Assembly: GCF_002803075.1 (NCBI RefSeq)
Contig: NZ_NNBK01000002.1
Coordinates: forward strand, 434,001-498,000
Length of the DNA stretch: 64,000 nucleotides
From: Streptomyces sp. CB01373
GTDB taxonomy: Bacteria; Actinomycetota; Actinomycetes; Streptomycetales; Streptomycetaceae
Direction: 5' to 3'
Part shown: piece by piece, positions 1 to 64,000 of the stretch
Position numbering within the stretch: the first letter of the stretch is position 1
Layout of the letters: the number at the start of each line of letters is the position of its first letter
Notes under the pieces: model-generated
The model's database searches: none
Told to the model about the DNA's origin: nothing
The model's input: only the letters and a program-made list of their open reading frames with translations
Position numbers and translations under genes: made by a program

Positions 1-354
1 GGACCGGAAGCGGTCCATGACACCGGAGTTGAAGTCCGTGTTGAAGCCGGTGCCCACGCTCTGGGCCAGGTTCATGCCCATCATGGCCATCAGGCCGGGC
101 ACGATGTACTGCACGTACTGCTGCTGCCCGCCGCCCAGCGACTGCCCGATCGAGCCGCCGAAGACGTACACGAACAGCAGCGTGAAGATCACCGGGAACA
201 GGATCGCGTCGAACATCGATTCCGGGTCCTGCCGTATCCACAGCAGGTTGCGGCGGACCAGCGCGCCGGTGTGCCGCAGATGGCTGCGCAGCGGGATCCG
301 GGCATCGGCCTTGAGGCCGGGGGAGCCCAGAGGGGTTGTGGTGACGGCGCTCAT
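1..354 (-). CDS. ABC-2 type exporter permease, DrrB-like (C-terminus outside window)
   Basis: Membrane subunit of an ABC exporter, paired with the ATPase encoded just upstream on the same strand. The start codon at 354 overlaps the ATPase stop codon as ATGA, so translation of the two is probably coupled. The visible 118 residues show a soluble N-terminus, then the family-typical stretch NLLWIRQDPESMFDAILFP entering the first membrane helix, a short glycine/glutamine-rich loop (GGSIGQSLGGGQQQ) and the start of the second helix. This layout matches the ABC2_membrane/DrrB family of drug exporters (about 250-280 aa in full). The gene runs off the left edge, so the remaining helices cannot be judged. 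The substrate is unknown. Confidence 0.88.
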   Translation of the reverse strand, partial: MSAVTTTPLGSPGLKADARIPLRSHLRHTGALVRRNLLWIRQDPESMFDAILFPVIFTLLFVYVFGGSIGQSLGGGQQQYVQYIVPGLMAMMGMNLAQSVGTGFNTDFNSGVMDRFRS

Positions 355-1376
355 GCGGCGACCTCTTCGCGGATGTCGGCGGGCACGGTGTCCTGCGGGG
401 CACTGGCGCGGTGGCCGGTGAGGGACAGGAACACCTCGTCCAGGCTGGGCAGTTCGGTGGTGATGGAGCTGATCGTGATGCCGCGCGCGGTGACCGCGCC
501 GACCACGGCGGTCAGTTGCTCGTCGCTGAGGATCGGTACGAGCAGGGAGCCGGTCGCGGTGTCGACGGTTGTCGCGGCGAGCCCGGTGATGCCCAGTTCG
601 TCGAGCATCCCGGCCAGCGGGCGCACTTCGAGCGGGTCGGCCGGCTTCACGCGCAGGGTGCGCCCGCCGACCTTCGCCTTCAGCTCCTCGATGCCGCCGT
701 TCGCGATGACCTTGCCGCGGTCGACGACGGTCAGTTCGGAGGCGAGCTGTTCGGCCTCCTCCATGTACTGGGTGGTCAGCAGGACGGTGACCCCGTCGCC
801 GACCATCGTCTTGACCTCGTCCCACACCTCGTTGCGGGTACGGGGGTCGAGGCCCGTGGTGGGCTCGTCCAGGAAGAGGACGGCGGGCCGCCCGATCATC
901 GAGGCGGCGAGGTCGAGCCGCCGCCGCATGCCGCCGGAGTAGGTGCGGGCCGGCCGCCGCGCGGCCTCGGTGAGCGAGAACCGCTCCAGCAGCTCGTCGG
1001 CGCGGGCGCGGGCCTCCTTGCGGGGCAGGTCGAGCAGCCGGCCGATCAGGTAGAGGTTCTCCCAGCCGGGGAGCTTCTCGTCCACGGAGGCGTACTGCCC
1101 GGTCAGCCCGATCACCCGGCGCAGCTGCCGGGGCTGCCGTGCCACGTCGTAGCCCGCCACGGTGGCCTGTCCCGCGTCCGGGGCGAGCAGCGTGGACAGG
1201 ATGCGTACGAGGGTGGTCTTGCCGGCTCCGTTCGGCCCGAGCACGCCCATCACGGTGCCCTCGCGCACGTCCAGGTCCACGCCGTCCAGTGCCTTGGTCT
1301 CGCCGTAGTGCTTGACCAGCCCCCGCACGGTCACGGCGTTCGGCACGCCGCCGGGGTTGTCGTCGATTCGCGTCAT
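351..1376 (-). CDS. ABC transporter ATP-binding protein, DrrA/CcmA type
   Basis: Cytoplasmic ATPase (341 aa) that would power the DrrB-like permease encoded next to it. It carries Walker A GPNGAGKTT, signature YSGGMRRRLDLAASM and Walker B VLFLDEPTTGLDP, followed by the roughly 100-residue C-terminal extension typical of DrrA-type drug/lipid exporter ATPases. I chose the ATG at 1376 because family similarity begins there; a longer frame reaching 1499 would add 41 residues that look like promoter sequence. There is no Shine-Dalgarno sequence before 1376, and a -10-like CACTGT lies 7 nt upstream, so the mRNA may be leaderless. The upstream 11-bp repeats suggest control by an activator. Confidence 0.93.
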   Translation of the reverse strand: MTRIDDNPGGVPNAVTVRGLVKHYGETKALDGVDLDVREGTVMGVLGPNGAGKTTLVRILSTLLAPDAGQATVAGYDVARQPRQLRRVIGLTGQYASVDEKLPGWENLYLIGRLLDLPRKEARARADELLERFSLTEAARRPARTYSGGMRRRLDLAASMIGRPAVLFLDEPTTGLDPRTRNEVWDEVKTMVGDGVTVLLTTQYMEEAEQLASELTVVDRGKVIANGGIEELKAKVGGRTLRVKPADPLEVRPLAGMLDELGITGLAATTVDTATGSLLVPILSDEQLTAVVGAVTARGITISSITTELPSLDEVFLSLTGHRASAPQDTVPADIREEVAA

Positions 1377-1381
1377 GCCCC

Positions 1382-1427
1382 GAACAGTGCCAGCCCCCAC
1401 CGACAAACCACCGACAGTCCACCGACA
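1382..1427 (-). promoter_or_regulatory. Promoter with three 11-bp-spaced direct repeats (SARP-like) upstream of the ABC operon
   Basis: On the minus strand the nine bases TGTCGGTGG occur three times at exactly 11-bp spacing (plus-strand copies 1397-1405, 1408-1416, 1419-1427). The last heptamer TGTCGGT is followed after 8-9 bp by CACTGT, a plausible -10, and then 7 nt later by the ATG at 1376. Direct heptamers at 11-bp spacing, overlapping the -35 and about 8 bp from the -10, are the known binding arrangement of SARP-family activators. Assignment to a SARP is inference; no SARP gene is present in the window. Confidence 0.5.
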
Positions 1428-1604
1428 GACGGCACCGGGCGCCGACATGTCCCCGACGAGCACCGCAACCATCGATTGAGGAACCACGACGGTGAGCAAC
1501 CACCTCCGCGAGAGCGGCGCCGGGTCAGGCGCAAAAACCGGCAGCCCCGCCGACGGGGGAAGATCGGCGGGGCTGCCCTGGTACCGCGATGGCTCAACCG
1601 GAGG

Positions 1605-2471
1605 TCAGTGCACCGAGTGCTCCTCCAGCGGGAACGTCCCGCCCACCACGTCCTCGGCGAACGCCTTGGCCGCGCCGCCGATGACCTCCCGCAGATCGGC
1701 GTACTTCTTGACGAACTTCGGCACGCGCCCGCCGGTCAGTCCGAGCATGTCGGTCCACACCAGCACCTGCGCGTCCGTGTCGGGCCCGGCGCCGATGCCG
1801 ACGGTCGGGATGTGCAGCATCCGCGTCACCTCGGCGGCCAGTTCGGCCGGCACCAGCTCCAGGACCACCGCGAACGCGCCCGCGTCCTGAACGGCCTTGG
1901 CGTCCCGCAGCAGTTGCTGCGCCGCCTCCTCGCCGCGGCCCTGGACGCGGTAGCCCATGGCGTTGACGGACTGCGGGGTCAGGCCGATGTGGGCCATGAC
2001 CGGGATGCCGGACTCCACCAGGAGCCGGATCTGCTCGTGCGACCGCTCGCCGCCCTCCAGCTTCACGGCGCCGACGCCCGCCTCCTTCACCAGCCGGGTC
2101 GCCGAGCGCAGCGCCTGCACCGGACCCTCCTGGTAGGAGCCGAAGGGGAGGTCGCCGACGATCAGGGCGCGCTTCGTGCCGCGGACGACCGCGGCCGACA
2201 GCATCGTCATCTCGTCGAGCGTGACGGGCACGGTCGTCTCGTAGCCGAGGTGGCAGTTGCCCGCGGAGTCGCCGACCAGCATCACCGGGATGCCGGCCTC
2301 GTCGAAGACGGACGCGGTCATCGCGTCGTAGGCGGTGAGCATGGGCCACTTCTCGCCGCGTTCCTTGGCGAGGGAGATGTCGCGAACAGTGATGCGGCGA
2401 GTGCCCTTCCCCCCGTACAGCGCCTTGCTGCCGTCGGAGGGCTTGTTGTGGGCAGCCGAAAGCTGCGTCAT
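1605..2471 (-). CDS. panB: 3-methyl-2-oxobutanoate hydroxymethyltransferase
   Basis: First step of pantothenate synthesis: transfers a hydroxymethyl group from 5,10-methylenetetrahydrofolate to 2-oxoisovalerate, giving ketopantoate, in the cytoplasm. The 288-aa product has the PanB signatures: ITVRDISLAKERG near the start, MLTAYDAMTASVFDEAG, the metal-binding Asp motif VGDSAGNCHLGY, VGDLPFGSYQ, KLEGG, and PVMAHIGLTPQSV. The length fits the family (about 265-290 aa). I chose the ATG at 2471 because GGAG lies 8 nt upstream; an in-frame ATG at 2492 lacks a good ribosome site. It stands alone between the ABC operon and the divergent MFS gene. Confidence 0.96.
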   Translation of the reverse strand: MTQLSAAHNKPSDGSKALYGGKGTRRITVRDISLAKERGEKWPMLTAYDAMTASVFDEAGIPVMLVGDSAGNCHLGYETTVPVTLDEMTMLSAAVVRGTKRALIVGDLPFGSYQEGPVQALRSATRLVKEAGVGAVKLEGGERSHEQIRLLVESGIPVMAHIGLTPQSVNAMGYRVQGRGEEAAQQLLRDAKAVQDAGAFAVVLELVPAELAAEVTRMLHIPTVGIGAGPDTDAQVLVWTDMLGLTGGRVPKFVKKYADLREVIGGAAKAFAEDVVGGTFPLEEHSVH

Positions 2472-2614
2472 GACAACGGCTCCTTCAGTCATCTCGGGGC
2501 GCCCTGACGGCGTCCCCGGATCCCTCCCATGGTGGCACCTCGTGCCGGAGGCGGCCAGAGGAGCCCCGTGTGCGCAACGTCTCGGCACGCGAGTCGTAAG
2601 ATCTGGGTAAAGGA

Positions 2615-2643
2615 TTCCGATACGAGACGGTCTCGTATCGGAA
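2615..2643. promoter_or_regulatory. 29-bp perfect inverted repeat, candidate TetR operator
   Basis: Two 14-bp arms (TTCCGATACGAGAC and its exact complement) flank a single central base at 2629. The site lies 19 bp before the start of the MFS exporter gene at 2663 and between it and divergent panB. The core GATACGAGACGGTCTCGTATC is a typical two-dimer TetR-family operator. The likely binder is the TetR protein encoded immediately downstream of the exporter (4384-5010). Binding is inferred. Confidence 0.75.
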
Positions 2644-2662
2644 GTGCCCTAGGCTCGTCGGC

Positions 2663-4261
2663 ATGACTACTCCTGCCGACCGCGCCGTCGACGGCCCCCG
2701 GGTTCCGGAGGCGGTGCACCGCCGACGCTGGGCGATTCTCGGCGCGTTGATGCTGAGCCTGCTGATAGTGGTGCTCGACAACTCGATCCTGAACGTCGCG
2801 ATCAAGACCATCTCGACCCCCGCCCCGACGGGCCTGGGCGCCACGCAGAGCGAGCTGGAGTGGGCGATCAACGCCTACACGCTCGTCTTCGCGGGTCTGT
2901 TGTTCACCGCGGGCCTCGTCGGTGACCGCATCGGGCGCAAGAAGGTGCTGATCGGCGGCCTCATCGTGTTCGGCGCCAGTTCCGCGCTGGCCGCCGAGTC
3001 CGGCTCGCCCGCCCAACTCATCGCCTTCCGCGCCCTGATGGCCGTCGGTGCCGCCTTCGTCATGCCGGCCACCCTCGCCGTCCTGATGAACGTCTTCGAG
3101 CGCGACGAGCAGCCCAAGGCCATCGGCATCTGGGCCGGCGGCGTCGGCCTGGCCATCGCCATCGGCCCGATCACCGGCGGTCTGCTCCTGGACCACTTCT
3201 GGTGGGGCTCGGTCTTCCTGGTCAACGTTCCCATCGTCGTCATCGCGGTCGCGCTGATGCTGTGGCTGGTGCCCGACTCCCGCGACCCGCGGCCCGGCCG
3301 CCTCGACCCGATCGGCGTCGTCCTGTCCGTCGTCGGCCTGGTCCTGCTCGTCTACGGCATCATCAAGGGCGGCGAACTCGCCGACTTCACCGACACGACC
3401 GTGCTGTCGACGATCGCGGCGGGCCTGCTCGTCCTCGCGGCCTTCGTGGTGTTCGAAAAGCGCAGCGACCACCCGTCCCTGGACGTCACGTACTTCAAGA
3501 ACAAGGTCTTCTCGGCCGCCATGACCGCCATCGCGCTGGTCTTCTTCGCGCTGATGGGCGTGACGTTCTTCGGCATCTTCTACACCCAGAGCGTGCGCGG
3601 CTACTCGCCCCTGCAGTCCGGTGTGCTGATGCTGCCGCTGGCCGTCGCACAGCTGATCTTCGCGCCGCGGGCCCGGCTGGTCGTCGACCGCTTCGGCAAC
3701 AAGGCCACCACCACGGGCGGACTGGTCCTGCTCGCCGCCATGCTGGCCGCCTTCGCCGGCTTCGAGGCCGACACGCCGATCTGGCTGCTGGAGGTCGTCT
3801 TCTTCCTCATGGGCACCGGCATGGCGCACATCATGACGCCGACCAGCGTCGTCATCATGCAGGCCCTGCCCCGCGAGAAGGCCGGCTCGGCCTCCGCGCT
3901 CAGCAACACCTTCCGCCAGGTCGGCGGCGCCCTCGGCATCGCCGTCCTCGGCTCGGTGCTCTCGACGGCGTACCGCAACGACATCGAGGGCAAGCTCGGA
4001 CTGCTCCCGCCCGGGCTGCGCGACAAGGCGGCCGAGTCCATCGAGGCCACCCTCGGCGTCGCGGCCAAGCTCGGCCCGCAGGGCAAGGGCCTGATCGACC
4101 CGGCCAACCACGCCTTCCTGCACGCCATGCACGTCACCTCGCTGTGCGGGGCCGCGGTCGCGCTCGTCGGCGCGGTCGTGGTGGCCCTGTTCCTGCCCGG
4201 CAGGCAGCCGGTGCCGCAGAAGGATGAGGAAGAGGAGAAGGTGGTGGCGGCGGTGGAGTAG
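2663..4261 (+). CDS. MFS multidrug exporter, DHA2 (14-helix) family
   Basis: Proton-coupled drug exporter of the cytoplasmic membrane, 532 aa. The hydrophobic pattern supports about 14 helices. Visible DHA2 motifs are LDNSILNVA in helix 1, the loop 2-3 motif [10 protein letters not shown], and the antiporter-type helix 5 region [18 protein letters not shown]. Streptomyces relatives of this type (EmrB/QacA class) export antibiotics or dyes; the substrate here is unknown. The gene follows a strong palindromic operator and is followed by a TetR gene on the same strand, the usual repressor-exporter arrangement. The C-terminus is short and acidic (KDEEEEK). Confidence 0.93.
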
Positions 4262-4316
4262 CCGGGATATGACGGGGGCACGCGGCGACGGGGGACTGCC
4301 GGCCGGAGGCGGCCGT

Positions 4317-4335
4317 CGGTGGGTCGGACCCACCG
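4317..4335 (+). terminator. Stem-loop after the MFS exporter gene
   Basis: An 8-bp perfect stem (CGGTGGGT / ACCCACCG) with a 3-nt loop lies between the MFS stop at 4261 and the TetR start at 4384. There is no T-tract, which is common for Streptomyces terminators. It could reduce read-through into the regulator. Confidence 0.5.
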
Positions 4336-4383
4336 GCGAGCCGCCCGATGGACAATCTCCTGTGCGACGAAAGGACGGCCCAC

Positions 4384-5010
4384 GTGAGCCTTGCCGACAG
4401 CCACACCGCTGCCGACGCCCCCGTGCGGGGGCGCCCCCGCAGCGAAGCGGTGGAACACGCCATTCTGGAGGGCGTGATGAAACTGCTGGAGGACGGTGTG
4501 CCGCTGGCCGAACTCTCCATCGAACGCATCGCCCGCACCGCGGGCGTCGGCAAGGCCACCATCTACCGGCGCTGGAGCGGCAAGGAGGAACTGTTCGTCG
4601 ACGTCGTACGCGCCGCCGAGCCCCCCGACCCCGAACTGCCGGGCACCTCCATGCGCGACGACCTCGTGGCCATCCTCGAACAGCTGCGCCGCCGCGGCCT
4701 GGTGAGCCGCAGCTCGCTCATCCTGCACAACGTCTACGCGCAGATGAAGAGCAGCCCGAAGATCTGGTGCGCCTACCACGCGACCGTCGTCGAGCCGCGG
4801 CGCAGGCTCCAGGTGGAGGTCCTGCGCCGCGGGCAGCGCGACGGCGAACTGCGCCGGGACGTGGACGTCGAGGTACTCGTCGACCTCTTCGTCGGACCCA
4901 TGCTGGTGCGCAGCGTGATGCGCCCGGACGCCGACCTGCCCGAGGGCCTGTCGGAGCAGATAGTGGACCTGCTGCTCGAAGGGCTACGGCCTGTCAGTTC
5001 CCCGCGCTGA
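4384..5010 (+). CDS. TetR-family transcriptional regulator
   Basis: Probable repressor of the MFS exporter encoded upstream. The 208-aa product opens with a flexible tail and then RGRPRSEAVEHAIL, leading into the helix-turn-helix with the TetR recognition signature IARTAGVGKATIYRRWSGKEELF (quoted in part: GVGKATIYRRW). The remaining ~140 residues form the ligand-binding half, similar to TetR_C domains with no known ligand. I chose the GTG at 4384, which has AGGA 8 nt upstream, over the ATG at 4348. The best candidate operator is the 29-bp palindrome at 2615-2643. Confidence 0.92.
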   Translation: MSLADSHTAADAPVRGRPRSEAVEHAILEGVMKLLEDGVPLAELSIERIARTAGVGKATIYRRWSGKEELFVDVVRAAEPPDPELPGTSMRDDLVAILEQLRRRGLVSRSSLILHNVYAQMKSSPKIWCAYHATVVEPRRRLQVEVLRRGQRDGELRRDVDVEVLVDLFVGPMLVRSVMRPDADLPEGLSEQIVDLLLEGLRPVSSPR

Positions 5011-5186
5011 TGTGCGCGTTTCGTCACAGACCGGGCCGTGGGCGGCGCAAGCGGAACTCCGGGCGCCGACTTCTTCGTCCTCATGCCCGTACGGCCGTCG
5101 AGGACGGCGGGAACGGTGCCGATCATCCCCTAGGGTCGTAGAACACGGGGGTGAACGGTGTGCACGGCAGGCAGTGAGGCGACGGT

Positions 5187-6242
5187 ATGGCGCGACAGGC
5201 GTACGTGACGCAGACGGCGGGCGGTTCGGGTCCCGGGCACCGGGGAGGCCGGCTGCGGCGTCTGGCGCACGGCCTCACCGACGGCCGACGCGGCGACGCC
5301 GGGATCTGGCGCCGGGGCCTCCTCCTCGCCGCGTTCGCGGTCGCCATCGCCCTGGTGATGGTGGTGCACGCGCAGATCCCCAACCGGATCGGCAACCTCG
5401 GCAGCCTCATTGAGACCTTCCTGCCGTGGGCGGGCCTGTTCGTAACGGTGCTGCTGGTCCTGGCCCTGGTGCGCAGGTCGGCGACCGCGCTGATCGCCGT
5501 GCTGCTGCCCGTGATCGTCTGGCTCAACCAGTTCGGCGGCCTGCTCACCGACAAGACGGGCACCGGCGGCGAACTGATGGTCGCCACGCACAACGTCAAC
5601 GCCGACAACCCCGACCCGTCCGGCACCGCCCGGGAACTGGCCGCCTCGGGGGCCCAGGTGCTCGCCCTGGAGGAGCTGAAGACCTCCGCGCTCCCCACCT
5701 ACGAGCGGACGCTCGCCCCGCAGTACCGGTACCACTCGGTGCAGGGCACGGTCGGGCTGTGGAGCAAGTACCCGATCAGCGGCGTCCGCGCCGTCGACAT
5801 CAAGCTGGGCTGGACGCGCGCCATGCGCGCCAGCGTGGCCACGCCCGAGGGGTCCGTCGCGGTGTACGTCGCCCACATGCCCTCGGTGCGGGTGAAGCTG
5901 AACGCCGGGTTCACCGCCGCGCAGCGCGACGAGAGCGCGGACGCGCTGGGCGAGGCGATCGCCGGTGAGCAACTGCCCAGGGTGGTCCTGCTCGGCGATC
6001 TGAACGGCACCATGAACGACCGCTCGCTCAACGCCGTCACCTCCCAGATGCGTTCCACCCAGGGCGCCGCGGGCAGCGGCTTCGGGTTCAGCTGGCCGGC
6101 GTCGCTCCCGATGGCGCGGATCGACCAGATCATGGTCAGGGGAGTGGAGCCGGTGAGCTCCTGGACCCTGCCGCGCACCGGCAGCGACCATCTGCCGATC
6201 GCCGCGCGGGTGAACGTCACCACATCGGAAACCGGGTCGTAA
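5187..6242 (+). CDS. Membrane-anchored endonuclease/exonuclease/phosphatase-family protein
   Basis: A 351-aa protein with three membrane helices (about residues 44-62, 75-93 and 97-115) followed by an extracytoplasmic EEP-fold catalytic domain. Catalytic landmarks of the family are present in order: THNVN (metal-site Asn), ALEEL (metal-site Glu), GDLNGTMND (Asp/Asn pair), RIDQIMV, and the closing SDHLPIAA with the Asp-His pair. The family cleaves phosphodiesters or phosphomonoesters in DNA, inositol phosphates or phospholipids; the substrate cannot be told from sequence. A TAGGGT -10-like box occurs about 50 nt upstream. The gene appears to be transcribed alone. Confidence 0.88.
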   Translation: MARQAYVTQTAGGSGPGHRGGRLRRLAHGLTDGRRGDAGIWRRGLLLAAFAVAIALVMVVHAQIPNRIGNLGSLIETFLPWAGLFVTVLLVLALVRRSATALIAVLLPVIVWLNQFGGLLTDKTGTGGELMVATHNVNADNPDPSGTARELAASGAQVLALEELKTSALPTYERTLAPQYRYHSVQGTVGLWSKYPISGVRAVDIKLGWTRAMRASVATPEGSVAVYVAHMPSVRVKLNAGFTAAQRDESADALGEAIAGEQLPRVVLLGDLNGTMNDRSLNAVTSQMRSTQGAAGSGFGFSWPASLPMARIDQIMVRGVEPVSSWTLPRTGSDHLPIAARVNVTTSETGS

Positions 6243-6331
6243 CCTGCTGGAATACTGGGCCTGAGAGGCTTTGTTCCGTCTGAGAACATACGCATACGCG
6301 GTTCACCGCGGTACGGAACTGCTCCGCACGC

Positions 6332-6345
6332 TTCGAAGCTTCGAA
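6332..6345. promoter_or_regulatory. Perfect 14-bp palindrome overlapping the ribosome-binding region of the second MFS gene
   Basis: TTCGAAGCTTCGAA is a perfect palindrome ending 9 nt before the ATG at 6355 and sharing its last bases with the GAAAGG Shine-Dalgarno sequence. It could be a repressor site or form an RNA hairpin hiding the ribosome site. Function is inferred from position only. Confidence 0.4.
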
Positions 6346-6354
6346 AGGCCCTTC

Positions 6355-7617
6355 ATGCCCCTGGCTGTGCTCGCCCTCGCCGTGGGCGCTTTCGGCATCG
6401 GCACCACCGAGTTCGTCATGATGGGGCTGCTCCCCGACGTCGCCGGCGACCTGCACATCTCGATCCCCGCGGCCGGGCACCTGGTCTCCGCGTACGCGCT
6501 GGGCGTCGTCATCGGCGCCCCGCTGCTGGCCGCCGTCACCTCGCGACTGCCCCGCCGCCACGTCCTGATCGGCCTCATGGCCCTGTTCGTCGTCGGCAAC
6601 GCGCTCTCCGCCCTCGCGCCCGGCTACCACTGGCTGCTGGCCGCCCGCTTCCTCAGCGGACTGCCGCACGGCGCCTACTTCGGCGTGGGCGCCGTGGTCG
6701 CGGCGGCCCTGGTGCCGCCGGAGCGCAAGGCGCGCTCGGTGTCCCTGATGCTGCTCGGCCTGACCCTCGCGAACGTCATCGGCGTCCCGGTCGCCACGCT
6801 CATGGGCCAGCACCTCGGCTGGCGGACGACCTTCCTCGCGGTCAGCGTGATCGGGGTCGCCGCGATCGCGTCCCTCGCCCTGCTGGTCCCGCACGACCGC
6901 GGCCACGCCCCCGCGGCCGGACTGCGCCGCGAACTGGCCGCCCTGCGCTCGCTCCCCGTCTGGCTGGCCCTGCTGACGACCGTGGCCGGATGCGGCGCGC
7001 TGTTCTCCGCGTACAGCTACATCACGCCGATGCTCACCCGCTCCGCCGGGTACACCGAGGCCGGAGTGACGCTGGTGCTGGCCCTGTTCGGGGTCGGCGC
7101 GACCGCCGGCAACCTGCTCGGCGGGCGCCTGGCCGACCGCTCGACGAGGGGCACGCTGTTCGGCGCGCTCGTCGCGCTGGTGGTCGTCCTGGCACTGTTC
7201 CCGCTGATGATGCGGACCCACTGGAGCGCGGCCCTCGCGGTGGCCCTGCTCGGCACGGCGGCGTTCGCCACCGGTTCGCCGCTCCAGCTCATGGTCATGG
7301 AGAAGGCGTCCACGGCCCCGTCCCTGGCCTCCGCGGCCAACCAGGCCGCGTTCAACCTGGCGAACGCGGGCGGCGCCTGGATCGGCGGGCTGGCGCTCGC
7401 CGCGGGCTTCGGCGTGACCTCGCCGGCCCTCGCGGGGGCCGCCCTCGCGGTACTGGGCCTCGCGGTGGCCGGCACGGCCCACCGGGTGGACCTGCGGCGG
7501 GCGGGCGCCGTACGGGGGCGGGAGCGCGTGCTCGCCTCGCACCTGCCGGCCACGGCACGTCCGGGAGTTCCTTCCGCCCCGTCGAGCACGGGGGAGCCGC
7601 GGGCGGAGGCGGTTTGA
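6355..7617 (+). CDS. MFS transporter, DHA1 family (AraJ/CmlR-like exporter)
   Basis: A 12-helix exporter of 420 aa. The N-terminal signature GIGTTEFVMMGLLPDVAGDL is characteristic of the AraJ/Cmx/CmlR branch, which includes chloramphenicol exporters and sugar-efflux proteins. The motif-A loop 2-3 reads ...RLPRRHVL. I chose the ATG at 6355 (AAAGG 6-10 nt upstream); the frame is open further upstream but that part lacks the family start. No regulator gene is adjacent; the only local control element visible is the palindrome at 6332-6345. Substrate unknown. A strong hairpin follows, shared with the convergent nadE. Confidence 0.92.
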   Translation: MPLAVLALAVGAFGIGTTEFVMMGLLPDVAGDLHISIPAAGHLVSAYALGVVIGAPLLAAVTSRLPRRHVLIGLMALFVVGNALSALAPGYHWLLAARFLSGLPHGAYFGVGAVVAAALVPPERKARSVSLMLLGLTLANVIGVPVATLMGQHLGWRTTFLAVSVIGVAAIASLALLVPHDRGHAPAAGLRRELAALRSLPVWLALLTTVAGCGALFSAYSYITPMLTRSAGYTEAGVTLVLALFGVGATAGNLLGGRLADRSTRGTLFGALVALVVVLALFPLMMRTHWSAALAVALLGTAAFATGSPLQLMVMEKASTAPSLASAANQAAFNLANAGGAWIGGLALAAGFGVTSPALAGAALAVLGLAVAGTAHRVDLRRAGAVRGRERVLASHLPATARPGVPSAPSSTGEPRAEAV

Positions 7618-7620
7618 GCG

Positions 7621-7674
7621 GAGGGCGGGCCGGGTGGCCCGGGGGCTCGCCCCCAAAGCCCCCGGCCCGCCCTC
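7621..7674. terminator. Bidirectional terminator between the MFS gene and nadE
   Basis: A perfect 14-bp stem (GAGGGCGGGCCGGG with its complement at 7661-7674) encloses a second small GGGGGC/GCCCCC hairpin. It lies 3 nt after the MFS stop and 17 nt from the nadE stop, so it can end both convergent transcripts. Confidence 0.8.
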
Positions 7675-7690
7675 AGTTGGGAACGGGCGC

Positions 7691-9445
7691 CTACGCCGAC
7701 TCCCGCCAGCCGTTGGTGATCGGCAGGCGCCGGTCCTTCCCGAAGCCCTTCGCGGAGATCTTCGTGCCCGGCGGGTACTGGCGCCGCTTGTACTCGGCCG
7801 TGTCGACCATGCGGAGCGTCTTCACGACCAGCTCGCGGTCGTACCCTGCCGCGACGATCAGATCGGCGCCCTTGTCCTGGTCGACGTAGAGCTCCAGGAT
7901 CGCGTCCAGCACCGGGTAGTCCGGCAGCGAGTCGGTGTCCACCTGGCCGGGGCGCAGCTCCGCGCTCGGCGGCTTGGTGATGGAGTTCTCCGGGATCGGC
8001 GGGGTCTCGCCCCGCTCGGCCGCGGCCCGGTTGCGCCACTCGGCCAGCCGGAAGACCGACGTCTTGTACACGTCCTTGATCGGGCCGTACGCGCCCACCG
8101 AGTCGCCGTACAGCGTCGAATAGCCCACCGCCAGCTCCGACTTGTTGCCGGGTGCGAGGACGATGTGGCCCTCCTGGTTGGAGACCGCCATCAGCAGCGT
8201 GCCGCGCAGCCGGGACTGGAGGTTCTCCTCGGCCAGACCCGTCAGGCCCAGGGAGCCCATGTAGGCGTCGAACATCGGGGCGATCGGGACGGTGCGGAAG
8301 TTCAGGCCGGTGCGGCGTGCCAGCTCCGCGGCGTCGTCCCTGGAGTGCTCGGAGGAGTACTTGGACGGCATGGAGACGCCGTACACGTTCTCGGGGCCCA
8401 CCGCGTCGCAGGCGAGCGCCGCGACCAGCGCGGAGTCGATGCCGCCGGACAGGCCGATCAGCACGGAGCGGAAGCCGTTCTTGCGCACGTACGCGCGCAG
8501 GCCCACGACCAGGGCCGTGTAGACCTCCTCGTCGTCGTCCATGCGCGCGGCGTACCCGTCGGCCGGCTCCGGCTCGTAGGCGGGCAGCGGCTCGTCGGAC
8601 AGCACCACGCGGTCGATGCGCAGACCGTCGTCGACCACGCCCGTGGGCGCGTCCACCGAAGCGGCGGGCAGGTCCAGGTCCAGCACCATGAGGTCCTCGG
8701 CGAACTGCGGCGCCCGCGCGACCACCTCGCCGTCCGGGGAGACCACGATCGAGTCGCCGTCGAAGACCAGCTCGTCCTGCCCGCCGGTCATGGCGAGGTA
8801 GGCGAGGGTGCAGCCGGCCTCCTGGGCCCGCTTGCGGACCAGGTCGAGGCGGGTGTCGTCCTTCAGACGCTCGTACGGCGAGGCGTTGACCGAGACCAGC
8901 AGCCCCGCGCCCGCGCTGCGCGCGGCCGGCACCCGGCCGCCGTCCTGCCACAGGTCCTCGCAGATGGCGAGCGCGACGTCGACGCCGTGCACGCGCAGGA
9001 CCGGCATGGTGTCGCCGGGGACGAAGTAGCGGAACTCGTCGAAGACGCCGTAGTTGGGCAGGTGGTGCTTGGCGAAGCTCAGCACCACCTCGCCGCGGTG
9101 CAGCACCGCCGCCGCGTTCTGCGGCGCGCCGGCCGGCATGCCGTACTTCGGCTGGGCGGTCTCACCGCGGTCGAGGTGGCCGACGAGCACCGGCAGCTCC
9201 CCGAGGCCCTCCGCGGCGAGCCGGGCGGCGAGGGCGCGCAGCGCGGCGCGGGACGCCTCCACGAAGGACGACCTGAGGGCCAGGTCCTCGACGGGGTACC
9301 CGGTCAGCACCATCTCCGGGAACACCGCGAGGTGTGCTCCGCGCTCGGCGGACTCCCGGGCCCGGCGGACGATCGCCTCGGAGTTCCCGGCGAGGTCTCC
9401 GACGCGCGAGTCGATCTGGTTCAGAGCGAGACGTAGTTGAGGCAC
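7691..9445 (-). CDS. nadE: Glutamine-dependent NAD+ synthetase
   Basis: Last step of NAD synthesis: amidation of nicotinic acid adenine dinucleotide with ATP, using ammonia from glutamine. The 584-aa protein has an N-terminal nitrilase-type glutaminase domain (residues about 1-270) with the triad Glu44 (VFPEMVLTGYP), Lys126 (FAKHHLPNYGVFDE) and Cys162 (ALAICEDLW). The C-terminal synthetase domain has the PP-loop LSGGIDSALVAALA. The GTG at 9445 begins the family sequence VPQLRLALNQIDSRVGDLAG. A longer frame extends to 9730 but runs through the repeat region upstream. A TACACT box 6 nt before the GTG suggests a leaderless mRNA. Confidence 0.95.
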   Translation of the reverse strand: MPQLRLALNQIDSRVGDLAGNSEAIVRRARESAERGAHLAVFPEMVLTGYPVEDLALRSSFVEASRAALRALAARLAAEGLGELPVLVGHLDRGETAQPKYGMPAGAPQNAAAVLHRGEVVLSFAKHHLPNYGVFDEFRYFVPGDTMPVLRVHGVDVALAICEDLWQDGGRVPAARSAGAGLLVSVNASPYERLKDDTRLDLVRKRAQEAGCTLAYLAMTGGQDELVFDGDSIVVSPDGEVVARAPQFAEDLMVLDLDLPAASVDAPTGVVDDGLRIDRVVLSDEPLPAYEPEPADGYAARMDDDEEVYTALVVGLRAYVRKNGFRSVLIGLSGGIDSALVAALACDAVGPENVYGVSMPSKYSSEHSRDDAAELARRTGLNFRTVPIAPMFDAYMGSLGLTGLAEENLQSRLRGTLLMAVSNQEGHIVLAPGNKSELAVGYSTLYGDSVGAYGPIKDVYKTSVFRLAEWRNRAAAERGETPPIPENSITKPPSAELRPGQVDTDSLPDYPVLDAILELYVDQDKGADLIVAAGYDRELVVKTLRMVDTAEYKRRQYPPGTKISAKGFGKDRRLPITNGWRESA

Positions 9446-9451
9446 GCGCCC

Positions 9452-9457
9452 AGTGTA
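9452..9457 (-). promoter_or_regulatory. -10-like box of nadE, probably leaderless
   Basis: On the minus strand TACACT is followed by 6 nt and then the GTG start of nadE. No Shine-Dalgarno sequence is present in the gap. The -35 region is poor. Confidence 0.45.
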
Positions 9458-9675
9458 ATCGTCAGAGCGACGCGATAGCCGGGCCCGACGATGTGGCCCG
9501 CCCCACGCCGCCCCGCCCGCGGCGCCACCGCGCGCCGACTCGGAACGCCCCGCCGACACCAGCACCGGCCCTGACCACCCCGCGCCGCCCGGCGCGCACC
9601 GGTGGTACCTGCGGCGCAGACCGGCGTGAGCCCGGGCGCCTGCGTCGGTCTGCGCGGGCCGGGTCCCGAGTCGGG

Positions 9676-9920
9676 CCCGGCCGCGCTGCGCCGATTCCCG
9701 GGCGGCTTCCGGGCCGGGGTCCGCGCTCACGGGCTGGTGTCCGCGGCCCGTGTGGGCCCGTGTCCGGCCGCGCTGCGCTGGTGCCTGGCGGCTTCCGGGC
9801 CGGGGCCGCCTCCGCTTCCGCGCCGCTGCCTGCGGCCTGTGCCCGGCCGACCTGCGCCGATTCCCGGGCGGCTTCCGGGCCCGGGCCCGTGCTCACGTGC
9901 CGGTGCCTGCGGCCCGTGCC
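9676..9920. repeat. Three imperfect tandem copies of a 79-87 bp GC-rich unit
   Basis: Copies begin at 9676, 9763 and 9842. Each runs CCGGCCGCGCTGCGC, then a variable part, then GGCGGCTTCCGGGCC, then a tail ending GCGGCCCGTG or close to it. The 667-bp space between nadE (ends at 9445) and the sedolisin terminator contains no convincing gene; long minus-strand frames through it read as Gly/Arg/Ala/Pro-rich repeats and are best explained by the repeat itself. Confidence 0.75.
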
Positions 9921-10057
9921 GGCCCCTGCCTGCCCGGTCGGTCCCCGTCGGACAGGGGCGTCCCCACACGCCCGGCCGTACCCCGGCCGACCGAGGTGGC
10001 CGTGCCCCGCGCCGCCTGCCGAGGCGGACGGCCCCGCTCGTGTGGAGGCGCCTGCAC

Positions 10058-10098
10058 GCGTGTGCCCGCCCCCCCCGGGTGGAGGGGCGGGCACACGC
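10058..10098. terminator. Terminator of the sedolisin gene
   Basis: A perfect 15-bp stem (GCGTGTGCCCGCCCC / GGGGCGGGCACACGC) with an 11-nt loop lies 15 nt beyond the sedolisin stop codon. Confidence 0.8.
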
Positions 10099-10112
10099 AT
10101 GTTCTGCCGGGG

Positions 10113-12050
10113 TCAGCGGCGGGGGTAGGACTCGACGTAGCCGGGCGCGGGCGAGCCCACGCCGGTGACGGTGTCGTAGCCCTTGACCGCCTGGAGCGAG
10201 CTGTCCTTGCCGAGGCTGCGGACGGAGTAGCTCAGGCCGTCCGCGGCGTCGACGCCGTTGACGTAGTCGACCCGCGCGACCGCGAGGTCCTTGCCGGTCG
10301 GCCGGTCCACCACGTCGTGGTACACCTTCGAGCCGTACTTGGAGTAGATCGCCGGGTTGGCGAAGCCGATCGCCTTGCCGCCGCGGGCCTCCTGGGCGAG
10401 TGCCTGGACGGCCGCGATGACCGGCGCGGCCAGCGAGGTGCCGCCGATGCGGTACTCGCTGTACTTCTCCGAGCCGTTCGGGAAGGTCTGCGTCTGGCCC
10501 ACCAGGAAGCCGGTGTTCGGGTCGGCGATCGCCGCGATGTCCGGGACGACGCGGTTGCCGGCCTTGTTGTTGGCCGTGGCCAGCGCCTTCGGCACCACGT
10601 TCTTCTGGTACGACGGCTGCGGAACCGTCCTGCTGGTGCCGCCGCCCGCGCCCGAGGTGAACGCGCCGGGGAAGCCCGCCCAGCTCTTGCCGTCCTTGGA
10701 CAGCGAGGCCTTCTGGGTGCCCCAGCCGGTCTCCCACAGGTACTTGTGGCCCTTGCCGACGGCCAGCGAGGTACCGCCGACGGCGGTCACCCACGCCGAG
10801 TTGGCCGGGGTGTCGACCTGCTTCGTACCGGTGTTCGCGACCTCGTCGCCGTCGTCGCCGGAGGAGAAGTAGAAGCCGATGCCCTCGACCGCTCCGAACT
10901 GGAACACCTGGTCGTAGGCCGCCGCGACGTCCGGCGTCTCGTTGGCCTCGATGTCGCCCCAGGAGTTGGAGACGATGTCGGCCAGGTGGTTGTCGACGAT
11001 CTTGCTCAGCGAGTCGAGCAGGTCGTCGTCGTAGCAGGACGCGGCGCCCACGTAGACGACGTTCGCGTCCGGCGCGACCGCGTGCACGGCCTCGACGTCG
11101 AGGGTCTCCTCGCCGTACCAGCCGGCCGCCCCGCACTCCTCGGTGTCCGTGTAGCCGGCCGGGAGCACCTGGCGCAACTGGCCCGTCTTCCAGGGCTTGT
11201 CGCCGTTCTTCTTCGCGTAGGTGGCCGCGTCGTAGGCGATGGTCGGCGAGGCGTAGGCGTCGGTGATGGCGACGCGGACGCCCTTGCCGGTGTACTTGCC
11301 CGCGCCGTAGGCGGACCGCAGCTCCTTGCCGGTGTAGCCCTTGACGGCGTACGGGACCTTCTGGCCGTACGCGGAGGGCAGCGTGCTCGCGACGTTGGAG
11401 CCGTGGTATGTGGAGAACGGCCCGGAGTTCTTGAAGACGTCGTCCGGCGGCGGCAGTTGGTCCTTGTGCTTCGCCTTGTGCGGGGCGTTGTCCAGGCCGG
11501 TGACGGTCAGGACGGCGCCGTTCAGGGAGGCCGGCACCGACGCCGTCTGCGCCGGGGCGCGGTAGGTCCTCGAACCCTTGGCGAAGTTGTGCAGCTGGGT
11601 GCCGAACGCCTTCTCGACGGCGGCGACGTCACCGGAGACGGCGACGTAGTGCGGGGTCACGGAGGTGACCTTCAGCCCCGACGACGCCAGCCACGACTTC
11701 ACGGCGTCCACCTGGGCCTGCGTCGCGCCGAAGCGCGCCTGCGCCTCCTCGGCGCTCAGGTGCTTGCCGTACGAGGCCGACGACGGGTCGGAGACCGCCG
11801 CGGCGTACTGGGCGAGGCCGGCGGCGTCCCGTCCGGCCAGGTAGACCCGGGCGCGGACCTGGGAGCTGTCCGAGGTGGCGCCCTTGTCCGCCGTGGCCGT
11901 CGCCCAGACGGGCTTGGTGCCCGCGAGCGTGCTGCGGCTCGGGTGGTCCGCAGCGTGCGCGGGTATGCCGAGCGCCAGTGCGCCGGCGAGCAACGGCAGG
12001 GTCGCCGCCAAGCTCACTCCGGCGCGCGCTGTGGCACGGTTGGATCTCAT
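10113..12050 (-). CDS. Secreted pro-kumamolisin/sedolisin (S53) serine protease
   Basis: A 645-aa extracellular serine-carboxyl protease. The signal peptide ends around residue 33 (ALGIPAHA). A pro-domain of the pro-kumamolisin type follows (about 40-200: RVYLAGRD, YGKHLSAEEAQARFG). The S53 catalytic domain then shows Glu314 and Asp318 (EETLDVE), the region DIVSNSWGD, and the nucleophile Ser539 in GGTSLAAP. S53 enzymes are usually active at low pH after removal of the pro-domain. The start has GGGGG 4-9 nt upstream. The gene is monocistronic with its own terminator; a small palindrome lies about 120 bp upstream. Confidence 0.95.
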   Translation of the reverse strand: MRSNRATARAGVSLAATLPLLAGALALGIPAHAADHPSRSTLAGTKPVWATATADKGATSDSSQVRARVYLAGRDAAGLAQYAAAVSDPSSASYGKHLSAEEAQARFGATQAQVDAVKSWLASSGLKVTSVTPHYVAVSGDVAAVEKAFGTQLHNFAKGSRTYRAPAQTASVPASLNGAVLTVTGLDNAPHKAKHKDQLPPPDDVFKNSGPFSTYHGSNVASTLPSAYGQKVPYAVKGYTGKELRSAYGAGKYTGKGVRVAITDAYASPTIAYDAATYAKKNGDKPWKTGQLRQVLPAGYTDTEECGAAGWYGEETLDVEAVHAVAPDANVVYVGAASCYDDDLLDSLSKIVDNHLADIVSNSWGDIEANETPDVAAAYDQVFQFGAVEGIGFYFSSGDDGDEVANTGTKQVDTPANSAWVTAVGGTSLAVGKGHKYLWETGWGTQKASLSKDGKSWAGFPGAFTSGAGGGTSRTVPQPSYQKNVVPKALATANNKAGNRVVPDIAAIADPNTGFLVGQTQTFPNGSEKYSEYRIGGTSLAAPVIAAVQALAQEARGGKAIGFANPAIYSKYGSKVYHDVVDRPTGKDLAVARVDYVNGVDAADGLSYSVRSLGKDSSLQAVKGYDTVTGVGSPAPGYVESYPRR

Positions 12051-12169
12051 AGAACCCCCTGCGATGCGTTCGCATGTGTCGCAATGAGTGGTTGGCTCTC
12101 GCGCGATCCCCGCGGCGCCCGCGGCGGTTCGGCCCCGAATGGATCACACGAACGGGGTCACTCTTCCTG

Positions 12170-12182
12170 ATGAACCGTTCAT
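12170..12182. promoter_or_regulatory. ATGAAC-C-GTTCAT palindrome upstream of the sedolisin gene
   Basis: A 13-bp inverted repeat about 120 bp upstream of the sedolisin start, extended by CTGA/TCAG at its edges. The 305-bp space 12051-12355 otherwise holds only a small CCCCACG/CGTGGGG hairpin near 12251-12269 and the 20-bp tandem repeats. Function unknown. Confidence 0.3.
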
Positions 12183-12290
12183 GTCAGGGGAATGAGAAGA
12201 CCAAGAGAAACCCAAAGAACCAGCCGCACAGGGGGAATTGAGGCTTTCATCCCCACGTCGTGCGTGGGGATACGTGTGGCGAAGGAAGTG

Positions 12291-12370
12291 ACCGGGTCCC
12301 GAACGGGCTTCCGGGTCGGGAACGGGTCGTCCGGGTCAGGAACAGGGCGCTCGGGTCACGAACGGGGCGC
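12291..12370. repeat. Four tandem copies of a 20-bp unit at the 3' end of the DUF305 gene
   Basis: Units begin at 12291, 12311, 12331 and 12351, with the pattern CCGGGTCnnGAACgGGgcgy. The last unit covers the stop codon and last codons of the DUF305 gene (stop at 12356-12358), so the array grows out of the coding end. Confidence 0.8.
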
Positions 12371-12988
12371 CGCGCCAAGCTCCTTGAGCATGTCGGCCAT
12401 CAGCCGCAGCTCCGACCGCTGCGACGCGACCATGCCCCGCGCGAGCCGCTTCTCCACACCGACCGCGCAGCGGGCGACACAGCCCTCGGCCATGTGGACC
12501 CCGCCCTTGTGGTGGTCGGTCATGAGCCGGAGGTAGAACACCTCGGCCTGCCTGCCGTCGAGTTCGCCCAGCTCGCGCATCTCGGTGTTCGTCGCCATGC
12601 CGGGCATCAGCGCGCCGTCCTCGCCCGCGGGCATGCCGCCCATGCCCATCCACGCCATCGGCGGCTTCGCCGACACCTTCGGCAGCTCCCACAGGTCGAG
12701 CCAACCCAGCAGCATGCCCCGCTGGTTGGCCTGCGTCTGCGCGATGTCGTAGGCGAGACGGCGCACTTCGGTGTCCGTGGTGCGGTCGCGCACGATGAAC
12801 GACATCTCGACCGCCTGCTGATGGTGGACCGCCATGTCCCGGGCGAAGCCGGCGTCCGCCGAATCGGCGGCGGGCACCGTCACGGCGGAGCGCGCCCCGC
12901 CGCTGTCCTCGGCGACCGCGTACGTGATCGCCCCCGTCGCCACCAGGGCCGCCGCCGCGGCCCCGGCGATCAGCCCGATGTGCCTCAC
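12356..12988 (-). CDS. DUF305 family protein, membrane-anchored
   Basis: A 210-aa protein with one N-terminal membrane helix or signal segment (residues about 4-27) and an extracytoplasmic DUF305 domain. The family hallmark His pairs are present: FARDMAVHHQQAVEMS early and LMTDHHKGGVHMAEG late, with a methionine-rich stretch (MAWMGMGGMPAGEDGALMPGM) between. His/Met-rich DUF305 proteins are thought to bind metal, perhaps copper, but the function is not established. The GTG start at 12988 overlaps the stop of the DUF3105 gene as GTGA, so the two are translationally coupled and probably act together outside the membrane. Confidence 0.88.
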   Translation of the reverse strand: MRHIGLIAGAAAAALVATGAITYAVAEDSGGARSAVTVPAADSADAGFARDMAVHHQQAVEMSFIVRDRTTDTEVRRLAYDIAQTQANQRGMLLGWLDLWELPKVSAKPPMAWMGMGGMPAGEDGALMPGMATNTEMRELGELDGRQAEVFYLRLMTDHHKGGVHMAEGCVARCAVGVEKRLARGMVASQRSELRLMADMLKELGAAPRS

Positions 12989-13671
12989 CGGTCGAGACCG
13001 CCCGTGCAGGTGGCTCCCGGCTCCGGCGTCTGCGGGCCCTGGACGAACTCGGAGAGGAACTTGTCCACGTGCGGGTCGTTCGCGCCCGTCACCGAGCGCT
13101 GGTGCGCCCAGGCGGACAGCATGAGGGGGTCCTTCTGGTCCTCGACCGGGCTCATCAGCGTGTACGGGGTCTTCCTCACCTTCGCCGCGAGCGCGGCCAC
13201 GTCCGCCTTGGACGCCTTGCTGTTGTACGTCACCCATACGGCGCCGTGCTCCAGCGCGTGCACGGCGGCCTCGTTCTTCACCGGTTCGGAGTACACGTGA
13301 CCGTTGCAGTTCTGCCAGACCGGGTTGTGGTCGCCGCCGACCGGGGGCTCCATCGGATAGGTCACCGGGGCGGTGGTGTGGTTGCGGTCCAGCGTGCCCT
13401 TCCACGTCCGTACGCCGTCCGCACGGGTGACGAAGCGCCCTTCGCCGCCGCCCTTCTCACCGCCCTTCCCGTCGCTCGCAGCGGCCGGCGCGGCGTCCGA
13501 GGATCCCGAGTTCAGCAGCACCACGCCGCCGGTGACCAGCGCGGCCACGACGACCGTGCCCGCGGCCATCGCGAGCCACCGGTTGCGCCGCTCACGGACG
13601 CGCTGCGCCCGGCGCATCTCCTCCATGCGGGCCTTGTGCTGTTCGGTACCGGTCCGGGGCGCGGCATCCAT
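12985..13671 (-). CDS. DUF3105 family membrane protein
   Basis: A 228-aa protein: a charged cytoplasmic start (HKARMEEMRRAQRVRERR), a single membrane helix at about residues 33-53, a short low-complexity linker (GKGGEKGGGEG), then an extracytoplasmic DUF3105 domain with YPMEPPVGGDHNPVWQNC, a conserved His/Cys-containing segment, and ALEHGAVWVTYNS. The gene is first in a two-gene unit with the DUF305 gene (GTGA overlap). The co-occurrence of these two domains and their His/Cys/Met content suggests a shared extracytoplasmic metal- or redox-related role; this is inference. Confidence 0.88.
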   Translation of the reverse strand: MDAAPRTGTEQHKARMEEMRRAQRVRERRNRWLAMAAGTVVVAALVTGGVVLLNSGSSDAAPAAASDGKGGEKGGGEGRFVTRADGVRTWKGTLDRNHTTAPVTYPMEPPVGGDHNPVWQNCNGHVYSEPVKNEAAVHALEHGAVWVTYNSKASKADVAALAAKVRKTPYTLMSPVEDQKDPLMLSAWAHQRSVTGANDPHVDKFLSEFVQGPQTPEPGATCTGGLDR

Positions 13672-13809
13672 GGCGGAGTCCTTCGTGGGGGAGGGCGGTC
13701 GGACGTGGCGGTCGGGTGGGGCATGCGGGTGCGGCGTGCGGGAGCTGTGCGTGCCCGAGGGGCCCGCTGATCGTAGTGGGACGGAGGCGTCCGCTGGGAG
13801 ACCGCCGAT

Positions 13810-13841
13810 AAGTTGAACGACGGATGCGTATTACCTACCCT
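13810..13841 (+). promoter_or_regulatory. Promoter and candidate autoregulatory site of the NsrR-like gene
   Basis: TTGAAC (13813-13818) and TACCCT (13836-13841) are separated by 17 bp. The ATG follows 7 nt later with no ribosome site, so the mRNA is probably leaderless. The 23 bp at 13810-13832 match the hmp candidate operator (15655-15677) at 14 of 23 positions, including GGATGC..ATT-like right half. It overlaps the -35 and spacer, which would suit repression. Confidence 0.55.
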
Positions 13842-13848
13842 GGCCCCC

Positions 13849-14292
13849 ATGCGGCTGCTGCGCTCCACCGACATGGCGCTGCGCGTCCTGATGCGGCTCG
13901 CGGTCGCCGGCGAGTCGAGCCCCACGACCCGGGAGGTCGCGGACGACATGGGCGTGCCGTACACGCACACCGCGAAGGTGGTCGCCGAACTCCAGCACCG
14001 CGGTCTGCTCGCGGCCCGCCGCGGCCGCGGCGGCGGACTGACGCTCACCGAAGCGGGCCGCAACGCCTCGGTCGGCGCCCTCGTGCGCTCCCTGGAGGGC
14101 GAGGGCGACGTAGCCGACTGCGAGGGCAGCACTCCCTGCCCGCTCAGCTCCGACTGCCGCCTGCGCGGGGCCCTGCGCCGGGCCCAGGAGGCCTTCTACG
14201 CCGCCCTCGACCCCCTCACGGTCGCCGACATGGTCGCGTCCCCGACGGGACCGCTGCTGCTGGGCCTGCCCGCCATGCGGCGGGCGACCTGA
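13849..14292 (+). CDS. nsrR: Rrf2-family iron-sulfur regulator, NsrR-like
   Basis: A 147-aa nitric-oxide-sensing type repressor. It has an N-terminal winged helix (TREVADDMGVPYTHTAKVV, RRGRGGGLTLT) and three cysteines at 91, 97 and 103 in C-X5-C-X5-C spacing. Asp8 is also present. In Streptomyces coelicolor NsrR the [4Fe-4S] cluster is held by exactly this set (three Cys plus Asp8), as known from published work. The gene is convergent with the flavohemoglobin gene, the classic NsrR target. I chose the ATG at 13849 because it begins the family sequence MRLLRSTDMALR; a longer frame from 13813 would run over the promoter. Confidence 0.88.
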   Translation: MRLLRSTDMALRVLMRLAVAGESSPTTREVADDMGVPYTHTAKVVAELQHRGLLAARRGRGGGLTLTEAGRNASVGALVRSLEGEGDVADCEGSTPCPLSSDCRLRGALRRAQEAFYAALDPLTVADMVASPTGPLLLGLPAMRRAT

Positions 14293-14339
14293 TCGGGTCC
14301 GGTGCCGGGAGCCCGGAAGGTTCCCGTACGAGCACACGA

Positions 14340-14379
14340 AAGGCCGGCCGGGACGGTGTGAACCGCCTCGGCCGGCCTT
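14340..14379. terminator. Bidirectional terminator between nsrR-like gene and hmp
   Basis: An 11-bp perfect stem (AAGGCCGGCCG / CGGCCGGCCTT) with an 18-nt loop, centred between the convergent stops at 14292 and 14402. Confidence 0.75.
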
Positions 14380-14401
14380 CGCGGCACGTCGGCCGGATCG
14401 C

Positions 14402-15592
14402 TCAGGCGGCCGGCTGGGCCAGCCACAGGTCCGGGCCGAAGACCTCGTAGTGGATGTCGGCCGGGGACACGCCCTTGCCGATCAGCTGCTCGCGCACCGC
14501 CCGCATGAAGGGCAGCGGACCACACAGGTACGCGCGCGTGCCGGCCGGGACCTCGACGTCGCCGAGGTCGACCAGGCCGGGCCGCCCGGCCCCTTCGGCG
14601 TCCTGCTCGTAGAAGAAGACAGGCCGCGCGTCCGGCAGCTTGGACGCGTACGCCTGGTGGTCGGAGCGGAGCGCGTGCGCGGTGGGCGAGCGGTCGGCGT
14701 GGACCACGGTCACCGGGGCGCGGTGACCGGCGAGGGCGAGCTGCTCCAGCATGGCGATCATCGGGGTGACGCCGATGCCCGCGGAGGCGAGCAGCAGCGG
14801 TGCCTCGGTCTCCTCGATGACGAGGTCGCCGTACGGGGCGGAGAGCTGGAGGACGTCACCCACGCGCACGTGTGCGTGCAGGTGGTTCGAGACCTCGCCG
14901 TCGGGCGTCGTGGCGTCGCCGGCCACCCGCTTGACGGCGAACTGCCGCTCCGGCGATCCGGGGGCCGCGGTGAGGCTGTACTGGCGGATCTGGCGGGCCC
15001 CGTCCGGGAGCTCGACGCCGACCGAGACGTACTGGCCGGCCCGGTAGCCGGGCACCGGGGCCCCGTCGGCGGGGCGCAGCCTGAAGGTGGCCACGTCCGC
15101 GGTCTCCTCGGCCCGCTCGACGACCTCCCACGCGCGCCAGCCCCGCTGCTCGCTCTGCTCGTACAGGCGCTTCTCGATGGCGATGAGGGCGTTGGCCATC
15201 AGCCAGTAGACCTCGGTCCAGGCGTCGGCGACCTCCGGGGTCACCGCGTCGCCGAGCACCTCGGCGATGGCCGCGAACAGGTGCTCGTGGACGATCGGGT
15301 ACTGCTCCGGAGTCACCCCGAGCGACGCGTGCTTGTGGGCGATGCGCTGGAGCATCAGGTCGGGCCGCTGGTCCGGGTTCGCCACGAGGTGGGTGGCGAA
15401 GGCGGCGATGGAGCCGGCCAGAGCCTGCCTCTGGGTGCCGGCGGCCTGGTTGCCGCGGTTGAACAGGTCGCGCAGCAGTTCGGGGTGGGCGTCGAACAGT
15501 CTGGCGTAGAAGCGCTCGGTGATCCGCTCGATGGCCGCGCCGACGGCGGGGAGGGTGGCGCGGACGGTTGCTGCTGACTGCTCGGACAGCAT
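14402..15592 (-). CDS. hmp: Flavohemoglobin, nitric oxide dioxygenase
   Basis: Cytoplasmic detoxification of nitric oxide to nitrate using NAD(P)H, FAD and heme. The 396-aa protein has an N-terminal globin domain (residues 1-140; proximal His in RIAHKHASLG) and a ferredoxin-reductase domain with the FAD motif RQYSLT, the nucleotide motif ASAGIGVTPMI, and CGPLPFM near the end. The length equals the family norm. The ATG at 15592 has GAGGAG upstream. An 11-1-11 inverted repeat 63-85 bp upstream of the start is a good candidate for NsrR control. The 5' region also carries repeated CTCGAT/CGATCG words. Confidence 0.96.
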   Translation of the reverse strand: MLSEQSAATVRATLPAVGAAIERITERFYARLFDAHPELLRDLFNRGNQAAGTQRQALAGSIAAFATHLVANPDQRPDLMLQRIAHKHASLGVTPEQYPIVHEHLFAAIAEVLGDAVTPEVADAWTEVYWLMANALIAIEKRLYEQSEQRGWRAWEVVERAEETADVATFRLRPADGAPVPGYRAGQYVSVGVELPDGARQIRQYSLTAAPGSPERQFAVKRVAGDATTPDGEVSNHLHAHVRVGDVLQLSAPYGDLVIEETEAPLLLASAGIGVTPMIAMLEQLALAGHRAPVTVVHADRSPTAHALRSDHQAYASKLPDARPVFFYEQDAEGAGRPGLVDLGDVEVPAGTRAYLCGPLPFMRAVREQLIGKGVSPADIHYEVFGPDLWLAQPAA

Positions 15593-15654
15593 GGGGACTC
15601 CTCGATGACTCGATCGGACGGGCTCGATCGCTCGACTGATCGAAACGGTATTGA

Positions 15655-15677
15655 AACTTGCATTTGAGATGCAAATT
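15655..15677. promoter_or_regulatory. Candidate NsrR operator of hmp (11-1-11 inverted repeat)
   Basis: The 23-bp site AACTTGCATTTG...CAAATT has complementary 11-bp arms around a central base (15666), with a single mismatched pair. Its TTGCAT/ATGCAA core resembles the ATGCA-type half-sites known for NsrR in other bacteria. It overlaps the likely -35/-10 spacer on the hmp strand (CAATAC about 15 bp away). Confidence 0.65.
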
Positions 15678-15921
15678 AAAGCGGCGTGGTTTCGGTCACG
15701 TGGGTGACGGATCGGCCATTACGGATGACGGTGCGAGCGGGCAAGATGGGCGGCAGAGCGGTACACCTGCCGTACGCGGGGCGATCGCCTCACGTGGCGG
15801 CCGGGCGACAGGGCTCCGCAACACGTGCGAAACGCGACCGTGGTGGGATGCTCAGGTGCCCGACGGTCTCCCGTGACAGCGCACACAGGCGGCCTGACCA
15901 GCAAGGATGGGAAAGCGGAAG

Positions 15922-17283
15922 ATGGACAAGCAGCAGGAGTTCGTGCTCCGGACGTTGGAGGAGCGCGACATCCGGTTCGTACGCCTGTGGTTCACGGACG
16001 TGCTCGGCTTCCTCAAGTCCGTGGCCGTCGCGCCGGCCGAGCTGGAACAGGCCTTCGACGAGGGCATCGGCTTCGACGGCTCCGCCATCGAGGGCTTCGC
16101 CCGGGTCTACGAGTCCGACATGATCGCCAAGCCGGACCCGTCCACCTTCCAGATCCTGCCCTGGCGTGCCGAGGCCCCCGGTACGGCCCGTATGTTCTGC
16201 GACATCCTCATGCCGGACGGCTCGCCCTCCTTCGCCGACCCGCGCTACGTCCTCAAGCGCGCCCTGGCCCGCACCTCCGACCTCGGGTTCACCTTCTACA
16301 CCCACCCCGAGATCGAGTTCTTCCTGCTCAAGAACCGCCCGCTGGATGGCTCCCGGCCCACGCCCGCGGACAACTCCGGCTACTTCGACCACACTCCGCA
16401 GGCCATCGGCATGGACTTCCGCCGCCAGGCGATCACCATGCTGGAGTCGATGGGCATCTCGGTGGAGTTCTCCCACCACGAGGGCGCCCCCGGCCAGCAG
16501 GAGATCGACCTGCGCTACGCCGACGCCCTGTCCACCGCGGACAACATCATGACGTTCCGCCTGGTCATGAAGCAGGTGGCGCTGGAGCAGGGCCTCCAGG
16601 CCACGTTCATGCCCAAGCCCTTCTCGGAGTTCCCGGGCTCCGGCATGCACTCGCACCTGTCGCTGTTCGAAGGTGACCGGAACGCGTTCTACGAGTCCGG
16701 CGCGGAGTACCAGCTCTCGAAGGTGGGCCGCTCCTTCATCGCGGGCCTCCTGCGCCACGCCGCCGAGATCTCCGCGGTCACCAACCAGTGGGTGAACTCC
16801 TACAAGCGCATTTGGGGCGGCTCCGAGCGCACCGCGGGCGCCGGCGGCGAGGCCCCCTCGTACATCTGCTGGGGCCACAACAACCGCTCCGCCCTGGTCC
16901 GCGTCCCGATGTACAAGCCCGGCAAGACCGGCTCCGCGCGCGTGGAGGTCCGCTCCATCGACTCCGGCGCGAACCCCTACCTCGCCTACGCCGTCCTCCT
17001 GGCCGCCGGCCTGAAGGGCATCGAGGAAGGCTACGAGCTCCCGCCGGGCGCCGAGGACGACGTCTGGGCCCTGTCCAACGCCGAACGCCGCGCGATGGGC
17101 ATCGAACCGCTGCCCCAGAACCTCGGCGAGGCCCTGACCCTGATGGAGAACAGCGACCTGGTCGCCGACACCCTGGGCGAACACGTCTTCGACTTCTTCC
17201 TCCGCAACAAGCGCGCCGAGTGGCACGAGTACCGCTCGGAGGTCACGGCGTTCGAGCTGAAGAAGCATCTGCCGGTGCTGTAA
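15922..17283 (+). CDS. glnA2: Glutamine synthetase-like protein GlnA2 (gamma-glutamylpolyamine synthetase)
   Basis: A 453-aa type-I glutamine-synthetase-fold ligase. Landmarks are the N-terminal IGFDGSAIEGFARVYESDM region, the metal Glu in THPEIEFFLLK, the ammonia/Mg site in HHEGAPGQQEIDLRY, FMPKPF, the GSGMHSHLS loop, NSYKRI and RSALVRVP. It matches from memory the S. coelicolor GlnA2 protein almost residue for residue. Published work there assigns gamma-glutamylation of polyamines rather than ammonium assimilation. I chose the ATG at 15922 (family start MDKQQEFVLRTLEERD); an in-frame ATG lies 15 nt upstream. It is monocistronic with a terminator after it. Confidence 0.95.
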   Translation: MDKQQEFVLRTLEERDIRFVRLWFTDVLGFLKSVAVAPAELEQAFDEGIGFDGSAIEGFARVYESDMIAKPDPSTFQILPWRAEAPGTARMFCDILMPDGSPSFADPRYVLKRALARTSDLGFTFYTHPEIEFFLLKNRPLDGSRPTPADNSGYFDHTPQAIGMDFRRQAITMLESMGISVEFSHHEGAPGQQEIDLRYADALSTADNIMTFRLVMKQVALEQGLQATFMPKPFSEFPGSGMHSHLSLFEGDRNAFYESGAEYQLSKVGRSFIAGLLRHAAEISAVTNQWVNSYKRIWGGSERTAGAGGEAPSYICWGHNNRSALVRVPMYKPGKTGSARVEVRSIDSGANPYLAYAVLLAAGLKGIEEGYELPPGAEDDVWALSNAERRAMGIEPLPQNLGEALTLMENSDLVADTLGEHVFDFFLRNKRAEWHEYRSEVTAFELKKHLPVL

Positions 17284-17321
17284 GCGCAGGTCAGAGTAGG
17301 TTTCCCGCTGGTTCGGCGGAC

Positions 17322-17350
17322 GGGGTCGACGGTCGCGGACCGTCGGCCCC
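17322..17350 (+). terminator. Terminator after glnA2
   Basis: A stem of CGACGGTC / GACCGTCG with a GCG loop, extended by GGG/CCC, 38 nt after the glnA2 stop. Confidence 0.7.
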
Positions 17351-17401
17351 ATGGCCTCTCACTGGTCCTGGGCCGTCTCTGGGCCGTCCGGCACGGGATC
17401 G

Positions 17402-17566
17402 GCGCTCTCGACGAACTCACCGTTCGCTGAGTGGGAGAAGACGTTCGGCGACCGCCGGCTCTGCGCGGCCATCGCTGACCGCCTCACCTTCCGCGGCACT
17501 CTGCTCCAGACCGGCACGGAGTCCTTCCGACCCCAGGCCACCTGCGACAAACGCGAAAACCACTGA
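17402..17566 (+). pseudogene. Remnant of an IstB-type transposition ATPase (C-terminal piece)
   Basis: The reading frame gives TNSPFAEWEKTFGDRRL followed by AAIADRLTFRGTLLQTGTESFR, which fits the conserved end of IstB helper proteins of IS21-family elements (pattern NLPFSEW..VFGD.RL..ALLDRL.HR). Only about 43 residues are recognisable, after which the frame continues to a stop at 17566. The Walker motifs and the IstA transposase are absent, so the element is dead. It marks the boundary between glnA2 and the accessory segment. Confidence 0.7.
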
Positions 17567-17636
17567 TGGAGGATCCCTGTGACTTTGTGCCTGAGGGCGA
17601 TCCCGGCACTGTCACAACGGCAGCGCCCGTGGTGAG

Positions 17637-18005
17637 TCACAGCCGCACGAAGCTCACCATGAGCACAGCCAGGGACAGCAGTAGCATGCCCAGGCAGTTG
17701 ACCCAGAACGCGGAGTTCAAGGCTCGCGCGCGAATGTGGGATGCGGCGGCCGCCAGGAAGTAGACAGCGATCGCGGCAGTGGTCGTCATGGCGACGCCGG
17801 GCACCCAGAGCCCGACGATGAGCCCCACTACGGAGGCCGCCTTGAGGGTGATCAGCGCCCACCACCAGTCGCGCGGGAACCGTACGCCGTCCAGGCAGTC
17901 GACGATGAATCTCGGTGGACGGAGCATCATTGCGGCGTCGCCCGCCTGTATCCCGAGCAGGACCATGATTGGCCAGACGGGAGACGGGAGTTCAGAGAGG
18001 GTCAT
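17637..18005 (-). CDS. DoxX-like small membrane protein
   Basis: A 122-aa protein with about four membrane helices (residues near 8-25, 49-68, 74-92 and 101-119). The pattern, with helix 2 rich in small residues after DWWWALITLK, resembles the DoxX_2 group. Such proteins often sit next to a regulator; their biochemical role is mostly unknown. Its start codon at 18005 overlaps the stop of the TetR gene as ATGA. The TetR protein probably controls both genes from the operators at 18578-18603. Confidence 0.75.
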   Translation of the reverse strand: MTLSELPSPVWPIMVLLGIQAGDAAMMLRPPRFIVDCLDGVRFPRDWWWALITLKAASVVGLIVGLWVPGVAMTTTAAIAVYFLAAAASHIRARALNSAFWVNCLGMLLLSLAVLMVSFVRL

Positions 18006-18598
18006 CGGTCATCCTCGTCGTATACGGTGACGAATTCGGCGGTGCGCCGGATCCCGGTTGCCGTCTGCTGCCGGTCGGTGGATCCCGCGGCAAGCAGCAT
18101 CAGCTCCCCCAGGTAGCTGGTGAACATCACCTGCGCACCGTGCCGGGCGCGGGGGGTGGGTATTCCCGCCTTCACCATCGCGGCGGTGAGATTGTCCTCG
18201 GTCAGCGTGCGCAGCGCGCCGAGGGCCGCGTTCTCGGGTTGACCTCGGGTCAGGGTCCGGAAGTACGAGCGCGCGAGTTCGTCGTTCTCGGCGAACAAAT
18301 CGAGGAACGGGTCGAAGTAATGGGCCAGGTAGTCGACTGCGGAGGCTGCGGACTCCGCCGCCGGTGGCGCGGGGATGCGGGCGGCGATGGCTTGGTCGTA
18401 GACAAGGCTCAACAGAGACTCCTTGTCCCCCACTGCCATGACGGCACCCACGGAAACACCCGCCTCCGCCGCGATCTGACGCACCGTTGTGCCCTGGAAG
18501 CCACGCTCCTGGAAGAGTCTTTCGGCGGCTTCGACGATGTGGGTGGTGGTCCGCCGTTTTCGTTCGGCGCGAGTTGCCTGAACGCGTTCAGTGAACAT
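18002..18598 (-). CDS. TetR-family regulator coupled to a DoxX-like protein
   Basis: A 198-aa regulator. The N-terminal helix-turn-helix reads HIVEAAERLFQERGFQGTTVRQIAAEAGVSVGAVMAVGDKESLL (in part: VRQIAAEAGVSVGAVM), a standard TetR DNA-binding domain; the C-terminal half is all-helical with no recognised ligand. I chose the ATG at 18598, where the family domain begins; the frame is open to 18790 but the extra residues cover a promoter. TTGCCT-17 bp-TACCTT precede the ATG by 6 nt, so the mRNA looks leaderless. Two palindromes overlap the start, predicting autorepression. Confidence 0.88.
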   Translation of the reverse strand: MFTERVQATRAERKRRTTTHIVEAAERLFQERGFQGTTVRQIAAEAGVSVGAVMAVGDKESLLSLVYDQAIAARIPAPPAAESAASAVDYLAHYFDPFLDLFAENDELARSYFRTLTRGQPENAALGALRTLTEDNLTAAMVKAGIPTPRARHGAQVMFTSYLGELMLLAAGSTDRQQTATGIRRTAEFVTVYDEDDR

Positions 18599-18633
18599 GT
18601 TCAGAAGGTAGCGGCGCGGCTGCACCGAGGCAA
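18578..18633 (-). promoter_or_regulatory. Leaderless promoter with twin palindromes over the TetR start codon
   Basis: CTGAACGCGTTCAG (18578-18591) and TGAACATGTTCA (18592-18603) are adjacent perfect palindromes sharing TGAAC-NN-GTTCA. The second contains the start codon and the first lies in codons 3-7. The -10 TACCTT (18605-18610) and -35 TTGCCT (18628-18633) are 17 bp apart. Repressor bound here would cover the transcription start. Confidence 0.65.
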
Positions 18634-18818
18634 TGGTGTCGGTCAGCACGGTTTCAGAACTCGGCACGCGGGCCGGGGAGGGCACGGGGGCGTACACGCG
18701 GAGTGACACCACAGGGCGATGCCGACGTCCTGAATCTGAACAGGGCTCAATGTCTCGCAGGACGACGAGCGTGGGCAGCGCGCGGTACATGCGCGTGGCG
18801 CAGGCCCAGTCCTGCCCA

Positions 18819-19130
18819 TCACGGGTGCAGTGGAGGCAGCTTCCGGCGCTTCCGGCCGCCGCGGCCGTTTCGGGGGATGTCGCGGCCGCGCGCCACCAGA
18901 ATGAAGCCAGTAATGCTGAATGCCAGGCAACAGGCAGCCAGGATGAAGCCGAGGGGCTGGCGACTTCCGGCCAAGGAGCTGGCTGCGTGAAACAACTGCC
19001 CCAGTCCGATCGCTATGACGCCCCAGCCCGCACGGGTGTCCGAGCGTCGGCGGCGCTGCCGCCCGACGAGCCACACGCCAAGCGCCATGAAGATGACACC
19101 ACCGGCGCTGATGATCACCGCATCGAACAT
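18819..19130 (-). CDS. Small membrane protein of unknown function
   Basis: A 103-aa protein with about three membrane helices (near residues 4-22, 37-56 and 61-81), a basic loop RQRRRRSDTR after helix 1, and a strongly basic C-terminus (GRDIPRNGRGGRKRRK). I chose the ATG at 19130 because GGAGGTGGGG precedes it directly; an upstream in-frame start at 19193 has no such signal. I do not recognise a family. It stands between the TetR/DoxX-like pair and the second TetR/membrane pair on the same strand. Confidence 0.6.
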   Translation of the reverse strand: MFDAVIISAGGVIFMALGVWLVGRQRRRRSDTRAGWGVIAIGLGQLFHAASSLAGSRQPLGFILAACCLAFSITGFILVARGRDIPRNGRGGRKRRKLPPLHP

Positions 19131-19318
19131 CCCCACCTCCGCGGGAAGCGTACCGATCGCGGGGCGACGAGGACCCGATGCCTCCGCGCGCACTCGCCGT
19201 GCGCAGAATCAGGGCCTGGGCAACACCTTGATCGCGGTGATCATCGACTGTCCGGTACCGACGCACGAATGGCGCGCCACAGGTCGGAGCCGCAGATGCA
19301 GGAGGCAACGACCTCAAG

Positions 19319-19873
19319 TCAGGCCGGCACCGGCGCGGGCTGGATCCGCTTCGCGTCCCAGGCCAGCCACACGCAGGCGGCCGCGAGCAGTGCGCCGTGC
19401 GCGATCCGCAGCGCGGGCGGACCGAAGAACTGCGGCAGGAACAGCCCGAACCCGACCGCGAACAGGATCGCCGGCACCGTGCGCATCCGGGCTGCGACGA
19501 GGATCGCGCCCGCCGCCATGGTCAGCAGCCCGAGCCCGAACATCGTCATCGCGAACGGGTTGTAGCGCACGTCCTCGGCCAGGTCGAGGATGTTCGACTG
19601 GTTGGCCATCGCATGCAGGCCGAAGTCCTCGGCGCCGTAGTACGGCAGCGTCAGGCCGGCGCCGATCCAGAACACGATCGCCGCCACGCGGTTGATCGGC
19701 AGCAGTGCAATCGCGACCAGGATGAACCCGATCATCGCGCACAGGTGCGCGACGATCCACGCGGTGGAGCCCATCGCGGCGGCGGCACCCGAGGTGGTGG
19801 ACTCGTCCTCCCATGGGCGGAGGGCGGGGTAGAGCAGGAACAGTACGCCTGCGACGGACAGCGGGATCCTCAT
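19319..19873 (-). CDS. Polytopic membrane protein coupled to a TetR regulator
   Basis: A 184-aa protein with five to six predicted helices. The first loop is WEDESTTSGAAAAM. A soluble segment between helices 3 and 4 (YYGAEDFGLHAMANQSNILDLAEDVRYNPF, quoted in parts) contains several acidic and His residues. I do not recognise the family beyond its resemblance to small uncharacterised actinobacterial membrane proteins. Its start codon overlaps the stop of the TetR gene as ATGA, so it is the obvious regulated partner. Confidence 0.72.
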   Translation of the reverse strand: MRIPLSVAGVLFLLYPALRPWEDESTTSGAAAAMGSTAWIVAHLCAMIGFILVAIALLPINRVAAIVFWIGAGLTLPYYGAEDFGLHAMANQSNILDLAEDVRYNPFAMTMFGLGLLTMAAGAILVAARMRTVPAILFAVGFGLFLPQFFGPPALRIAHGALLAAACVWLAWDAKRIQPAPVPA

Positions 19874-20433
19874 GAGTCGCTCCTCAGGCTGGCGAGATAC
19901 ATCTGGATGAGCTGGTCGTAGGTGTCGTCGAGGTCTTCCTGCAGGCCGAAGCCGCCCGCGGATTCGATGGACGCGAAGCCGTGCACGAGCACCCGCAGGC
20001 GCCGGGTCGCGTGCACGGCCGCCGAGCCCTCGAGTCCGTAGCCGCGCAGCGTGGCGTACATGACGCCGATGAGCTTCGCGCCGGCCGCCTCCTGGATCGG
20101 GTCGTGCAGCGGGTCCATCGGCAGCGCGGCGTACCGCTTCGGGTGCGCGGCGACGTACGCACGGTAGGCGTGCATCAACCCAGTGACCGCCTCGTTGCCA
20201 CCGGTGCCCAAGACGGTCGTCGTGAACCGGTCGGTCATATCCTCCAGCACCCGCACTCCGACGAGCGTCTTCAGTTCGCCGAGGCTCGCCACGTGCTTGT
20301 AGAGCGACGGCGTGGCGACCCCGCAGCCGTGCGCCACGGCGGCGAGCGTGAGGCCGTCCGGCCCGCGCTCGTCCACGATGCCGAGCGCCACATCGACCAC
20401 GGCGGCCGGCGTCAGCGACCTCTTAGCAACCAT
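19870..20433 (-). CDS. TetR-family regulator (TetR_C/WHG type) coupled to a membrane protein
   Basis: A 187-aa regulator. The N-terminal domain reads LTPAAVVDVALGIVDERGPDGLTLAAVAHGCGVATPSLYKHVASL (in part: GVATPSLYKHV), a TetR helix-turn-helix. The C-terminal part has the AYRAYVAAHPKRYAALP motif seen in the TetR_C_33/WHG group. The ATG at 20433 has only a weak ribosome site; a 17-bp near-palindrome ends 9 nt upstream. The stop overlaps the start of the membrane-protein gene (ATGA), the same layout as the TetR/DoxX-like pair 1.3 kb away. Confidence 0.88.
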   Translation of the reverse strand: MVAKRSLTPAAVVDVALGIVDERGPDGLTLAAVAHGCGVATPSLYKHVASLGELKTLVGVRVLEDMTDRFTTTVLGTGGNEAVTGLMHAYRAYVAAHPKRYAALPMDPLHDPIQEAAGAKLIGVMYATLRGYGLEGSAAVHATRRLRVLVHGFASIESAGGFGLQEDLDDTYDQLIQMYLASLRSDS

Positions 20434-20441
20434 AGCCCAGA

Positions 20442-20458
20442 GGCTATTGCCATTAGCC
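20442..20458. promoter_or_regulatory. Candidate operator of the second TetR gene
   Basis: GGCTATTGCCATTAGCC is a 17-bp inverted repeat with one mismatched pair around a central base, located 9-25 bp upstream of the TetR start, where the promoter should be. Confidence 0.5.
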
Positions 20459-20465
20459 AGGGACG

Positions 20466-20651
20466 TCAATAGGCGCCGGAGCCGACGGGATCGCGCATGC
20501 CGCGGCGGCGGCAGTCGCGCGACAGGTCGGCCCAGGACTCGGCGGACTCCCGCAGCCCCTCCGCGAGCGCGATCAGTCCTTGTGCCCCCCACGAGGCAGC
20601 CCGAACGCAGAACCGCCGCAGTGCCCCGTAGGACACTGCGGCGGCGCTCAT
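20466..20651 (-). CDS. Small protein of unknown function (61 aa)
   Basis: A 61-residue frame with strong G/C third-position bias, beginning MSAAAVSYGALRRF and containing an amphipathic segment GLIALAEGLRESAESWADL before a basic tail with two cysteines overall. It starts 25 nt after the SPFH gene stop on the same strand and could be its distal partner. The ribosome site is weak. I recognise no family; coding status rests on codon bias and position. Confidence 0.4.
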   Translation of the reverse strand: MSAAAVSYGALRRFCVRAASWGAQGLIALAEGLRESAESWADLSRDCRRRGMRDPVGSGAY

Positions 20652-20676
20652 GGCACGGAACAACTGCCTTCGGTGA

Positions 20677-21654
20677 CTACGCCTTATCAACCTGAGTCAG
20701 GCCCTGGAGGCGACGCAGCGAGCTCTGCATGCCCTCGACACTCCCGTCGAGGAAGATCACGTTGCCGTCGCCCTCCTTCGCGGATTCGCGAATCGTCTCC
20801 GTCCACATCGTGAAGGCCAGCAGACCAGGGTCGACCCCGTGATCCGTCAGGGTCTGCGCGGACTCCGACAGGCCCTTCGCCAGCTCCATACGGAACTGCG
20901 CGAGACCCTCACCGCGCAGTCGCGCGGCCTCCGCCTCGTTCTGCGCGGCGATCCGGATCGCGGCACCGTTCGCCTCCGCCTCCTTCGTCCGCGTGATCAG
21001 CAGCGCCTGACCCTCGAACTCAGCGGCCGACTGCGCGTTCTTCGCCGCCACCACACGAGACATCGACGCCATGACCTCGGCGTCGAAGGTGATGTCGTTC
21101 ACCGTCAGGTCGACCAGGGTGTAACCCCACGAAGCGAGCTGCTCATCCAGGGTCGACTTCGCGTGCGAGACGATTTCCGACCTCAGGCCCAGAACCTCGG
21201 CCTGCTTCTTCGTCGAGACGAACTCCCGCACACTCGCCTCGACGGCGCTGGTCATCGCCATGTGGAACGAATTGTCGTTGATGAACTTGAATGCCACGAG
21301 CTGCACGGTCTCCGGGGAATGGTCGGACACCGTGAAGATGATCGTCGACGTGAAGTGGACCGCGGCCTGGTCACCCGTGATGGCGGAGAACTGCAGACGG
21401 GAGGTCTGGTTCTGAACAGGCACCTTGCGATGGATGCGTTCGAAAATCGGGATGATGAGGTTCAGGCCGGGGTTCAGGACCCGGCGGTATTTCCCGAACA
21501 GGGTGACGACTGCGACATGCGCCTGGTCGACAGTGCGTATGGAACTGACGAGCAGTACGAGCACTATGACGCCGACGGCGACCAGCGCGACAAGAAGAGA
21601 CACAAGAAGACCTTTGGATCGGGCGAAACTGACGAAGTGCGCGGTGCACGCCAT
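20677..21654 (-). CDS. SPFH/Band 7 (stomatin-prohibitin) membrane protein
   Basis: A 325-aa membrane-anchored scaffold protein. One N-terminal helix (residues about 15-38) is followed by the Band 7 domain, which starts IRTVDQAHVAVVTLFGKYRRVLNPGLNLIIPIF (quoted in parts: GKYRRVLNPGLNLIIP) and includes ALLEQLASWGYTL-like and VNDITFDAEVMASM segments. A long charged helical, coiled-coil-prone region (AAKNAQSAAEFEGQALLITR, EAEANGAAIR) follows. SPFH proteins form membrane microdomain assemblies. No NfeD-type protease partner is adjacent, so a specific role cannot be given. Confidence 0.88.
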   Translation of the reverse strand: MACTAHFVSFARSKGLLVSLLVALVAVGVIVLVLLVSSIRTVDQAHVAVVTLFGKYRRVLNPGLNLIIPIFERIHRKVPVQNQTSRLQFSAITGDQAAVHFTSTIIFTVSDHSPETVQLVAFKFINDNSFHMAMTSAVEASVREFVSTKKQAEVLGLRSEIVSHAKSTLDEQLASWGYTLVDLTVNDITFDAEVMASMSRVVAAKNAQSAAEFEGQALLITRTKEAEANGAAIRIAAQNEAEAARLRGEGLAQFRMELAKGLSESAQTLTDHGVDPGLLAFTMWTETIRESAKEGDGNVIFLDGSVEGMQSSLRRLQGLTQVDKA

Positions 21655-21905
21655 ACGAAGGGCGGCAGTAGGGCGCGTACCTGAGCAGCGACGGAGACCT
21701 CGGAAGACAGGCCGCCCTGCCGCTTTCCGGGAACACGCCCCCCGGCGGCCTGCACCAATACTGCCTTCTCATACCGGGAAGGGGCCGGTGCTGTCCAGCC
21801 GAGACGGACGTCGCCGTCAGGCTGGTCGGCAGCATCGACCTGGCAACCCGTGGCCTTGGAGCGGAAGCGGATGACGTCCCTGGGCGCCAGGTCCTTCAGG
21901 GTCAT
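21564..21905 (-). CDS. Short ORF coupled to the SUKH-like gene, probably truncated
   Basis: The frame begins MTLKDLAPRDVIRFRSKATG with good codon bias, and its ATG at 21905 overlaps the stop of the upstream gene as ATGA. The first 80 or so residues look coding. The last 30 overlap the SPFH gene in another frame and look like accidental sequence, so the original end was probably lost. No family recognised. Confidence 0.35.
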   Translation of the reverse strand: MTLKDLAPRDVIRFRSKATGCQVDAADQPDGDVRLGWTAPAPSRYEKAVLVQAAGGRVPGKRQGGLSSEVSVAAQVRALLPPFVWRAPRTSSVSPDPKVFLCLFLSRWSPSAS

Positions 21906-22615
21906 GCGGAGGATTCAGGCGGCGTGTAGTGAAGCAAGTAGTCGCACAACTGCGGTTCGAGCCTTGACAGGTCGCCGCCGTTGACCGCATGCCACAGACG
22001 GTTCTCGATCCAGAAGCGGTGGGCGAACTCCTCGAACGACGGTGCACACCAGAAGATCGCGGCCGCCTGCTCCTCCGGGTCGTCGAGGCAACTCTCTGGC
22101 TCCTCCCTGTCACGCTGGGCCTCGAACTCGTACTCGTAGTCGAGGTGGGAGTGCACGACGAACGTCTCACCGGAGGGGCGCAGGTAGAGATACCAGATGA
22201 CGCAGTCCTGCTGATCCCGCAGGAACCGCACAAGGAAGGAGCCGGGCTCGACCGGACTGGGCAGTGGTTCCGAGAGGTCCGTCCAGCAGCCGGTCACCGA
22301 GACCTCATCCAGCGAGCCGTGCAGATTCGCACTGGTCTGGAACGTGACGAAGTCCTGTGGCAGAGACAGGCTCCTGGCCGCCAGGCCCTCTGCCAATTCG
22401 TTGAGCTTCGCGACCTGCTCAGGGACGAGGCCGCGGGCGCCACCGAGCCATTGGAAATCTCCTGTGAACTGGCTGGAGTCGAGCGGCGGCAAGCTCTCGT
22501 ACGGGTAGCGCTCATAGGTGTAACGGCACGCGCGGTACTCGCCGAGGTCGGTCGCACACCACGCGGCATCGAAGCCGACCGAGGACAGCACGGCCCCGGA
22601 TTGTTCATCAGGCAT
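21902..22615 (-). CDS. Hypothetical protein, possibly SUKH (SMI1/KNR4)-like
   Basis: A 237-aa soluble acidic protein. The central part LSLPQDFVTFQTSANLHGS and the tail APSFEEFAHRFWIENRLW have the spacing and feel of SUKH-superfamily proteins (LP.dy..Fl...N...  and  sFeeFl.r.wien..w). Many of these are immunity proteins against secreted toxins, others are housekeeping. No toxin gene is visible next to it. I chose the ATG at 22615 where coding-like sequence begins; the frame is open much further upstream by chance. The family call is tentative. Confidence 0.55.
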   Translation of the reverse strand: MPDEQSGAVLSSVGFDAAWCATDLGEYRACRYTYERYPYESLPPLDSSQFTGDFQWLGGARGLVPEQVAKLNELAEGLAARSLSLPQDFVTFQTSANLHGSLDEVSVTGCWTDLSEPLPSPVEPGSFLVRFLRDQQDCVIWYLYLRPSGETFVVHSHLDYEYEFEAQRDREEPESCLDDPEEQAAAIFWCAPSFEEFAHRFWIENRLWHAVNGGDLSRLEPQLCDYLLHYTPPESSA

Positions 22616-22791
22616 CAGAACCCCCAGTTGATCACGGCGCGAAGTCGTCGGGTCCAGCCTGGCAGTCGCCACTGACAACTCCCGCAGTGGTGGGTCGGCG
22701 TGAAGTGCATCGACCCGGCCGTCTGCGAGACGGCCGCTCTGACGCCCTCGTCCCGGAGCGCGCGAGCTGATCCCGACCGTGACGGATGTCT

Positions 22792-23625
22792 TCACCACCC
22801 GCCGGCGAAGAAGTCGGCGAGCGCCCGGGGCGAGTCCGCCGCGGTAGTGGTGTTCGCGTAGGCGATGACGAGTACAACGGCCGCCAGGATCGCTGAAGCG
22901 GTACCGCCGAACTTCGTCGCGCGCCTCGACCGCGCGTCGGGCGACGTCCTGAGGCGCCTCCACAGCACGACACTCGCGCCGGCCATCGCGAGCGCGACGA
23001 TGGCGGCCATCGCGGCCAGCACCGCGTGGTAGAGGGCGAAGTCGCTGATCATGACGGCGAGGGCGGGGGAGTGCCGGCCCTCCGGATAGACAGCGATCTG
23101 CTGCTGGACTTGGCCGAGGGTCGCGGTGAGTTCGCCGTCGGCACCGCCACTCGTCAGCATGGGCATCAGCGAGGCGAACGGGGCCGCTGCACCCTGCAGA
23201 TTGGCCAGCAGTGCCACAAGAGCGAAGAGCCCGAGCACTCCGGCGAGGGCCCTGTACAGCGCGAGGGGGAAACGGCTGGTTCGCCCGCCGGCCGACTGCC
23301 GAAGATGGCGGCTGAGGACGACACCGAGCACCACGGCCACCGCGAGGAGCAGTGCGGAAACGCCGGCCTTGACGAGGTGAAAGCGGAACCAGAAGGCGAC
23401 CGTGGTGCTCAACTGCGTCGGGAAGTCCTCGCTGCCGGAACCCCAGTAGGCGACGAATCCGCGGCGGAAGGTATCGCCGACGTTCGCGGTGTTGACCGAA
23501 CTCCGGGCCAGCGCGTTGGGCGCGAGGAAGAAGGCGACGAGGACCGCTCCAGCCAGAGCGGTCAGAAGGCCGATCTGCCGCCGTGGCGTGGCGGTGAGGC
23601 GGGACCGGATTTCGAAGCGGTTCAT
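22792..23625 (-). CDS. Polytopic membrane protein of unknown function
   Basis: A 277-aa protein with about five membrane helices (near residues 18-36, 79-98, 125-143, 195-216 and 243-261). The first extracytoplasmic loop (about 37-78, SSVNTANVGDTFRRGFVAYW) is long. I recognise no domain. The ATG at 23625 is the first start after a non-coding-looking stretch. No partner gene is obvious; it lies between the SUKH-like gene and the lysE cassette on the same strand. Confidence 0.65.
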   Translation of the reverse strand: MNRFEIRSRLTATPRRQIGLLTALAGAVLVAFFLAPNALARSSVNTANVGDTFRRGFVAYWGSGSEDFPTQLSTTVAFWFRFHLVKAGVSALLLAVAVVLGVVLSRHLRQSAGGRTSRFPLALYRALAGVLGLFALVALLANLQGAAAPFASLMPMLTSGGADGELTATLGQVQQQIAVYPEGRHSPALAVMISDFALYHAVLAAMAAIVALAMAGASVVLWRRLRTSPDARSRRATKFGGTASAILAAVVLVIAYANTTTAADSPRALADFFAGGW

Positions 23626-23834
23626 GGAGGGCTTTCGGTTCGTCGGAGGCGGCGTCAATGCGCACAGGCCGGGGCCTGAATCCCCGGAACCGGAAACTAC
23701 CGTGGGGCGACCGGCCAATCCCTGGAGCCAGCCTCCGACTACGGGGTGGGGCTGACCCCACCGAGGAGGGACTACCGGTTCTTGATGAGGGTGAGCCGGC
23801 GCGCGGGCGGTGCTGGACAGGACGCCGGCACGCC

Positions 23835-24600
23835 CTAGGAGCGTGTCTCAGCAACCAGCGAAACGCACAACGTTTCGAGTATCCGCTGCGTTGTCACACG
23901 TCATTCCTGGTGAGAGCCAGACGGACGCCGAGGCCGACCATCACCGTCCCGGACACTGCACCAATCGCGGACAGACGGCGGGGCGACCCGCGGAACCAGC
24001 CACGCGCCGTCCCGGCGAGGAGCCCCCAGGCCGAGTCGGAAACCAGAGCGACAGCGGCGCAGACGATGCCGAGGAGCAGGAGTTGCAGCGTCACGTGACC
24101 TGCTGAGCGGTTGACGAACTGAGGCAGCACGGCCGAGAAGATCAGGAAGCCCTTCGGATTGCTCACCCCGACAACGAAACCCTGCCGGACGATGCGCCGC
24201 ACGTTCGTGGGTGGCCGCTGCTGCGTGTCCGTGACGGCCAGTTCCCCGCGATGCCGCCACGTCTGGACGCCGAGATGGACCAGATACAGCGCGCCTGCGA
24301 ACTTCAGCACCGAGAACACCACGATCGACCGCGCGACCACGGCTCCCAACCCGAAGGCCACCAACACGGCCTGGACCAGCACCCCGCCGTTGTTGCCCAC
24401 CGCCGTGGCCAGCGCCGCCCGACGCCCGAGCGTCACCCCGCGCCCGACCACGAATACCACGCTCGGTCCCGGAACAGCGATCAGCACAGCGACCACGGCG
24501 AGGAAAGCCCAGAAGTGCCCTATGCCCAGCATGCCGTCAGGCTAGAAGCGTGGGTCAGTGGGCGACAACCCCGCGAGGGTCCGGTGAGACAGGCTCCTAG
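23835..24600. repeat. Imperfect 17-bp inverted repeats flanking the lysE-like gene
   Basis: Left copy CTAGGAGCGTGTCTCAG at 23835-23851; right copy at 24584-24600 is its inverse complement with 15 of 17 matches (CTAGGAGCCTGTCTCAC). The 766-bp interval contains only the LysE-family gene. The arms resemble ends of insertion sequences in sequence style (AGGAGCCTGTCTCA), but no transposase frame lies between them. Confidence 0.55.
23894..24532 (-). CDS. LysE/RhtB-family amino-acid exporter
   Basis: A 212-aa membrane protein with the six-helix LysE layout. Motifs are the helix-1 signature AVPGPSVVFVVGRGVTLGRRAALATAVGNNGG (in part: VPGPSVVFVVGRGVTLGRR), KFAGALYLVHLGVQTWR, and QGFVVGVSNPKGFLIFSAVLPQFV. 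These proteins export amino acids or derivatives such as homoserine and threonine. The gene is flanked by inverted repeats (23835 and 24584), suggesting it arrived as a cassette. A small CGAAACG/CGTTTCG hairpin at 23859-23877 may act as its terminator. Confidence 0.92.
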   Translation of the reverse strand: MLGIGHFWAFLAVVAVLIAVPGPSVVFVVGRGVTLGRRAALATAVGNNGGVLVQAVLVAFGLGAVVARSIVVFSVLKFAGALYLVHLGVQTWRHRGELAVTDTQQRPPTNVRRIVRQGFVVGVSNPKGFLIFSAVLPQFVNRSAGHVTLQLLLLGIVCAAVALVSDSAWGLLAGTARGWFRGSPRRLSAIGAVSGTVMVGLGVRLALTRNDV

Positions 24601-24643
24601 CCGTGGTTGCGCTCGATGGCGAGCGCGGTGCGCGGGCCGGAGG

Positions 24644-24853
24644 TCAGCCCCTGCCCGCGAAGGTCACGAAGTCCGTCCAGGCGGTCGGTGCGAGGGCGAG
24701 GCGGGGGCCTCGGGGGTTCTTGGAGTCCCGGACGTGGACGGTGGCGGGGGTCGTGGCGACTTCGACGCAGTCGCTGGGGTTGCTGCTGTCGCTGTAGCTG
24801 CTCTTGAACCAGGTCAGATCGACGACGTTTCCCGCCGCTTCGTTGCCGTTCAT
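24644..24853 (-). CDS. DUF397 domain protein
   Basis: A 69-aa protein consisting of one DUF397 domain, typical start LTWFKSSYSDSSNPSDCVEVA and ending TAWTDFVTFAGRG. In Streptomyces such proteins are encoded next to XRE regulators of the WhiJ/abaA type, and some pairs influence development or antibiotic production. Its ATG overlaps the stop of the upstream XRE gene as ATGA, so the two are co-translated. Confidence 0.93.
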   Translation of the reverse strand: MNGNEAAGNVVDLTWFKSSYSDSSNPSDCVEVATTPATVHVRDSKNPRGPRLALAPTAWTDFVTFAGRG

Positions 24854-25725
24854 GTCTCCCCCAGCAGTTGTTCGACGAAGGTGAGCGACTCTCGTGTGGT
24901 CAGAGCCTCGGCGCGGATGATGCCATAGCGCAGCTCAAGGATCCGCAACTGCTGAGGGACGGAGACCGGCCGACTGCCGAACTCGTCGTCGGCACGGCCC
25001 ATCGCCGTGCCGTCCGGGAACTTCAGCACCTGGATCCGGCCTCCCGTTCCCGGATGGTCTCCACGAGACGTGGGCATCACCTGGACGTCGACGTGCCGCA
25101 AGTGCGCCACCTCCAGCAGGTGTTCGAGTTGCCTGCGCAACACCATCTTGCCCCCGACGGGGCGGCGGAGAGTCACCTCTTCCTGGACGAAGCTGAGTTC
25201 CGGAGGGGGAACCCGCTCGAAAATCGCCTTGCGGGCCATTCGGGCGGCGAGTGCTCGCTCAAGTTCGTCCTCCGACAGCGCGGGTCGCCGGGTGCTCAGC
25301 AGGGCCCGCGCGTACTCCTCGGTCTGCAGGAGCCCATGCAGGTTGTGACTGCCGTACGAGAGAAGCTCGACCGCCTGGGATTCCAGCTTGGCCAGATCAC
25401 GGACCTTCTTCGGGTACCGGACCCGCTTCACGTCCTCCTTCATCGCCGAGAGCAGCCCGCCCGCGCCCAGCACCTCGTCCGCCTTGTCCAGGTACTCGGG
25501 CCGGGGGATCCGCTTCCCGCCCTCGATCTTGTAGACGAGATCCTCGCCGTACCCGACCGCCGCCGCGAACTCGCCGGCCCGCATCCCTGCAGCCTCCCGC
25601 CGCAGCCTCAGCTGCCGCCCCACGGTGGCGACGACCGCGATGCCCCAGTCGTCGTCCGGGTCCACCTCCCACCCCGGCTCGTCCGCCTCGCTCCTGAGCC
25701 GTACCGCCTCACCGTCCACCGACAT
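24850..25725 (-). CDS. XRE-family regulator with DUF5753 (Scr1-like) C-terminus
   Basis: A 291-aa DNA-binding protein. The helix-turn-helix lies at about residues 35-90 (LRLRREAAGMRAGEFAAAVGYGEDLVYKIEGGKRIPR in parts: GYGEDLVYKIEGGKR). The DUF5753 domain follows (LLQTEEYARALL, RQLEHLLEVA, IQVLKFPDG). It forms the usual pair with the DUF397 gene downstream. Known pairs such as WhiJ work by partner binding relieving repression; which process this paralogue controls is unknown. Confidence 0.92.
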   Translation of the reverse strand: MSVDGEAVRLRSEADEPGWEVDPDDDWGIAVVATVGRQLRLRREAAGMRAGEFAAAVGYGEDLVYKIEGGKRIPRPEYLDKADEVLGAGGLLSAMKEDVKRVRYPKKVRDLAKLESQAVELLSYGSHNLHGLLQTEEYARALLSTRRPALSEDELERALAARMARKAIFERVPPPELSFVQEEVTLRRPVGGKMVLRRQLEHLLEVAHLRHVDVQVMPTSRGDHPGTGGRIQVLKFPDGTAMGRADDEFGSRPVSVPQQLRILELRYGIIRAEALTTRESLTFVEQLLGET

Positions 25726-25850
25726 CCGGACCCCTCCGTCGTACGCGTCGTATCGCGATGGCCGACGGTAGGTGTCTCGACCACTCTGAGTGATGCGAAC
25801 CGACCAGTGGACACGCCTACGGGTGACAAGTGCACCAGGGCGAGCATCGT

Positions 25851-25880
25851 TGGTACATGTTCTGTACCATCGCTGGTATG
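25851..25880 (+). promoter_or_regulatory. Operator/promoter of the toxin-antitoxin pair
   Basis: TGGTACA-TGTTC-TGTACCA (25851-25869) is a perfect 7-bp inverted repeat. In addition CATCGtTGGTA (25846-25856) recurs as CATCGcTGGTA (25868-25878), ending on the start codon. The -10-like TACCAT at 25865-25870 lies 7 nt before the ATG. This suits conditional autorepression by the antitoxin-toxin complex. Confidence 0.6.
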
Positions 25881-26147
25881 GCTCTGAAGCGCACCAACGT
25901 CTACGCAGAGGATGGAGATCTTCTGCTGATCAAGGAGGCCGCCGCACGTCTCGGTGTGTCGGAGGCGGAGATAATTCGCGAGGGGATTCATCGCATCGCG
26001 CTGGCGCACCGTGTCTGGGACGAGCCGTTCGTTTCCGACGAGGAGACCTTCGATCTCGGCGCTCCCGTGGAGAAGGACGAGATTCGCGAAGCTGTGGCAC
26101 GGGGTCATGAGGAGCGGGAGCGCCGGAACCGGGGGAACGCGGCGTGA
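25878..26147 (+). CDS. Ribbon-helix-helix antitoxin (VapB-like)
   Basis: An 89-aa protein. The N-terminus MALKRTNVYAEDGDLLLIKE fits a beta strand plus helices of ribbon-helix-helix antitoxins (RLGVSEAEIIREGIHRIAL), and the C-terminal charged tail (EKDEIREAVARGHEERERR) would wrap the toxin. The stop overlaps the GTG start of the PIN gene (GTGA). The likely binding site is the palindrome just upstream. The short leader suggests leaderless translation. Confidence 0.85.
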   Translation: MALKRTNVYAEDGDLLLIKEAAARLGVSEAEIIREGIHRIALAHRVWDEPFVSDEETFDLGAPVEKDEIREAVARGHEERERRNRGNAA

Positions 26148-26581
26148 TCGCCGTCGCCGACACGTCTGGCATTCTCACCCTCTTCAATAGCTCCGACCCG
26201 GATCACTACGCCGTCAGGAAGGCCGCGGACCAGTGCGGATTCCTCGTCGCCACGCCGCTCGCGCTGACCGAGGTCCATCAGGTGGCGACCAGTCGCGCCG
26301 GGCGGGCCGCGGCCGACGCGATACTGCGCTCGCTCACGTCACGTGTCCGGCAGATGCGCCTAGTCCTGGCGCCGTCTACGCCCGAGATCCTCGATGTCGC
26401 GCTCTCCGTGCGGGCCCGGTACGCGTCGCTCGACCTGGATCTCGTCGACGCGGTGAACGTGGCCCTCGCCGCCGAGTACGAGACGGACGCCATCCTTACC
26501 AGAGACCTGCGTGACTTCCGGACCGTACGTCCGGTGGGTGGCAGGTACTCCTGTTTCCGGATCCTCCCCGACGATCTGTGA
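26144..26581 (+). CDS. PIN-domain ribonuclease toxin (VapC-like)
   Basis: A 145-aa PIN-fold nuclease. The acidic metal-binding residues are in place: Asp6 in AVADTSG, Glu in LALTEVHQV, Asp in LDLDLVDAVNVALA, and Asp in ILTRDLRDF. VapC toxins cleave tRNA or rRNA and are neutralised by the antitoxin encoded immediately before, with GTGA overlap. No catalytic residue appears to be missing, so it is probably active. Confidence 0.9.
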   Translation: MIAVADTSGILTLFNSSDPDHYAVRKAADQCGFLVATPLALTEVHQVATSRAGRAAADAILRSLTSRVRQMRLVLAPSTPEILDVALSVRARYASLDLDLVDAVNVALAAEYETDAILTRDLRDFRTVRPVGGRYSCFRILPDDL

Positions 26582-26693
26582 CCGGCCGCCGGCCCGACGG
26601 TGGACGCGGAAACCCGGGGTCGCCCTCAGGGCCCCCGTCCCCGAGTCCGGATAGGCTCTGGCCAGGACGGGCTGGATCCGACGGGAGGCCGGG

Positions 26694-29690
26694 ATGACGG
26701 CGCCGGGGCGCAGGAGCAGTACCTTCACGCGGCTGCTGCGGCACGGCTTCATCCATGCCACGGACGCCGAGCGGCTGCTGGACGGCCCGGACCTCGCGCC
26801 GCTCAGGGACGACCCGGTGCTGCTGGAGGCGCTGGGCGCCACCGCCGACCCCGACCTCGCGCTGGCCGGTCTGGTCCGGCTGCTGGAGGCGCAGCCGGAG
26901 TCCAAGGCCCGCCGCGAGCTGCTCGACACTCTGATAGCGGCCAAGCCGCTGCGCGACCGGCTGCTCGGGGTGCTCGGCGCCTCCGCCGCCCTCGGCGACC
27001 ACCTCGCCCGGCACGCCGGCGACTGGCGGGCGCTGGTCACCTACGAGCCGCGCGACCTGCATCCGGGGGTCGAGGAGTTCGAGCAGGGGCTGGCGGAGGC
27101 CGGCGACCCGGTCGCGCTGCGCGTCGCCTACCGGCGCTGCCTGCTGTCCATCGCCGCCCGCGACGTGTGCGGCACCACCGATGTCGCCGAGACCGCCGCC
27201 GAGCTCGCCGACCTCGCCACCGCCACCCTGCGCGCCGCTCTCCGGATCGCGCGGGCCGCCGCGCCCGAGGACGACGCGCTGTGCCGGCTCGCGGTGATCG
27301 CGATGGGCAAGTGCGGCGGCCACGAGCTCAACTATGTCTCCGACGTCGACGTGATCTTCGTCGGTGAGGCCGTGAACGGCGCCGACGAGGTCAAGGCCCT
27401 GCGCGCCGCGACCGCGCTCGCCTCGCACATGATGCGGATCTGTTCCGAGACGACCGTGGAGGGCTCGATCTGGCCGGTCGACGCCAACCTGCGGCCCGAG
27501 GGCCGCAACGGGCCGCTGGTGCGCACCCTCAGCAGCCATGTCGCCTACTACCAGCGGTGGGCCAAGACCTGGGAGTTCCAGGCGCTGCTCAAGGCCCGCC
27601 CGGTGGCCGGCGACCCGGAACTGGGCGGCCAGTACATCGCCGCGCTCGCCCCCATGGTCTGGCAGGCCGCCGAGCGCGAGAACTTCGTCGCCGACGTGCA
27701 GAAGATGCGCCGCCGCGTGGTCGAGACCATCCCCGTGGCCGAGGTCGAGCGCGAGCTGAAACTCGGTCCCGGCGGCCTCAGGGACGTCGAATTCGCCGTG
27801 CAGCTCCTTCAGTTGGTGCACGGGCGGACCGACCCGTCGCTGCGCAGCGGCTCCACCCTGGGCGCGTTGCAGGCACTGGCCGCCGGCGGGTACGTCGGCC
27901 GCGTGGACGCCGTGCAGCTCGACGACGCCTACCGGTTCCTGCGCTCCCTGGAGCACCGCATCCAGCTCTTCCGGCTGCGGCGCACCCACCTCGTCCCCGA
28001 GGACGAGGCCGATCTGCGCCGGCTCGGACGGTCGCTCGGGCTGCGCAGCGACCCGATCACCGAGCTGACCCGCGAGTGGAAACGGCACACCAGCGTCGTA
28101 CGCCGGCTGCACGAGAAGCTGTTCTACCGGCCGTTGCTCGACGCGGTCGCCCAACTCGCTCCGGGCGAGGCCAGGTTGAGGCCGGACGCGGCGCGGGAGC
28201 GGTTGGTCGCGCTCGGGTACGCCGACCCGGCCGCCGCGCTGCGGCACCTGGAGGCGCTGGCGTCCGGCGTCACCAGGAAGTCGGCCATCCAGCGGACCCT
28301 GCTGCCCGTGCTGCTGGGATGGTTCGCGGACTCCGCCGACCCGGACGCCGGGCTGCTGAACTTCCGCAAGGTGTCGGACGCGCTCGGCAAGACCCCCTGG
28401 TATCTGCGGCTGCTGCGGGACGAGGGGGCCGCCGCCGAGAACCTCGCCCGGGTGCTGTCGGCCGGGCGGCTCGCGCCCGACCTGCTGATGCGCGCTCCCG
28501 AAGCCGTGGCCCTGCTGGGCGACGGCGACGCGGGCGGCCTCGGACCGCGCGGGCGCGCCCAGCTGGAGCAGGAGGTCCTCGCCGCCGTCCGCCGCGCCGA
28601 GACCGCCGAGCAGGGCGTCACGGCGGCGCGCGGCGTGCGGCGCCGGGAGTTGTTCCGTACGGCCGCCGCCGACATCGTCGGCTCCTACGGCACCGAGACC
28701 CGGCCCGCCGAGGCCGACCAGGGCGCGCTCGTGGACCGGGTGGGCGGCGCGGTGTCCGACCTGACGGCGGCGACGCTGGCCGGCACCCTGCGGGCGGTCG
28801 TGCGCAAGGGCTGGGGGGACACCCTGCCGACCCGGTTCGCGATCATCGGCATGGGACGTTTCGGCGGGCATGAGCTGGGCTACGGCTCGGACGCGGACGT
28901 GCTGTTCGTGCACGAGCCGTGGGAGGGCGCCGACGAGCGGGAGGCCGCCGAGGCCGCGGCCAAGGTGGTCGCCGAGATGCGCCGGCTGCTCCAGGTCCCG
29001 AGCGCGGATCCGCCGCTGCTGGTCGACGCGGATCTGCGGCCCGAGGGGAAGTCCGGGCCGCTGGTGCGTACGCTCAAGTCGTACGAGGCGTACTACCGGC
29101 GGTGGTCGCTGGTGTGGGAGTCGCAGGCGCTGCTGCGGGCCGAGCCGGTGGCCGGGGACGAGGACCTGGGGCGGCGGTTCGTCGAGCTGATCGATCCGCT
29201 GCGGTATCCGCGCGGCGGGCTGCGCGAGGACGCGGTGCGGGAGATCCGGCGGCTGAAGGCCCGGATGGAGTCCGAGCGGCTGCCGCGCGGCACCGATCCC
29301 AAGCTGCACACCAAACTGGGCCCGGGCGGGCTCTCCGACGTGGAGTGGACCGTGCAGTTGCTCCAGATGCGGCACGCGGCGGGGGAGGCGTCGCTGCGGA
29401 CCACGCGCACGCGTGAGGCGCTGGCGGCGGCGCGGGAGGCGGGCCTTGTGTCCCCGGAGGACGCCTCGACGCTCGACGAGGCGTGGGTCCTGGCCACCCG
29501 GGTGCGCAACGCGGTGATGCTGGTCCGGGGGCGGGCCGGGGACACGTTCCCCACCGAGTCCCGGGAGCTGGCCGCGGTGGGGCGCTACCTGGGCTACGGG
29601 CCGGGGCACGCGGGCGACATGCTCGACGCGTACCGGCGGACGGCCCGCCGGGCCCGGTCGGTCATGGAGGAGCTGTTCTACGGCGCGTGA
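26694..29690 (+). CDS. glnE: Bifunctional glutamine synthetase adenylyltransferase/deadenylyltransferase
   Basis: Controls type-I glutamine synthetase by adding or removing AMP. The 998-aa protein has two nucleotidyltransferase domains in tandem. The N-terminal (removase) copy has IAMGKCGGHELNYVSDVDVIF near residue 205, and the C-terminal (transferase) copy has IGMGRFGGHELGYGSDADVLF near 720. Each is followed by a glycine-rich LGPGGLRDVE / LGPGGLSDVE segment and a helical domain. The start at 26694 has GGGAGG upstream. The length is normal for actinobacteria. glnA2 lies 9.4 kb away beyond the accessory segment. Confidence 0.97.
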   Translation: MTAPGRRSSTFTRLLRHGFIHATDAERLLDGPDLAPLRDDPVLLEALGATADPDLALAGLVRLLEAQPESKARRELLDTLIAAKPLRDRLLGVLGASAALGDHLARHAGDWRALVTYEPRDLHPGVEEFEQGLAEAGDPVALRVAYRRCLLSIAARDVCGTTDVAETAAELADLATATLRAALRIARAAAPEDDALCRLAVIAMGKCGGHELNYVSDVDVIFVGEAVNGADEVKALRAATALASHMMRICSETTVEGSIWPVDANLRPEGRNGPLVRTLSSHVAYYQRWAKTWEFQALLKARPVAGDPELGGQYIAALAPMVWQAAERENFVADVQKMRRRVVETIPVAEVERELKLGPGGLRDVEFAVQLLQLVHGRTDPSLRSGSTLGALQALAAGGYVGRVDAVQLDDAYRFLRSLEHRIQLFRLRRTHLVPEDEADLRRLGRSLGLRSDPITELTREWKRHTSVVRRLHEKLFYRPLLDAVAQLAPGEARLRPDAARERLVALGYADPAAALRHLEALASGVTRKSAIQRTLLPVLLGWFADSADPDAGLLNFRKVSDALGKTPWYLRLLRDEGAAAENLARVLSAGRLAPDLLMRAPEAVALLGDGDAGGLGPRGRAQLEQEVLAAVRRAETAEQGVTAARGVRRRELFRTAAADIVGSYGTETRPAEADQGALVDRVGGAVSDLTAATLAGTLRAVVRKGWGDTLPTRFAIIGMGRFGGHELGYGSDADVLFVHEPWEGADEREAAEAAAKVVAEMRRLLQVPSADPPLLVDADLRPEGKSGPLVRTLKSYEAYYRRWSLVWESQALLRAEPVAGDEDLGRRFVELIDPLRYPRGGLREDAVREIRRLKARMESERLPRGTDPKLHTKLGPGGLSDVEWTVQLLQMRHAAGEASLRTTRTREALAAAREAGLVSPEDASTLDEAWVLATRVRNAVMLVRGRAGDTFPTESRELAAVGRYLGYGPGHAGDMLDAYRRTARRARSVMEELFYGA

Positions 29691-29781
29691 AGCGGCCGCT
29701 CAGTTAAGCAGCCGTTCAGTGGAGCGGCCGCTCGGAGTGAAGCGGCTGCTCAGTGGGACGGCCGTTCAGCGGAACGGCGCC
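29691..29781. repeat. Five to six tandem copies of a 16-18 bp unit after glnE
   Basis: Units at 29691, 29707, 29723, 29741, 29758 and a partial at 29774 follow the pattern AGCGGCCGCTCAGTgg. The array begins on the base after the glnE stop and fills the space to the convergent PAP2 gene. Individual units are palindromic (GCGGCCGC), so transcripts could fold and help terminate. Confidence 0.8.
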
Positions 29782-29803
29782 CCGGTGACACCCCAGCGGG
29801 CGC

Positions 29804-30646
29804 CTACGCCTCCGTCGGCCGCAGCGCCGGCGTCAGCCGCGGCAGCGCGTGCGGCAGCGCCCCGTACCAGACGCGGGCCGCCGTGAAGCCGAAGGACAGG
29901 CACAGGACGCCGCCGACCGCGTCGAGCCAGAAGTGGTTGGCGGTGGCGACGATGACGACCAGGGTGGCCACGGGGTAGAGCAGCCCGAGGACGCGCAGCC
30001 ACGGAACCGCGCTCAGGGCGAAGACGGTCAGCCCGCACCACAGGGACCAGCCGATGTGCATGGACGGCATCGCGGCGTACTGGTTGGACATGTTCTTCAG
30101 GTCGCCCGAGGCCATGGAACCCCAGGTGTGGTGCACCTGGACCGTGTCGACGAAGCGGCCGTCGGTCATCAGGCGCGGGGGCGCCAGCGGGTACAGGTAG
30201 TAGCCGAGCAGGGCCACGCCCGTCGTCACGAACAGGGTGAGCCGGGCCGCCGCGTAGCGGCCGGGGTGCGTGCGGTAGAGCCACACCAGGACGCCGATGG
30301 TGACCACGAAGTGCAGCGTCGCGTAGTAGTAGTTCATGCCGATGATCAGCCAAGTCACCGAGTTGACGGCGTGGTTGACGGCGTGTTCGACGGCGATGCC
30401 GAGCCGGTGCTCGGCGCTCCAGACCCAGTCCGCGTTGCGCAGCGCCTGGGCCTTCTGCTCCGGGACCGCGTTGCGGATCAGCGAGTACGTCCAGTAACTC
30501 ACCGCGATCAGCAGGATCTCGAACCACAGCCGCGGGTGGCGGGGTGTGCGCAGCCGCTCCAGGGCGGTGGGGCGCCGCTCGTCCGTGACGAGGTGTGGAA
30601 CGGCCTTTTCCCGGCCTTCCCGGCGTGTCACGGTCGAGTCACCCAT
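29804..30646 (-). CDS. PAP2-superfamily membrane protein (AUR1/IPC synthase-like)
   Basis: A 280-aa membrane protein with six predicted helices and the split phosphatase signature of the PAP2_3 group: YAAMPSMHIGWSLW (active-site His) and ATANHFWLDAVGG (second His/Asp). Family members transfer or hydrolyse lipid phosphates. The ATG at 30646 lies 8 nt after a CAGACT -10-like box; a GTG at 30652 is also in frame. The gene is convergent with glnE and upstream of malR on the same strand but separated by 75 bp. Confidence 0.88.
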   Translation of the reverse strand: MGDSTVTRREGREKAVPHLVTDERRPTALERLRTPRHPRLWFEILLIAVSYWTYSLIRNAVPEQKAQALRNADWVWSAEHRLGIAVEHAVNHAVNSVTWLIIGMNYYYATLHFVVTIGVLVWLYRTHPGRYAAARLTLFVTTGVALLGYYLYPLAPPRLMTDGRFVDTVQVHHTWGSMASGDLKNMSNQYAAMPSMHIGWSLWCGLTVFALSAVPWLRVLGLLYPVATLVVIVATANHFWLDAVGGVLCLSFGFTAARVWYGALPHALPRLTPALRPTEA

Positions 30647-30721
30647 AGGCACAGAGTCTGCCAGAAAAGCGTTCGTCCACCGCTCATCCGCCGGTCGGGT
30701 TCCGTTCGCATGTTCTCCGGC

Positions 30722-31756
30722 TCAGGGACGACTGCGGTCCCCGGGGGCCGAAGCGGTCGAACCGCGCACCACCAGCTCCGGCATGAAGACGAACTCGCTG
30801 TGCGGCGCGGGCGTCCCGCCGATCTCCTCCAGCAGCGTGCGCACCGCGGCCTGGCCCATCGCCGGCACCGGCTTGCGTATGGTCGTCAGGGGCGGGTCGG
30901 TGAAGGCGATCAGCGGGGAGTCGTCGAAGCCCACCACGGAGACGTCCCGGGGGACCTCCAGGCCGCGCTGCCGGGCCGCGCGGATGGCGCCGAGCGCCAT
31001 CATGTCGCTGGCGCAGACGATCGCCGTGCAGTCCCGTTCGATGAGCGCGGTGGCCGCCGCCTGGCCGCCCTCCAGGGTGTAGAGGGAGTGCTGGATCAGC
31101 TCCGACTCGACGACGTCCGCGGCCAGGCCGAGCTGGTCCCGCATGGCGCGGACGAAGCCCTCGATCTTGCGCTGGACCGGGACGAAGCGCTTCGGGCCGA
31201 GGGCCAGGCCGATGCGGGTGTGCCCCAGGGAGGCGAGGTGGGTGACCGCCAGGGTCATCGCCGCCCGGTCGTCGGGGGAGATGAACGGCGCCTGCACCTT
31301 GGGGGAGAAGCCGTCCACGAGGACGTAGGGCACGCCCTGGGCGCGCAGGCGCTCGTACCGCTCCATGTCGGCCGTGGTGTCCGCGTGCAGACCGGAGACG
31401 TAGATGATCCCGGCGACCCCGCGGTCCACCAGCATCTCGGTCAGCTCGTCCTCCGTGGACCCGCCGGGGGTCTGGGTGGCGAGCACCGGGGTGTATCCCT
31501 GCCGGGTCAGCGCCTGGCCGATGACCTGCGCCAGCGCCGGGAAGATCGGGTTCTCCAGCTCCGGGGTGATCAGCCCCACCAGGCCCTCGCTGCGCTGCCG
31601 CAGCCGCACCGGGCGCTCGTAGCCGAGGACGTCGAGGGCGGCCAGCACGGACTGGCGGGTGGTGGCGGCGACGCCGGGCTTCCCGTTCAGGACGCGGCTG
31701 ACGGTCGCTTCGCTCACCCCCGCCTGGGCGGCGATGTCGGCAAGCCGTGTGGTCAC
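30722..31756 (-). CDS. malR: LacI-family repressor of maltodextrin/amylase genes
   Basis: A 344-aa repressor. The LacI helix-turn-helix is at the very start (TRLADIAAQAGVSEATVSRV, hinge GYERPVRLRQ), followed by the sugar-binding core. It matches from memory S. coelicolor MalR and S. lividans Reg1, which repress malEFG and amylase genes and respond to maltose-type sugars. It is divergent from malE. I chose the GTG at 31756, preceded by TACAGT at 8 nt and thus possibly leaderless. An alternative ATG at 31849 with a good GAGGGA site would add 31 residues rich in Arg/Gly. Confidence 0.93.
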   Translation of the reverse strand: MTTRLADIAAQAGVSEATVSRVLNGKPGVAATTRQSVLAALDVLGYERPVRLRQRSEGLVGLITPELENPIFPALAQVIGQALTRQGYTPVLATQTPGGSTEDELTEMLVDRGVAGIIYVSGLHADTTADMERYERLRAQGVPYVLVDGFSPKVQAPFISPDDRAAMTLAVTHLASLGHTRIGLALGPKRFVPVQRKIEGFVRAMRDQLGLAADVVESELIQHSLYTLEGGQAAATALIERDCTAIVCASDMMALGAIRAARQRGLEVPRDVSVVGFDDSPLIAFTDPPLTTIRKPVPAMGQAAVRTLLEEIGGTPAPHSEFVFMPELVVRGSTASAPGDRSRP

Positions 31757-31770
31757 GTGACCGGACTGTA
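31751..31770 (-). promoter_or_regulatory. malR promoter with GGTCACGTGACC palindrome over the start codon
   Basis: A perfect 12-bp palindrome at 31751-31762 contains the GTG start of malR. TACAGT (31765-31770 on the minus strand) is a -10 candidate, with TGGGCA 17 bp upstream. Confidence 0.4.
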
Positions 31771-31947
31771 CCGGTCGTCCCCCGCCCTGCCCACCGATGG
31801 GGCGCCTGGCGCGAGCCGTTGAACGGCCCGCTGCGGGCTGCTGCGTCATCGCGATCCCTCGTGTTCGGTCGGCGTCCGGTCGACGTCCGGGTCTCGGCGT
31901 CCGGTCCGCAACGGGATGATTCCTCCCCCGCCACTGTCTGGCAAGGG

Positions 31948-32090
31948 CTTGCAGAGTCTTGCACAAGTGTCCGACGAGCCGCCTGTCCGCGTGAAATCAG
32001 GGCCGTAGGACCCGCAGGGGCGGGTCACGAAGCGGTAACTGGCGCGGTGTCTTGCACTTTTTTTCTGCAAGGTCTTTCGCCGGGCTTGCA
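31948..32090 (+). promoter_or_regulatory. malE regulatory region: CTTGCA elements (MalR operators)
   Basis: Copies of CTTGCA lie at 31948-31953, 31958-31963, 32051-32056 and 32085-32090, with one inverted TGCAAG at 32066-32071. CTTGCA-type words are the known targets of MalR/Reg1 in Streptomyces amylase and mal promoters. The 445-bp malR-malE gap holds no gene. Confidence 0.65.
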
Positions 32091-32201
32091 ACGCTGTTAC
32101 GTTTCCGGTCGCCCGGCGGCGGCAATGGCGCGGTCGGAAAGTCGGCAGGACGGCGGACGGGGCCGTTACCTGTTCACGGGCTTAACCCTCAAGGAGAACT
32201 C

Positions 32202-33473
32202 ATGCGGCGTGGCATAGCGGCCACCGCGCTGGTGGCGTCCCTCGCCCTCACGGCGACGGCGTGCGGCGGGAGCGACAACGGCGACAAGTCGGACGGTCCG
32301 GTGACCATCACCTGGTGGGACACCTCCAACGCCACCAACGAGGCACCGACGTACCAGGCCCTGGTCAAGCAGTTCGAAGCGGCCAACAAGGACATCAAGG
32401 TCAAGTACGTCAACGTCCAGTTCGACCAGGCGCAGAACAAGTTCGACACGGCCGCCGGCTCCAAGGGCGCCCCGGACGTGCTGCGCTCCGAGGTCGGCTG
32501 GACCCCGGCCTTCGCCAAGAAGGGCTACTTCGTGCCGCTGGACGGCACCGAGGCCCTCGCCGACCAGGACAAGTTCCAGCCCAGCCTGGTCACGCAGGCC
32601 CAGTACGAGGGCAAGACCTACGGCGTCCCGTTCGTCACCGACACCCTGGCCCTGGTCTACAACAAGGCCCTGTTCAAGAAGGCCGGCATCGCCGAGGCCC
32701 CCAAGACCTGGGACGAGCTGAAGTCCGCCGCCGCCAAGATCAAGGACAAGACCGGCGTCGACGGCTACTGGGGCTCCACCCAGGCCTACTACGCCCAGAG
32801 CTTCCTCTACGGCGAGGGCACCAACACCGTCGACGCCGACGCCAAGAAGATCACGATGAACTCGGCGCCCGCCAAGAAGGCCTACGGCACGTGGCTCGGC
32901 CTGTTCGACGGCAAGGGCCTGCACAAGGCCGACACCACCGCCGACGCCTACGCCCACATCCAGGACGCGTTCATCAACGGCAAGGTCGCCGCGATCATCC
33001 AGGGTCCCTGGGAGATCACGAACTTCTACACGGGCTCCGCGTTCACGGACAAGTCCAACCTGGGCATCGCCACCGTCCCGGCCGGCTCCTCCGGCAAGGC
33101 GGGCGCCCCGACCGGCGGACACAACCTCTCGGTCTACGCCGGCTCGGACAAGGCCCACCAGGACGCGGCCATGAAGTTCGTGAACTTCATGGCCTCGGCG
33201 AAGTCCCAGGAGACCATCGCCCTGAAGAACTCCACGCTCCCCACCCGCGACGACGCCTACACCGACGAGGTCAAGGCCGACCCCGGCATCGCGGGCTACC
33301 AGGGCGTCCTGCCCGCCGCCCAGCCGCGCCCGGCGCTGCCCGAGTACGGCTCCCTGTGGGGCCCGCTCGACACCGAGCTGCCCAAGATCGCCGCCGGCAA
33401 GGAGTCCCTGGACAAGGGCCTGAGCAACGCGGAACTCGCGATCGCCAAGCTGGTCCCCGACTTCAGCAAGTGA
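32202..33473 (+). CDS. malE: Maltose/maltodextrin-binding lipoprotein
   Basis: Extracellular solute-binding lipoprotein of the maltodextrin importer, 423 aa. The signal peptide ends in the lipobox TATAC with Cys21 as the lipid anchor. The mature part is a family-1 binding protein (TITWWDTSNATNE, WTPAFAKKGYFVPL, YGVPFVTDTLALVYN, AAIIQGPWEITNF). AAGGAG precedes the ATG. It is first of malEFG, and a long hairpin after it probably stabilises a malE-rich message, giving more binding protein than permease. Confidence 0.96.
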   Translation: MRRGIAATALVASLALTATACGGSDNGDKSDGPVTITWWDTSNATNEAPTYQALVKQFEAANKDIKVKYVNVQFDQAQNKFDTAAGSKGAPDVLRSEVGWTPAFAKKGYFVPLDGTEALADQDKFQPSLVTQAQYEGKTYGVPFVTDTLALVYNKALFKKAGIAEAPKTWDELKSAAAKIKDKTGVDGYWGSTQAYYAQSFLYGEGTNTVDADAKKITMNSAPAKKAYGTWLGLFDGKGLHKADTTADAYAHIQDAFINGKVAAIIQGPWEITNFYTGSAFTDKSNLGIATVPAGSSGKAGAPTGGHNLSVYAGSDKAHQDAAMKFVNFMASAKSQETIALKNSTLPTRDDAYTDEVKADPGIAGYQGVLPAAQPRPALPEYGSLWGPLDTELPKIAAGKESLDKGLSNAELAIAKLVPDFSK

Positions 33474-33479
33474 GCCGTC

Positions 33480-33525
33480 GTGGCTGTCGGAGTGCTCCCG
33501 TGAAGGGGAGGACTCCGACGGCCAC
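33480..33525 (+). terminator. Long hairpin between malE and malF
   Basis: GTGGC-TGTCGGAGTGCTCC pairs with GGAGGACTCCGAC-GGCCAC with two small bulges and an 8-nt loop. It starts 6 nt after the malE stop. Position suggests partial termination or 3'-end protection of malE mRNA rather than complete stop, since malF follows 48 nt later. Confidence 0.65.
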
Positions 33526-33573
33526 CGGCCTGTGCCCAGCCCAACTCCCTGATCTTGCAAAAGGTGTCGAACC

Positions 33574-34578
33574 ATGACAGTCGCCATCGACCGCGCGACC
33601 GGCAGGCGCCGCGGTGACCGCGCGCCTCGGCCCGGGCTGGGGCAACGCCTGAAGAACGGCTTCCAGAAGTACTGGTACGCCTACGCGATGATCGCGCCGG
33701 TGGTCGTCGTGCTCGGCGGCCTCGTGGGCTACCCCCTGGTGCGGGGCTTCTACCTGACCCTCACCGACGCCAACAGCCTCAACTCGGCGCGCACCATCGG
33801 CGTCAACCACATCGAGGCCACCTACAAGTTCATCGGGCTGGACAACTACCAGGACATCCTGTTCGGCCCGACCTCGTACGACCGGTTCTGGTCGCACTTC
33901 CTGTGGACCGTCTTCTGGACGGCCGCCTGCGTGTTCCTGCACTACACCATCGGCCTCGGCCTCGCGCTCATGCTCAACCAGAAGCTGCGCGGCCGCACCT
34001 TCTACCGGCTGATGCTGGTCCTGCCATGGGCCGTGCCGACCTTCGTCACGGTCTTCTCCTGGCGGATCATGCTCGCCGACTCCGGTGTGCTCAACCAGGT
34101 GCTCGGCAATCTGCACCTGCCCCAGCCGCAGTGGCTGGAGGACACCTTCTGGCAGCGGTTCGCCGCGATCATGGTCAACACCTGGTGCGGTGTGCCGTTC
34201 ATGATGCTCTCGCTCCTCGGCGGCCTGCAGTCCATCGACTCCACGCTCTACGAGGCCGCGGAGGTGGACGGCGCCAACGCCTGGCAGCGGTTCCGGTACG
34301 TCACGCTGCCCGGTCTGCGCTCGGTCAGCTCCACCGTGGTGCTGCTCGGCGTCATCTGGACCTTCAACCAGTTCGCCATCATCTTCCTGCTGTTCGGCCC
34401 CTACAGCGCGCCCGACGCCCAGATCCTCGTCACCTGGGCCTACTACCTGGGCTTCGGACAGCAGCCGCGCGACTTCGCCCAGTCCGCCGCGTACGGCGTA
34501 CTGCTGCTGTCGATCCTCACCGTTTTCACCTCCTTCTACTTCCGCTGGCTGAAGCGCAATGACCAGCTCGCCGTCTGA
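33574..34578 (+). CDS. malF: Maltodextrin ABC transporter permease MalF
   Basis: A 334-aa inner-membrane permease with six helices and a large loop after helix 1. The ATPase-contact EAA motif reads YEAAEVDGANAWQRFRYVTLP (in part: EAAEVDGANAWQRF). It pairs with MalG. No ATPase gene is present in the operon; Streptomyces use a shared MsiK ATPase encoded elsewhere for sugar importers. An in-frame termination of the gene at 34578 is followed closely by malG. Confidence 0.95.
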   Translation: MTVAIDRATGRRRGDRAPRPGLGQRLKNGFQKYWYAYAMIAPVVVVLGGLVGYPLVRGFYLTLTDANSLNSARTIGVNHIEATYKFIGLDNYQDILFGPTSYDRFWSHFLWTVFWTAACVFLHYTIGLGLALMLNQKLRGRTFYRLMLVLPWAVPTFVTVFSWRIMLADSGVLNQVLGNLHLPQPQWLEDTFWQRFAAIMVNTWCGVPFMMLSLLGGLQSIDSTLYEAAEVDGANAWQRFRYVTLPGLRSVSSTVVLLGVIWTFNQFAIIFLLFGPYSAPDAQILVTWAYYLGFGQQPRDFAQSAAYGVLLLSILTVFTSFYFRWLKRNDQLAV

Positions 34579-34597
34579 CGCCGCAGGAGCCGCCCCC

Positions 34598-35503
34598 ATG
34601 AGCACCACGACCCTCGAGAAGACACCGGCCGGACCGGCGTCCGCCCCGCCGCCCCCGCACCGGACCCGCCGGCGGGGCGAGCGCGGCCCGCTCGGCAGCG
34701 TCCTCCTGCACGGCGGCCTCGCCGTGGCGAGCCTCGTCGCGCTGGCCCCGGTGGTCTGGCTGTTCTTCCTGTCGCTCGGCCCGGACAAGGACGACTACCT
34801 GCACCCCGGCAAGATCTTCGGCAAGCTCACCTTCTCCAACTACAGCTTCGTGCTGCAGCACACCGCCTTCTTCGACTGGCTCAAGTCGACGATGATCGTG
34901 GCCCTCGGCACCACCCTGATCGGTGTCTTCGTCGCCGCCACCACCGGCTACGCGGTCTCGCGCATGCGCTTCCCCGGCTACAAGCAGCTGATGTGGGTGC
35001 TGCTGCTCACCCAGGCCTTCCCGATCGCCATCCTGATCGTGCCGATGTACGAGATCTTCGGCCGGTTCGGTCTCATCGACACCTACTGGGCCCTGATCGT
35101 CATCAACTGCACCACGGCCGTGCCCTACAGCGCCTGGCTGCTCAAGGGATACTTCGACACCATCCCCTTCGAGATCGACGAAGCGGGACGCATCGACGGG
35201 CTCAGCCCCTTCGGCACCTTCGTACGGCTGATCCTGCCGCTGGCCCGCCCGGGGCTGGCCGTCGCGGCCTTCTACAACTTCATCACGGCCGTCGGCGAGG
35301 TCGCGTTCGCGACCACCTTCATGCTGGACGACTCCAAGTACACCTTCGCGGTCGGCCTGCAGAGCTTCGTCAGTGAGCACGACGCCCAGTGGAACTACAT
35401 GGCCGCCACCGCGGTGTTGATCGCCATTCCTGTGTCGGTCTTCTTCTACCTTGTCCAGAAAAACCTCGTCACCGGCCTCACCGCGGGCGGCACCAAGGGC
35501 TGA
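34598..35503 (+). CDS. malG: Maltodextrin ABC transporter permease MalG
   Basis: A 301-aa permease with six helices and EAA motif IDEAGRIDGLSPFGTFVRLILP (in part: DEAGRIDGLSPFGTF). I chose the ATG at 34598, preceded by AGGAG, over an in-frame ATG at 34559 that would overlap malF by 20 nt. The N-terminus is Pro/Arg-rich (ASAPPPPHRTRRRGERG). It completes the MalEFG importer. Confidence 0.95.
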   Translation: MSTTTLEKTPAGPASAPPPPHRTRRRGERGPLGSVLLHGGLAVASLVALAPVVWLFFLSLGPDKDDYLHPGKIFGKLTFSNYSFVLQHTAFFDWLKSTMIVALGTTLIGVFVAATTGYAVSRMRFPGYKQLMWVLLLTQAFPIAILIVPMYEIFGRFGLIDTYWALIVINCTTAVPYSAWLLKGYFDTIPFEIDEAGRIDGLSPFGTFVRLILPLARPGLAVAAFYNFITAVGEVAFATTFMLDDSKYTFAVGLQSFVSEHDAQWNYMAATAVLIAIPVSVFFYLVQKNLVTGLTAGGTKG

Positions 35504-35550
35504 CCCCCACGCGCCCGACAACGGCTCCCGCGCGCCTGACCCGCGCGGGT

Positions 35551-35620
35551 GGCGGCCGCGGTGCCCTCCCCGAGCTCTCCGAGCAAGGGGGCCCCTGACC
35601 CCGCGGGCACCGCGGCCGCC
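35551..35620 (+). terminator. Large hairpin between malG and aglA containing a Streptomyces-type palindromic repeat
   Basis: A perfect 16-bp stem (GGCGGCCGCGGTGCCC / GGGCACCGCGGCCGCC) encloses about 38 nt with CCCCGAGCTCTCCGAGC..GGGGGCCCC, a degenerate copy of the same short element seen at 52487-52528. It probably separates malEFG from aglA expression. Confidence 0.6.
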
Positions 35621-35721
35621 TCATCACCCGGACGCCGTCACCCCTGCCCACGACAAGCAATCGCCCCCCCCAGCTCTCGCCCACGCCGGAGCAGGGGAAC
35701 ACCCGACGCACCAAGGACGCC

Positions 35722-37410
35722 ATGAGCAAGCAGTACTTCCCGGCCGAATCCCCCCTCTCCGAAGCGGCTGCCACCACCGTCGCCCCGCGCCGCGACTGGT
35801 GGCGGGACGCGGTGATCTACCAGGTCTATCCGCGCAGCTTCGCCGACAGCGACGGCGACGGCATGGGCGACCTGGAGGGCGTACGCTCCCGCCTGCCGTA
35901 CCTGCGCGACCTCGGTGTGGACGCCGTCTGGCTCAGCCCGTTCTACGCCTCCCCGCAGGCCGACGCCGGCTACGACGTCGCCGACTACCGAGCCGTCGAC
36001 CCCATGTTCGGCAACCTGCTGGACGCCGACGCGCTGATCCGCGACGCCCATGCGCTGGGTCTGCGGATCATCGTCGACATCGTGCCCAACCACTCCTCCG
36101 ACCAGCACGAGTGGTTCAAGCGCGCGCTCGCGGACGGCCCCGGCTCCCCGCTGCGGGACCGCTACCACTTCCGCCCCGGCAAGGGCACGGACGGCGAACT
36201 CCCGCCCAACGACTGGGAGTCCATCTTCGGCGGCCCCGCCTGGACCAGGGTCACCGAGCCGGACGGCACCCCTGGCGAGTGGTACCTGCACCTGTTCGCG
36301 CCCGAGCAGCCCGACTTCAACTGGGACCACCCGGCCGTCGGCGACGAGTTCCGCTCCATCCTGCGGTTCTGGCTCGACATGGGCGTCGACGGCTTCCGTA
36401 TCGACGTGGCCCACGGCCTGGTCAAGGCCGAGGGCCTGCCCGACCTCGGCAGCCACGACCAGCTGAAGCTCCTGGGCAACGATGTCATGCCGTTCTTCGA
36501 CCAGGACGGCGTGCACGCGATCTACCGCCAGTGGCGGCACATCCTCGACGAGTACTCGGGCGACCGGATCTTCGTCGCGGAGGCGTGGACCCCGACCGTC
36601 GAGCGGACCGCGAACTACGTGCGCCCCGACGAACTGCACCAGGCGTTCAACTTCCAGTACCTGGGCACCGAGTGGGACGCCGGCGAGCTGCGCGAGGTCA
36701 TCGACCGCACCCTGGAGGCCATGCGCCCGGTGGGTGCCCCGGCCACCTGGGTGCTGTCCAACCACGACGTCACCCGGCACGCCACCCGGTTCGCCAACCC
36801 GCCCGGCCTCGGCACCCAGATCCGCAGCGCGGGCGACCGCGAGCTCGGCCTGCGCCGGGCGCGCGCGGCCACGCTGCTGATGCTGGCGCTGCCCGGTTCG
36901 GCGTACGTCTACCAGGGCGAGGAACTGGGCCTGCCGGACGTCGTGGACCTGCCGGACGAGGTGCGCCAGGACCCGGCGTACTTCCGGGGCGAGGGCCAGG
37001 ACGGGTTCCGCGACGGATGCCGCGTGCCCATCCCGTGGACCCGCGAGGGCTCCTCCTACGGCTTCGGCGGCGGGGGCAGCTGGCTTCCGCAGCCCGCGCA
37101 CTGGGGCCGGCTGAGCGTGGAGGCCCAGCAGGGCGTGCCGGGCACCACCCTGGAGCTGTACCGCTCGGCCCTGGCCGCCCGCCGCGCCCACCGTGACCTG
37201 GGCGCCGGCGAGGCGGTGGAGTGGCTGCGCGCGCCCGAGGGCGTCCTCGCCTTCCGGCGCGGCGAGTTCGTCTGCGTGGCGAACACGACCGGCGAGTCGG
37301 TGACCATCCCGGCGTACGGCCGGGTGCTGCTCACGAGCGGCGAGGTCACGGAGGCGGACGGCGAGGCGAAGGTTCCCTCCGACACGACGGTGTGGTGGAC
37401 CACGGCCTGA
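35722..37410 (+). CDS. aglA: Cytoplasmic alpha-glucosidase, GH13
   Basis: Hydrolyses imported maltose and maltodextrins to glucose. The 562-aa protein has no signal peptide and a GH13 barrel beginning WWRDAVIYQVYPRSF. Catalytic residues are Asp228 (GVDGFRIDVAHG), Glu287 (FVAEAW) and Asp349 (LSNHDVTRH). The length and sequence fit the GH13_30/oligo-1,4-alpha-glucosidase group. It follows malG by 218 bp; S. coelicolor has the same malEFG-aglA order. A hairpin terminator follows. Confidence 0.94.
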   Translation: MSKQYFPAESPLSEAAATTVAPRRDWWRDAVIYQVYPRSFADSDGDGMGDLEGVRSRLPYLRDLGVDAVWLSPFYASPQADAGYDVADYRAVDPMFGNLLDADALIRDAHALGLRIIVDIVPNHSSDQHEWFKRALADGPGSPLRDRYHFRPGKGTDGELPPNDWESIFGGPAWTRVTEPDGTPGEWYLHLFAPEQPDFNWDHPAVGDEFRSILRFWLDMGVDGFRIDVAHGLVKAEGLPDLGSHDQLKLLGNDVMPFFDQDGVHAIYRQWRHILDEYSGDRIFVAEAWTPTVERTANYVRPDELHQAFNFQYLGTEWDAGELREVIDRTLEAMRPVGAPATWVLSNHDVTRHATRFANPPGLGTQIRSAGDRELGLRRARAATLLMLALPGSAYVYQGEELGLPDVVDLPDEVRQDPAYFRGEGQDGFRDGCRVPIPWTREGSSYGFGGGGSWLPQPAHWGRLSVEAQQGVPGTTLELYRSALAARRAHRDLGAGEAVEWLRAPEGVLAFRRGEFVCVANTTGESVTIPAYGRVLLTSGEVTEADGEAKVPSDTTVWWTTA

Positions 37411-37444
37411 CCCGACAGGTCACAGTTTCACATCAACTCCCCAC

Positions 37445-37476
37445 GGCCCGCTGCCCGTTGAGGCAGCGGGCCTTCT
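37445..37476 (+). terminator. Terminator of aglA
   Basis: Perfect 11-bp stem GGCCCGCTGCC / GGCAGCGGGCC with a 6-nt loop, followed by TTCT. Confidence 0.85.
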
Positions 37477-37494
37477 ACCATCCGGGGTCAACGA

Positions 37495-37515
37495 CTTGCT
37501 GAACCTTTCAGCAAG
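37495..37515 (+). promoter_or_regulatory. MalR-type operator of the amylase gene
   Basis: CTTGCTGAA-CCT-TTCAGCAAG is a perfect 9-bp inverted repeat 28 bp before the amylase start. It carries the CTTGC/GCAAG core of the MalR/Reg1 sites. Confidence 0.65.
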
Positions 37516-37542
37516 AGCCTTCAACGAAGAAGGAACCCCCAC

Positions 37543-38919
37543 ATGGCCATCCGCAGACCCCTTTCATACGCGGCCGCCCTCGCCGTGGCCGCCTCCGTGG
37601 CCCTCGCGGCGCCCGCCGCCGCCTCCCCGCCCGGCACCAAGGACGTCACCGCGGTCCTCTTCGAGTGGAACTACGCGTCGGTCGCCAAGGAGTGCGCGAA
37701 CACCCTCGGCCCGGCCGGCTACGGCTACGTCCAGGTCTCCCCGCCCGCCGAGCACATCCAGGGCCCGCAGTGGTGGACGTCGTACCAGCCGGTGAGTTAC
37801 AAGATCGCCGGGCGGCTGGGTGACCGCGCCGCGTTCCAGAACATGGTCAACGCCTGCCACACGGCCGGGGTGAAGGTCGTCGTCGACACCGTCATCAACC
37901 ACATGTCGGCGGGCAGCGGCACCGGCACCGGCGGTTCCTCGTACACCAAGTACGGCTACCCGGGCCTGTACTCGAACAACGACTTCAACGACTGCAGGAC
38001 CGACATCACCAACTACCAGGACCGCTACAACGTCCAGTACTGCGAACTGGTGGGCCTCGCCGACCTCAGGACCGGGTCGGACTACGTCCGCCAGGCCATC
38101 GCGGGCTACATGAACGACCTGCTCTCCCTGGGCGTCGACGGCTTCCGTGTCGACGCGGCCAAGCACATCCCGGCCGCCGACCTCGCCAACATCAAGTCGC
38201 GTCTGAAGAACCCTTCCGCCTACTGGAAGCAGGAGGTCATCCACGGCGCGGGGGAGGCGGTCCAGCCGACCGAGTACACCGGCAACGGCGACGTCCAGGA
38301 GTTCCGCTACGCCTACGACCTCAAGCGGGTCCTCACCAACGAGAAGCTCGCCTACCTCAAGAACTACGGCGAGGGCTGGGGCTACATGAACAGTTCGGTG
38401 GCCGGCGTCTTCGTCGACAACCACGACACCGAGCGCAACGGCTCGACTCTCAGCTACAAGAACGGCGCGAACTACACGCTGGCCAACGTCTTCATGCTGG
38501 CCTGGCCCTACGGCGCCCCCGACATCAACTCCGCCTACGAGTGGTCCGACGCGGACGCCGGTCCCCCCAACGGCGGCAAGGTCAACGCCTGCTGGCAGGA
38601 CGGCTGGAAGTGCCAGCACGCCTGGCCGGAGATCAAGTCCATGGTCGCCTTCCGCAACGCCACCCGCGGCCAGGCGGTGACGAACTGGTGGGACAACGGC
38701 AACAACCTCATCGTGTTCGGCCGCGGCAACAAGGGCTACGTGGTGATCAACCACGAGAACACGACGGCCGATCGCTCGTACCAGACCTCGCTCCCCGCGG
38801 GCACCTACTGCGATGTGCAGAGCAACAGGACCGTCACGGTGGACGGCAGCGGCTGGTTCAAGGCATCGGTCGCCCCGAACACCGCCCTCGCCATCTACGC
38901 GGGAAAGCCGAGTTGCTGA
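37543..38919 (+). CDS. Secreted alpha-amylase, GH13
   Basis: A 458-aa extracellular amylase. The signal peptide ends at about residue 27 (VALAAPAAA). The GH13 barrel has [11 protein letters not shown] (first conserved region), nucleophile Asp204 ([12 protein letters not shown]), acid Glu231 ([10 protein letters not shown]) and Asp295 ([10 protein letters not shown]). The C-terminal beta domain ends the protein; there is no starch-binding CBM20 module. It resembles the classic Streptomyces amylases such as those of S. griseus and S. lividans. AAGGA lies upstream of the ATG, and a MalR-type operator sits just before. Confidence 0.95.
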
Positions 38920-39131
38920 CGACCCCGCGCCTGCTCCTGCGGCCGGTCGAGCCGGACGACGTACCGGCCCACCGCCGCCTGTGGACCGATCCGGAGGTGC
39001 GCCGCCACCTCGGCGGACCGGTCCCCGAGGAGACGGTGCGCGCCCGTGAACGGGGCTGCGTGGCCGCCCCCGGGCTGCTCACCATCGTGCACATGGAGGG
39101 TCAACCGCAGGTCCTCTACCGCTTCCCGTGA
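38913..39131 (+). pseudogene. Truncated GNAT acetyltransferase
   Basis: The frame (TTG start, overlapping the amylase stop) reads [20 protein letters not shown] and RLWTDPEVRRHLGGPVPEE, the first third of a GNAT acetyltransferase. It stops after 72 residues, before the acetyl-CoA-binding motif (Q/R-X-X-G-X-G/A). A complete enzyme would be about 170 aa. This is therefore a fragment left by a deletion or frameshift. Confidence 0.6.
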
Positions 39132-39201
39132 TGGCGGGGCCGGCGCTCCGGGAGTGGAGCGCCGGCCTCCGTCGGGGCGGGCGGCCGGTTGCGTGAAAAA
39201 A

Positions 39202-39240
39202 GTTGCCATGAGTTTCAGGGGTATTGCAGTAAGGCTTGCG
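39202..39240 (+). promoter_or_regulatory. Possible MalR elements upstream of the amylase-pullulanase gene
   Basis: TTGCAG (39225-39229 plus flank) and CTTGCG (39235-39240) stand one helical turn apart about 100 bp before the GTG start, with GTTGCC at about 39202. They are degenerate versions of the CTTGCA words at malE. Low certainty. Confidence 0.35.
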
Positions 39241-39335
39241 CAGGCGATACGTTCGCGGCCGCGCCCGGTGGCCCTGTTGATGGCCGGGGCGAGGGGTCGC
39301 AGTCAAGTGAGCCGTACCGCCAAGGAGTTCACCCC

Positions 39336-44750
<5,415 letters not shown>

Positions 44751-44785
44751 CGCGGGTCCCCGGCCGGCCCGGAACAGGAGAGCTC

Positions 44786-45142
44786 ATGCCGCAGATCACC
44801 GTCGACTACTCCGAGCGGTTGGCCGACGCCTTCGACCGGCGTGCCTTCGCGCGGGAGCTGCACGCCCGCACGGTCGAGATCGCGGCCGCCAAGCCTCCGG
44901 CGTGCAAGACGCAGTTCCGCCGGACCGAGGACACCGCCGTCGGTCCGGACACCGAGGGGCACGCGATCGTGCACGTCACCATCGGCCTGCTGGCCGGGCG
45001 CACCGACGAGACCAAGGCTCGTCTGACGGAGGCGGTCCTGGAGGCGCTGCGGGAGCATGTGAAGCCGGTGGAGGGCCTGGCGCTGCACGCGTCGGCCGAG
45101 GTGCGCGACCTCGACGCCTCCTACCGGAAGTTCGACGCCTGA
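44786..45142 (+). CDS. 5-carboxymethyl-2-hydroxymuconate isomerase-like protein (CHMI)
   Basis: A 118-aa tautomerase-fold protein beginning MPQITVDYSERL, with Pro1 after Met removal as the expected catalytic base. CHMI acts in homoprotocatechuate breakdown, but no other pathway gene is nearby, so it may serve another substrate. ACAGGAG precedes the ATG, 33 nt after the pullulanase stop. The rest of the protein (HVTIGLLAGRTDETKARLTEAVLEAL) fits the family pattern. Confidence 0.82.
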   Translation: MPQITVDYSERLADAFDRRAFARELHARTVEIAAAKPPACKTQFRRTEDTAVGPDTEGHAIVHVTIGLLAGRTDETKARLTEAVLEALREHVKPVEGLALHASAEVRDLDASYRKFDA

Positions 45143-45160
45143 CGAGCGGGGCAACCAGCG

Positions 45161-45850
45161 TCAGGAGGCGAGAGCGACGAGCCGGCCGACCAGGTCCAGG
45201 AAGGGGCCTTCGGCCGGCTCGTCCTTGAAGACCCGGCGCATGAGCGCGCCCAGCTCCTCGTCATGGGCGGCGCTGACGGCGACCAGCGCGCCGAAGTCGT
45301 GCACGAGCTGGACCTCCAGCTCGGCACGCGGTATGCGCCGGCCGTCCAGCCAGATCAGCGCCGTCGACTCCGCGAGCGAGATCCACGAGCGGACGACCAG
45401 TTCCAGCCGCGCGGGCGGCTGATCGATCCCCAGATGCGAAAGGATCTGGTCGTACGCGACCTGCCGGACGGAGTCGACGAGCGCGTTCGTCGTCGACGAG
45501 CCGACCGCCGGGCCGCCACGCATCAGGGCCGAGAAACCGGGCCCGTGCTCGTCCACGAAGTCGAAGAACCGGCGCATCACCCGCAGCAGCCGCGCCCCCA
45601 GCGGGCCCTCGTGCGGCTCCGTGAACCGGCCCGCCAGATCGTCCGAGGCGCGCTTCAACGCGGCCTCGTACAGGCTGAGTTTGCCGGGGAAGTAGTGGTA
45701 GACCAGCGGGCGCGAGATACCCGCCGCCGACGCTATCTCGTCGATGGAGACCTCGTCGGGCGAGCGGCGGCTGAACAGTTCGAGGGCGACGCCGATCAAC
45801 TGCTGCCGTCGTTCGTCGACTCCCATCCTGCGGCGAACCCCGGTAGTCAT
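45161..45850 (-). CDS. TetR-family regulator
   Basis: A 229-aa regulator, minus strand. The DNA-binding part reads LIGVALELFSRRSPDEVSIDEIASAAGISRPLVYHYFPGK (in part: IASAAGISRPLVYHYF). The C-terminal half is a generic helical ligand domain (TetR_C_13-like). A TAAGGT box 6 nt before the ATG doubles as a -10 or ribosome site. It converges on the isomerase gene and is divergent from nothing nearby; targets unknown. Confidence 0.9.
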   Translation of the reverse strand: MTTGVRRRMGVDERRQQLIGVALELFSRRSPDEVSIDEIASAAGISRPLVYHYFPGKLSLYEAALKRASDDLAGRFTEPHEGPLGARLLRVMRRFFDFVDEHGPGFSALMRGGPAVGSSTTNALVDSVRQVAYDQILSHLGIDQPPARLELVVRSWISLAESTALIWLDGRRIPRAELEVQLVHDFGALVAVSAAHDEELGALMRRVFKDEPAEGPFLDLVGRLVALAS

Positions 45851-45947
45851 ACGAACACCTTACCGATCGATTCCGGCCCCGAACGGACCGGCAAGGACCG
45901 ACCGCGGTGTTCGACCGCGGCTCGTCACACCCCGCCGCGCCGACCGC

Positions 45948-47870
45948 TCACTTCTGACGCAGCACGGCGACGGACCTGCCGTCGGCCAGCTTCCCCTTCA
46001 GGTCGGCCTGTGCACCCTGCCGGGTCCGCACGACGAGCAAGCGGCCCTGGGTGGAGGCGCTGACCCCGCCGGTCGCGCTGATCGAGGCGGTGTCCCGGTC
46101 CCCGGCCGCGAGCAGGTACCAGGCGCCCGCCTGCGACTTCCACAGCACCCCGGCCAGCACGTGCGGATCGCGGACGCCGCACGCGGGCACGTTCTCGGCC
46201 TGGGCCGCGACCGCCGCGTACTTCCCGCCGGGCGTGTGGAACTGGGCCAGTACCCGCGTCCCGTCGCCGCGCCAGGTCTCGGCGCGGGTGCACACCCACG
46301 CGGCGGCCGAACCGGTCGCGTCGGGCAGCGGCTGCTCGGCGTACTCCCAGGCGTTGACCGACCGGACGCCCTGTGCGCGCACGGCACCCAGCGAGCAGGC
46401 CAGCGGCGCCCAGGCGCGCAGCCCCGCCGCACCGGACACCTCCTGCGGGGCATCGGGGCGGCCCGTGGTGAGGCGGGCGGGGGCCAGTTCGCCGAGGTCG
46501 GCCAGGAGCTGGGTGCCGGGTTCGCCGGTCAGCTGGAGCGCGTTCCACGAGGTGCAGCCGCCGCTGCGCTGGACCGGGCTGGCCAGCGGCCCGGTGACAC
46601 CGCCCGTGAGGCCGAGGTCCATCGCCCCGGCGTCCGGCTTGAGCAGGTCCCGCTCGGCCGCCGCCTTCACCCAGGGCGCCGTCAGATAGCGGACGTTCCC
46701 GTCGGAGCGGCCCAGCACCACCGCGCCCGCCTCCGCGCCGGCGGCGCCGTCGACCCGGGCGAAGTCGAGGGCGGCCCCGGCCGAGGAGTCCCTCGGCTCG
46801 GCATAGCGGGCGATACGCAGGCCGTCGTGGAAGAGCACCACGCGCGCGTTGTCGACGTCGCCGGCGTAGAGCAGTTGCGGCGGTCCCGCGGGGCCGCCCG
46901 TGGCGGTGCCGGGGGTGGCCGAGACCCGTACGGACTCGCCGGGGCGGGCCCAGACGGCGAGCGCCCGGCGCAGCAGGGCCGTGTCGCCGGCCAGGTTGCC
47001 GCGGGCCGGCCACACGGAGAGGTCGAGCCGCGCGGAGGTCCGCCAGGCGGTGGGGGCGATCCTGGTCAGCCTGCCCGGATCGAGGGCGGCCTCGGCGGAC
47101 GGGTTGTGCGCGTAGGCGGGTGCGGCGGCGCCGTCCGGACCCCAGCCGCCGCCCGGCAGCGCGACCAGCGCGCCGCACACGGCGAGGGCCGCGGCCGCGG
47201 CGAGCGCGGCCCTGGTGTGCTGCCTGCGCCGCTTCAGATCGGTGGGCCGGGCCTGCAACGAGCACGGGTCGAACTCGGGGGAGTCGAGGAGCGCGTACTG
47301 GGCGGGCAGGCGGTCGGCCTGGCGCAGCGCGGCGACCGGGTCGGCCACGCCCGCGGCCGTCAGCACCTCCCGCACGGCGGGGTCGGGGAGCCTTTCCAGG
47401 CCGCGCAGCACGTAGGCGGCACGGGCCGGCCCGGACAGGGTCGCCAGCTTCTGGTCCAGCGCGAGTTCGTCGGCGCCGCCCGAGCGCGGGAACAGGCGCA
47501 GGCCCCACACCAGGGGCAGCGCCGGCCGCAGTCGGGCGCGTCCGGTCCGGATCCCGCGCGGTGGGCGGCCCGCCCCCAGCGCCGTGCGGATCACCTGGAG
47601 GCGGACGAAGGCGTAGCCCGGGTCGGACTCGCGTCCGGCCGACTGGGCCGGGATCACGGTCGCCGAGGACCGGCCCCGCGGCAGCGCCCGCTGGGCCAGC
47701 GCGTGCGCGGTCAGCACACGGCGGCCCCGCCCGAGTCCGGGCGGCAGCACCAGATAGGCGAGCCGGACCAGACGCGGATAGTGCTCGACGAGCGCGGCCT
47801 CGGCCCGCTCGGCATCGACGACCGGCCCGGAGGAGGACTTGTGGCGCGGGGCGACATCCTGTGACTGCAC
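45948..47870 (-). CDS. Membrane protein with ECF-sigma-like cytoplasmic region and large extracytoplasmic domain
   Basis: A 640-aa protein. Residues about 20-65 (ALVEHYPRLVRLAYLVLP) resemble sigma region 2 of ECF factors, and 138-190 (LATLSGPARAAYVLRGLERL, VREVLTAAGVADPVAALR) resemble region 4. Both are degenerate. A single membrane helix lies at about 220-239, followed by a 400-residue extracytoplasmic part without a recognised domain. Five Cys in it may form disulfides. Sigma-like modules fused to a membrane anchor are known among large ECF groups, usually with extracytoplasmic sensor domains. Whether it binds RNA polymerase is unknown. It is downstream of the TPR gene on the same strand. 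Confidence 0.72.
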   Translation of the reverse strand: MQSQDVAPRHKSSSGPVVDAERAEAALVEHYPRLVRLAYLVLPPGLGRGRRVLTAHALAQRALPRGRSSATVIPAQSAGRESDPGYAFVRLQVIRTALGAGRPPRGIRTGRARLRPALPLVWGLRLFPRSGGADELALDQKLATLSGPARAAYVLRGLERLPDPAVREVLTAAGVADPVAALRQADRLPAQYALLDSPEFDPCSLQARPTDLKRRRQHTRAALAAAAALAVCGALVALPGGGWGPDGAAAPAYAHNPSAEAALDPGRLTRIAPTAWRTSARLDLSVWPARGNLAGDTALLRRALAVWARPGESVRVSATPGTATGGPAGPPQLLYAGDVDNARVVLFHDGLRIARYAEPRDSSAGAALDFARVDGAAGAEAGAVVLGRSDGNVRYLTAPWVKAAAERDLLKPDAGAMDLGLTGGVTGPLASPVQRSGGCTSWNALQLTGEPGTQLLADLGELAPARLTTGRPDAPQEVSGAAGLRAWAPLACSLGAVRAQGVRSVNAWEYAEQPLPDATGSAAAWVCTRAETWRGDGTRVLAQFHTPGGKYAAVAAQAENVPACGVRDPHVLAGVLWKSQAGAWYLLAAGDRDTASISATGGVSASTQGRLLVVRTRQGAQADLKGKLADGRSVAVLRQK

Positions 47871-47921
47871 GTCCAGGCCAACGAGCGAGCCGGTCCTAGG
47901 TCACACGGGGGTCCGGCGTTC

Positions 47922-48422
47922 TCAGTCCTCGGGCTCCACCAGCAGCCGGGCGTAGTTCGCCATCGAGCGCTGGTAGCGGGGGAGATGGGGCGCGAGGGCA
48001 CCGAGGACGAGGGACAGGCCCTCGCGGTCACGGCCCAGACCGGACAGGCACAGTGCCAGACACGCCCGTACGGCGTCGTCCAACTCGTCCGAGGGTCCGT
48101 CCAGTTCGGGCGTGAGCAGCCTGACGCCCTCCTCCGGCCGGCCGAGGTTGCGCAGCGAGCTGGCCAGCTGGATCCTGGCCCGGCGGCCCCGGTAGCCGCT
48201 CAGCCCGCGCTCCAGTGCCTCCTGGTAGAGCGGCACCGCCCGGTCCGAGCGGCCGGTGGAGTCCCAGGCACAGGCCTGCTCGAACGGGCCGAGCGGGCTG
48301 CCGTCCGGCAGTTCGGCGACGAGCGCGTCGACACCCGCCCGGAACGCGGGCGCCTCGTCCTCGGAAAAGTCGTCGAAGCGGGCCCAGGCGGCGGCCACGC
48401 GGTCTTCCCAGTCCTGGTTCAC
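47922..48422 (-). CDS. Tetratricopeptide-repeat protein (TPR_5 group)
   Basis: A 166-aa cytoplasmic helical-repeat protein (MNQDWEDRVAAAWARFDDFSEDE start). Repeats include ALYQEALERGLSGYRGRRARIQLASSLRNLGRPEEG in part (QLASSLRNLGRPEEG), typical of TPR_5. TPR_5 proteins mediate protein-protein contact. The GTG at 48422 was chosen as the family start; the frame is open further upstream by chance. It precedes the sigma-like membrane protein gene by 51 bp, so the two may be co-transcribed. Confidence 0.85.
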   Translation of the reverse strand: MNQDWEDRVAAAWARFDDFSEDEAPAFRAGVDALVAELPDGSPLGPFEQACAWDSTGRSDRAVPLYQEALERGLSGYRGRRARIQLASSLRNLGRPEEGVRLLTPELDGPSDELDDAVRACLALCLSGLGRDREGLSLVLGALAPHLPRYQRSMANYARLLVEPED

Positions 48423-48580
48423 CGGCTCACGTTCGCACGCGTGTGCAGGCGGCGTCCACCGGATTGAGCGCTGTGCGCACCGCAGCCGTATCGAAGGGCG
48501 GCCCCCTGCCGGGGCCCGGTGCGGCATGCTTGTGGCGCCTGCCGCCGGGAACGGAGTGCCGGAAGCGACCGGAGGAACAG

Positions 48581-49012
48581 ATGAGGGTGACCCGACCGAT
48601 GCTCGCGGTGGCCGGTGCCGCGGCGGCACTGGTACTGACGGGGTGCGGTTCCGGTGACGGCGCGGCGGCGAAGGTGCCGCCGACGGCGACCGGCAGCCTG
48701 GAGAGCCTGGCCGCCGAGGTGAAGTGCGAGCCGGACATGCAGACCGACGCCGACACCATCCGGCAGGCCATCTGCACCAACCCCACCGGCAAGTTCGTCC
48801 TCGCCACCTTCGCCACCGACCGCGGCCAGCGGGAGTGGATCGACGACGCCAAGGACTACGGCGGCTCCTACCTCGTCGGCCGCAAGTGGGTCGCCGTCGG
48901 CGACAGCGGCGTGGTCACCGCGCTGCGCGCCACCCTGGGCGGTGACGTGGAGACGGGCAAGGACCACAGCGCCCACAGCGCCCACAGCGCCCACGGCGCG
49001 CACAGCGGCTGA
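48581..49012 (+). CDS. Small lipoprotein with His-rich tail
   Basis: A 143-aa lipoprotein: signal peptide and lipobox LTGC with Cys22. The middle (LESLAAEVKCEPDMQTDADTI, in part) contains two further Cys. The last 15 residues are a histidine repeat HSAHSAHSAHGAHSG, likely able to bind metal such as Zn, Ni or Cu. GGAGG lies upstream of the ATG. No partner gene on this strand. I know of no function for the family. Confidence 0.8.
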   Translation: MRVTRPMLAVAGAAAALVLTGCGSGDGAAAKVPPTATGSLESLAAEVKCEPDMQTDADTIRQAICTNPTGKFVLATFATDRGQREWIDDAKDYGGSYLVGRKWVAVGDSGVVTALRATLGGDVETGKDHSAHSAHSAHGAHSG

Positions 49013-49049
49013 GCCGCTCGGAGGGGCACGGCACGCACGGGCACACGGC

Positions 49050-49085
49050 GAAGGCCGGCGGCGGGATCTCCCGCCGCCGGCCTTC
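49050..49085. terminator. Bidirectional terminator between the lipoprotein and the DUF1996 gene
   Basis: A perfect 17-bp stem (GAAGGCCGGCGGCGGGA and its complement) with a 2-nt loop, serving the convergent genes ending at 49012 and 49125. Confidence 0.85.
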
Positions 49086-49124
49086 TTCAAGAGGTCACCG
49101 GTCCAGTATCACCGGATCAGGGCG

Positions 49125-50687
49125 TCACTTGCAGTTCCGGCCCGAGTTGACACAGCTGGCGATCTTGTTCGCCAGGCCGCCGGTCGTGATGTTGATGAAG
49201 TCGTCGTGGTCGGTGGCCGCCTTGTGCAGCTGCTCGGGGAAGCCGTCGACCGCGTAGGCGTTCTTCACCGCACCGTTCTCGATGCTCGGCCGCGGCACGT
49301 CGTAGACCAGGCGCATCGTGAGCTTCGGGATGGCCTTGAAGCCGCTGGGGCAGTTGCCGCGCTGGTCGGCGAAGGCTATGTGCGTACGGTGGTTGGCGCT
49401 GTCGGTGTTCTGCCCGTCCCAGCAGCTCTGGAAGGCGAACGTGCGCACCATCTTGCTGCCCTCGGGGCAGATCGGGTACTGCTCCGTCAGCTGGACCTTG
49501 TTCTCGAAGCCGGTGCAGCTCCAGTGCGCGTTGGCGTTGGCCAGACCGTTGGTCGTGGTCTTGGCGTCACCGGTGATGATGCGCAGGAACTGCGGCATGG
49601 CGACGACCTTGCCGGTCGGGCTGCCGACGTACTTGATCTCCGCCTGGAGCGGCTTGAGGATCCGGCCGACGTTGCCCTCCTTGCCACCGCCGTCCGCGTC
49701 CTGGTCGAAGTCCTGCGAGCCGTCCTGGACCCGGATCACCGGCCAGTAGTACGCCGACAGGTCGTTCTTGTTCTGGCAGCTCGTGGCGCTCTGCAGGAAC
49801 GTGTCGTTGCTCGAGAACGCGTCGATCTTCTGGTTGCCGACGTAGTCGTGCAGGTGGTGGGCGCCGTTGGCCACACCGGGCGCCACGATCACGTTGTCCG
49901 TGTTGTGGTTGCCGTTGGCGTTCACACCGCAGCGCGTGGTGAAGGTGCCGTTCGAGGCGTTGCGGCTCTTGCGCGGCTTGGCGGGGACGTTCGGCTGGAC
50001 CGTGGTGATGTCCACGAAGTCCGCCGCGACCGGGCCGTTCCCGGCCTGACCGCCGGTGCCCTGCTGCCCGCCGTCGCCGCCCTGCTGACCGCCGTCGTTC
50101 TGGCCGCCGTTGTCGCCCTGCTGCCCGTTGTCCTGGCCGGTGTCCTGGCCGTCGTTCTGGCCGTTGTCCTGACCGCCCTCGCCGTCGCCCGCGTCCGTCT
50201 GGTTCTGCTCGACGGGGGTGCCGGTGCAGGGCGCGAGGTCGTCCAGGTTGCCGGGGGTCTTGCCGCCGGCCCGGTTGATCTCCAGCTTGATCCGGTCGAG
50301 GATCACCTTGCGCCGGTCCTTCAGCGGACCCAGGATGGCGTTCTGGACGAAGCTGGCGTCTCTGGTCTGCGCGTCGCGCGTGGTGGCCAGCCGCTGGTAG
50401 GCCTCGGTGATCTGCTGGTCGAGCGTGGCGAGTTCGCCGTCGACCTCTCCACGGGCCTGCTCCGGCACGGCGGTGAGCTGCTGGCCGACGTCAGGGCACT
50501 TGATCGTCGCGACCTGCGCGTTGACGGCCTTCGTCCGGTTGCCTCCCCACGCGTCGTTCTTCGACTCGTGCGCGGATGCGTAGTAGTTCGCCCATACAAG
50601 CCCGCCCCCACCGAGCGCTAGGGCCGCCGCCCCGGCTATGGCCTTGGTGGCCAGCGGCATTCGGCGTTTGCGTGTGTTGCGTCCCAT
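49125..50687 (-). CDS. Secreted DUF1996 protein with Gln/Asn/Gly-rich linker
   Basis: A 520-aa exported protein. Residues about 14-36 form a signal/anchor helix. A helical N-terminal region (about 45-140: [23 protein letters not shown] in part) is followed by a long linker (about 155-222) of Gln, Asn, Gly and Asp repeats ([15 protein letters not shown]), then the DUF1996 domain ([23 protein letters not shown], ending with Cys pairs). DUF1996 proteins are secreted in fungi and actinobacteria; function unknown. ATG 50687 with AGGAG. It shares its linker style and N-terminal Cys/helix with the protein encoded at 53210. Confidence 0.9.
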
Positions 50688-50785
50688 GGAACTCCTCTGA
50701 CTTCCTTGCGGGGCAGCATCGAGGCGCCCGACAGGAGTGAAGCGGCTCCCATGGATACGGACGCGGTCCCGGGCGTGTTCAGCCG

Positions 50786-50814
50786 ACCCACGAATTCTTG
50801 CGCGATTCGTGGGT
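50786..50814. promoter_or_regulatory. Inverted repeat upstream of the DUF1996 gene
   Basis: ACCCACGAAT and its perfect complement ATTCGTGGGT flank a 9-nt spacer, 99 bp before the DUF1996 start. Either an operator or a 5'-leader hairpin. Confidence 0.5.
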
Positions 50815-50822
50815 AACTTGAG

Positions 50823-50855
50823 CCGCAACTGCCGTGTTTTCGCAGGCAGTTGCGG
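50823..50855. terminator. Stem-loop between the epimerase and DUF1996 genes
   Basis: Perfect 11-bp arms CCGCAACTGCC / GGCAGTTGCGG with an 11-nt loop, about 50 nt after the epimerase stop (minus strand). Likely its terminator. Confidence 0.6.
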
Positions 50856-50903
50856 TCGCAGCGGCTGAAACCCGGGGCCGTCCGGAGGCCGAGTGTCTTT
50901 GCT

Positions 50904-51896
50904 CTAGAGTCCGAGAACCTTCGCCTCCACGGCCGGATCCAGGCCCACCGGAGGCCGGCCGGGCCGCTGCGGAGCCGCACCGCCCAGGGCCCGGAGCCAC
51001 GTCCAGGTGTCCGCGACCGTCTCGGTCACGGGGCGGCAGCGCAGGCCGGTCGCGAGGGCCCGGCCGACATCGGCGCCGTGCAGCGCGTGGTGGCCCTCGC
51101 TGCCCGGCGGTATCCACACCGGCAGCTCCGTCCAGGGTTCGATGCCCGCGGCGAGGATCGTCTCCGGATCGGTCCAGCGCAGCTCGGCGTCGGCGCCGGC
51201 GGCCCGCACGCAGGCCTCCAGCAGCTCACCCATCGTCGTGTGCCCCTGCGGGCTGATCATGTTGTACGGCCCGCTCAGCTCCTGCTCCACCGCGCCGAGG
51301 ATCCACGCGGCGAGGTCGCGGACGTCGATGTACTGAAGGGGCAGGTCCCGCGGGCCGGGCGCCAGGACGGGGCCGCCCCGCGCGATCCGGCTCAGCCACC
51401 ACGGCAGCCGCCCGATGTTCTCGTGCGGCCCGAGGATCAGCCCGGCCCGTACGAGCACCGAGCGGTCCGCCCCGAAGGCCTCCACCGCGGCCAGCTCGCC
51501 GCCCCGCTTGTCCCGCGGGTACTCCGTCTGCCCGGCGCCCGCCTCGGCGCCCTCGACCAGCGGCGCCGCCTCGGTGTAGCCGGCGGGCGGAGCCCAGGCG
51601 TACACCGAGCAGGACGACACGTACACGTACCGGCCGGCGCGGTCCCGCAGCAGCCGCGCCGCGTCCCGGACCGCGTGGGGCGCGGCCGACCAGGTGTCGA
51701 CGACCGCGTCCCACGCGCCGTCCGTCAGGGCCTCGAGCCCGTCGGGCGCGGTGCGGTCGCCGCGCAACGACCGCACTCCGGGAACGGGCGCGTGCCGCCC
51801 CCGGTTCAGGACCGTCACATCCCAGCCGCGCCCGGCCGCCGCCTCGGCGACGGCCCGCCCCGCGAACTCCGTACCACCCAGCACCAGAAGTCTCAT
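50904..51896 (-). CDS. NAD-dependent epimerase/reductase (extended SDR)
   Basis: A 330-aa Rossmann-fold enzyme. The nucleotide motif is MRLLVLGGTEFAGRAVAEAA, and YVYVSSCSVYA is the central strand with the Ser site. The family Tyr-X3-Lys appears as YPRDKRGGE. It resembles RNA-binding/epimerase-type SDR proteins (CSP41-like), often called reductases without known substrate. The ATG at 51896 is the family start. It stands alone with a hairpin after it. Confidence 0.85.
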   Translation of the reverse strand: MRLLVLGGTEFAGRAVAEAAAGRGWDVTVLNRGRHAPVPGVRSLRGDRTAPDGLEALTDGAWDAVVDTWSAAPHAVRDAARLLRDRAGRYVYVSSCSVYAWAPPAGYTEAAPLVEGAEAGAGQTEYPRDKRGGELAAVEAFGADRSVLVRAGLILGPHENIGRLPWWLSRIARGGPVLAPGPRDLPLQYIDVRDLAAWILGAVEQELSGPYNMISPQGHTTMGELLEACVRAAGADAELRWTDPETILAAGIEPWTELPVWIPPGSEGHHALHGADVGRALATGLRCRPVTETVADTWTWLRALGGAAPQRPGRPPVGLDPAVEAKVLGL

Positions 51897-51955
51897 ACCG
51901 GTGACTGTGCCCGTCCGGGCCGTGGCAGGGAACCGGATTCTGCCGCCGGCAGAGA

Positions 51956-52642
51956 TCAACGTCCGTTCGGCGGAGCGTACTTGTAGCCTACGCGGCGCAC
52001 GGTCTGGATCGTCCGGCGGTGCTCGGCGCCCAGTTTGCGGCGCAGTCGGGCGATATGGACGTCGACGGTGCGGCCGTCGCCCACATGGTCATAGCCCCAG
52101 ACCGTGGTGACCAGTTGGTCGCGGGTGTGCACGCGGTGCGGGTGGGCCACGAGATGGGCCAGCAGTTCGAACTCCAGGTAGGTGAGGTCGAGTCCGTGCC
52201 CGTCCACCTCCGCGATCCGCCGTGCGGTGTCGACGCGGACGAGCGGGTCGCCGGCGCCGGGTGCGGTGCCGCCGCCCGCCCCGGCCTCCGGACGGTCGGG
52301 TTGATCGAGGCGATCGAGGTGGTCGGGGCGGGCGGGCACCGCCACCGGCAGGTGCGGCGGACGCTGGTCGGCGGGCACGAGCACCAGGTAGCCGACCATC
52401 GGCGGCCGGCCCGGCAGCCTGGGCACGGCGTGCTGCGGAGCCGGCAGCCAGGTGGCGCCGGGCGGCAGGAGGTCGGCGATCTCCTGCCCCAAGCTCTCAG
52501 CTTCGTTCGACCGGGGGAGACCCCAATCCTCGTCCCGGCCCACGGCCCGCAGCCGGTGCCGTGCGGAGGCGGGGGAGGAGGGGGAGCGGGAGGAGACGGG
52601 GGCGGGAAGGGTGGCGTCGGTCAGAGAACGGGTGGTCGCCAT
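51956..52642 (-). CDS. Winged-helix (OmpR/PhoB-type) regulator lacking a receiver domain
   Basis: A 228-aa protein. The C-terminal 100 residues are a trans_reg_C winged helix (LVRVDTARRIAEVDGHGLDL, TYLEFELLAHLVAHPHRVHTRDQL, VDVHIARLRRKLG). The first 130 residues are Pro/Ala-rich and contain no receiver Asp. Residues about 38-52 are encoded by a short palindromic repeat (52487-52528) inserted in frame. Streptomyces have several such orphan winged-helix proteins; targets unknown. A 40-codon ORF lies upstream on the same strand. Confidence 0.88.
   Translation of the reverse strand: MATTRSLTDATLPAPVSSRSPSSPASARHRLRAVGRDEDWGLPRSNEAESLGQEIADLLPPGATWLPAPQHAVPRLPGRPPMVGYLVLVPADQRPPHLPVAVPARPDHLDRLDQPDRPEAGAGGGTAPGAGDPLVRVDTARRIAEVDGHGLDLTYLEFELLAHLVAHPHRVHTRDQLVTTVWGYDHVGDGRTVDVHIARLRRKLGAEHRRTIQTVRRVGYKYAPPNGR
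52487..52528. repeat. Short Streptomyces palindromic element inside a coding sequence
   Basis: CCCCAAGCTCTCAGCTTCG..CGGGGGAGACCCC follows the pattern of a short interspersed element I associate with Streptomyces intergenic regions (CCCC-AGCTCTCGGCTTCG-type). Here it lies in the winged-helix gene and reads through as DWGLPRSNEAESLG. A more degenerate copy sits inside the hairpin at 35551-35620. Confidence 0.6.
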
Positions 52643-52761
52643 GACAGGTCAGCTCTTTCGCGGGAGAGGTTCGCCGGAGGACCGACGGCCGCGAGTTCGT
52701 GGTCGGGCGCGTCGGGACGTACGTCGTTCCGCGCGGACCGGAGACCGGTGGGGTTACGGCT

Positions 52762-52884
52762 TCACCGGGCCCGCGCGTGCGGCGCGCGGCAACAGAGCCG
52801 GTCGAAGTCGTGGTGCTGACGGGAGGGCCAGAACGGCTCCAGGTCGACGCGACTCGTCGCGACGCACTCCCGGAAACCGACCAT
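52762..52884 (-). CDS. 40-codon upstream ORF, putative leader peptide
   Basis: The frame begins MVGFRECVATSRVDLEPFW and ends RLCCRAPHARAR. Its third codon positions are almost all G or C, unlike random sequence. GGGGG lies just before the ATG. It lies 119 bp upstream of the winged-helix gene on the same strand. The Cys-Cys and Arg/His cluster near the end recalls attenuation leaders, but no anti-terminator could be proven by eye. Confidence 0.5.
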   Translation of the reverse strand: MVGFRECVATSRVDLEPFWPSRQHHDFDRLCCRAPHARAR

Positions 52885-52988
52885 GCCCCCATTGAAGCAG
52901 ACCCCGTGTCGGGACAGGACCCTCTTCTCACTGCGCGGACACCCGCCGGCGGGCAGCCGGCGCCCGGCTGCCGCGCCACGCGTTCGGA

Positions 52989-53126
52989 TCAGGCCGGCCC
53001 CGCCTTCCCCGGGGCGGTGCGGCAGGTGGCGATCAGCTGACGCGTGCGGCCGTACGGGTCGACGTTGGCATTCCGCCGGCGGTCCTTGACGCAGCCCTTG
53101 CCGTCCCGCTCGACCTGCCAGGGCAT
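52989..53126 (-). CDS. Small ORF of unknown function (45 aa)
   Basis: The frame begins MPWQVERDGKGCVKDRRRN with nearly all-G/C third positions. It follows the terminator at 53152-53193 and precedes the 40-codon ORF on the same strand. It may be a real small protein or the 3' piece of a lost gene. No family recognised. Confidence 0.35.
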   Translation of the reverse strand: MPWQVERDGKGCVKDRRRNANVDPYGRTRQLIATCRTAPGKAGPA

Positions 53127-53151
53127 GCGGACCGGGGCATCGTGGTGCACG

Positions 53152-53193
53152 GCGAGGGCCCGCCGCTCCCGGCCGGGAACAGCGGGCCCTCGC
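53152..53193 (-). terminator. Terminator of the double-psi-barrel-like gene
   Basis: Perfect 12-bp stem GCGAGGGCCCGC / GCGGGCCCTCGC with an 18-nt loop, 17 nt beyond the stop at 53210. Confidence 0.8.
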
Positions 53194-53209
53194 CCGTCGG
53201 GGGCGGGTC

Positions 53210-53914
53210 TCATCCCACCTTCTCGATCACCGCGCGCCGGATCAGGAACTTGCCCGGCTCCCGGACCTCCTCGAAGGCCGCGTCGTTGAGCAGGACGCAA
53301 CTGCCGGAGACGGACGTGACCTTCACCGTGATGGCCTTGTTGTTGTCCAGGTTGGTGACCTTCAGCGTGGTGCCCGCCGGGAACTGGTTGCTGGACGCGG
53401 CCGGTGCGCCGCCCTCGCCGGAGAGCGTCACGGTGGAGCCCTGGCACACCTGCTGTCCGGACGCGGCGACATCGCCGCCTCCGTTCCCGGCAGCACCGGC
53501 CTGCTGACCGTTCTCCTGCCCGGCCTGCTGTCCGGCCCCCTGGCCGTTCTGCTGACCGTTCTGCGCCTCCTGCTGCCCGGCCTGGGAGTCCTGAGCCGAC
53601 TCCCCCACCGTGCACCCGGCCGCGGCCTGCTGGCGCTTGATCTGTTCGATGACCTCCTGGCGGTTGGCGATCCGCGCCTCGGACAGCGCGTCCGGATCGG
53701 CCCGCTGGTCTTCGATGAACTTCTGGTTGTTGCCGAGGGCGGTGGCGAACCCCTGGCAGGCCGTCGAGTCCGCGGCGGAGAGGGTCCGCGGCGACTCCGG
53801 CTGGGCGGCGTTGGACGTGGCCGCGAGGGCGAAGGCCCCGCCGCCGGCCACCGCCGCGGCCGTGACCAGCAGCGCGACCTTCTTCTTGGTGCTGACAGTG
53901 CGCCTACGCGACAT
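53210..53914 (-). CDS. Secreted protein with Gln/Gly-rich linker and double-psi-barrel-like C-terminus
   Basis: A 234-aa exported protein. A signal helix (about 12-36, ending SNAAQ) is followed by a helical region (CQGFATALGNNQKFIEDQRAD), then a Gln/Gly/Ala linker (about 100-150: GQQEAQNGQQNGQGAGQQAG) and a C-terminal 80-residue domain (CQGSTVTLSGEG, FPAGTTLKVTNLDNNKAITVKV) whose pattern fits RlpA/expansin-like double-psi barrels. The same architecture of N-terminal helices plus Q-rich linker is seen in the DUF1996 protein encoded 3 kb away. Possible cell-wall or biofilm-matrix role by inference. Confidence 0.75.
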   Translation of the reverse strand: MSRRRTVSTKKKVALLVTAAAVAGGGAFALAATSNAAQPESPRTLSAADSTACQGFATALGNNQKFIEDQRADPDALSEARIANRQEVIEQIKRQQAAAGCTVGESAQDSQAGQQEAQNGQQNGQGAGQQAGQENGQQAGAAGNGGGDVAASGQQVCQGSTVTLSGEGGAPAASSNQFPAGTTLKVTNLDNNKAITVKVTSVSGSCVLLNDAAFEEVREPGKFLIRRAVIEKVG

Positions 53915-54073
53915 GCGCGCCTCCTGAAGAGGTGAGGGAGCGTACGCCGCTAGGTACGAGATGCCGCACGAGGTTACTCAGCGGTTGCGGTGTCAGTTGA
54001 AGTGACCTGTGTCATAGGGAGGTTGGCGGGCGGCACGCCGCTTCGGCGGCGCCGCACGCCGTCCCGCCGGCGC

Positions 54074-54436
54074 TCACCCGCGCCCGAGCGCGTCCCGCAC
54101 CGCTTCCTCGGCCCGCCCCACGACCGCCGTGCCGTCGTCGGCCGTGATGATCGGACGCTGGATCAGCTTCGGATGCTCGGCCAGCGCCGCGATCCACCGC
54201 TCACGAGCCCCGGAGTCCCGCGGCCAGTCCCCGACACCGAGCTCCTTCGCGGCGGCCTCCTGCGTCCGGGTGATGTCCCACGGCTCCAGCCCGAGCCGCC
54301 CGAGCACTTCCCGGATCTCCTCCGCGGTCGGCACGTCCTCCAGATAGCGCCGCACGGTGTACTCGGCCCCCTCGGCATCGAGCAGCCCGATGGCACTGCG
54401 GCACTTGGAACAGGCCGGATTGATCCAGATCTCCAT
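54074..54436 (-). CDS. ArsC/Spx-family thiol reductase-like protein
   Basis: A 120-aa thioredoxin-fold protein. The start MEIWINPACSKCRSAI contains CSKC, the redox site, and the C-terminal RPIITADDGTAVVGR has the conserved RP of ArsC-family members. Members are arsenate reductases or Spx/YffB-like proteins. No arsenic genes are near, so the arsenate role is unproven. The ATG at 54436 begins the family sequence. Confidence 0.88.
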   Translation of the reverse strand: MEIWINPACSKCRSAIGLLDAEGAEYTVRRYLEDVPTAEEIREVLGRLGLEPWDITRTQEAAAKELGVGDWPRDSGARERWIAALAEHPKLIQRPIITADDGTAVVGRAEEAVRDALGRG

Positions 54437-54849
54437 ACGGCCACGGTACGGGAAGGCCCCCCACGGCAGAGGACCGCCGGAACCGCCGCGGACACCGCCG
54501 CGGACACCACCGTGGAAAACCCGTGGAAACCCGCCTCCCGCCTGCGTCACTCCGGCCCCGAAAGCCCTTGTGGCCAGAATTTGTTCCGCCACATCATCGC
54601 GCTCCCTCCCCCAAGTCGCGGGCACGCAGTGGACAAACACCATAGCGGCGCGGCTCTTTGAGGGCACGGGATTGGACGGGATGGGCGCCGGCGGCCAGGG
54701 TGTGTACGCCTGCGCCGCCCGGGCACTGCATCGGCATCTCCCGCTGGCGCCCCGAGCCCGCACTGCAGCAGCGCCGCCACCCGTCAAGCCCGCGCCACGA
54801 CCAGTGCTTCGGGCGGCTCTCGATTGCCTGAAAAGAAGACGTGCAGGCC
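54437..54849. other. Intergenic stretch with no recognisable gene
   Basis: 413 bp between the ArsC-like gene and the first remnant of the decayed segment. I see only open frames without family features and a few GGACACCGCCG-type near-repeats around 54479-54510. Confidence 0.5.
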
Positions 54850-55010
54850 TCAGCGTGAGTTCAACGCCCGCCGTGCTGCATTGATGAGGTTGTGCGCGTC
54901 AACGCCGTACACGGCGGATTCCCGGAGCGTGTGCCAGACCCGCAGGTAGGTGGCCACGCTGTCGGCGTCGTCCAGCCAGTCCCGGACCCAGATGTTCAAC
55001 TCGGCGGTGA
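54850..55010 (-). pseudogene. Fragment of an XRE/DUF5753 regulator (C-terminal tail)
   Basis: The frame reads VATYLRVWHTLRESAVYG and DAHNLINAARRALNSR, matching the tail of XRE/DUF5753 regulators. The helix-turn-helix and most of DUF5753 are missing. It abuts the methyltransferase fragment on the opposite strand. Confidence 0.5.
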
Positions 55011-55021
55011 CGCTCCACACG

Positions 55022-55240
55022 GCCGAAGAGATCATCCCTGTCCTGCATAGCCTCGGCTGCCGGGACGTACAGCACTACGGCATCCGCAGCTTCTGCGACT
55101 ACATCACCGACGACGCGCGAAAATACGACCCGGCGTTCTACGCCGACCTTGAGCAACTGGAACTCGCCACGACTGCGCGTCCGCCCTACATGCACACCGC
55201 TCGGCTCTTCCAGCTGACGGCGCGGAAGCGGGACATCTGA
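55022..55240 (+). pseudogene. C-terminal fragment of a SAM-dependent methyltransferase
   Basis: The frame AEEIIPVLHSLGCRDVQHYG, FCDYITDDARKYDPAFYADL, and RPPYMHTARLFQLTAR fits the end of class-I methyltransferases (substrate-side helix, ARxxQL). The SAM-binding half is absent. Some rare codons occur, unlike its neighbours. Confidence 0.6.
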
Positions 55241-55281
55241 GCTCGGACCATAAAGAACAAGATGAGTGTCTGTTCCTGAGG

Positions 55282-55298
55282 CCGACATGACATGTCGG
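55282..55298. repeat. 17-bp perfect palindrome in the remnant region
   Basis: CCGACATG-A-CATGTCGG, between the methyltransferase and recombinase remnants. A second palindrome GTTCATGAAC lies at 55358-55367. These could be old attachment or operator sites. Confidence 0.4.
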
Positions 55299-55405
55299 TG
55301 GTCGCGACTGGTTGGCGAACGGCTTGACCGGTAGTGCGGGGTGAGGGTGTCGGTGCCGTTCATGAACAGGACGCCGCCGGGCCGAGCGGTGGCTGAAGTC
55401 GGATC

Positions 55406-55690
55406 GTGACGACGGCGGAGACCACCCTGTGGAACGTGCAGGCCAAGCGCGGCAAGCTGTCGATGGCGCTGCACTTGCTGGGCCAGGAGCTGAGCCTGTG
55501 GGAGATCGCCGCCCGGTGGGTCATCAGCAAGGGGGCGAAGAAGGGCGAGCACCCGTCGCCGGCGACGGTGATGCGGATGCTGCGTGAGCACGACCAGGCC
55601 GCCGTGGTGCCCGCTCCACGGGAGGATGTCGCAACCGTCGAGAACGATCTGACCCAACACGGGGTGTTACCGTGTGATCGCTCCACGTAA
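55406..55690 (+). pseudogene. Remnant of a serine recombinase (C-terminal region)
   Basis: The frame RGKLSMALHLLGQELSLWEI and GAKKGEHPSPATVMRMLREHD fits the C-terminal helix-turn-helix-like part of serine site-specific recombinases. The catalytic N-terminal domain with the active Ser is missing. It shows that the segment 54.8-60.4 kb derives from a mobile element. Confidence 0.6.
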
Positions 55691-55725
55691 TGCACGCAAT
55701 GGGGCCAATCACTGAAAGGGTGAAT

Positions 55726-56769
55726 ATGGTCACTGATTCCGGGCTAGGTCGCGACCCGTCGGGGTCTTGTTCCCGCCGTCTGCGCGGGCGGGCTATGGCG
55801 GCAGCCACAGCCGTACTCGCCGTCGGCTCTGTCCTTGCCCACCCCACGGTCTCCATGGCTGCTGGACCGGTGGCGTCCACGACGCGTCCGAAGTACATGG
55901 CGATCGGCGACTCCTTTACCGCGGGCGCCGGCATCAAGCCGGAGGTCGAGGGGGGTCGGTGCGGCGGACAGTCGGAGAGGAACTATCCCCACCAGCTGGC
56001 CAACGCGATGAACTGGGACCTCACCGACCTCTCCTGCAACGGCGCGAGCCTGACGAAGAGGCAGGGAGGAGCGGGCGGCTTCTGGGACAAGGCCTACGGT
56101 GTAGAAGATCCGATGATTGACAGCGTCACCTCCGACACCGACTACGTGACGTTCCAGCTGGGAGGCAACGACAGCGGAGTCAGCACCGAATTTCTCAAGT
56201 GCGTCACGGACGGGCTCCCGACTGGCGAACCGTACAACGGCCGCGGTCTGAGCAACCGCCTCCCCGGCGCGTGCCAGGAGCGCAACGAAGCCAACTTCAC
56301 CATCCACGAGGCAGCAGCAGAGATCGAGAAGGCCCTGCGGGAGATCCACAAACGGGCTCCGCATGCTCAGGTCGCGGTCGTCGGATACCCCGCCGTCATC
56401 CCCCAGGACGAGACGAAGTGTCAGTACGACGGATCCCCCATTCCTCTCTTGAGTAACCAGCTCGGGCCGATGAACCACGCTGACCTCGCGTGGCTGCGCG
56501 GCAAATTCGAGGAGTTCAACGTCGCAATCGAGGGCGCTGTCGCCGATGTCGCCGAGGATCCCGAATTCAAGGTCGCCTACGTCGATACCTACGATGCCTT
56601 CAAGGGACACGAGCCCTGCCAGCTGCCGACCCCCAACCGGTGGATCTGGCCCATCCCGGCCCCCCTGCTCTCCGAGCATGCCATGTGGGGCGCGGCCCAC
56701 CCCAACGGGTACGGGCACGACGAGTTGACCAAGCTGGTCGCCGCGGCCCTGCCCATCACGGGGCAGTAA
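55726..56769 (+). CDS. Secreted SGNH-hydrolase esterase/lipase
   Basis: A 347-aa extracellular esterase. A twin-Arg-like signal (SRRLRGRAMAAATAVLAVG) leads to a cleavage near residue 46. The catalytic Ser63 is in MAIGDSFTAGAGI, the block III Asn in LGGNDSG, and the His in HPNGYGHDE near residue 325. Six or more Cys suggest disulfides, as in Streptomyces rimosus/S. coelicolor secreted lipases. AAAGG precedes the ATG at 55726. It is the only clearly intact gene in the decayed segment and has its own terminator. Confidence 0.92.
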   Translation: MVTDSGLGRDPSGSCSRRLRGRAMAAATAVLAVGSVLAHPTVSMAAGPVASTTRPKYMAIGDSFTAGAGIKPEVEGGRCGGQSERNYPHQLANAMNWDLTDLSCNGASLTKRQGGAGGFWDKAYGVEDPMIDSVTSDTDYVTFQLGGNDSGVSTEFLKCVTDGLPTGEPYNGRGLSNRLPGACQERNEANFTIHEAAAEIEKALREIHKRAPHAQVAVVGYPAVIPQDETKCQYDGSPIPLLSNQLGPMNHADLAWLRGKFEEFNVAIEGAVADVAEDPEFKVAYVDTYDAFKGHEPCQLPTPNRWIWPIPAPLLSEHAMWGAAHPNGYGHDELTKLVAAALPITGQ

Positions 56770-56851
56770 CGACGGTCTGTCGGCAGGACTGGTGACTGGG
56801 CACCGCTGCGGTGCAGGTTTCTCGCATGGAATGCGGTGCCACAGTAGATCT

Positions 56852-56878
56852 GGGGGTGCCTTGTGGAAAGGCGCCCCC
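56852..56878 (+). terminator. Terminator after the SGNH esterase
   Basis: Stem GGGGGTGCCTT / AAGGCGCCCCC (one G-T pair) with a 5-nt loop, 82 nt after the stop. Confidence 0.7.
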
Positions 56879-56949
56879 GCATGTCGGGACAGGCCTAGCT
56901 TGAGCTTGACCTCGGTCGTGTCGGTTGGGCCCTGACTGGCGGCGGAAAC

Positions 56950-57063
56950 AGCCCTTGGTCGATAATTCTTCGCGGCGACGTCCGGGCGGCGCAGGATCTC
57001 CGGGGCGACGGCGGCGGCGACGGTGTCCTCGCGGGCCAGTTCCGTCACCGCCCTCACCATGGG
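56950..57063 (-). pseudogene. Fragment resembling DUF6192/RacO-type plasmid proteins
   Basis: The frame MVRAVTELAREDTVAAAVAP and EILRRPDVAAKN matches the conserved part of Streptomyces plasmid/transposon proteins (ELAREDTVAA..ATDLLRRPDVAF). Only about 35 residues fit, so it is a remnant. Confidence 0.4.
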
Positions 57064-57075
57064 CAGACTGATCGC

Positions 57076-57405
57076 ATGAACCGGGACACCCTGCAATCCA
57101 TACTGGTCCGCGACGGCAGCGTCTCCGCGCGTGCAGCCCTCGTCGAGCTGGAGGCGGGTGCTGACTTCGAAGTCCAGCTGAATACGACAGCTTCCGCACG
57201 CCTGCTCTGGACCAACTGGTCCTTGCGGCAAGAAACCATGCTCGAGACAGGCGTCACTCCCTCCCGGCCCGGACTGGCCGAAGCCGTCGAAAGGCTCCAC
57301 GCCGCAGGAACGGCCCGGGTCTACATGGCGACAGTCACCGGACCGCAGAGGCGTTTCCTCCTCTTCCTCTCGGAAGACCTCACCCAGTGCGTCGCCTGCT
57401 GGTAG
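57076..57405 (+). CDS. Hypothetical protein (109 aa)
   Basis: A 109-aa soluble protein beginning MNRDTLQSILVRDGSVSARA, with reasonable codon bias and a compact mixed pattern (HAAGTARVYMATVTGPQRRF, LSEDLTQCVACW at the end with two Cys). No family recognised. The ribosome site is weak. It converges on the fragment at 57321-57710 and the two overlap at their ends. Confidence 0.5.
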   Translation: MNRDTLQSILVRDGSVSARAALVELEAGADFEVQLNTTASARLLWTNWSLRQETMLETGVTPSRPGLAEAVERLHAAGTARVYMATVTGPQRRFLLFLSEDLTQCVACW

Positions 57406-57710
57406 CACCACCTCATTGTGTTAGGTGCTCTTAGCGCCCCGATCTTCCCGAAGGCGTTTCGCCAGTACTCCTTCAACCCGAGCATAGGCTCAAGGCGTTC
57501 GCGGATCGTCGCGCCGATACCCGCAGCCTCGATCATCTGCTGGCTGATCGTCCTGCCTATGTTGGCGGTCTCCGCGTAGTTCGCGGCAAGGACGTTGGCG
57601 GACTTGTTGCGGTAGTAGTCGATCACTGGCTGGAGCGAGCGGGCCATACCAAGGGGATCAATTGTTTCCGGCTCGGAACCCTCCTCGGGCTCCGCTACCT
57701 CGTTTCTCAT
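57321..57710 (-). CDS. Hypothetical protein, C-terminus probably lost
   Basis: The start MRNEVAEPEEGSEPETIDPL and the helix ARSLQPVIDYYRNKSANVLA, followed by AANYAETANIGRTISQQMIE, look like a real protein. The last 30 residues are read from the antisense of the neighbouring gene and look accidental, suggesting truncation near 57420. No family recognised. Confidence 0.4.
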   Translation of the reverse strand: MRNEVAEPEEGSEPETIDPLGMARSLQPVIDYYRNKSANVLAANYAETANIGRTISQQMIEAAGIGATIRERLEPMLGLKEYWRNAFGKIGALRAPNTMRWCYQQATHWVRSSERKRRKRLCGPVTVAM

Positions 57711-58071
57711 GGCGGCATGCTGGCATGAGGCGTGCCGCAGGAGCGACCCCGTTACCGACGGGCCGTCAGCAAGCCCGAGGGGGCTCCGGCTGCCCCGTAG
57801 ACCACCCTCGGAGGCGGGTTTCTGACAGGAAGAAGGTCCCCGATCGCCTACCCGCCAGGGCCATCGGGGCCAGTCGACGTCTGGAGCCGCGGGCCGGGCC
57901 TGGAGGAGGCTCCGGCCTTCACGTAGACCAGTTCTGGGGTGGGGCCCCTCCAGGCGCAGACCCCCAGTCGTCCTTCCCACGGGGGCGACCGAGGGTCTCT
58001 TGTCCGGACGGGATGGGAGCCGGGGGAAGCGGTGGGTTGCTGAAGCCGGGAGCAGCCCACCACCAGTTCGG
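57711..58071. other. Stretch with no recognisable gene
   Basis: 361 bp within the decayed segment. No start with ribosome site, family motif or strong palindrome was seen. Confidence 0.4.
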
Positions 58072-58330
58072 TCAGTGGTAGTTGTGCCACCAGTAGAGCG
58101 CGAAGGTTGCAACCCCGCTCAAGCTGGCTTTCACGCCAGCCCGCATGAGCTCATCCGTGGCAGAGCTCAGAAGGCGGCGGAAGTGGCGTTGAGCTTGATG
58201 TTCGGCAAGGCGGCGGAAGTGGCGCTGCGCCTGCCGTTCGGCGATGTGGGTGCTTATGCGGTCACGCTTACAGGCGGGACAGGTGATCGTGTAGGTGGGG
58301 CGATGACAGACCCTGCGCCTACACTTTCTG
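58072..58330 (-). pseudogene. Zinc-ribbon small protein with duplicated 12-residue unit, N-terminus unclear
   Basis: The frame reads PTYTITCPACKRDRISTHIA (one CPAC), then two copies of AE(R/H)QAQRHFRRL, then LSGVATFALYWWHNYH ending in a possible short helix. No start codon is convincing, so it may be degraded. The duplication reflects the 36-bp direct repeat in the DNA. Confidence 0.35.
58171..58242. repeat. 36-bp tandem duplication
   Basis: Copies at 58171-58206 and 58207-58242 share AAGGCGGCGGAAGTGGCG and TTCGGC; the middle differs at five positions. It encodes the duplicated 12-residue unit on the minus strand. Confidence 0.75.
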
Positions 58331-58384
58331 GTGTTGGAGATGTCGACCTCCTTCAGTTGGCGTCTCTGACGGTGTTGGCGGCCT

Positions 58385-58480
58385 CCTGCGTAGGACCAGG
58401 GGGCCGCCGCCGTTTCCGGAGGAGGCCATGGGCCTGCGTTAGGACCAGGAGGACCCCGCCGTTTCCAGAGGGGCCGTGGC
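58385..58480. repeat. Two copies of a 48-bp repeat
   Basis: Copies from 58385 and 58433 share CCTGCGT-AGGACCAGG, CCGCCGTTTCC and GGCC-TGG. It lies in sequence that codes for nothing recognisable. Confidence 0.55.
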
Positions 58481-58586
58481 CGCGTGGACCAGTCTGGCGC
58501 ATGGCACTGACACCCTTTGCTTACAGAGGGGCTCAATGTCGGTTGGCTGGCTCGCTGATGAGCGGATGTCAGCGATGTTGTGCCGG

Positions 58587-58964
58587 TCAGCGTCGGTGAC
58601 AGTTGGTCACCGAGACGAGCCTTCGAACCCTGCATTTCGGTGTCGCCCTCGACGTACTCGGCGTACGCGACGCGGGATTCCTGCGGGTCAGGTCGATTCG
58701 CATGCATGTTCCATGTGAAACAGCGAAGTTCTCGAAGAACGGGTGGTTCCCGTCGTAGTCGAACTTGACGTTGATCGCCGCACCTCGCTGTAGCTGCATA
58801 CGCAGGAACTTGCCGAAGATGAGGAGGATGGCGAACTCGTCGTCGGCCTTCGCGTCGTACACAGTGAACGGGTCGATCTCGCGCAGCACGTCGTTCACCT
58901 TGTACACCACGTAGTTCATCTCGCCGTGCAGGACGGCGGTCACCTGGTAGTCCACGTCGTCCAT
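58587..58964 (-). CDS. Hypothetical protein next to the ssb remnant
   Basis: The frame begins MDDVDYQVTAVLHGEMNYVV with excellent codon bias up to about residue 85 (NHPFFENFAV). The following 40 residues look accidental, so the true end may be lost. It is downstream of the ssb remnant on the same strand, as in Streptomyces integrative elements. No family recognised. Confidence 0.45.
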   Translation of the reverse strand: MDDVDYQVTAVLHGEMNYVVYKVNDVLREIDPFTVYDAKADDEFAILLIFGKFLRMQLQRGAAINVKFDYDGNHPFFENFAVSHGTCMRIDLTRRNPASRTPSTSRATPKCRVRRLVSVTNCHRR

Positions 58965-58979
58965 CTCGTCGAGGTACCC

Positions 58980-59333
58980 GGGGTCCCTTGGTCGTGGCGT
59001 TGGGCAGGCTGACGCCGACTTCCCCGACGTTCAGCTCCTAGAGCGTGCGCTTGACGCCCTCACGGTCCTCGTAGGACCGCTGCTTCAGCCGGCCCCCTGC
59101 ACGATGACGCGCATGCCTCGCTGGAGCGACTCGGCGACGTTCTCCGCCGCCTGACGCCAGACCGAGCAGGTGAGGAAGGGGCTCTTGCCGTCCTTGCACT
59201 CGTTCGTCTGGCGGTTGAAGGTACGGGGAGTGGACGCGACGCGGAACTTCGAGACCGCCGCACCGGGCGGGGTGAAGCGCAGCTCGGGGTCGTCGACTAG
59301 ATTGCCGACGACCGTGATGGCGGTCTCGCCTGC
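58980..59333 (-). pseudogene. ssb: Single-stranded DNA-binding protein, pseudogene
   Basis: Reading the minus strand from 59333: [20 protein letters not shown], then [20 protein letters not shown], then [20 protein letters not shown], clearly an OB-fold Ssb. Three lesions kill it: the expected start codon is GAC, two extra G residues near 59090 shift the frame just before [16 protein letters not shown], and the Tyr codon after it is TAG. The tail (ELNVGEVGVSLPNATTKG) is still readable. Typical of a decayed integrative element. Confidence 0.75.
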
Positions 59334-59389
59334 GTCCCCACCCTCGCCGAGTGGGCCGCCGGACCGAGCCGGGCATGGTGAGGATGACG

Positions 59390-59563
59390 AGCCAGCCGTC
59401 GCTGAGTCGTACGCGGCCGACCCGAGCTACTCGGAGTAAGCCGGTAGCGGTTCGTGTCGCTGAGCTTGAAGAGGCCCCTGATCGCCTCGACGGTGAAGCG
59501 ATCGGGGGCCAGTGCGTGCCGACCTGCGTAGACGAGCGTCTTCTCACGCCGTGTGAGAATCAC
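59390..59563 (-). pseudogene. Broken gene of unknown function upstream of the ssb remnant
   Basis: From a GTG at 59563 the frame reads ILTRREKTLVYAGRHALAPD and VEAIRGLFKLSDTNRYRL with good codon bias. Near 59440 the coding-like frame jumps to [20 protein letters not shown], so a frameshift is likely. No family recognised. Confidence 0.4.
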
Positions 59564-59616
59564 CGATCGCCTTCCGGCGGCTCGTGTGGAGCGTCCGGTC
59601 ATGGGCGAAGTGCACC

Positions 59617-60371
59617 ATGGGGCGCGTGGAAGAACAGATTGCCGCTGATAACCAGCATGCCTACAAGGGCCTTGAGGATCTCGCCGGGCTGACCAGGGAG
59701 GTTGCGGGCTCAGCCCGACGGAAGGAGACCTGCGCGCGTTCTACGTGGCGTGGGGCCTGCTTGCCGCCGCTGAGCGTCAGGCGGCCGCGATCGTGCTACT
59801 TCATCGCAAGGGCCTCGGACATGAAGCGGCACCCAACCGGCGCGCGCTGCTTGAGCACATGGCACAGATCAGATGGCTGGCGGAGGACGGGGCGGATGCC
59901 GTCGACTCGATGAACCGGGCGCTGCAGCAGTCGCAGAAGAGGTTGCGCGAAGCCGCCGACGCAGCGGGCATGACGTACGACCCGACGATCGCGGACCTGG
60001 TGGCGGCGGCCGTGATTCCGTCCAACTCGGCGGAACAGTTCACCCGCTTCACCCCGCTCTTCAAACGCCTCGGCTCTGTCTTCCTGGCAATCTGGAGGGC
60101 TGAGACCCAGCTTGCGCATCCGACACTCACCGCCGCGCAGTGCTTCTTCGACGACACCGCGCCCGACGCGGTGACGCTGTACAGCGAGCCCGTGTATCGG
60201 CAGGGCGCAGGGAACCCGGCTGAGCGGTCCCCGCTCATCGCGTTCGTCGTGATGTGGTCGGCCATGCACGCCTTCAACCAGCTCCTTCCTGGCCAGCCAT
60301 GGAGTGATGAACTCCAACGGATCGCAGCCGAAGGAGACATCGACGAATCGTGGACGGCCTCCGTCCAGTAG
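59617..60371 (+). pseudogene. DUF5677-like gene with a frameshift
   Basis: The first frame reads MGRVEEQIAADNQHAYKGLE and GLTREVAGSARRKE. Near 59720 the coding sense shifts by one base to GDLRAFYVAWGLLAAAERQA and continues to the stop at 60371 (HEAAPNRRALLEHMAQIRWL, WSAMHAFNQLLPGQPW). The C-terminal 208 residues have the layout of DUF5677 proteins. If the shift is real the gene is dead; a sequencing error would restore about 250 aa. Confidence 0.6.
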
Positions 60372-60407
60372 ATCCCGCGGTGCAACCTCCCAGGAGGTAG
60401 TCATGGC

Positions 60408-60444
60408 GGGACGGGCTGGCGCTGAAGAGCGCCGAGCCCGTCCC
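60408..60444 (+). terminator. Terminator after the DUF5677-like gene
   Basis: GGGACGGGCTGGCGCT pairs with AGCGCCGAGCCCGTCCC (one bulged G) around GAAG. The 294-bp space to the next gene holds nothing else recognisable. Confidence 0.8.
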
Positions 60445-60665
60445 GTTCCGATCGCCTCACCCGCCGGAGCGATTGGAGGCCTCTTCTCGTCTCACACTTT
60501 TCTCACAGACGCTGTGCCACTCCGCGTCTCTCCGGCCCCTGACCTGGCCTCAAGCTCCCTATCTGGACGGGTTGGATGTCATAGGCGGCAAGTAAGCTAG
60601 AAGCAGTGTCCGAGAGCGCCGCCGGGGTCTCCTCGTGGCGCTCCCCTCACGACAGGAGGATGCCT

Positions 60666-60980
60666 GTGGCCGCTGCCGCACTGAAGCCGAAGCCGTTGCC
60701 GACCCAGTCCACCGCGAAGCGTCCCGTCCTGCTCGACCTGCCCTACGAACCCGTGGCGAAGCGGCCGTTGCCGCCGGGGCGTCCGCGGGAGTGGTACGTC
60801 ATCCACAACCGCCGTCTGAAGGCGATGCGGCTCGCCATCGCGCTGCTCGACTCGGGCGTCCACCTGCCGCACCAGGCCCGCGACGAGACGATCCGCTCCA
60901 TCGCCGAACTCATCGGCGTGCACCGGCCGTCGAGCACGACGTGTCACATGGTGCGGGCGCTGATGCGCTACTCGCGCTGA
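60666..60980 (+). CDS. Small conserved Streptomyces-type protein
   Basis: A 104-aa basic protein: a Lys/Pro-rich tail (AALKPKPLPTQSTAKRPVLL) and a helical part (NRRLKAMRLAIALLDSGVHL, RDETIRSIAELIGVHRPSS). AGGAGG ends 6 nt before the GTG at 60666, making it the better start than the ATG at 60660, which has no spacing. I recall similar small proteins in other Streptomyces but no function. Confidence 0.6.
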   Translation: MAAAALKPKPLPTQSTAKRPVLLDLPYEPVAKRPLPPGRPREWYVIHNRRLKAMRLAIALLDSGVHLPHQARDETIRSIAELIGVHRPSSTTCHMVRALMRYSR

Positions 60981-61026
60981 GCCCGGACGCCGGGCGCCCC
61001 GCGGACGCGGGGTGCCCGGCCCCCGG

Positions 61027-62214
61027 TTACGCCGCCGCCAGTTCCTTCTCCAGCGGTGTGCGGAAGCGCGGTGTGACCCGGGTGGGTCCGAGCCGGCTCT
61101 CCAGCTCCTCCGCCTGCCCGGCGATCGCCGCCTCCGCCTCCGCGCCCAGCCCGTCCCGGTCCAGGATCCGCCAGGCGATCCCGCCGTCGGGGCGCTGGGC
61201 CCAGGCCCCGACGACCCGGCCGTTCCACCACACCGTCGGGCCGACGTTGCCGCTGCCGTCGAACAGGGCCGGCCGCAGCCGGGGCGCGAGGTACCAGTCC
61301 CGCTGCTGCCAGCCCATCGCCGTGGGGTCGAGAGCGGGCAGCAGGGCCGCCCACGGTTCCTCCGGGCCGGTCACCGGGGCGACGTCGTCCCCAGTGACGT
61401 ACGCCGTGCCCTCGTCCACCCTCACCTCCCGCGCCCCCGCCGCGGCCAGCGCCCGCCGCACGTCCGTCACCCGCCACCCCGTCCACCACTTCAGGTCGGC
61501 CTCGGTCGCCGGGCCGCAGGCCGCGAGCCAGCGGCGCAGCAGATCGCTCTGGGCGGCGGCGACGTCCAGCTCGGGATGCTCGGGCGCGAGAGCCCAGCGG
61601 AACTGCGTGGACGTCCAGGAGCCGAGCGGCCGGCCCCGGACCACCCTGCCCTCCACGCCCAGGACGCGCAGCAGCCGCGAGGAGACCGTGTGCACGCCCT
61701 CGTAGCTCTTCCCGGCCGCGTACGCGAACTGCTCCCGCAGCCGCGGCTCGTCCTGGGCCAGCTCGACGGCCGTGGCCTGCCCGCGGCGGGCCAGCGCGGC
61801 CAGCGCCGACTCCTCGACCTCCTTCAGCCAGGCCGCGTCCGGGGCGCCCGCCTTCGCCATGTCCTTGATCAGGGCGGCGCGGGCGCGAGCGGCGATGGCG
61901 ATGCCGGTCGAGGCGTGGACGACGGCGGTCAGCTCGGCCGGGAAGACGAAGACCGTGTGCCGCATGCCGTGCATCCGCACCAGCGTGCGGTCCTCGTACA
62001 GCGCGTGCTCCGTCCGCGCCACCGTTTCGGCCGGGTCGGCCAGGCGGGCGCCCACGCCCAGGTACACCGTCGCCGGGTCCGTCCCGTGCAGTGCCACCAG
62101 CGCCCGGGCGACCTCCTGTGGTGTGCTCGCCCGCGTCCCGGCGGCCAGCCGGTGCCGCAGGGCCAGCCTGGCCCGCCGCTCCGCCACGTCGATGTACCGG
62201 GGTTCCTCGCTCAT
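61027..62214 (-). CDS. Winged-helix DNA-binding domain protein (HTH_42/AlkZ-like)
   Basis: A 395-aa protein of the HTH_42 (DUF1006) family, which includes the AlkZ/YcaQ DNA glycosylases that unhook interstrand crosslinks. Conserved segments include VALHGTDPATVYLGVGARL, VRMHGMRHTVFVFPAE, LKWWTGWRVTDVRRALAA, and DPTAMGWQQRDWYL. AlkZ has QxD or QxQ catalytic motifs; here WQQRD (in MGWQQRDW) is a candidate region. Whether it is a glycosylase is unproven. The ATG at 62214 has GGAG 5 nt upstream. Confidence 0.85.
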   Translation of the reverse strand: MSEEPRYIDVAERRARLALRHRLAAGTRASTPQEVARALVALHGTDPATVYLGVGARLADPAETVARTEHALYEDRTLVRMHGMRHTVFVFPAELTAVVHASTGIAIAARARAALIKDMAKAGAPDAAWLKEVEESALAALARRGQATAVELAQDEPRLREQFAYAAGKSYEGVHTVSSRLLRVLGVEGRVVRGRPLGSWTSTQFRWALAPEHPELDVAAAQSDLLRRWLAACGPATEADLKWWTGWRVTDVRRALAAAGAREVRVDEGTAYVTGDDVAPVTGPEEPWAALLPALDPTAMGWQQRDWYLAPRLRPALFDGSGNVGPTVWWNGRVVGAWAQRPDGGIAWRILDRDGLGAEAEAAIAGQAEELESRLGPTRVTPRFRTPLEKELAAA

Positions 62215-62298
62215 GAGATCTCCGCCCGTAGTCACGCCTGACCGCATCCTCCCCGACACCACTGACACCGGCTCCGTCCCGCCGGCGCCGAAGCGGCC

Positions 62299-63945
62299 TC
62301 AGCCGTACCGTTCCATCAGCCCGTCCACGTATGCCTGCAGCCGGTCTCCCAGTACCTCCGCGGTGAGGTCGGTCCGCCCGAGTTCGCGCCACGGACCGGC
62401 GAGTCCGGCCGCGTCGGGGGCGTAATGGAGGGCGTCGAGCATCCGCCAGTACAGGTGGTCCGGGCCGTCGGCGAGCGGACGTCCGCCGTGGGCCTCGTAG
62501 CGGTCCCGGAAACCCAGGCCGTGTTCGGGGCCGTGCAGCAGCGCGAGAGCCGTCGAGCAGTGCGCCACGTCGAGGTCGGCGGGACCCCACGAGGTCTCCA
62601 CCCAGTCGACGACACCGCTGATCCGCAGATCGTCGCCCGCTCCGGTGAACAGCACGTTCCCGGGGTGGAAGTCGCGGTGCAGGAAGCAGCCCTCGTACTC
62701 CGGAGGCTCACGGCGGAGCACGTCCACCGCGCGCTCCCACAGCGCACCCGGCCGGGCACGCACCCGCTCCGGTGACGTCCACGCCTGGTACCGCCGCGGG
62801 CGTTCGTCCGGCACGACACCGTGGATCCGTACGAGCTGCGCCGCCAGCAGGTCCAGCCGCGCGGCCAGGTCCTCGTGGTCGACCCGCACCCGGCCCGCGA
62901 GCCGCGACATCAGCAGAGAGGGGTGGTCGCAGTGCTCCGCGTCGGCGTCGACGGCGACGGGCGCCGGTGCCGGGATGCCGTCCTGGCCGGCCAGCAGGCC
63001 CAGGACGGCGGCCTCGCGGGTGAGCAGTCCGGGCGCGTGGCGCCGGAAGAAGGGCTTGACGAAGGTCCGCAGCACCAGGCCGGTGCCGTCGTCGAGGGCG
63101 AGCGCGCGCATCTGCGAGCTCGAACCGCCGCGCAGCAGGGTGGTGCCGCGTACGGTGCGGTCCTGCGGCAGTTGCTTGGCCACCCACGCCTTCGTCGCCG
63201 TCCAGCCGCCCTCGCCCAGCCCCGTCAGCACCGCGTCCACGAAGTCCCGCCGGTCGCCGGCGTGGTCGCGGAGCCACAGCCCCAGCTTGTGCCCGGCGTC
63301 GGGGAGTTCGAGCCGGGTGAACTGGGCGCGGGTGCTCAGCGCGTCCTGGACGGCCTCGGTGACGGGCGGCGGGATGACGGTGTCCGTGCCGGGCACGGCG
63401 AGCACCGCCCGGCCCTCGTAGGCGCGCAGTACGTCGAGTGCGGAGGCCGCACGCCAGCCGCCGGGCCGGCGGATGATCTCGCTGAACCGTCCGTTCCCCG
63501 TGCCGAACGGCACGTCCCAGGCCTCGTCGGCGTAGACGGCCGGCGCGCACAGGCCGAGCGCCACCACCCGCTCCCCGTAGTGCCGGGCCAGGTCGGCCAC
63601 GGTCTGGCCGCTCATGCTGAACCCGACCAGGATCAGCGGACCGCCCGCCGGCACCTGGGCGTCGATCACGGCAACCGCCTGCTCGAAGCGCCGGCGCAGG
63701 CTCAACTCCCGCAGCGCGCCGGTGCTCTCCCCGTGCCCCGAGAAGTCGAACGCGACACCGCGGCAGCCACGGGCGACGAACTCGGCGAGCAGCGTTAGCA
63801 GCCGCCGCGCATCGCCGTTGCCCGCACCGTGCAGCAGCACGACGGTGGGCAGGTCCGCGCCGCCGTCGCCGCCGTACACGCCGCTGAGCCGTTCGCCGTC
63901 GTGGTCGTGGCCGAAGGAGGAGAGCTCGCTCATCCCGCCATTCAC
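62299..63945 (-). CDS. Alpha/beta-hydrolase fused to an aminoglycoside phosphotransferase-like kinase
   Basis: A 548-aa two-domain protein. Residues about 10-245 are an alpha/beta hydrolase with VVLLHGAGNGDARRLL, nucleophile elbow VGFSMSGQTV and closing His in LPDAGHKLGLWL. Residues about 260-548 are an APH/choline-kinase fold with the catalytic CFLHRDFHPGNVLF and the metal-binding ISGVVDWVETSWGPADLDV. The fusion is in one frame with no linker break. Domain activities are inferred from motifs. The GTG at 63945 and the ATG at 63933 are both possible starts. Product and substrate unknown. Confidence 0.85.
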   Translation of the reverse strand: MNGGMSELSSFGHDHDGERLSGVYGGDGGADLPTVVLLHGAGNGDARRLLTLLAEFVARGCRGVAFDFSGHGESTGALRELSLRRRFEQAVAVIDAQVPAGGPLILVGFSMSGQTVADLARHYGERVVALGLCAPAVYADEAWDVPFGTGNGRFSEIIRRPGGWRAASALDVLRAYEGRAVLAVPGTDTVIPPPVTEAVQDALSTRAQFTRLELPDAGHKLGLWLRDHAGDRRDFVDAVLTGLGEGGWTATKAWVAKQLPQDRTVRGTTLLRGGSSSQMRALALDDGTGLVLRTFVKPFFRRHAPGLLTREAAVLGLLAGQDGIPAPAPVAVDADAEHCDHPSLLMSRLAGRVRVDHEDLAARLDLLAAQLVRIHGVVPDERPRRYQAWTSPERVRARPGALWERAVDVLRREPPEYEGCFLHRDFHPGNVLFTGAGDDLRISGVVDWVETSWGPADLDVAHCSTALALLHGPEHGLGFRDRYEAHGGRPLADGPDHLYWRMLDALHYAPDAAGLAGPWRELGRTDLTAEVLGDRLQAYVDGLMERYG

Positions 63946-64000
63946 TCACGGCGCCCGCACGGATCGTGGCCATCCGGCCACACCGGAGCAGCGGGCACCG

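Follow-up and report, generated by a model that had tools for sequence, protein, structure and literature searches.

SARPs have been studied mainly as activators of antibiotic clusters. Most of the medium and large members are described as poorly investigated (PMC10972967). The operators of these regulators are direct repeats spaced 11 (or 22) bp apart, the 3' repeat lying 8 bp from the -10 element (PMC10936776). On the afsS promoter, for example, the repeats bound by AfsR span -40 to -30 and -29 to -19, the unit contacted is 8 bp in length, and two residues, R92 and T88, touch T(-38) and the base pair at -36, respectively (PMC10936776). Three-repeat SARP operators have already been described, for PimR, DnrI and ActII-ORF4 (PMC5930380, PMC10972967), and three is the best number of repeats reported for PimR (PMC5930380); the kind of site is therefore known.

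Here we examined three repeats of TGTCGGTGG in front of a DrrAB-like ABC exporter of Streptomyces, which very probably form the putative operator through which an adjoining, convergent large SARP would activate the exporter. Among the known systems that come nearest, AfsR/afsS shares with this locus a large SARP with an ATPase part and a pair of 11-bp repeats, starting at -40 and -29, in activating position; the locus differs in having another heptamer, a third copy and, as target, an exporter whose message is probably leaderless (PMC10936776). The DNA-contact residues of AfsR are partly kept, R92 corresponding to R72 of the linked regulator and T88 being replaced by A68 (PMC10936776). The PimR operator of pimM likewise consists of three heptamers with 4-nt spacers, but PimR is a SARP-LAL of a polyene cluster with the heptamer CGGCAAG, and its operator is described as not overlapping the -35 (PMC5930380, PMC10972967). 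As to the target, the exporter ATPase is like those of the DrrAB and Otr(C) drug exporters in passing the drrA subfamily model (TIGR01188, 403.9 bits, cut-off 312.45) and in having Otr(C) as its top raw score (415.1 bits). Unlike those systems, it misses the Otr(C) cut-off of 750, its permease, of ABC-2 type (102.2 bits, cut-off 26.9), fails the DrrB subfamily model (TIGR01247, 53.9 bits versus a cut-off of 223.05), and the exporter is widespread in the genus.

Repeat array and promoter core

The window, by which we mean the whole 64,000-nt stretch of DNA analysed, contains the three copies of TGTCGGTGG at an exact 11-bp period on the minus strand (1397-1427), with AC and TT as linkers (Table 1). 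The original prediction of a triple repeat with this spacing was exact, and the array lies beyond what shuffling produces: when the 110-bp promoter was dinucleotide-shuffled 5000 times, none of the shuffles gave 9/9 identity among three copies at lag 11, and the best gave 7. A pair pattern, TGTCGGTGGNNTGTCGGTGG, allowing up to three mismatches, matched the window twice, both times inside the array (100 shuffles: mean 0.10 matches, largest 1). Scanning the genome for the array and for SARP genes, as had been proposed, gave a single match of the full triple at up to three mismatches in 7.88 Mb (backwards control 0) and seven BTAD genes. A two-copy pattern at the same tolerance gave 18 matches in this genome, two within the array and 16 at exactly three mismatches, versus 12 for the backwards control. 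There was no sign in this genome of a cluster regulon sharing the array, which is a single site.

Table 1. Features of the exporter locus and its convergent regulator (window coordinates unless a locus or contig is named)
Feature	Position	Strand	Remark
Large SARP gene, 1197 aa	L008:5905-9498 = G000:C12:429905-433498	+	wholly left of the window
Exporter permease, ABC-2 type, gene start	1..354	-	extends left of the window to L008:9524
Exporter ATPase, DrrA subfamily, 341 aa	351..1376	-	assigned by drrA model score; message probably leaderless
Extended -10, TGgCACTGT (consensus TGnCANNNT)	1384..1392	-	conserved columns in 101 promoters
Proximal repeat TGTCGGTGG	1397..1405	-	starts at -29 from the A of the ATG
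Middle repeat TGTCGGTGG	1408..1416	-	starts at -40 from the A of the ATG
Distal repeat TGTCGGTGG	1419..1427	-	starts at -51 from the A of the ATG
Terminator-like hairpin with T run	1540..1577	-	between panB and the exporter promoter
panB (ketopantoate hydroxymethyltransferase)	1605..2471	-	upstream neighbour; context, outside the switch

The last copy had been placed 8-9 bp from a -10-like CACTGT (1389-1384, minus strand), and the distance is indeed 7, 8 or 9 bp depending on which end of the repeat is taken: 7 bp from the 9-mer, 8 bp from the 8-bp unit and 9 bp from the 7-mer TGTCGGT. With its exact 11-bp period and this gap, the array agrees with the SARP operator rule. Only 7 nt separate CACTGT from the ATG of the exporter ATPase (1376-1374). 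A promoter scan did not find a sigma-70-like site in this region, which says little because the shuffles likewise gave none. The count of one terminator-like hairpin upstream compares with a shuffle mean of 0.4 (sd 0.7).

Conservation in orthologous promoters

Conservation of the repeats in orthologous promoters was examined in 101 promoters, from which L128 was left out for want of a usable start. With the proximal-copy register taken as the best consensus match out of nine, a heptamer-like copy was present at -11 relative to that copy in 101/101 promoters, at -22 in 98/101 and at -33 in 25/101, with out-of-register controls at 0-3. Two of the loci, L026 and L111, are one record, and 98 promoter rows are distinct over the last 60 bp; among these the copy at -11 occurs in 98 and that at -22 in 95. 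A test for three copies with at least 5/7 identical positions was passed at lag 11 in 99/101 promoters and at lag 22 in 25, the control lags of 9, 10, 12 and 13 giving 0, 5, 2 and 1. The first four bases of the proximal copy (T1 G2 T3 C4) are invariant in all 101, and mean identity between promoters is 74% over array and core and 33% over the 45 bp directly upstream.

The core is conserved at a fixed distance from the repeats. Counted from the proximal repeat, the promoters have T at position 14 in 99, G at 15 in 101, C at 17 in 65, A at 18 in 83 and T at 22 in 101 (n=101). The A of the ATG follows 7 or 8 positions past the final T of the -10. In 85 rows the proximal copy begins at -29 from the ATG and in 16 rows at -28, so it is the distance to the ATG that varies, by 1 nt, and not the spacing of array and core. 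Absence of the repeats from orthologous promoters had been named as grounds for refutation; the array was instead conserved in nearly all orthologues examined, which supports the expectation of a SARP-type operator ahead of a DrrAB-like exporter. Shine-Dalgarno-like words were found in just 2/101 promoters. The exporter promoter is probably leaderless and SARP-activated, its register agreeing with that of AfsR/afsS to about 1 bp. The base at -1 before the exporter ATG is C in 80/81 promoters, which may have relevance to the start of a leaderless transcript.

A convergent large SARP linked to the exporter

The original prediction regarded the exporter as a stand-alone one with its activator encoded elsewhere. 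This part is not supported: a large SARP gene, convergent with the exporter, ends about 0.5 kb to the left of window position 1. Its product has the make-up of a SARP, an OmpR-type winged helix (Trans_reg_C, 31.1 bits, cut-off 26.2) followed by a BTAD domain (142.5 bits, cut-off 22.1), and residues 4-241 match AfsR structures (8hvr, E 5.2e-36). The features expected of a large SARP are a length of about 1000 residues, an NTPase part in the centre and a TPR region at the C-terminal end. The regulator, at 1197 residues, matches AAA_16 (34.2 bits, cut-off 32.6), with a P-loop at residue 395, and no Pfam match to a TPR family was obtained at E≤0.001. Identity of the regulator as the AfsR orthologue (NF053617) was considered and rejected, the score being 187.2 bits versus an equivalog cut-off of 1430; another gene of the same genome reaches 1772.6.

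Autoregulation was also rejected, as no array lies upstream of the regulator gene. No heptamer occurs within 200 bp upstream of the regulator in 87/90 loci, and lag 11 shows no enrichment there (6/90, versus 11, 5, 6 and 4 at lags 9, 10, 12 and 13). There is therefore no autoregulation to back the link between regulator and array.

Linkage to the exporter is seen in the gene order of other genomes. A contig scan with the regulator protein, from which at least 80 Streptomyces loci were kept, gave 81 loci with our own included; among the matches listed, convergent regulator, permease and ATPase occur together in 81/81, and panB lies no more than 4 kb upstream, on the strand of the exporter, in 62/81. 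A divergent branch, with ATPases 71-78% identical, has regulator matches adjoining the exporter in 20/20 loci. At E≤1e-120 the exporter ATPase was found in 182/199 Streptomyces genomes sampled. Other genera of the family also have the adjoining pair at many loci: regulator matches at E≤1e-150 occur in 82/101 family genomes and 12/17 genera, and among 40 of these loci that were fetched the exporter is inside the stretch in 21 and absent from it in 19. Among the 21, the exporter is on the same strand as the regulator in one and several kb away in another.

Seventeen Streptomyces genomes were counted as exporter-less, and 15 of these have either no regulator match or partial ones of at most 55% identity, among which there may be a diverged regulator. 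One genome counted as exporter-less by the first search (G079) in fact has both exporter and regulator. In another (G057; L129, L143) the locus is decaying, with a split regulator and a permease remnant next to panB, and the exporter ATPase was not found at that locus.

Register on the promoter and repeat specificity

Numbered from the A of the ATG, the middle and proximal copies begin at -40 and -29, the positions at which the repeats start on the afsS promoter. The -10 hexamer, at -13 to -8, is one base off its usual place, so the fit to AfsR/afsS is good to about 1 bp and depends on an assumed transcription start at the A of the ATG. The AfsR equivalents in the regulator, R72 and A68, were assigned from the structure-match alignment and are each present in 93/93 Streptomyces rows; the repeat has T as its third base.

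AfsR itself probably has a different box in this genome. Downstream of afsR, the sequence CGTTCATCGTT CGTTTATCGCC, unlike TGTCGGTGG, is followed by CATTCT ahead of a 62-aa gene that we take to be afsS. The probable AfsR box offers a natural contrast inside the same genome.

Repeat specificity was compared in 22 loci, the 21 family-level loci with exporter and a second convergent SARP-exporter pair of our own genome (L186, G000:C7:130500-143500), whose exporter start is preceded by its own 11-bp repeats, TGTCAG/TGACAG. Layout is similar in all 22, with the A of the first ATG 7 or 8 positions past the core in 21/22, and the repeats take the versions TGTCGGT, TGTCAGC, TGACAGC and TGACGGA. TGAC copies occur in 8/8 loci whose regulator has Thr68 and in 0/13 with Ala68, in a register score that is without shuffle control and doubtful in register for L148; L186 has Arg at residue 68 and mostly TGAC. 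This is suggestive of a repeat specificity that varies with residue 68 of the regulator. Covariation at residue 68 was rejected as independent proof: the Thr68 rows form one clade, and the change of residue and repeat therefore counts as one event.

The array at unlinked genes

Outside our own genome, where the exporter is the only target found, the array also precedes genes unlinked to the regulator. A two-copy pattern of array and core gave 30 matches in 61 genomes (backwards 0), 22 of which are exporter promoters by a hand count against exporter coordinates; the other eight lie before a monooxygenase (4), a siderophore-interacting-type FAD protein (2), a short-chain dehydrogenase (1) or no assigned gene (1). 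A three-copy pattern gave 63 matches in 101 genomes, with a control that was not clean (13 backwards matches in 5/101 genomes). Exporters account for 50 of the 63 by coordinates, seven by reading of the loci and one, in G079, beside the L128 exporter; the remainder lie before a monooxygenase (3), a dehydrogenase (1, G071) and an apparently SnoaL-like gene (1).

The flavin monooxygenase is like Tet(X) in having it as best NCBIfam match, with 104.3 bits over the first 300 residues; unlike Tet(X), it stays far under the cut-off of that model (NF033111, 750 bits). Thirty-two homologues were examined, 30 loci (one per genome) of 36 matched genomes and two found by pattern, counting array and core as present at ≥16/22. 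By this measure they precede 19/21 of the most similar monooxygenases (down to L216, 73%) and 0/11 of the least similar (L220, near 73%, and below). Leaving out six promoters tied to the discovery gave 13/15. For the short-chain dehydrogenase the count was 22/24, or 20/22 minus the two that led there. Random windows reached ≥16/22 in 12/2000 cases; these were 170-bp windows from fetched loci, some with exporter arrays, and the dehydrogenase stretches were 200 bp. Neither the monooxygenase (E≤1e-70) nor the dehydrogenase (E≤1e-30) had a match in our own genome.

The exporter is present in all 19 and all 24 host genomes of these unlinked targets. We rejected this co-occurrence as support for the targets, and it is no proof of a common circuit, because most Streptomyces have the exporter (182/199 genomes) and exporter-less genomes are too few. 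The unlinked targets could also be under a different SARP that shares the motif.

Discussion

We observed the array, its core and the spacing between them, the linkage of regulator and exporter, conservation of the sites and a common promoter layout. From these we propose that SARP protomers would bind next to one another, each on its own repeat, with two of them in the place that AfsR occupies at afsS, and that the bound SARP would recruit RNA polymerase to a weak core to give a leaderless exporter mRNA. The STAND ATPase and the C-terminal part may restrain the SARP domain until a ligand is sensed, and this ligand would probably be a toxic small molecule.

Other readings of the array deserve consideration. 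PhoP-type response regulators have a similar repeat spacing, and the repeats might serve one of these or another OmpR-fold regulator with 11-bp direct repeats. This is hardly credible given an array that is linked to a SARP, stands at a SARP-type distance from the -10 and has a heptamer unlike the PHO box, GTTCACC. A point in its favour is that, at some promoters, PhoP sites coincide in part with those of AfsR (PMC10936776). An unlinked SARP, whether AfsR or an antibiotic-cluster SARP, could find candidates among the seven BTAD genes of the genome and a site in an operator geometry that is common to SARPs (PMC10936776, PMC10972967). We consider this unlikely in view of a convergent linked regulator that is conserved together with the exporter, a presumed AfsR box that differs from the array, and an array present once in this genome and not at several cluster promoters. 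Less likely again is a linked regulator that binds the array to repress or tune the exporter: negative regulation is reported for one SARP, Atr32 (PMC10972967), but the repeats stand in the same activating position towards the -10 as those used by AfsR at afsS.

Activation of the exporter by the adjoining SARP may be part of a larger response. The presence of array and core before the unlinked monooxygenase and dehydrogenase suggests that the circuit probably couples export with compound modification, and in species with further targets the modifying enzymes would rise together with the exporter under the same regulator. The best reading of the sequences is that a cluster-independent STAND-SARP would switch on efflux, and modifying enzymes in some species. 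A fuller version, tentative and leaning somewhat to the doubtful side, is that the Streptomycetaceae have inherited vertically a cluster-independent SARP that senses toxic compounds, aromatic polyketides or quinone-like molecules perhaps, and that drives, through the same array and extended -10, an intrinsic-resistance regulon consisting of the linked DrrAB-like exporter in most Streptomyces and the unlinked Tet(X)-like monooxygenase and short-chain dehydrogenase in some species. Were this true, proteins known for turning on antibiotic production would also run a self-protection response.

The literature searched, which left subscription journals mostly outside, gave no example of a SARP that accompanies a drug-type exporter throughout the genus and has an operator in common with possible drug-modifying enzymes, and a search on the letters of the repeat returned no SARP title among the matches listed. 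Our analysis makes the operator of a large SARP readable in about a hundred promoters and offers a system for asking what STAND-type SARPs sense. The array motif also predicts candidate resistance genes, having led from the exporter promoter to the Tet(X)-like enzyme and the dehydrogenase in other genomes.

Further observations at this and related loci

The neighbouring genes read were panB, an MFS gene and a TetR gene. An inverted repeat, TTCCGATACGAGA-cgg-TCTCGTATCGGAA (window 2615-2643), directly precedes the MFS transporter gene (2663-4261), which is followed by the TetR-family gene (4348-5010); the MFS gene beside panB is probably a TetR-controlled efflux gene. The S. coelicolor counterparts of the locus are presumably SCO2257, SCO2258 and SCO2259, of which no mention was found in the literature searched.

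Several distant monooxygenase homologues without the array (L218-L220, L222, L223, L225, L228) were also inspected. A number of them show other inverted repeats, GGAACnnnGTTCC-like or ACGAACnnGTTCGT-like, as if these genes were under TetR-type control. Array-like sites were seen at L236 (G046:C188) and L198 (G060:C1), one before a small gene, which we take to be SnoaL-like, and the other without an assigned gene. At L195 and L196 a paralogous large SARP is convergent with the gene for the siderophore-interacting-type FAD protein. The promoter of that gene carries a pair of TGTAGGC repeats at 11-bp spacing, and the plan of the exporter locus thus recurs with a different target. Finally, one exporter promoter (L068) carries extra TGTCGGTgcg heptamers at 10-bp spacing upstream of a normal array, bringing its exact heptamers to eight.
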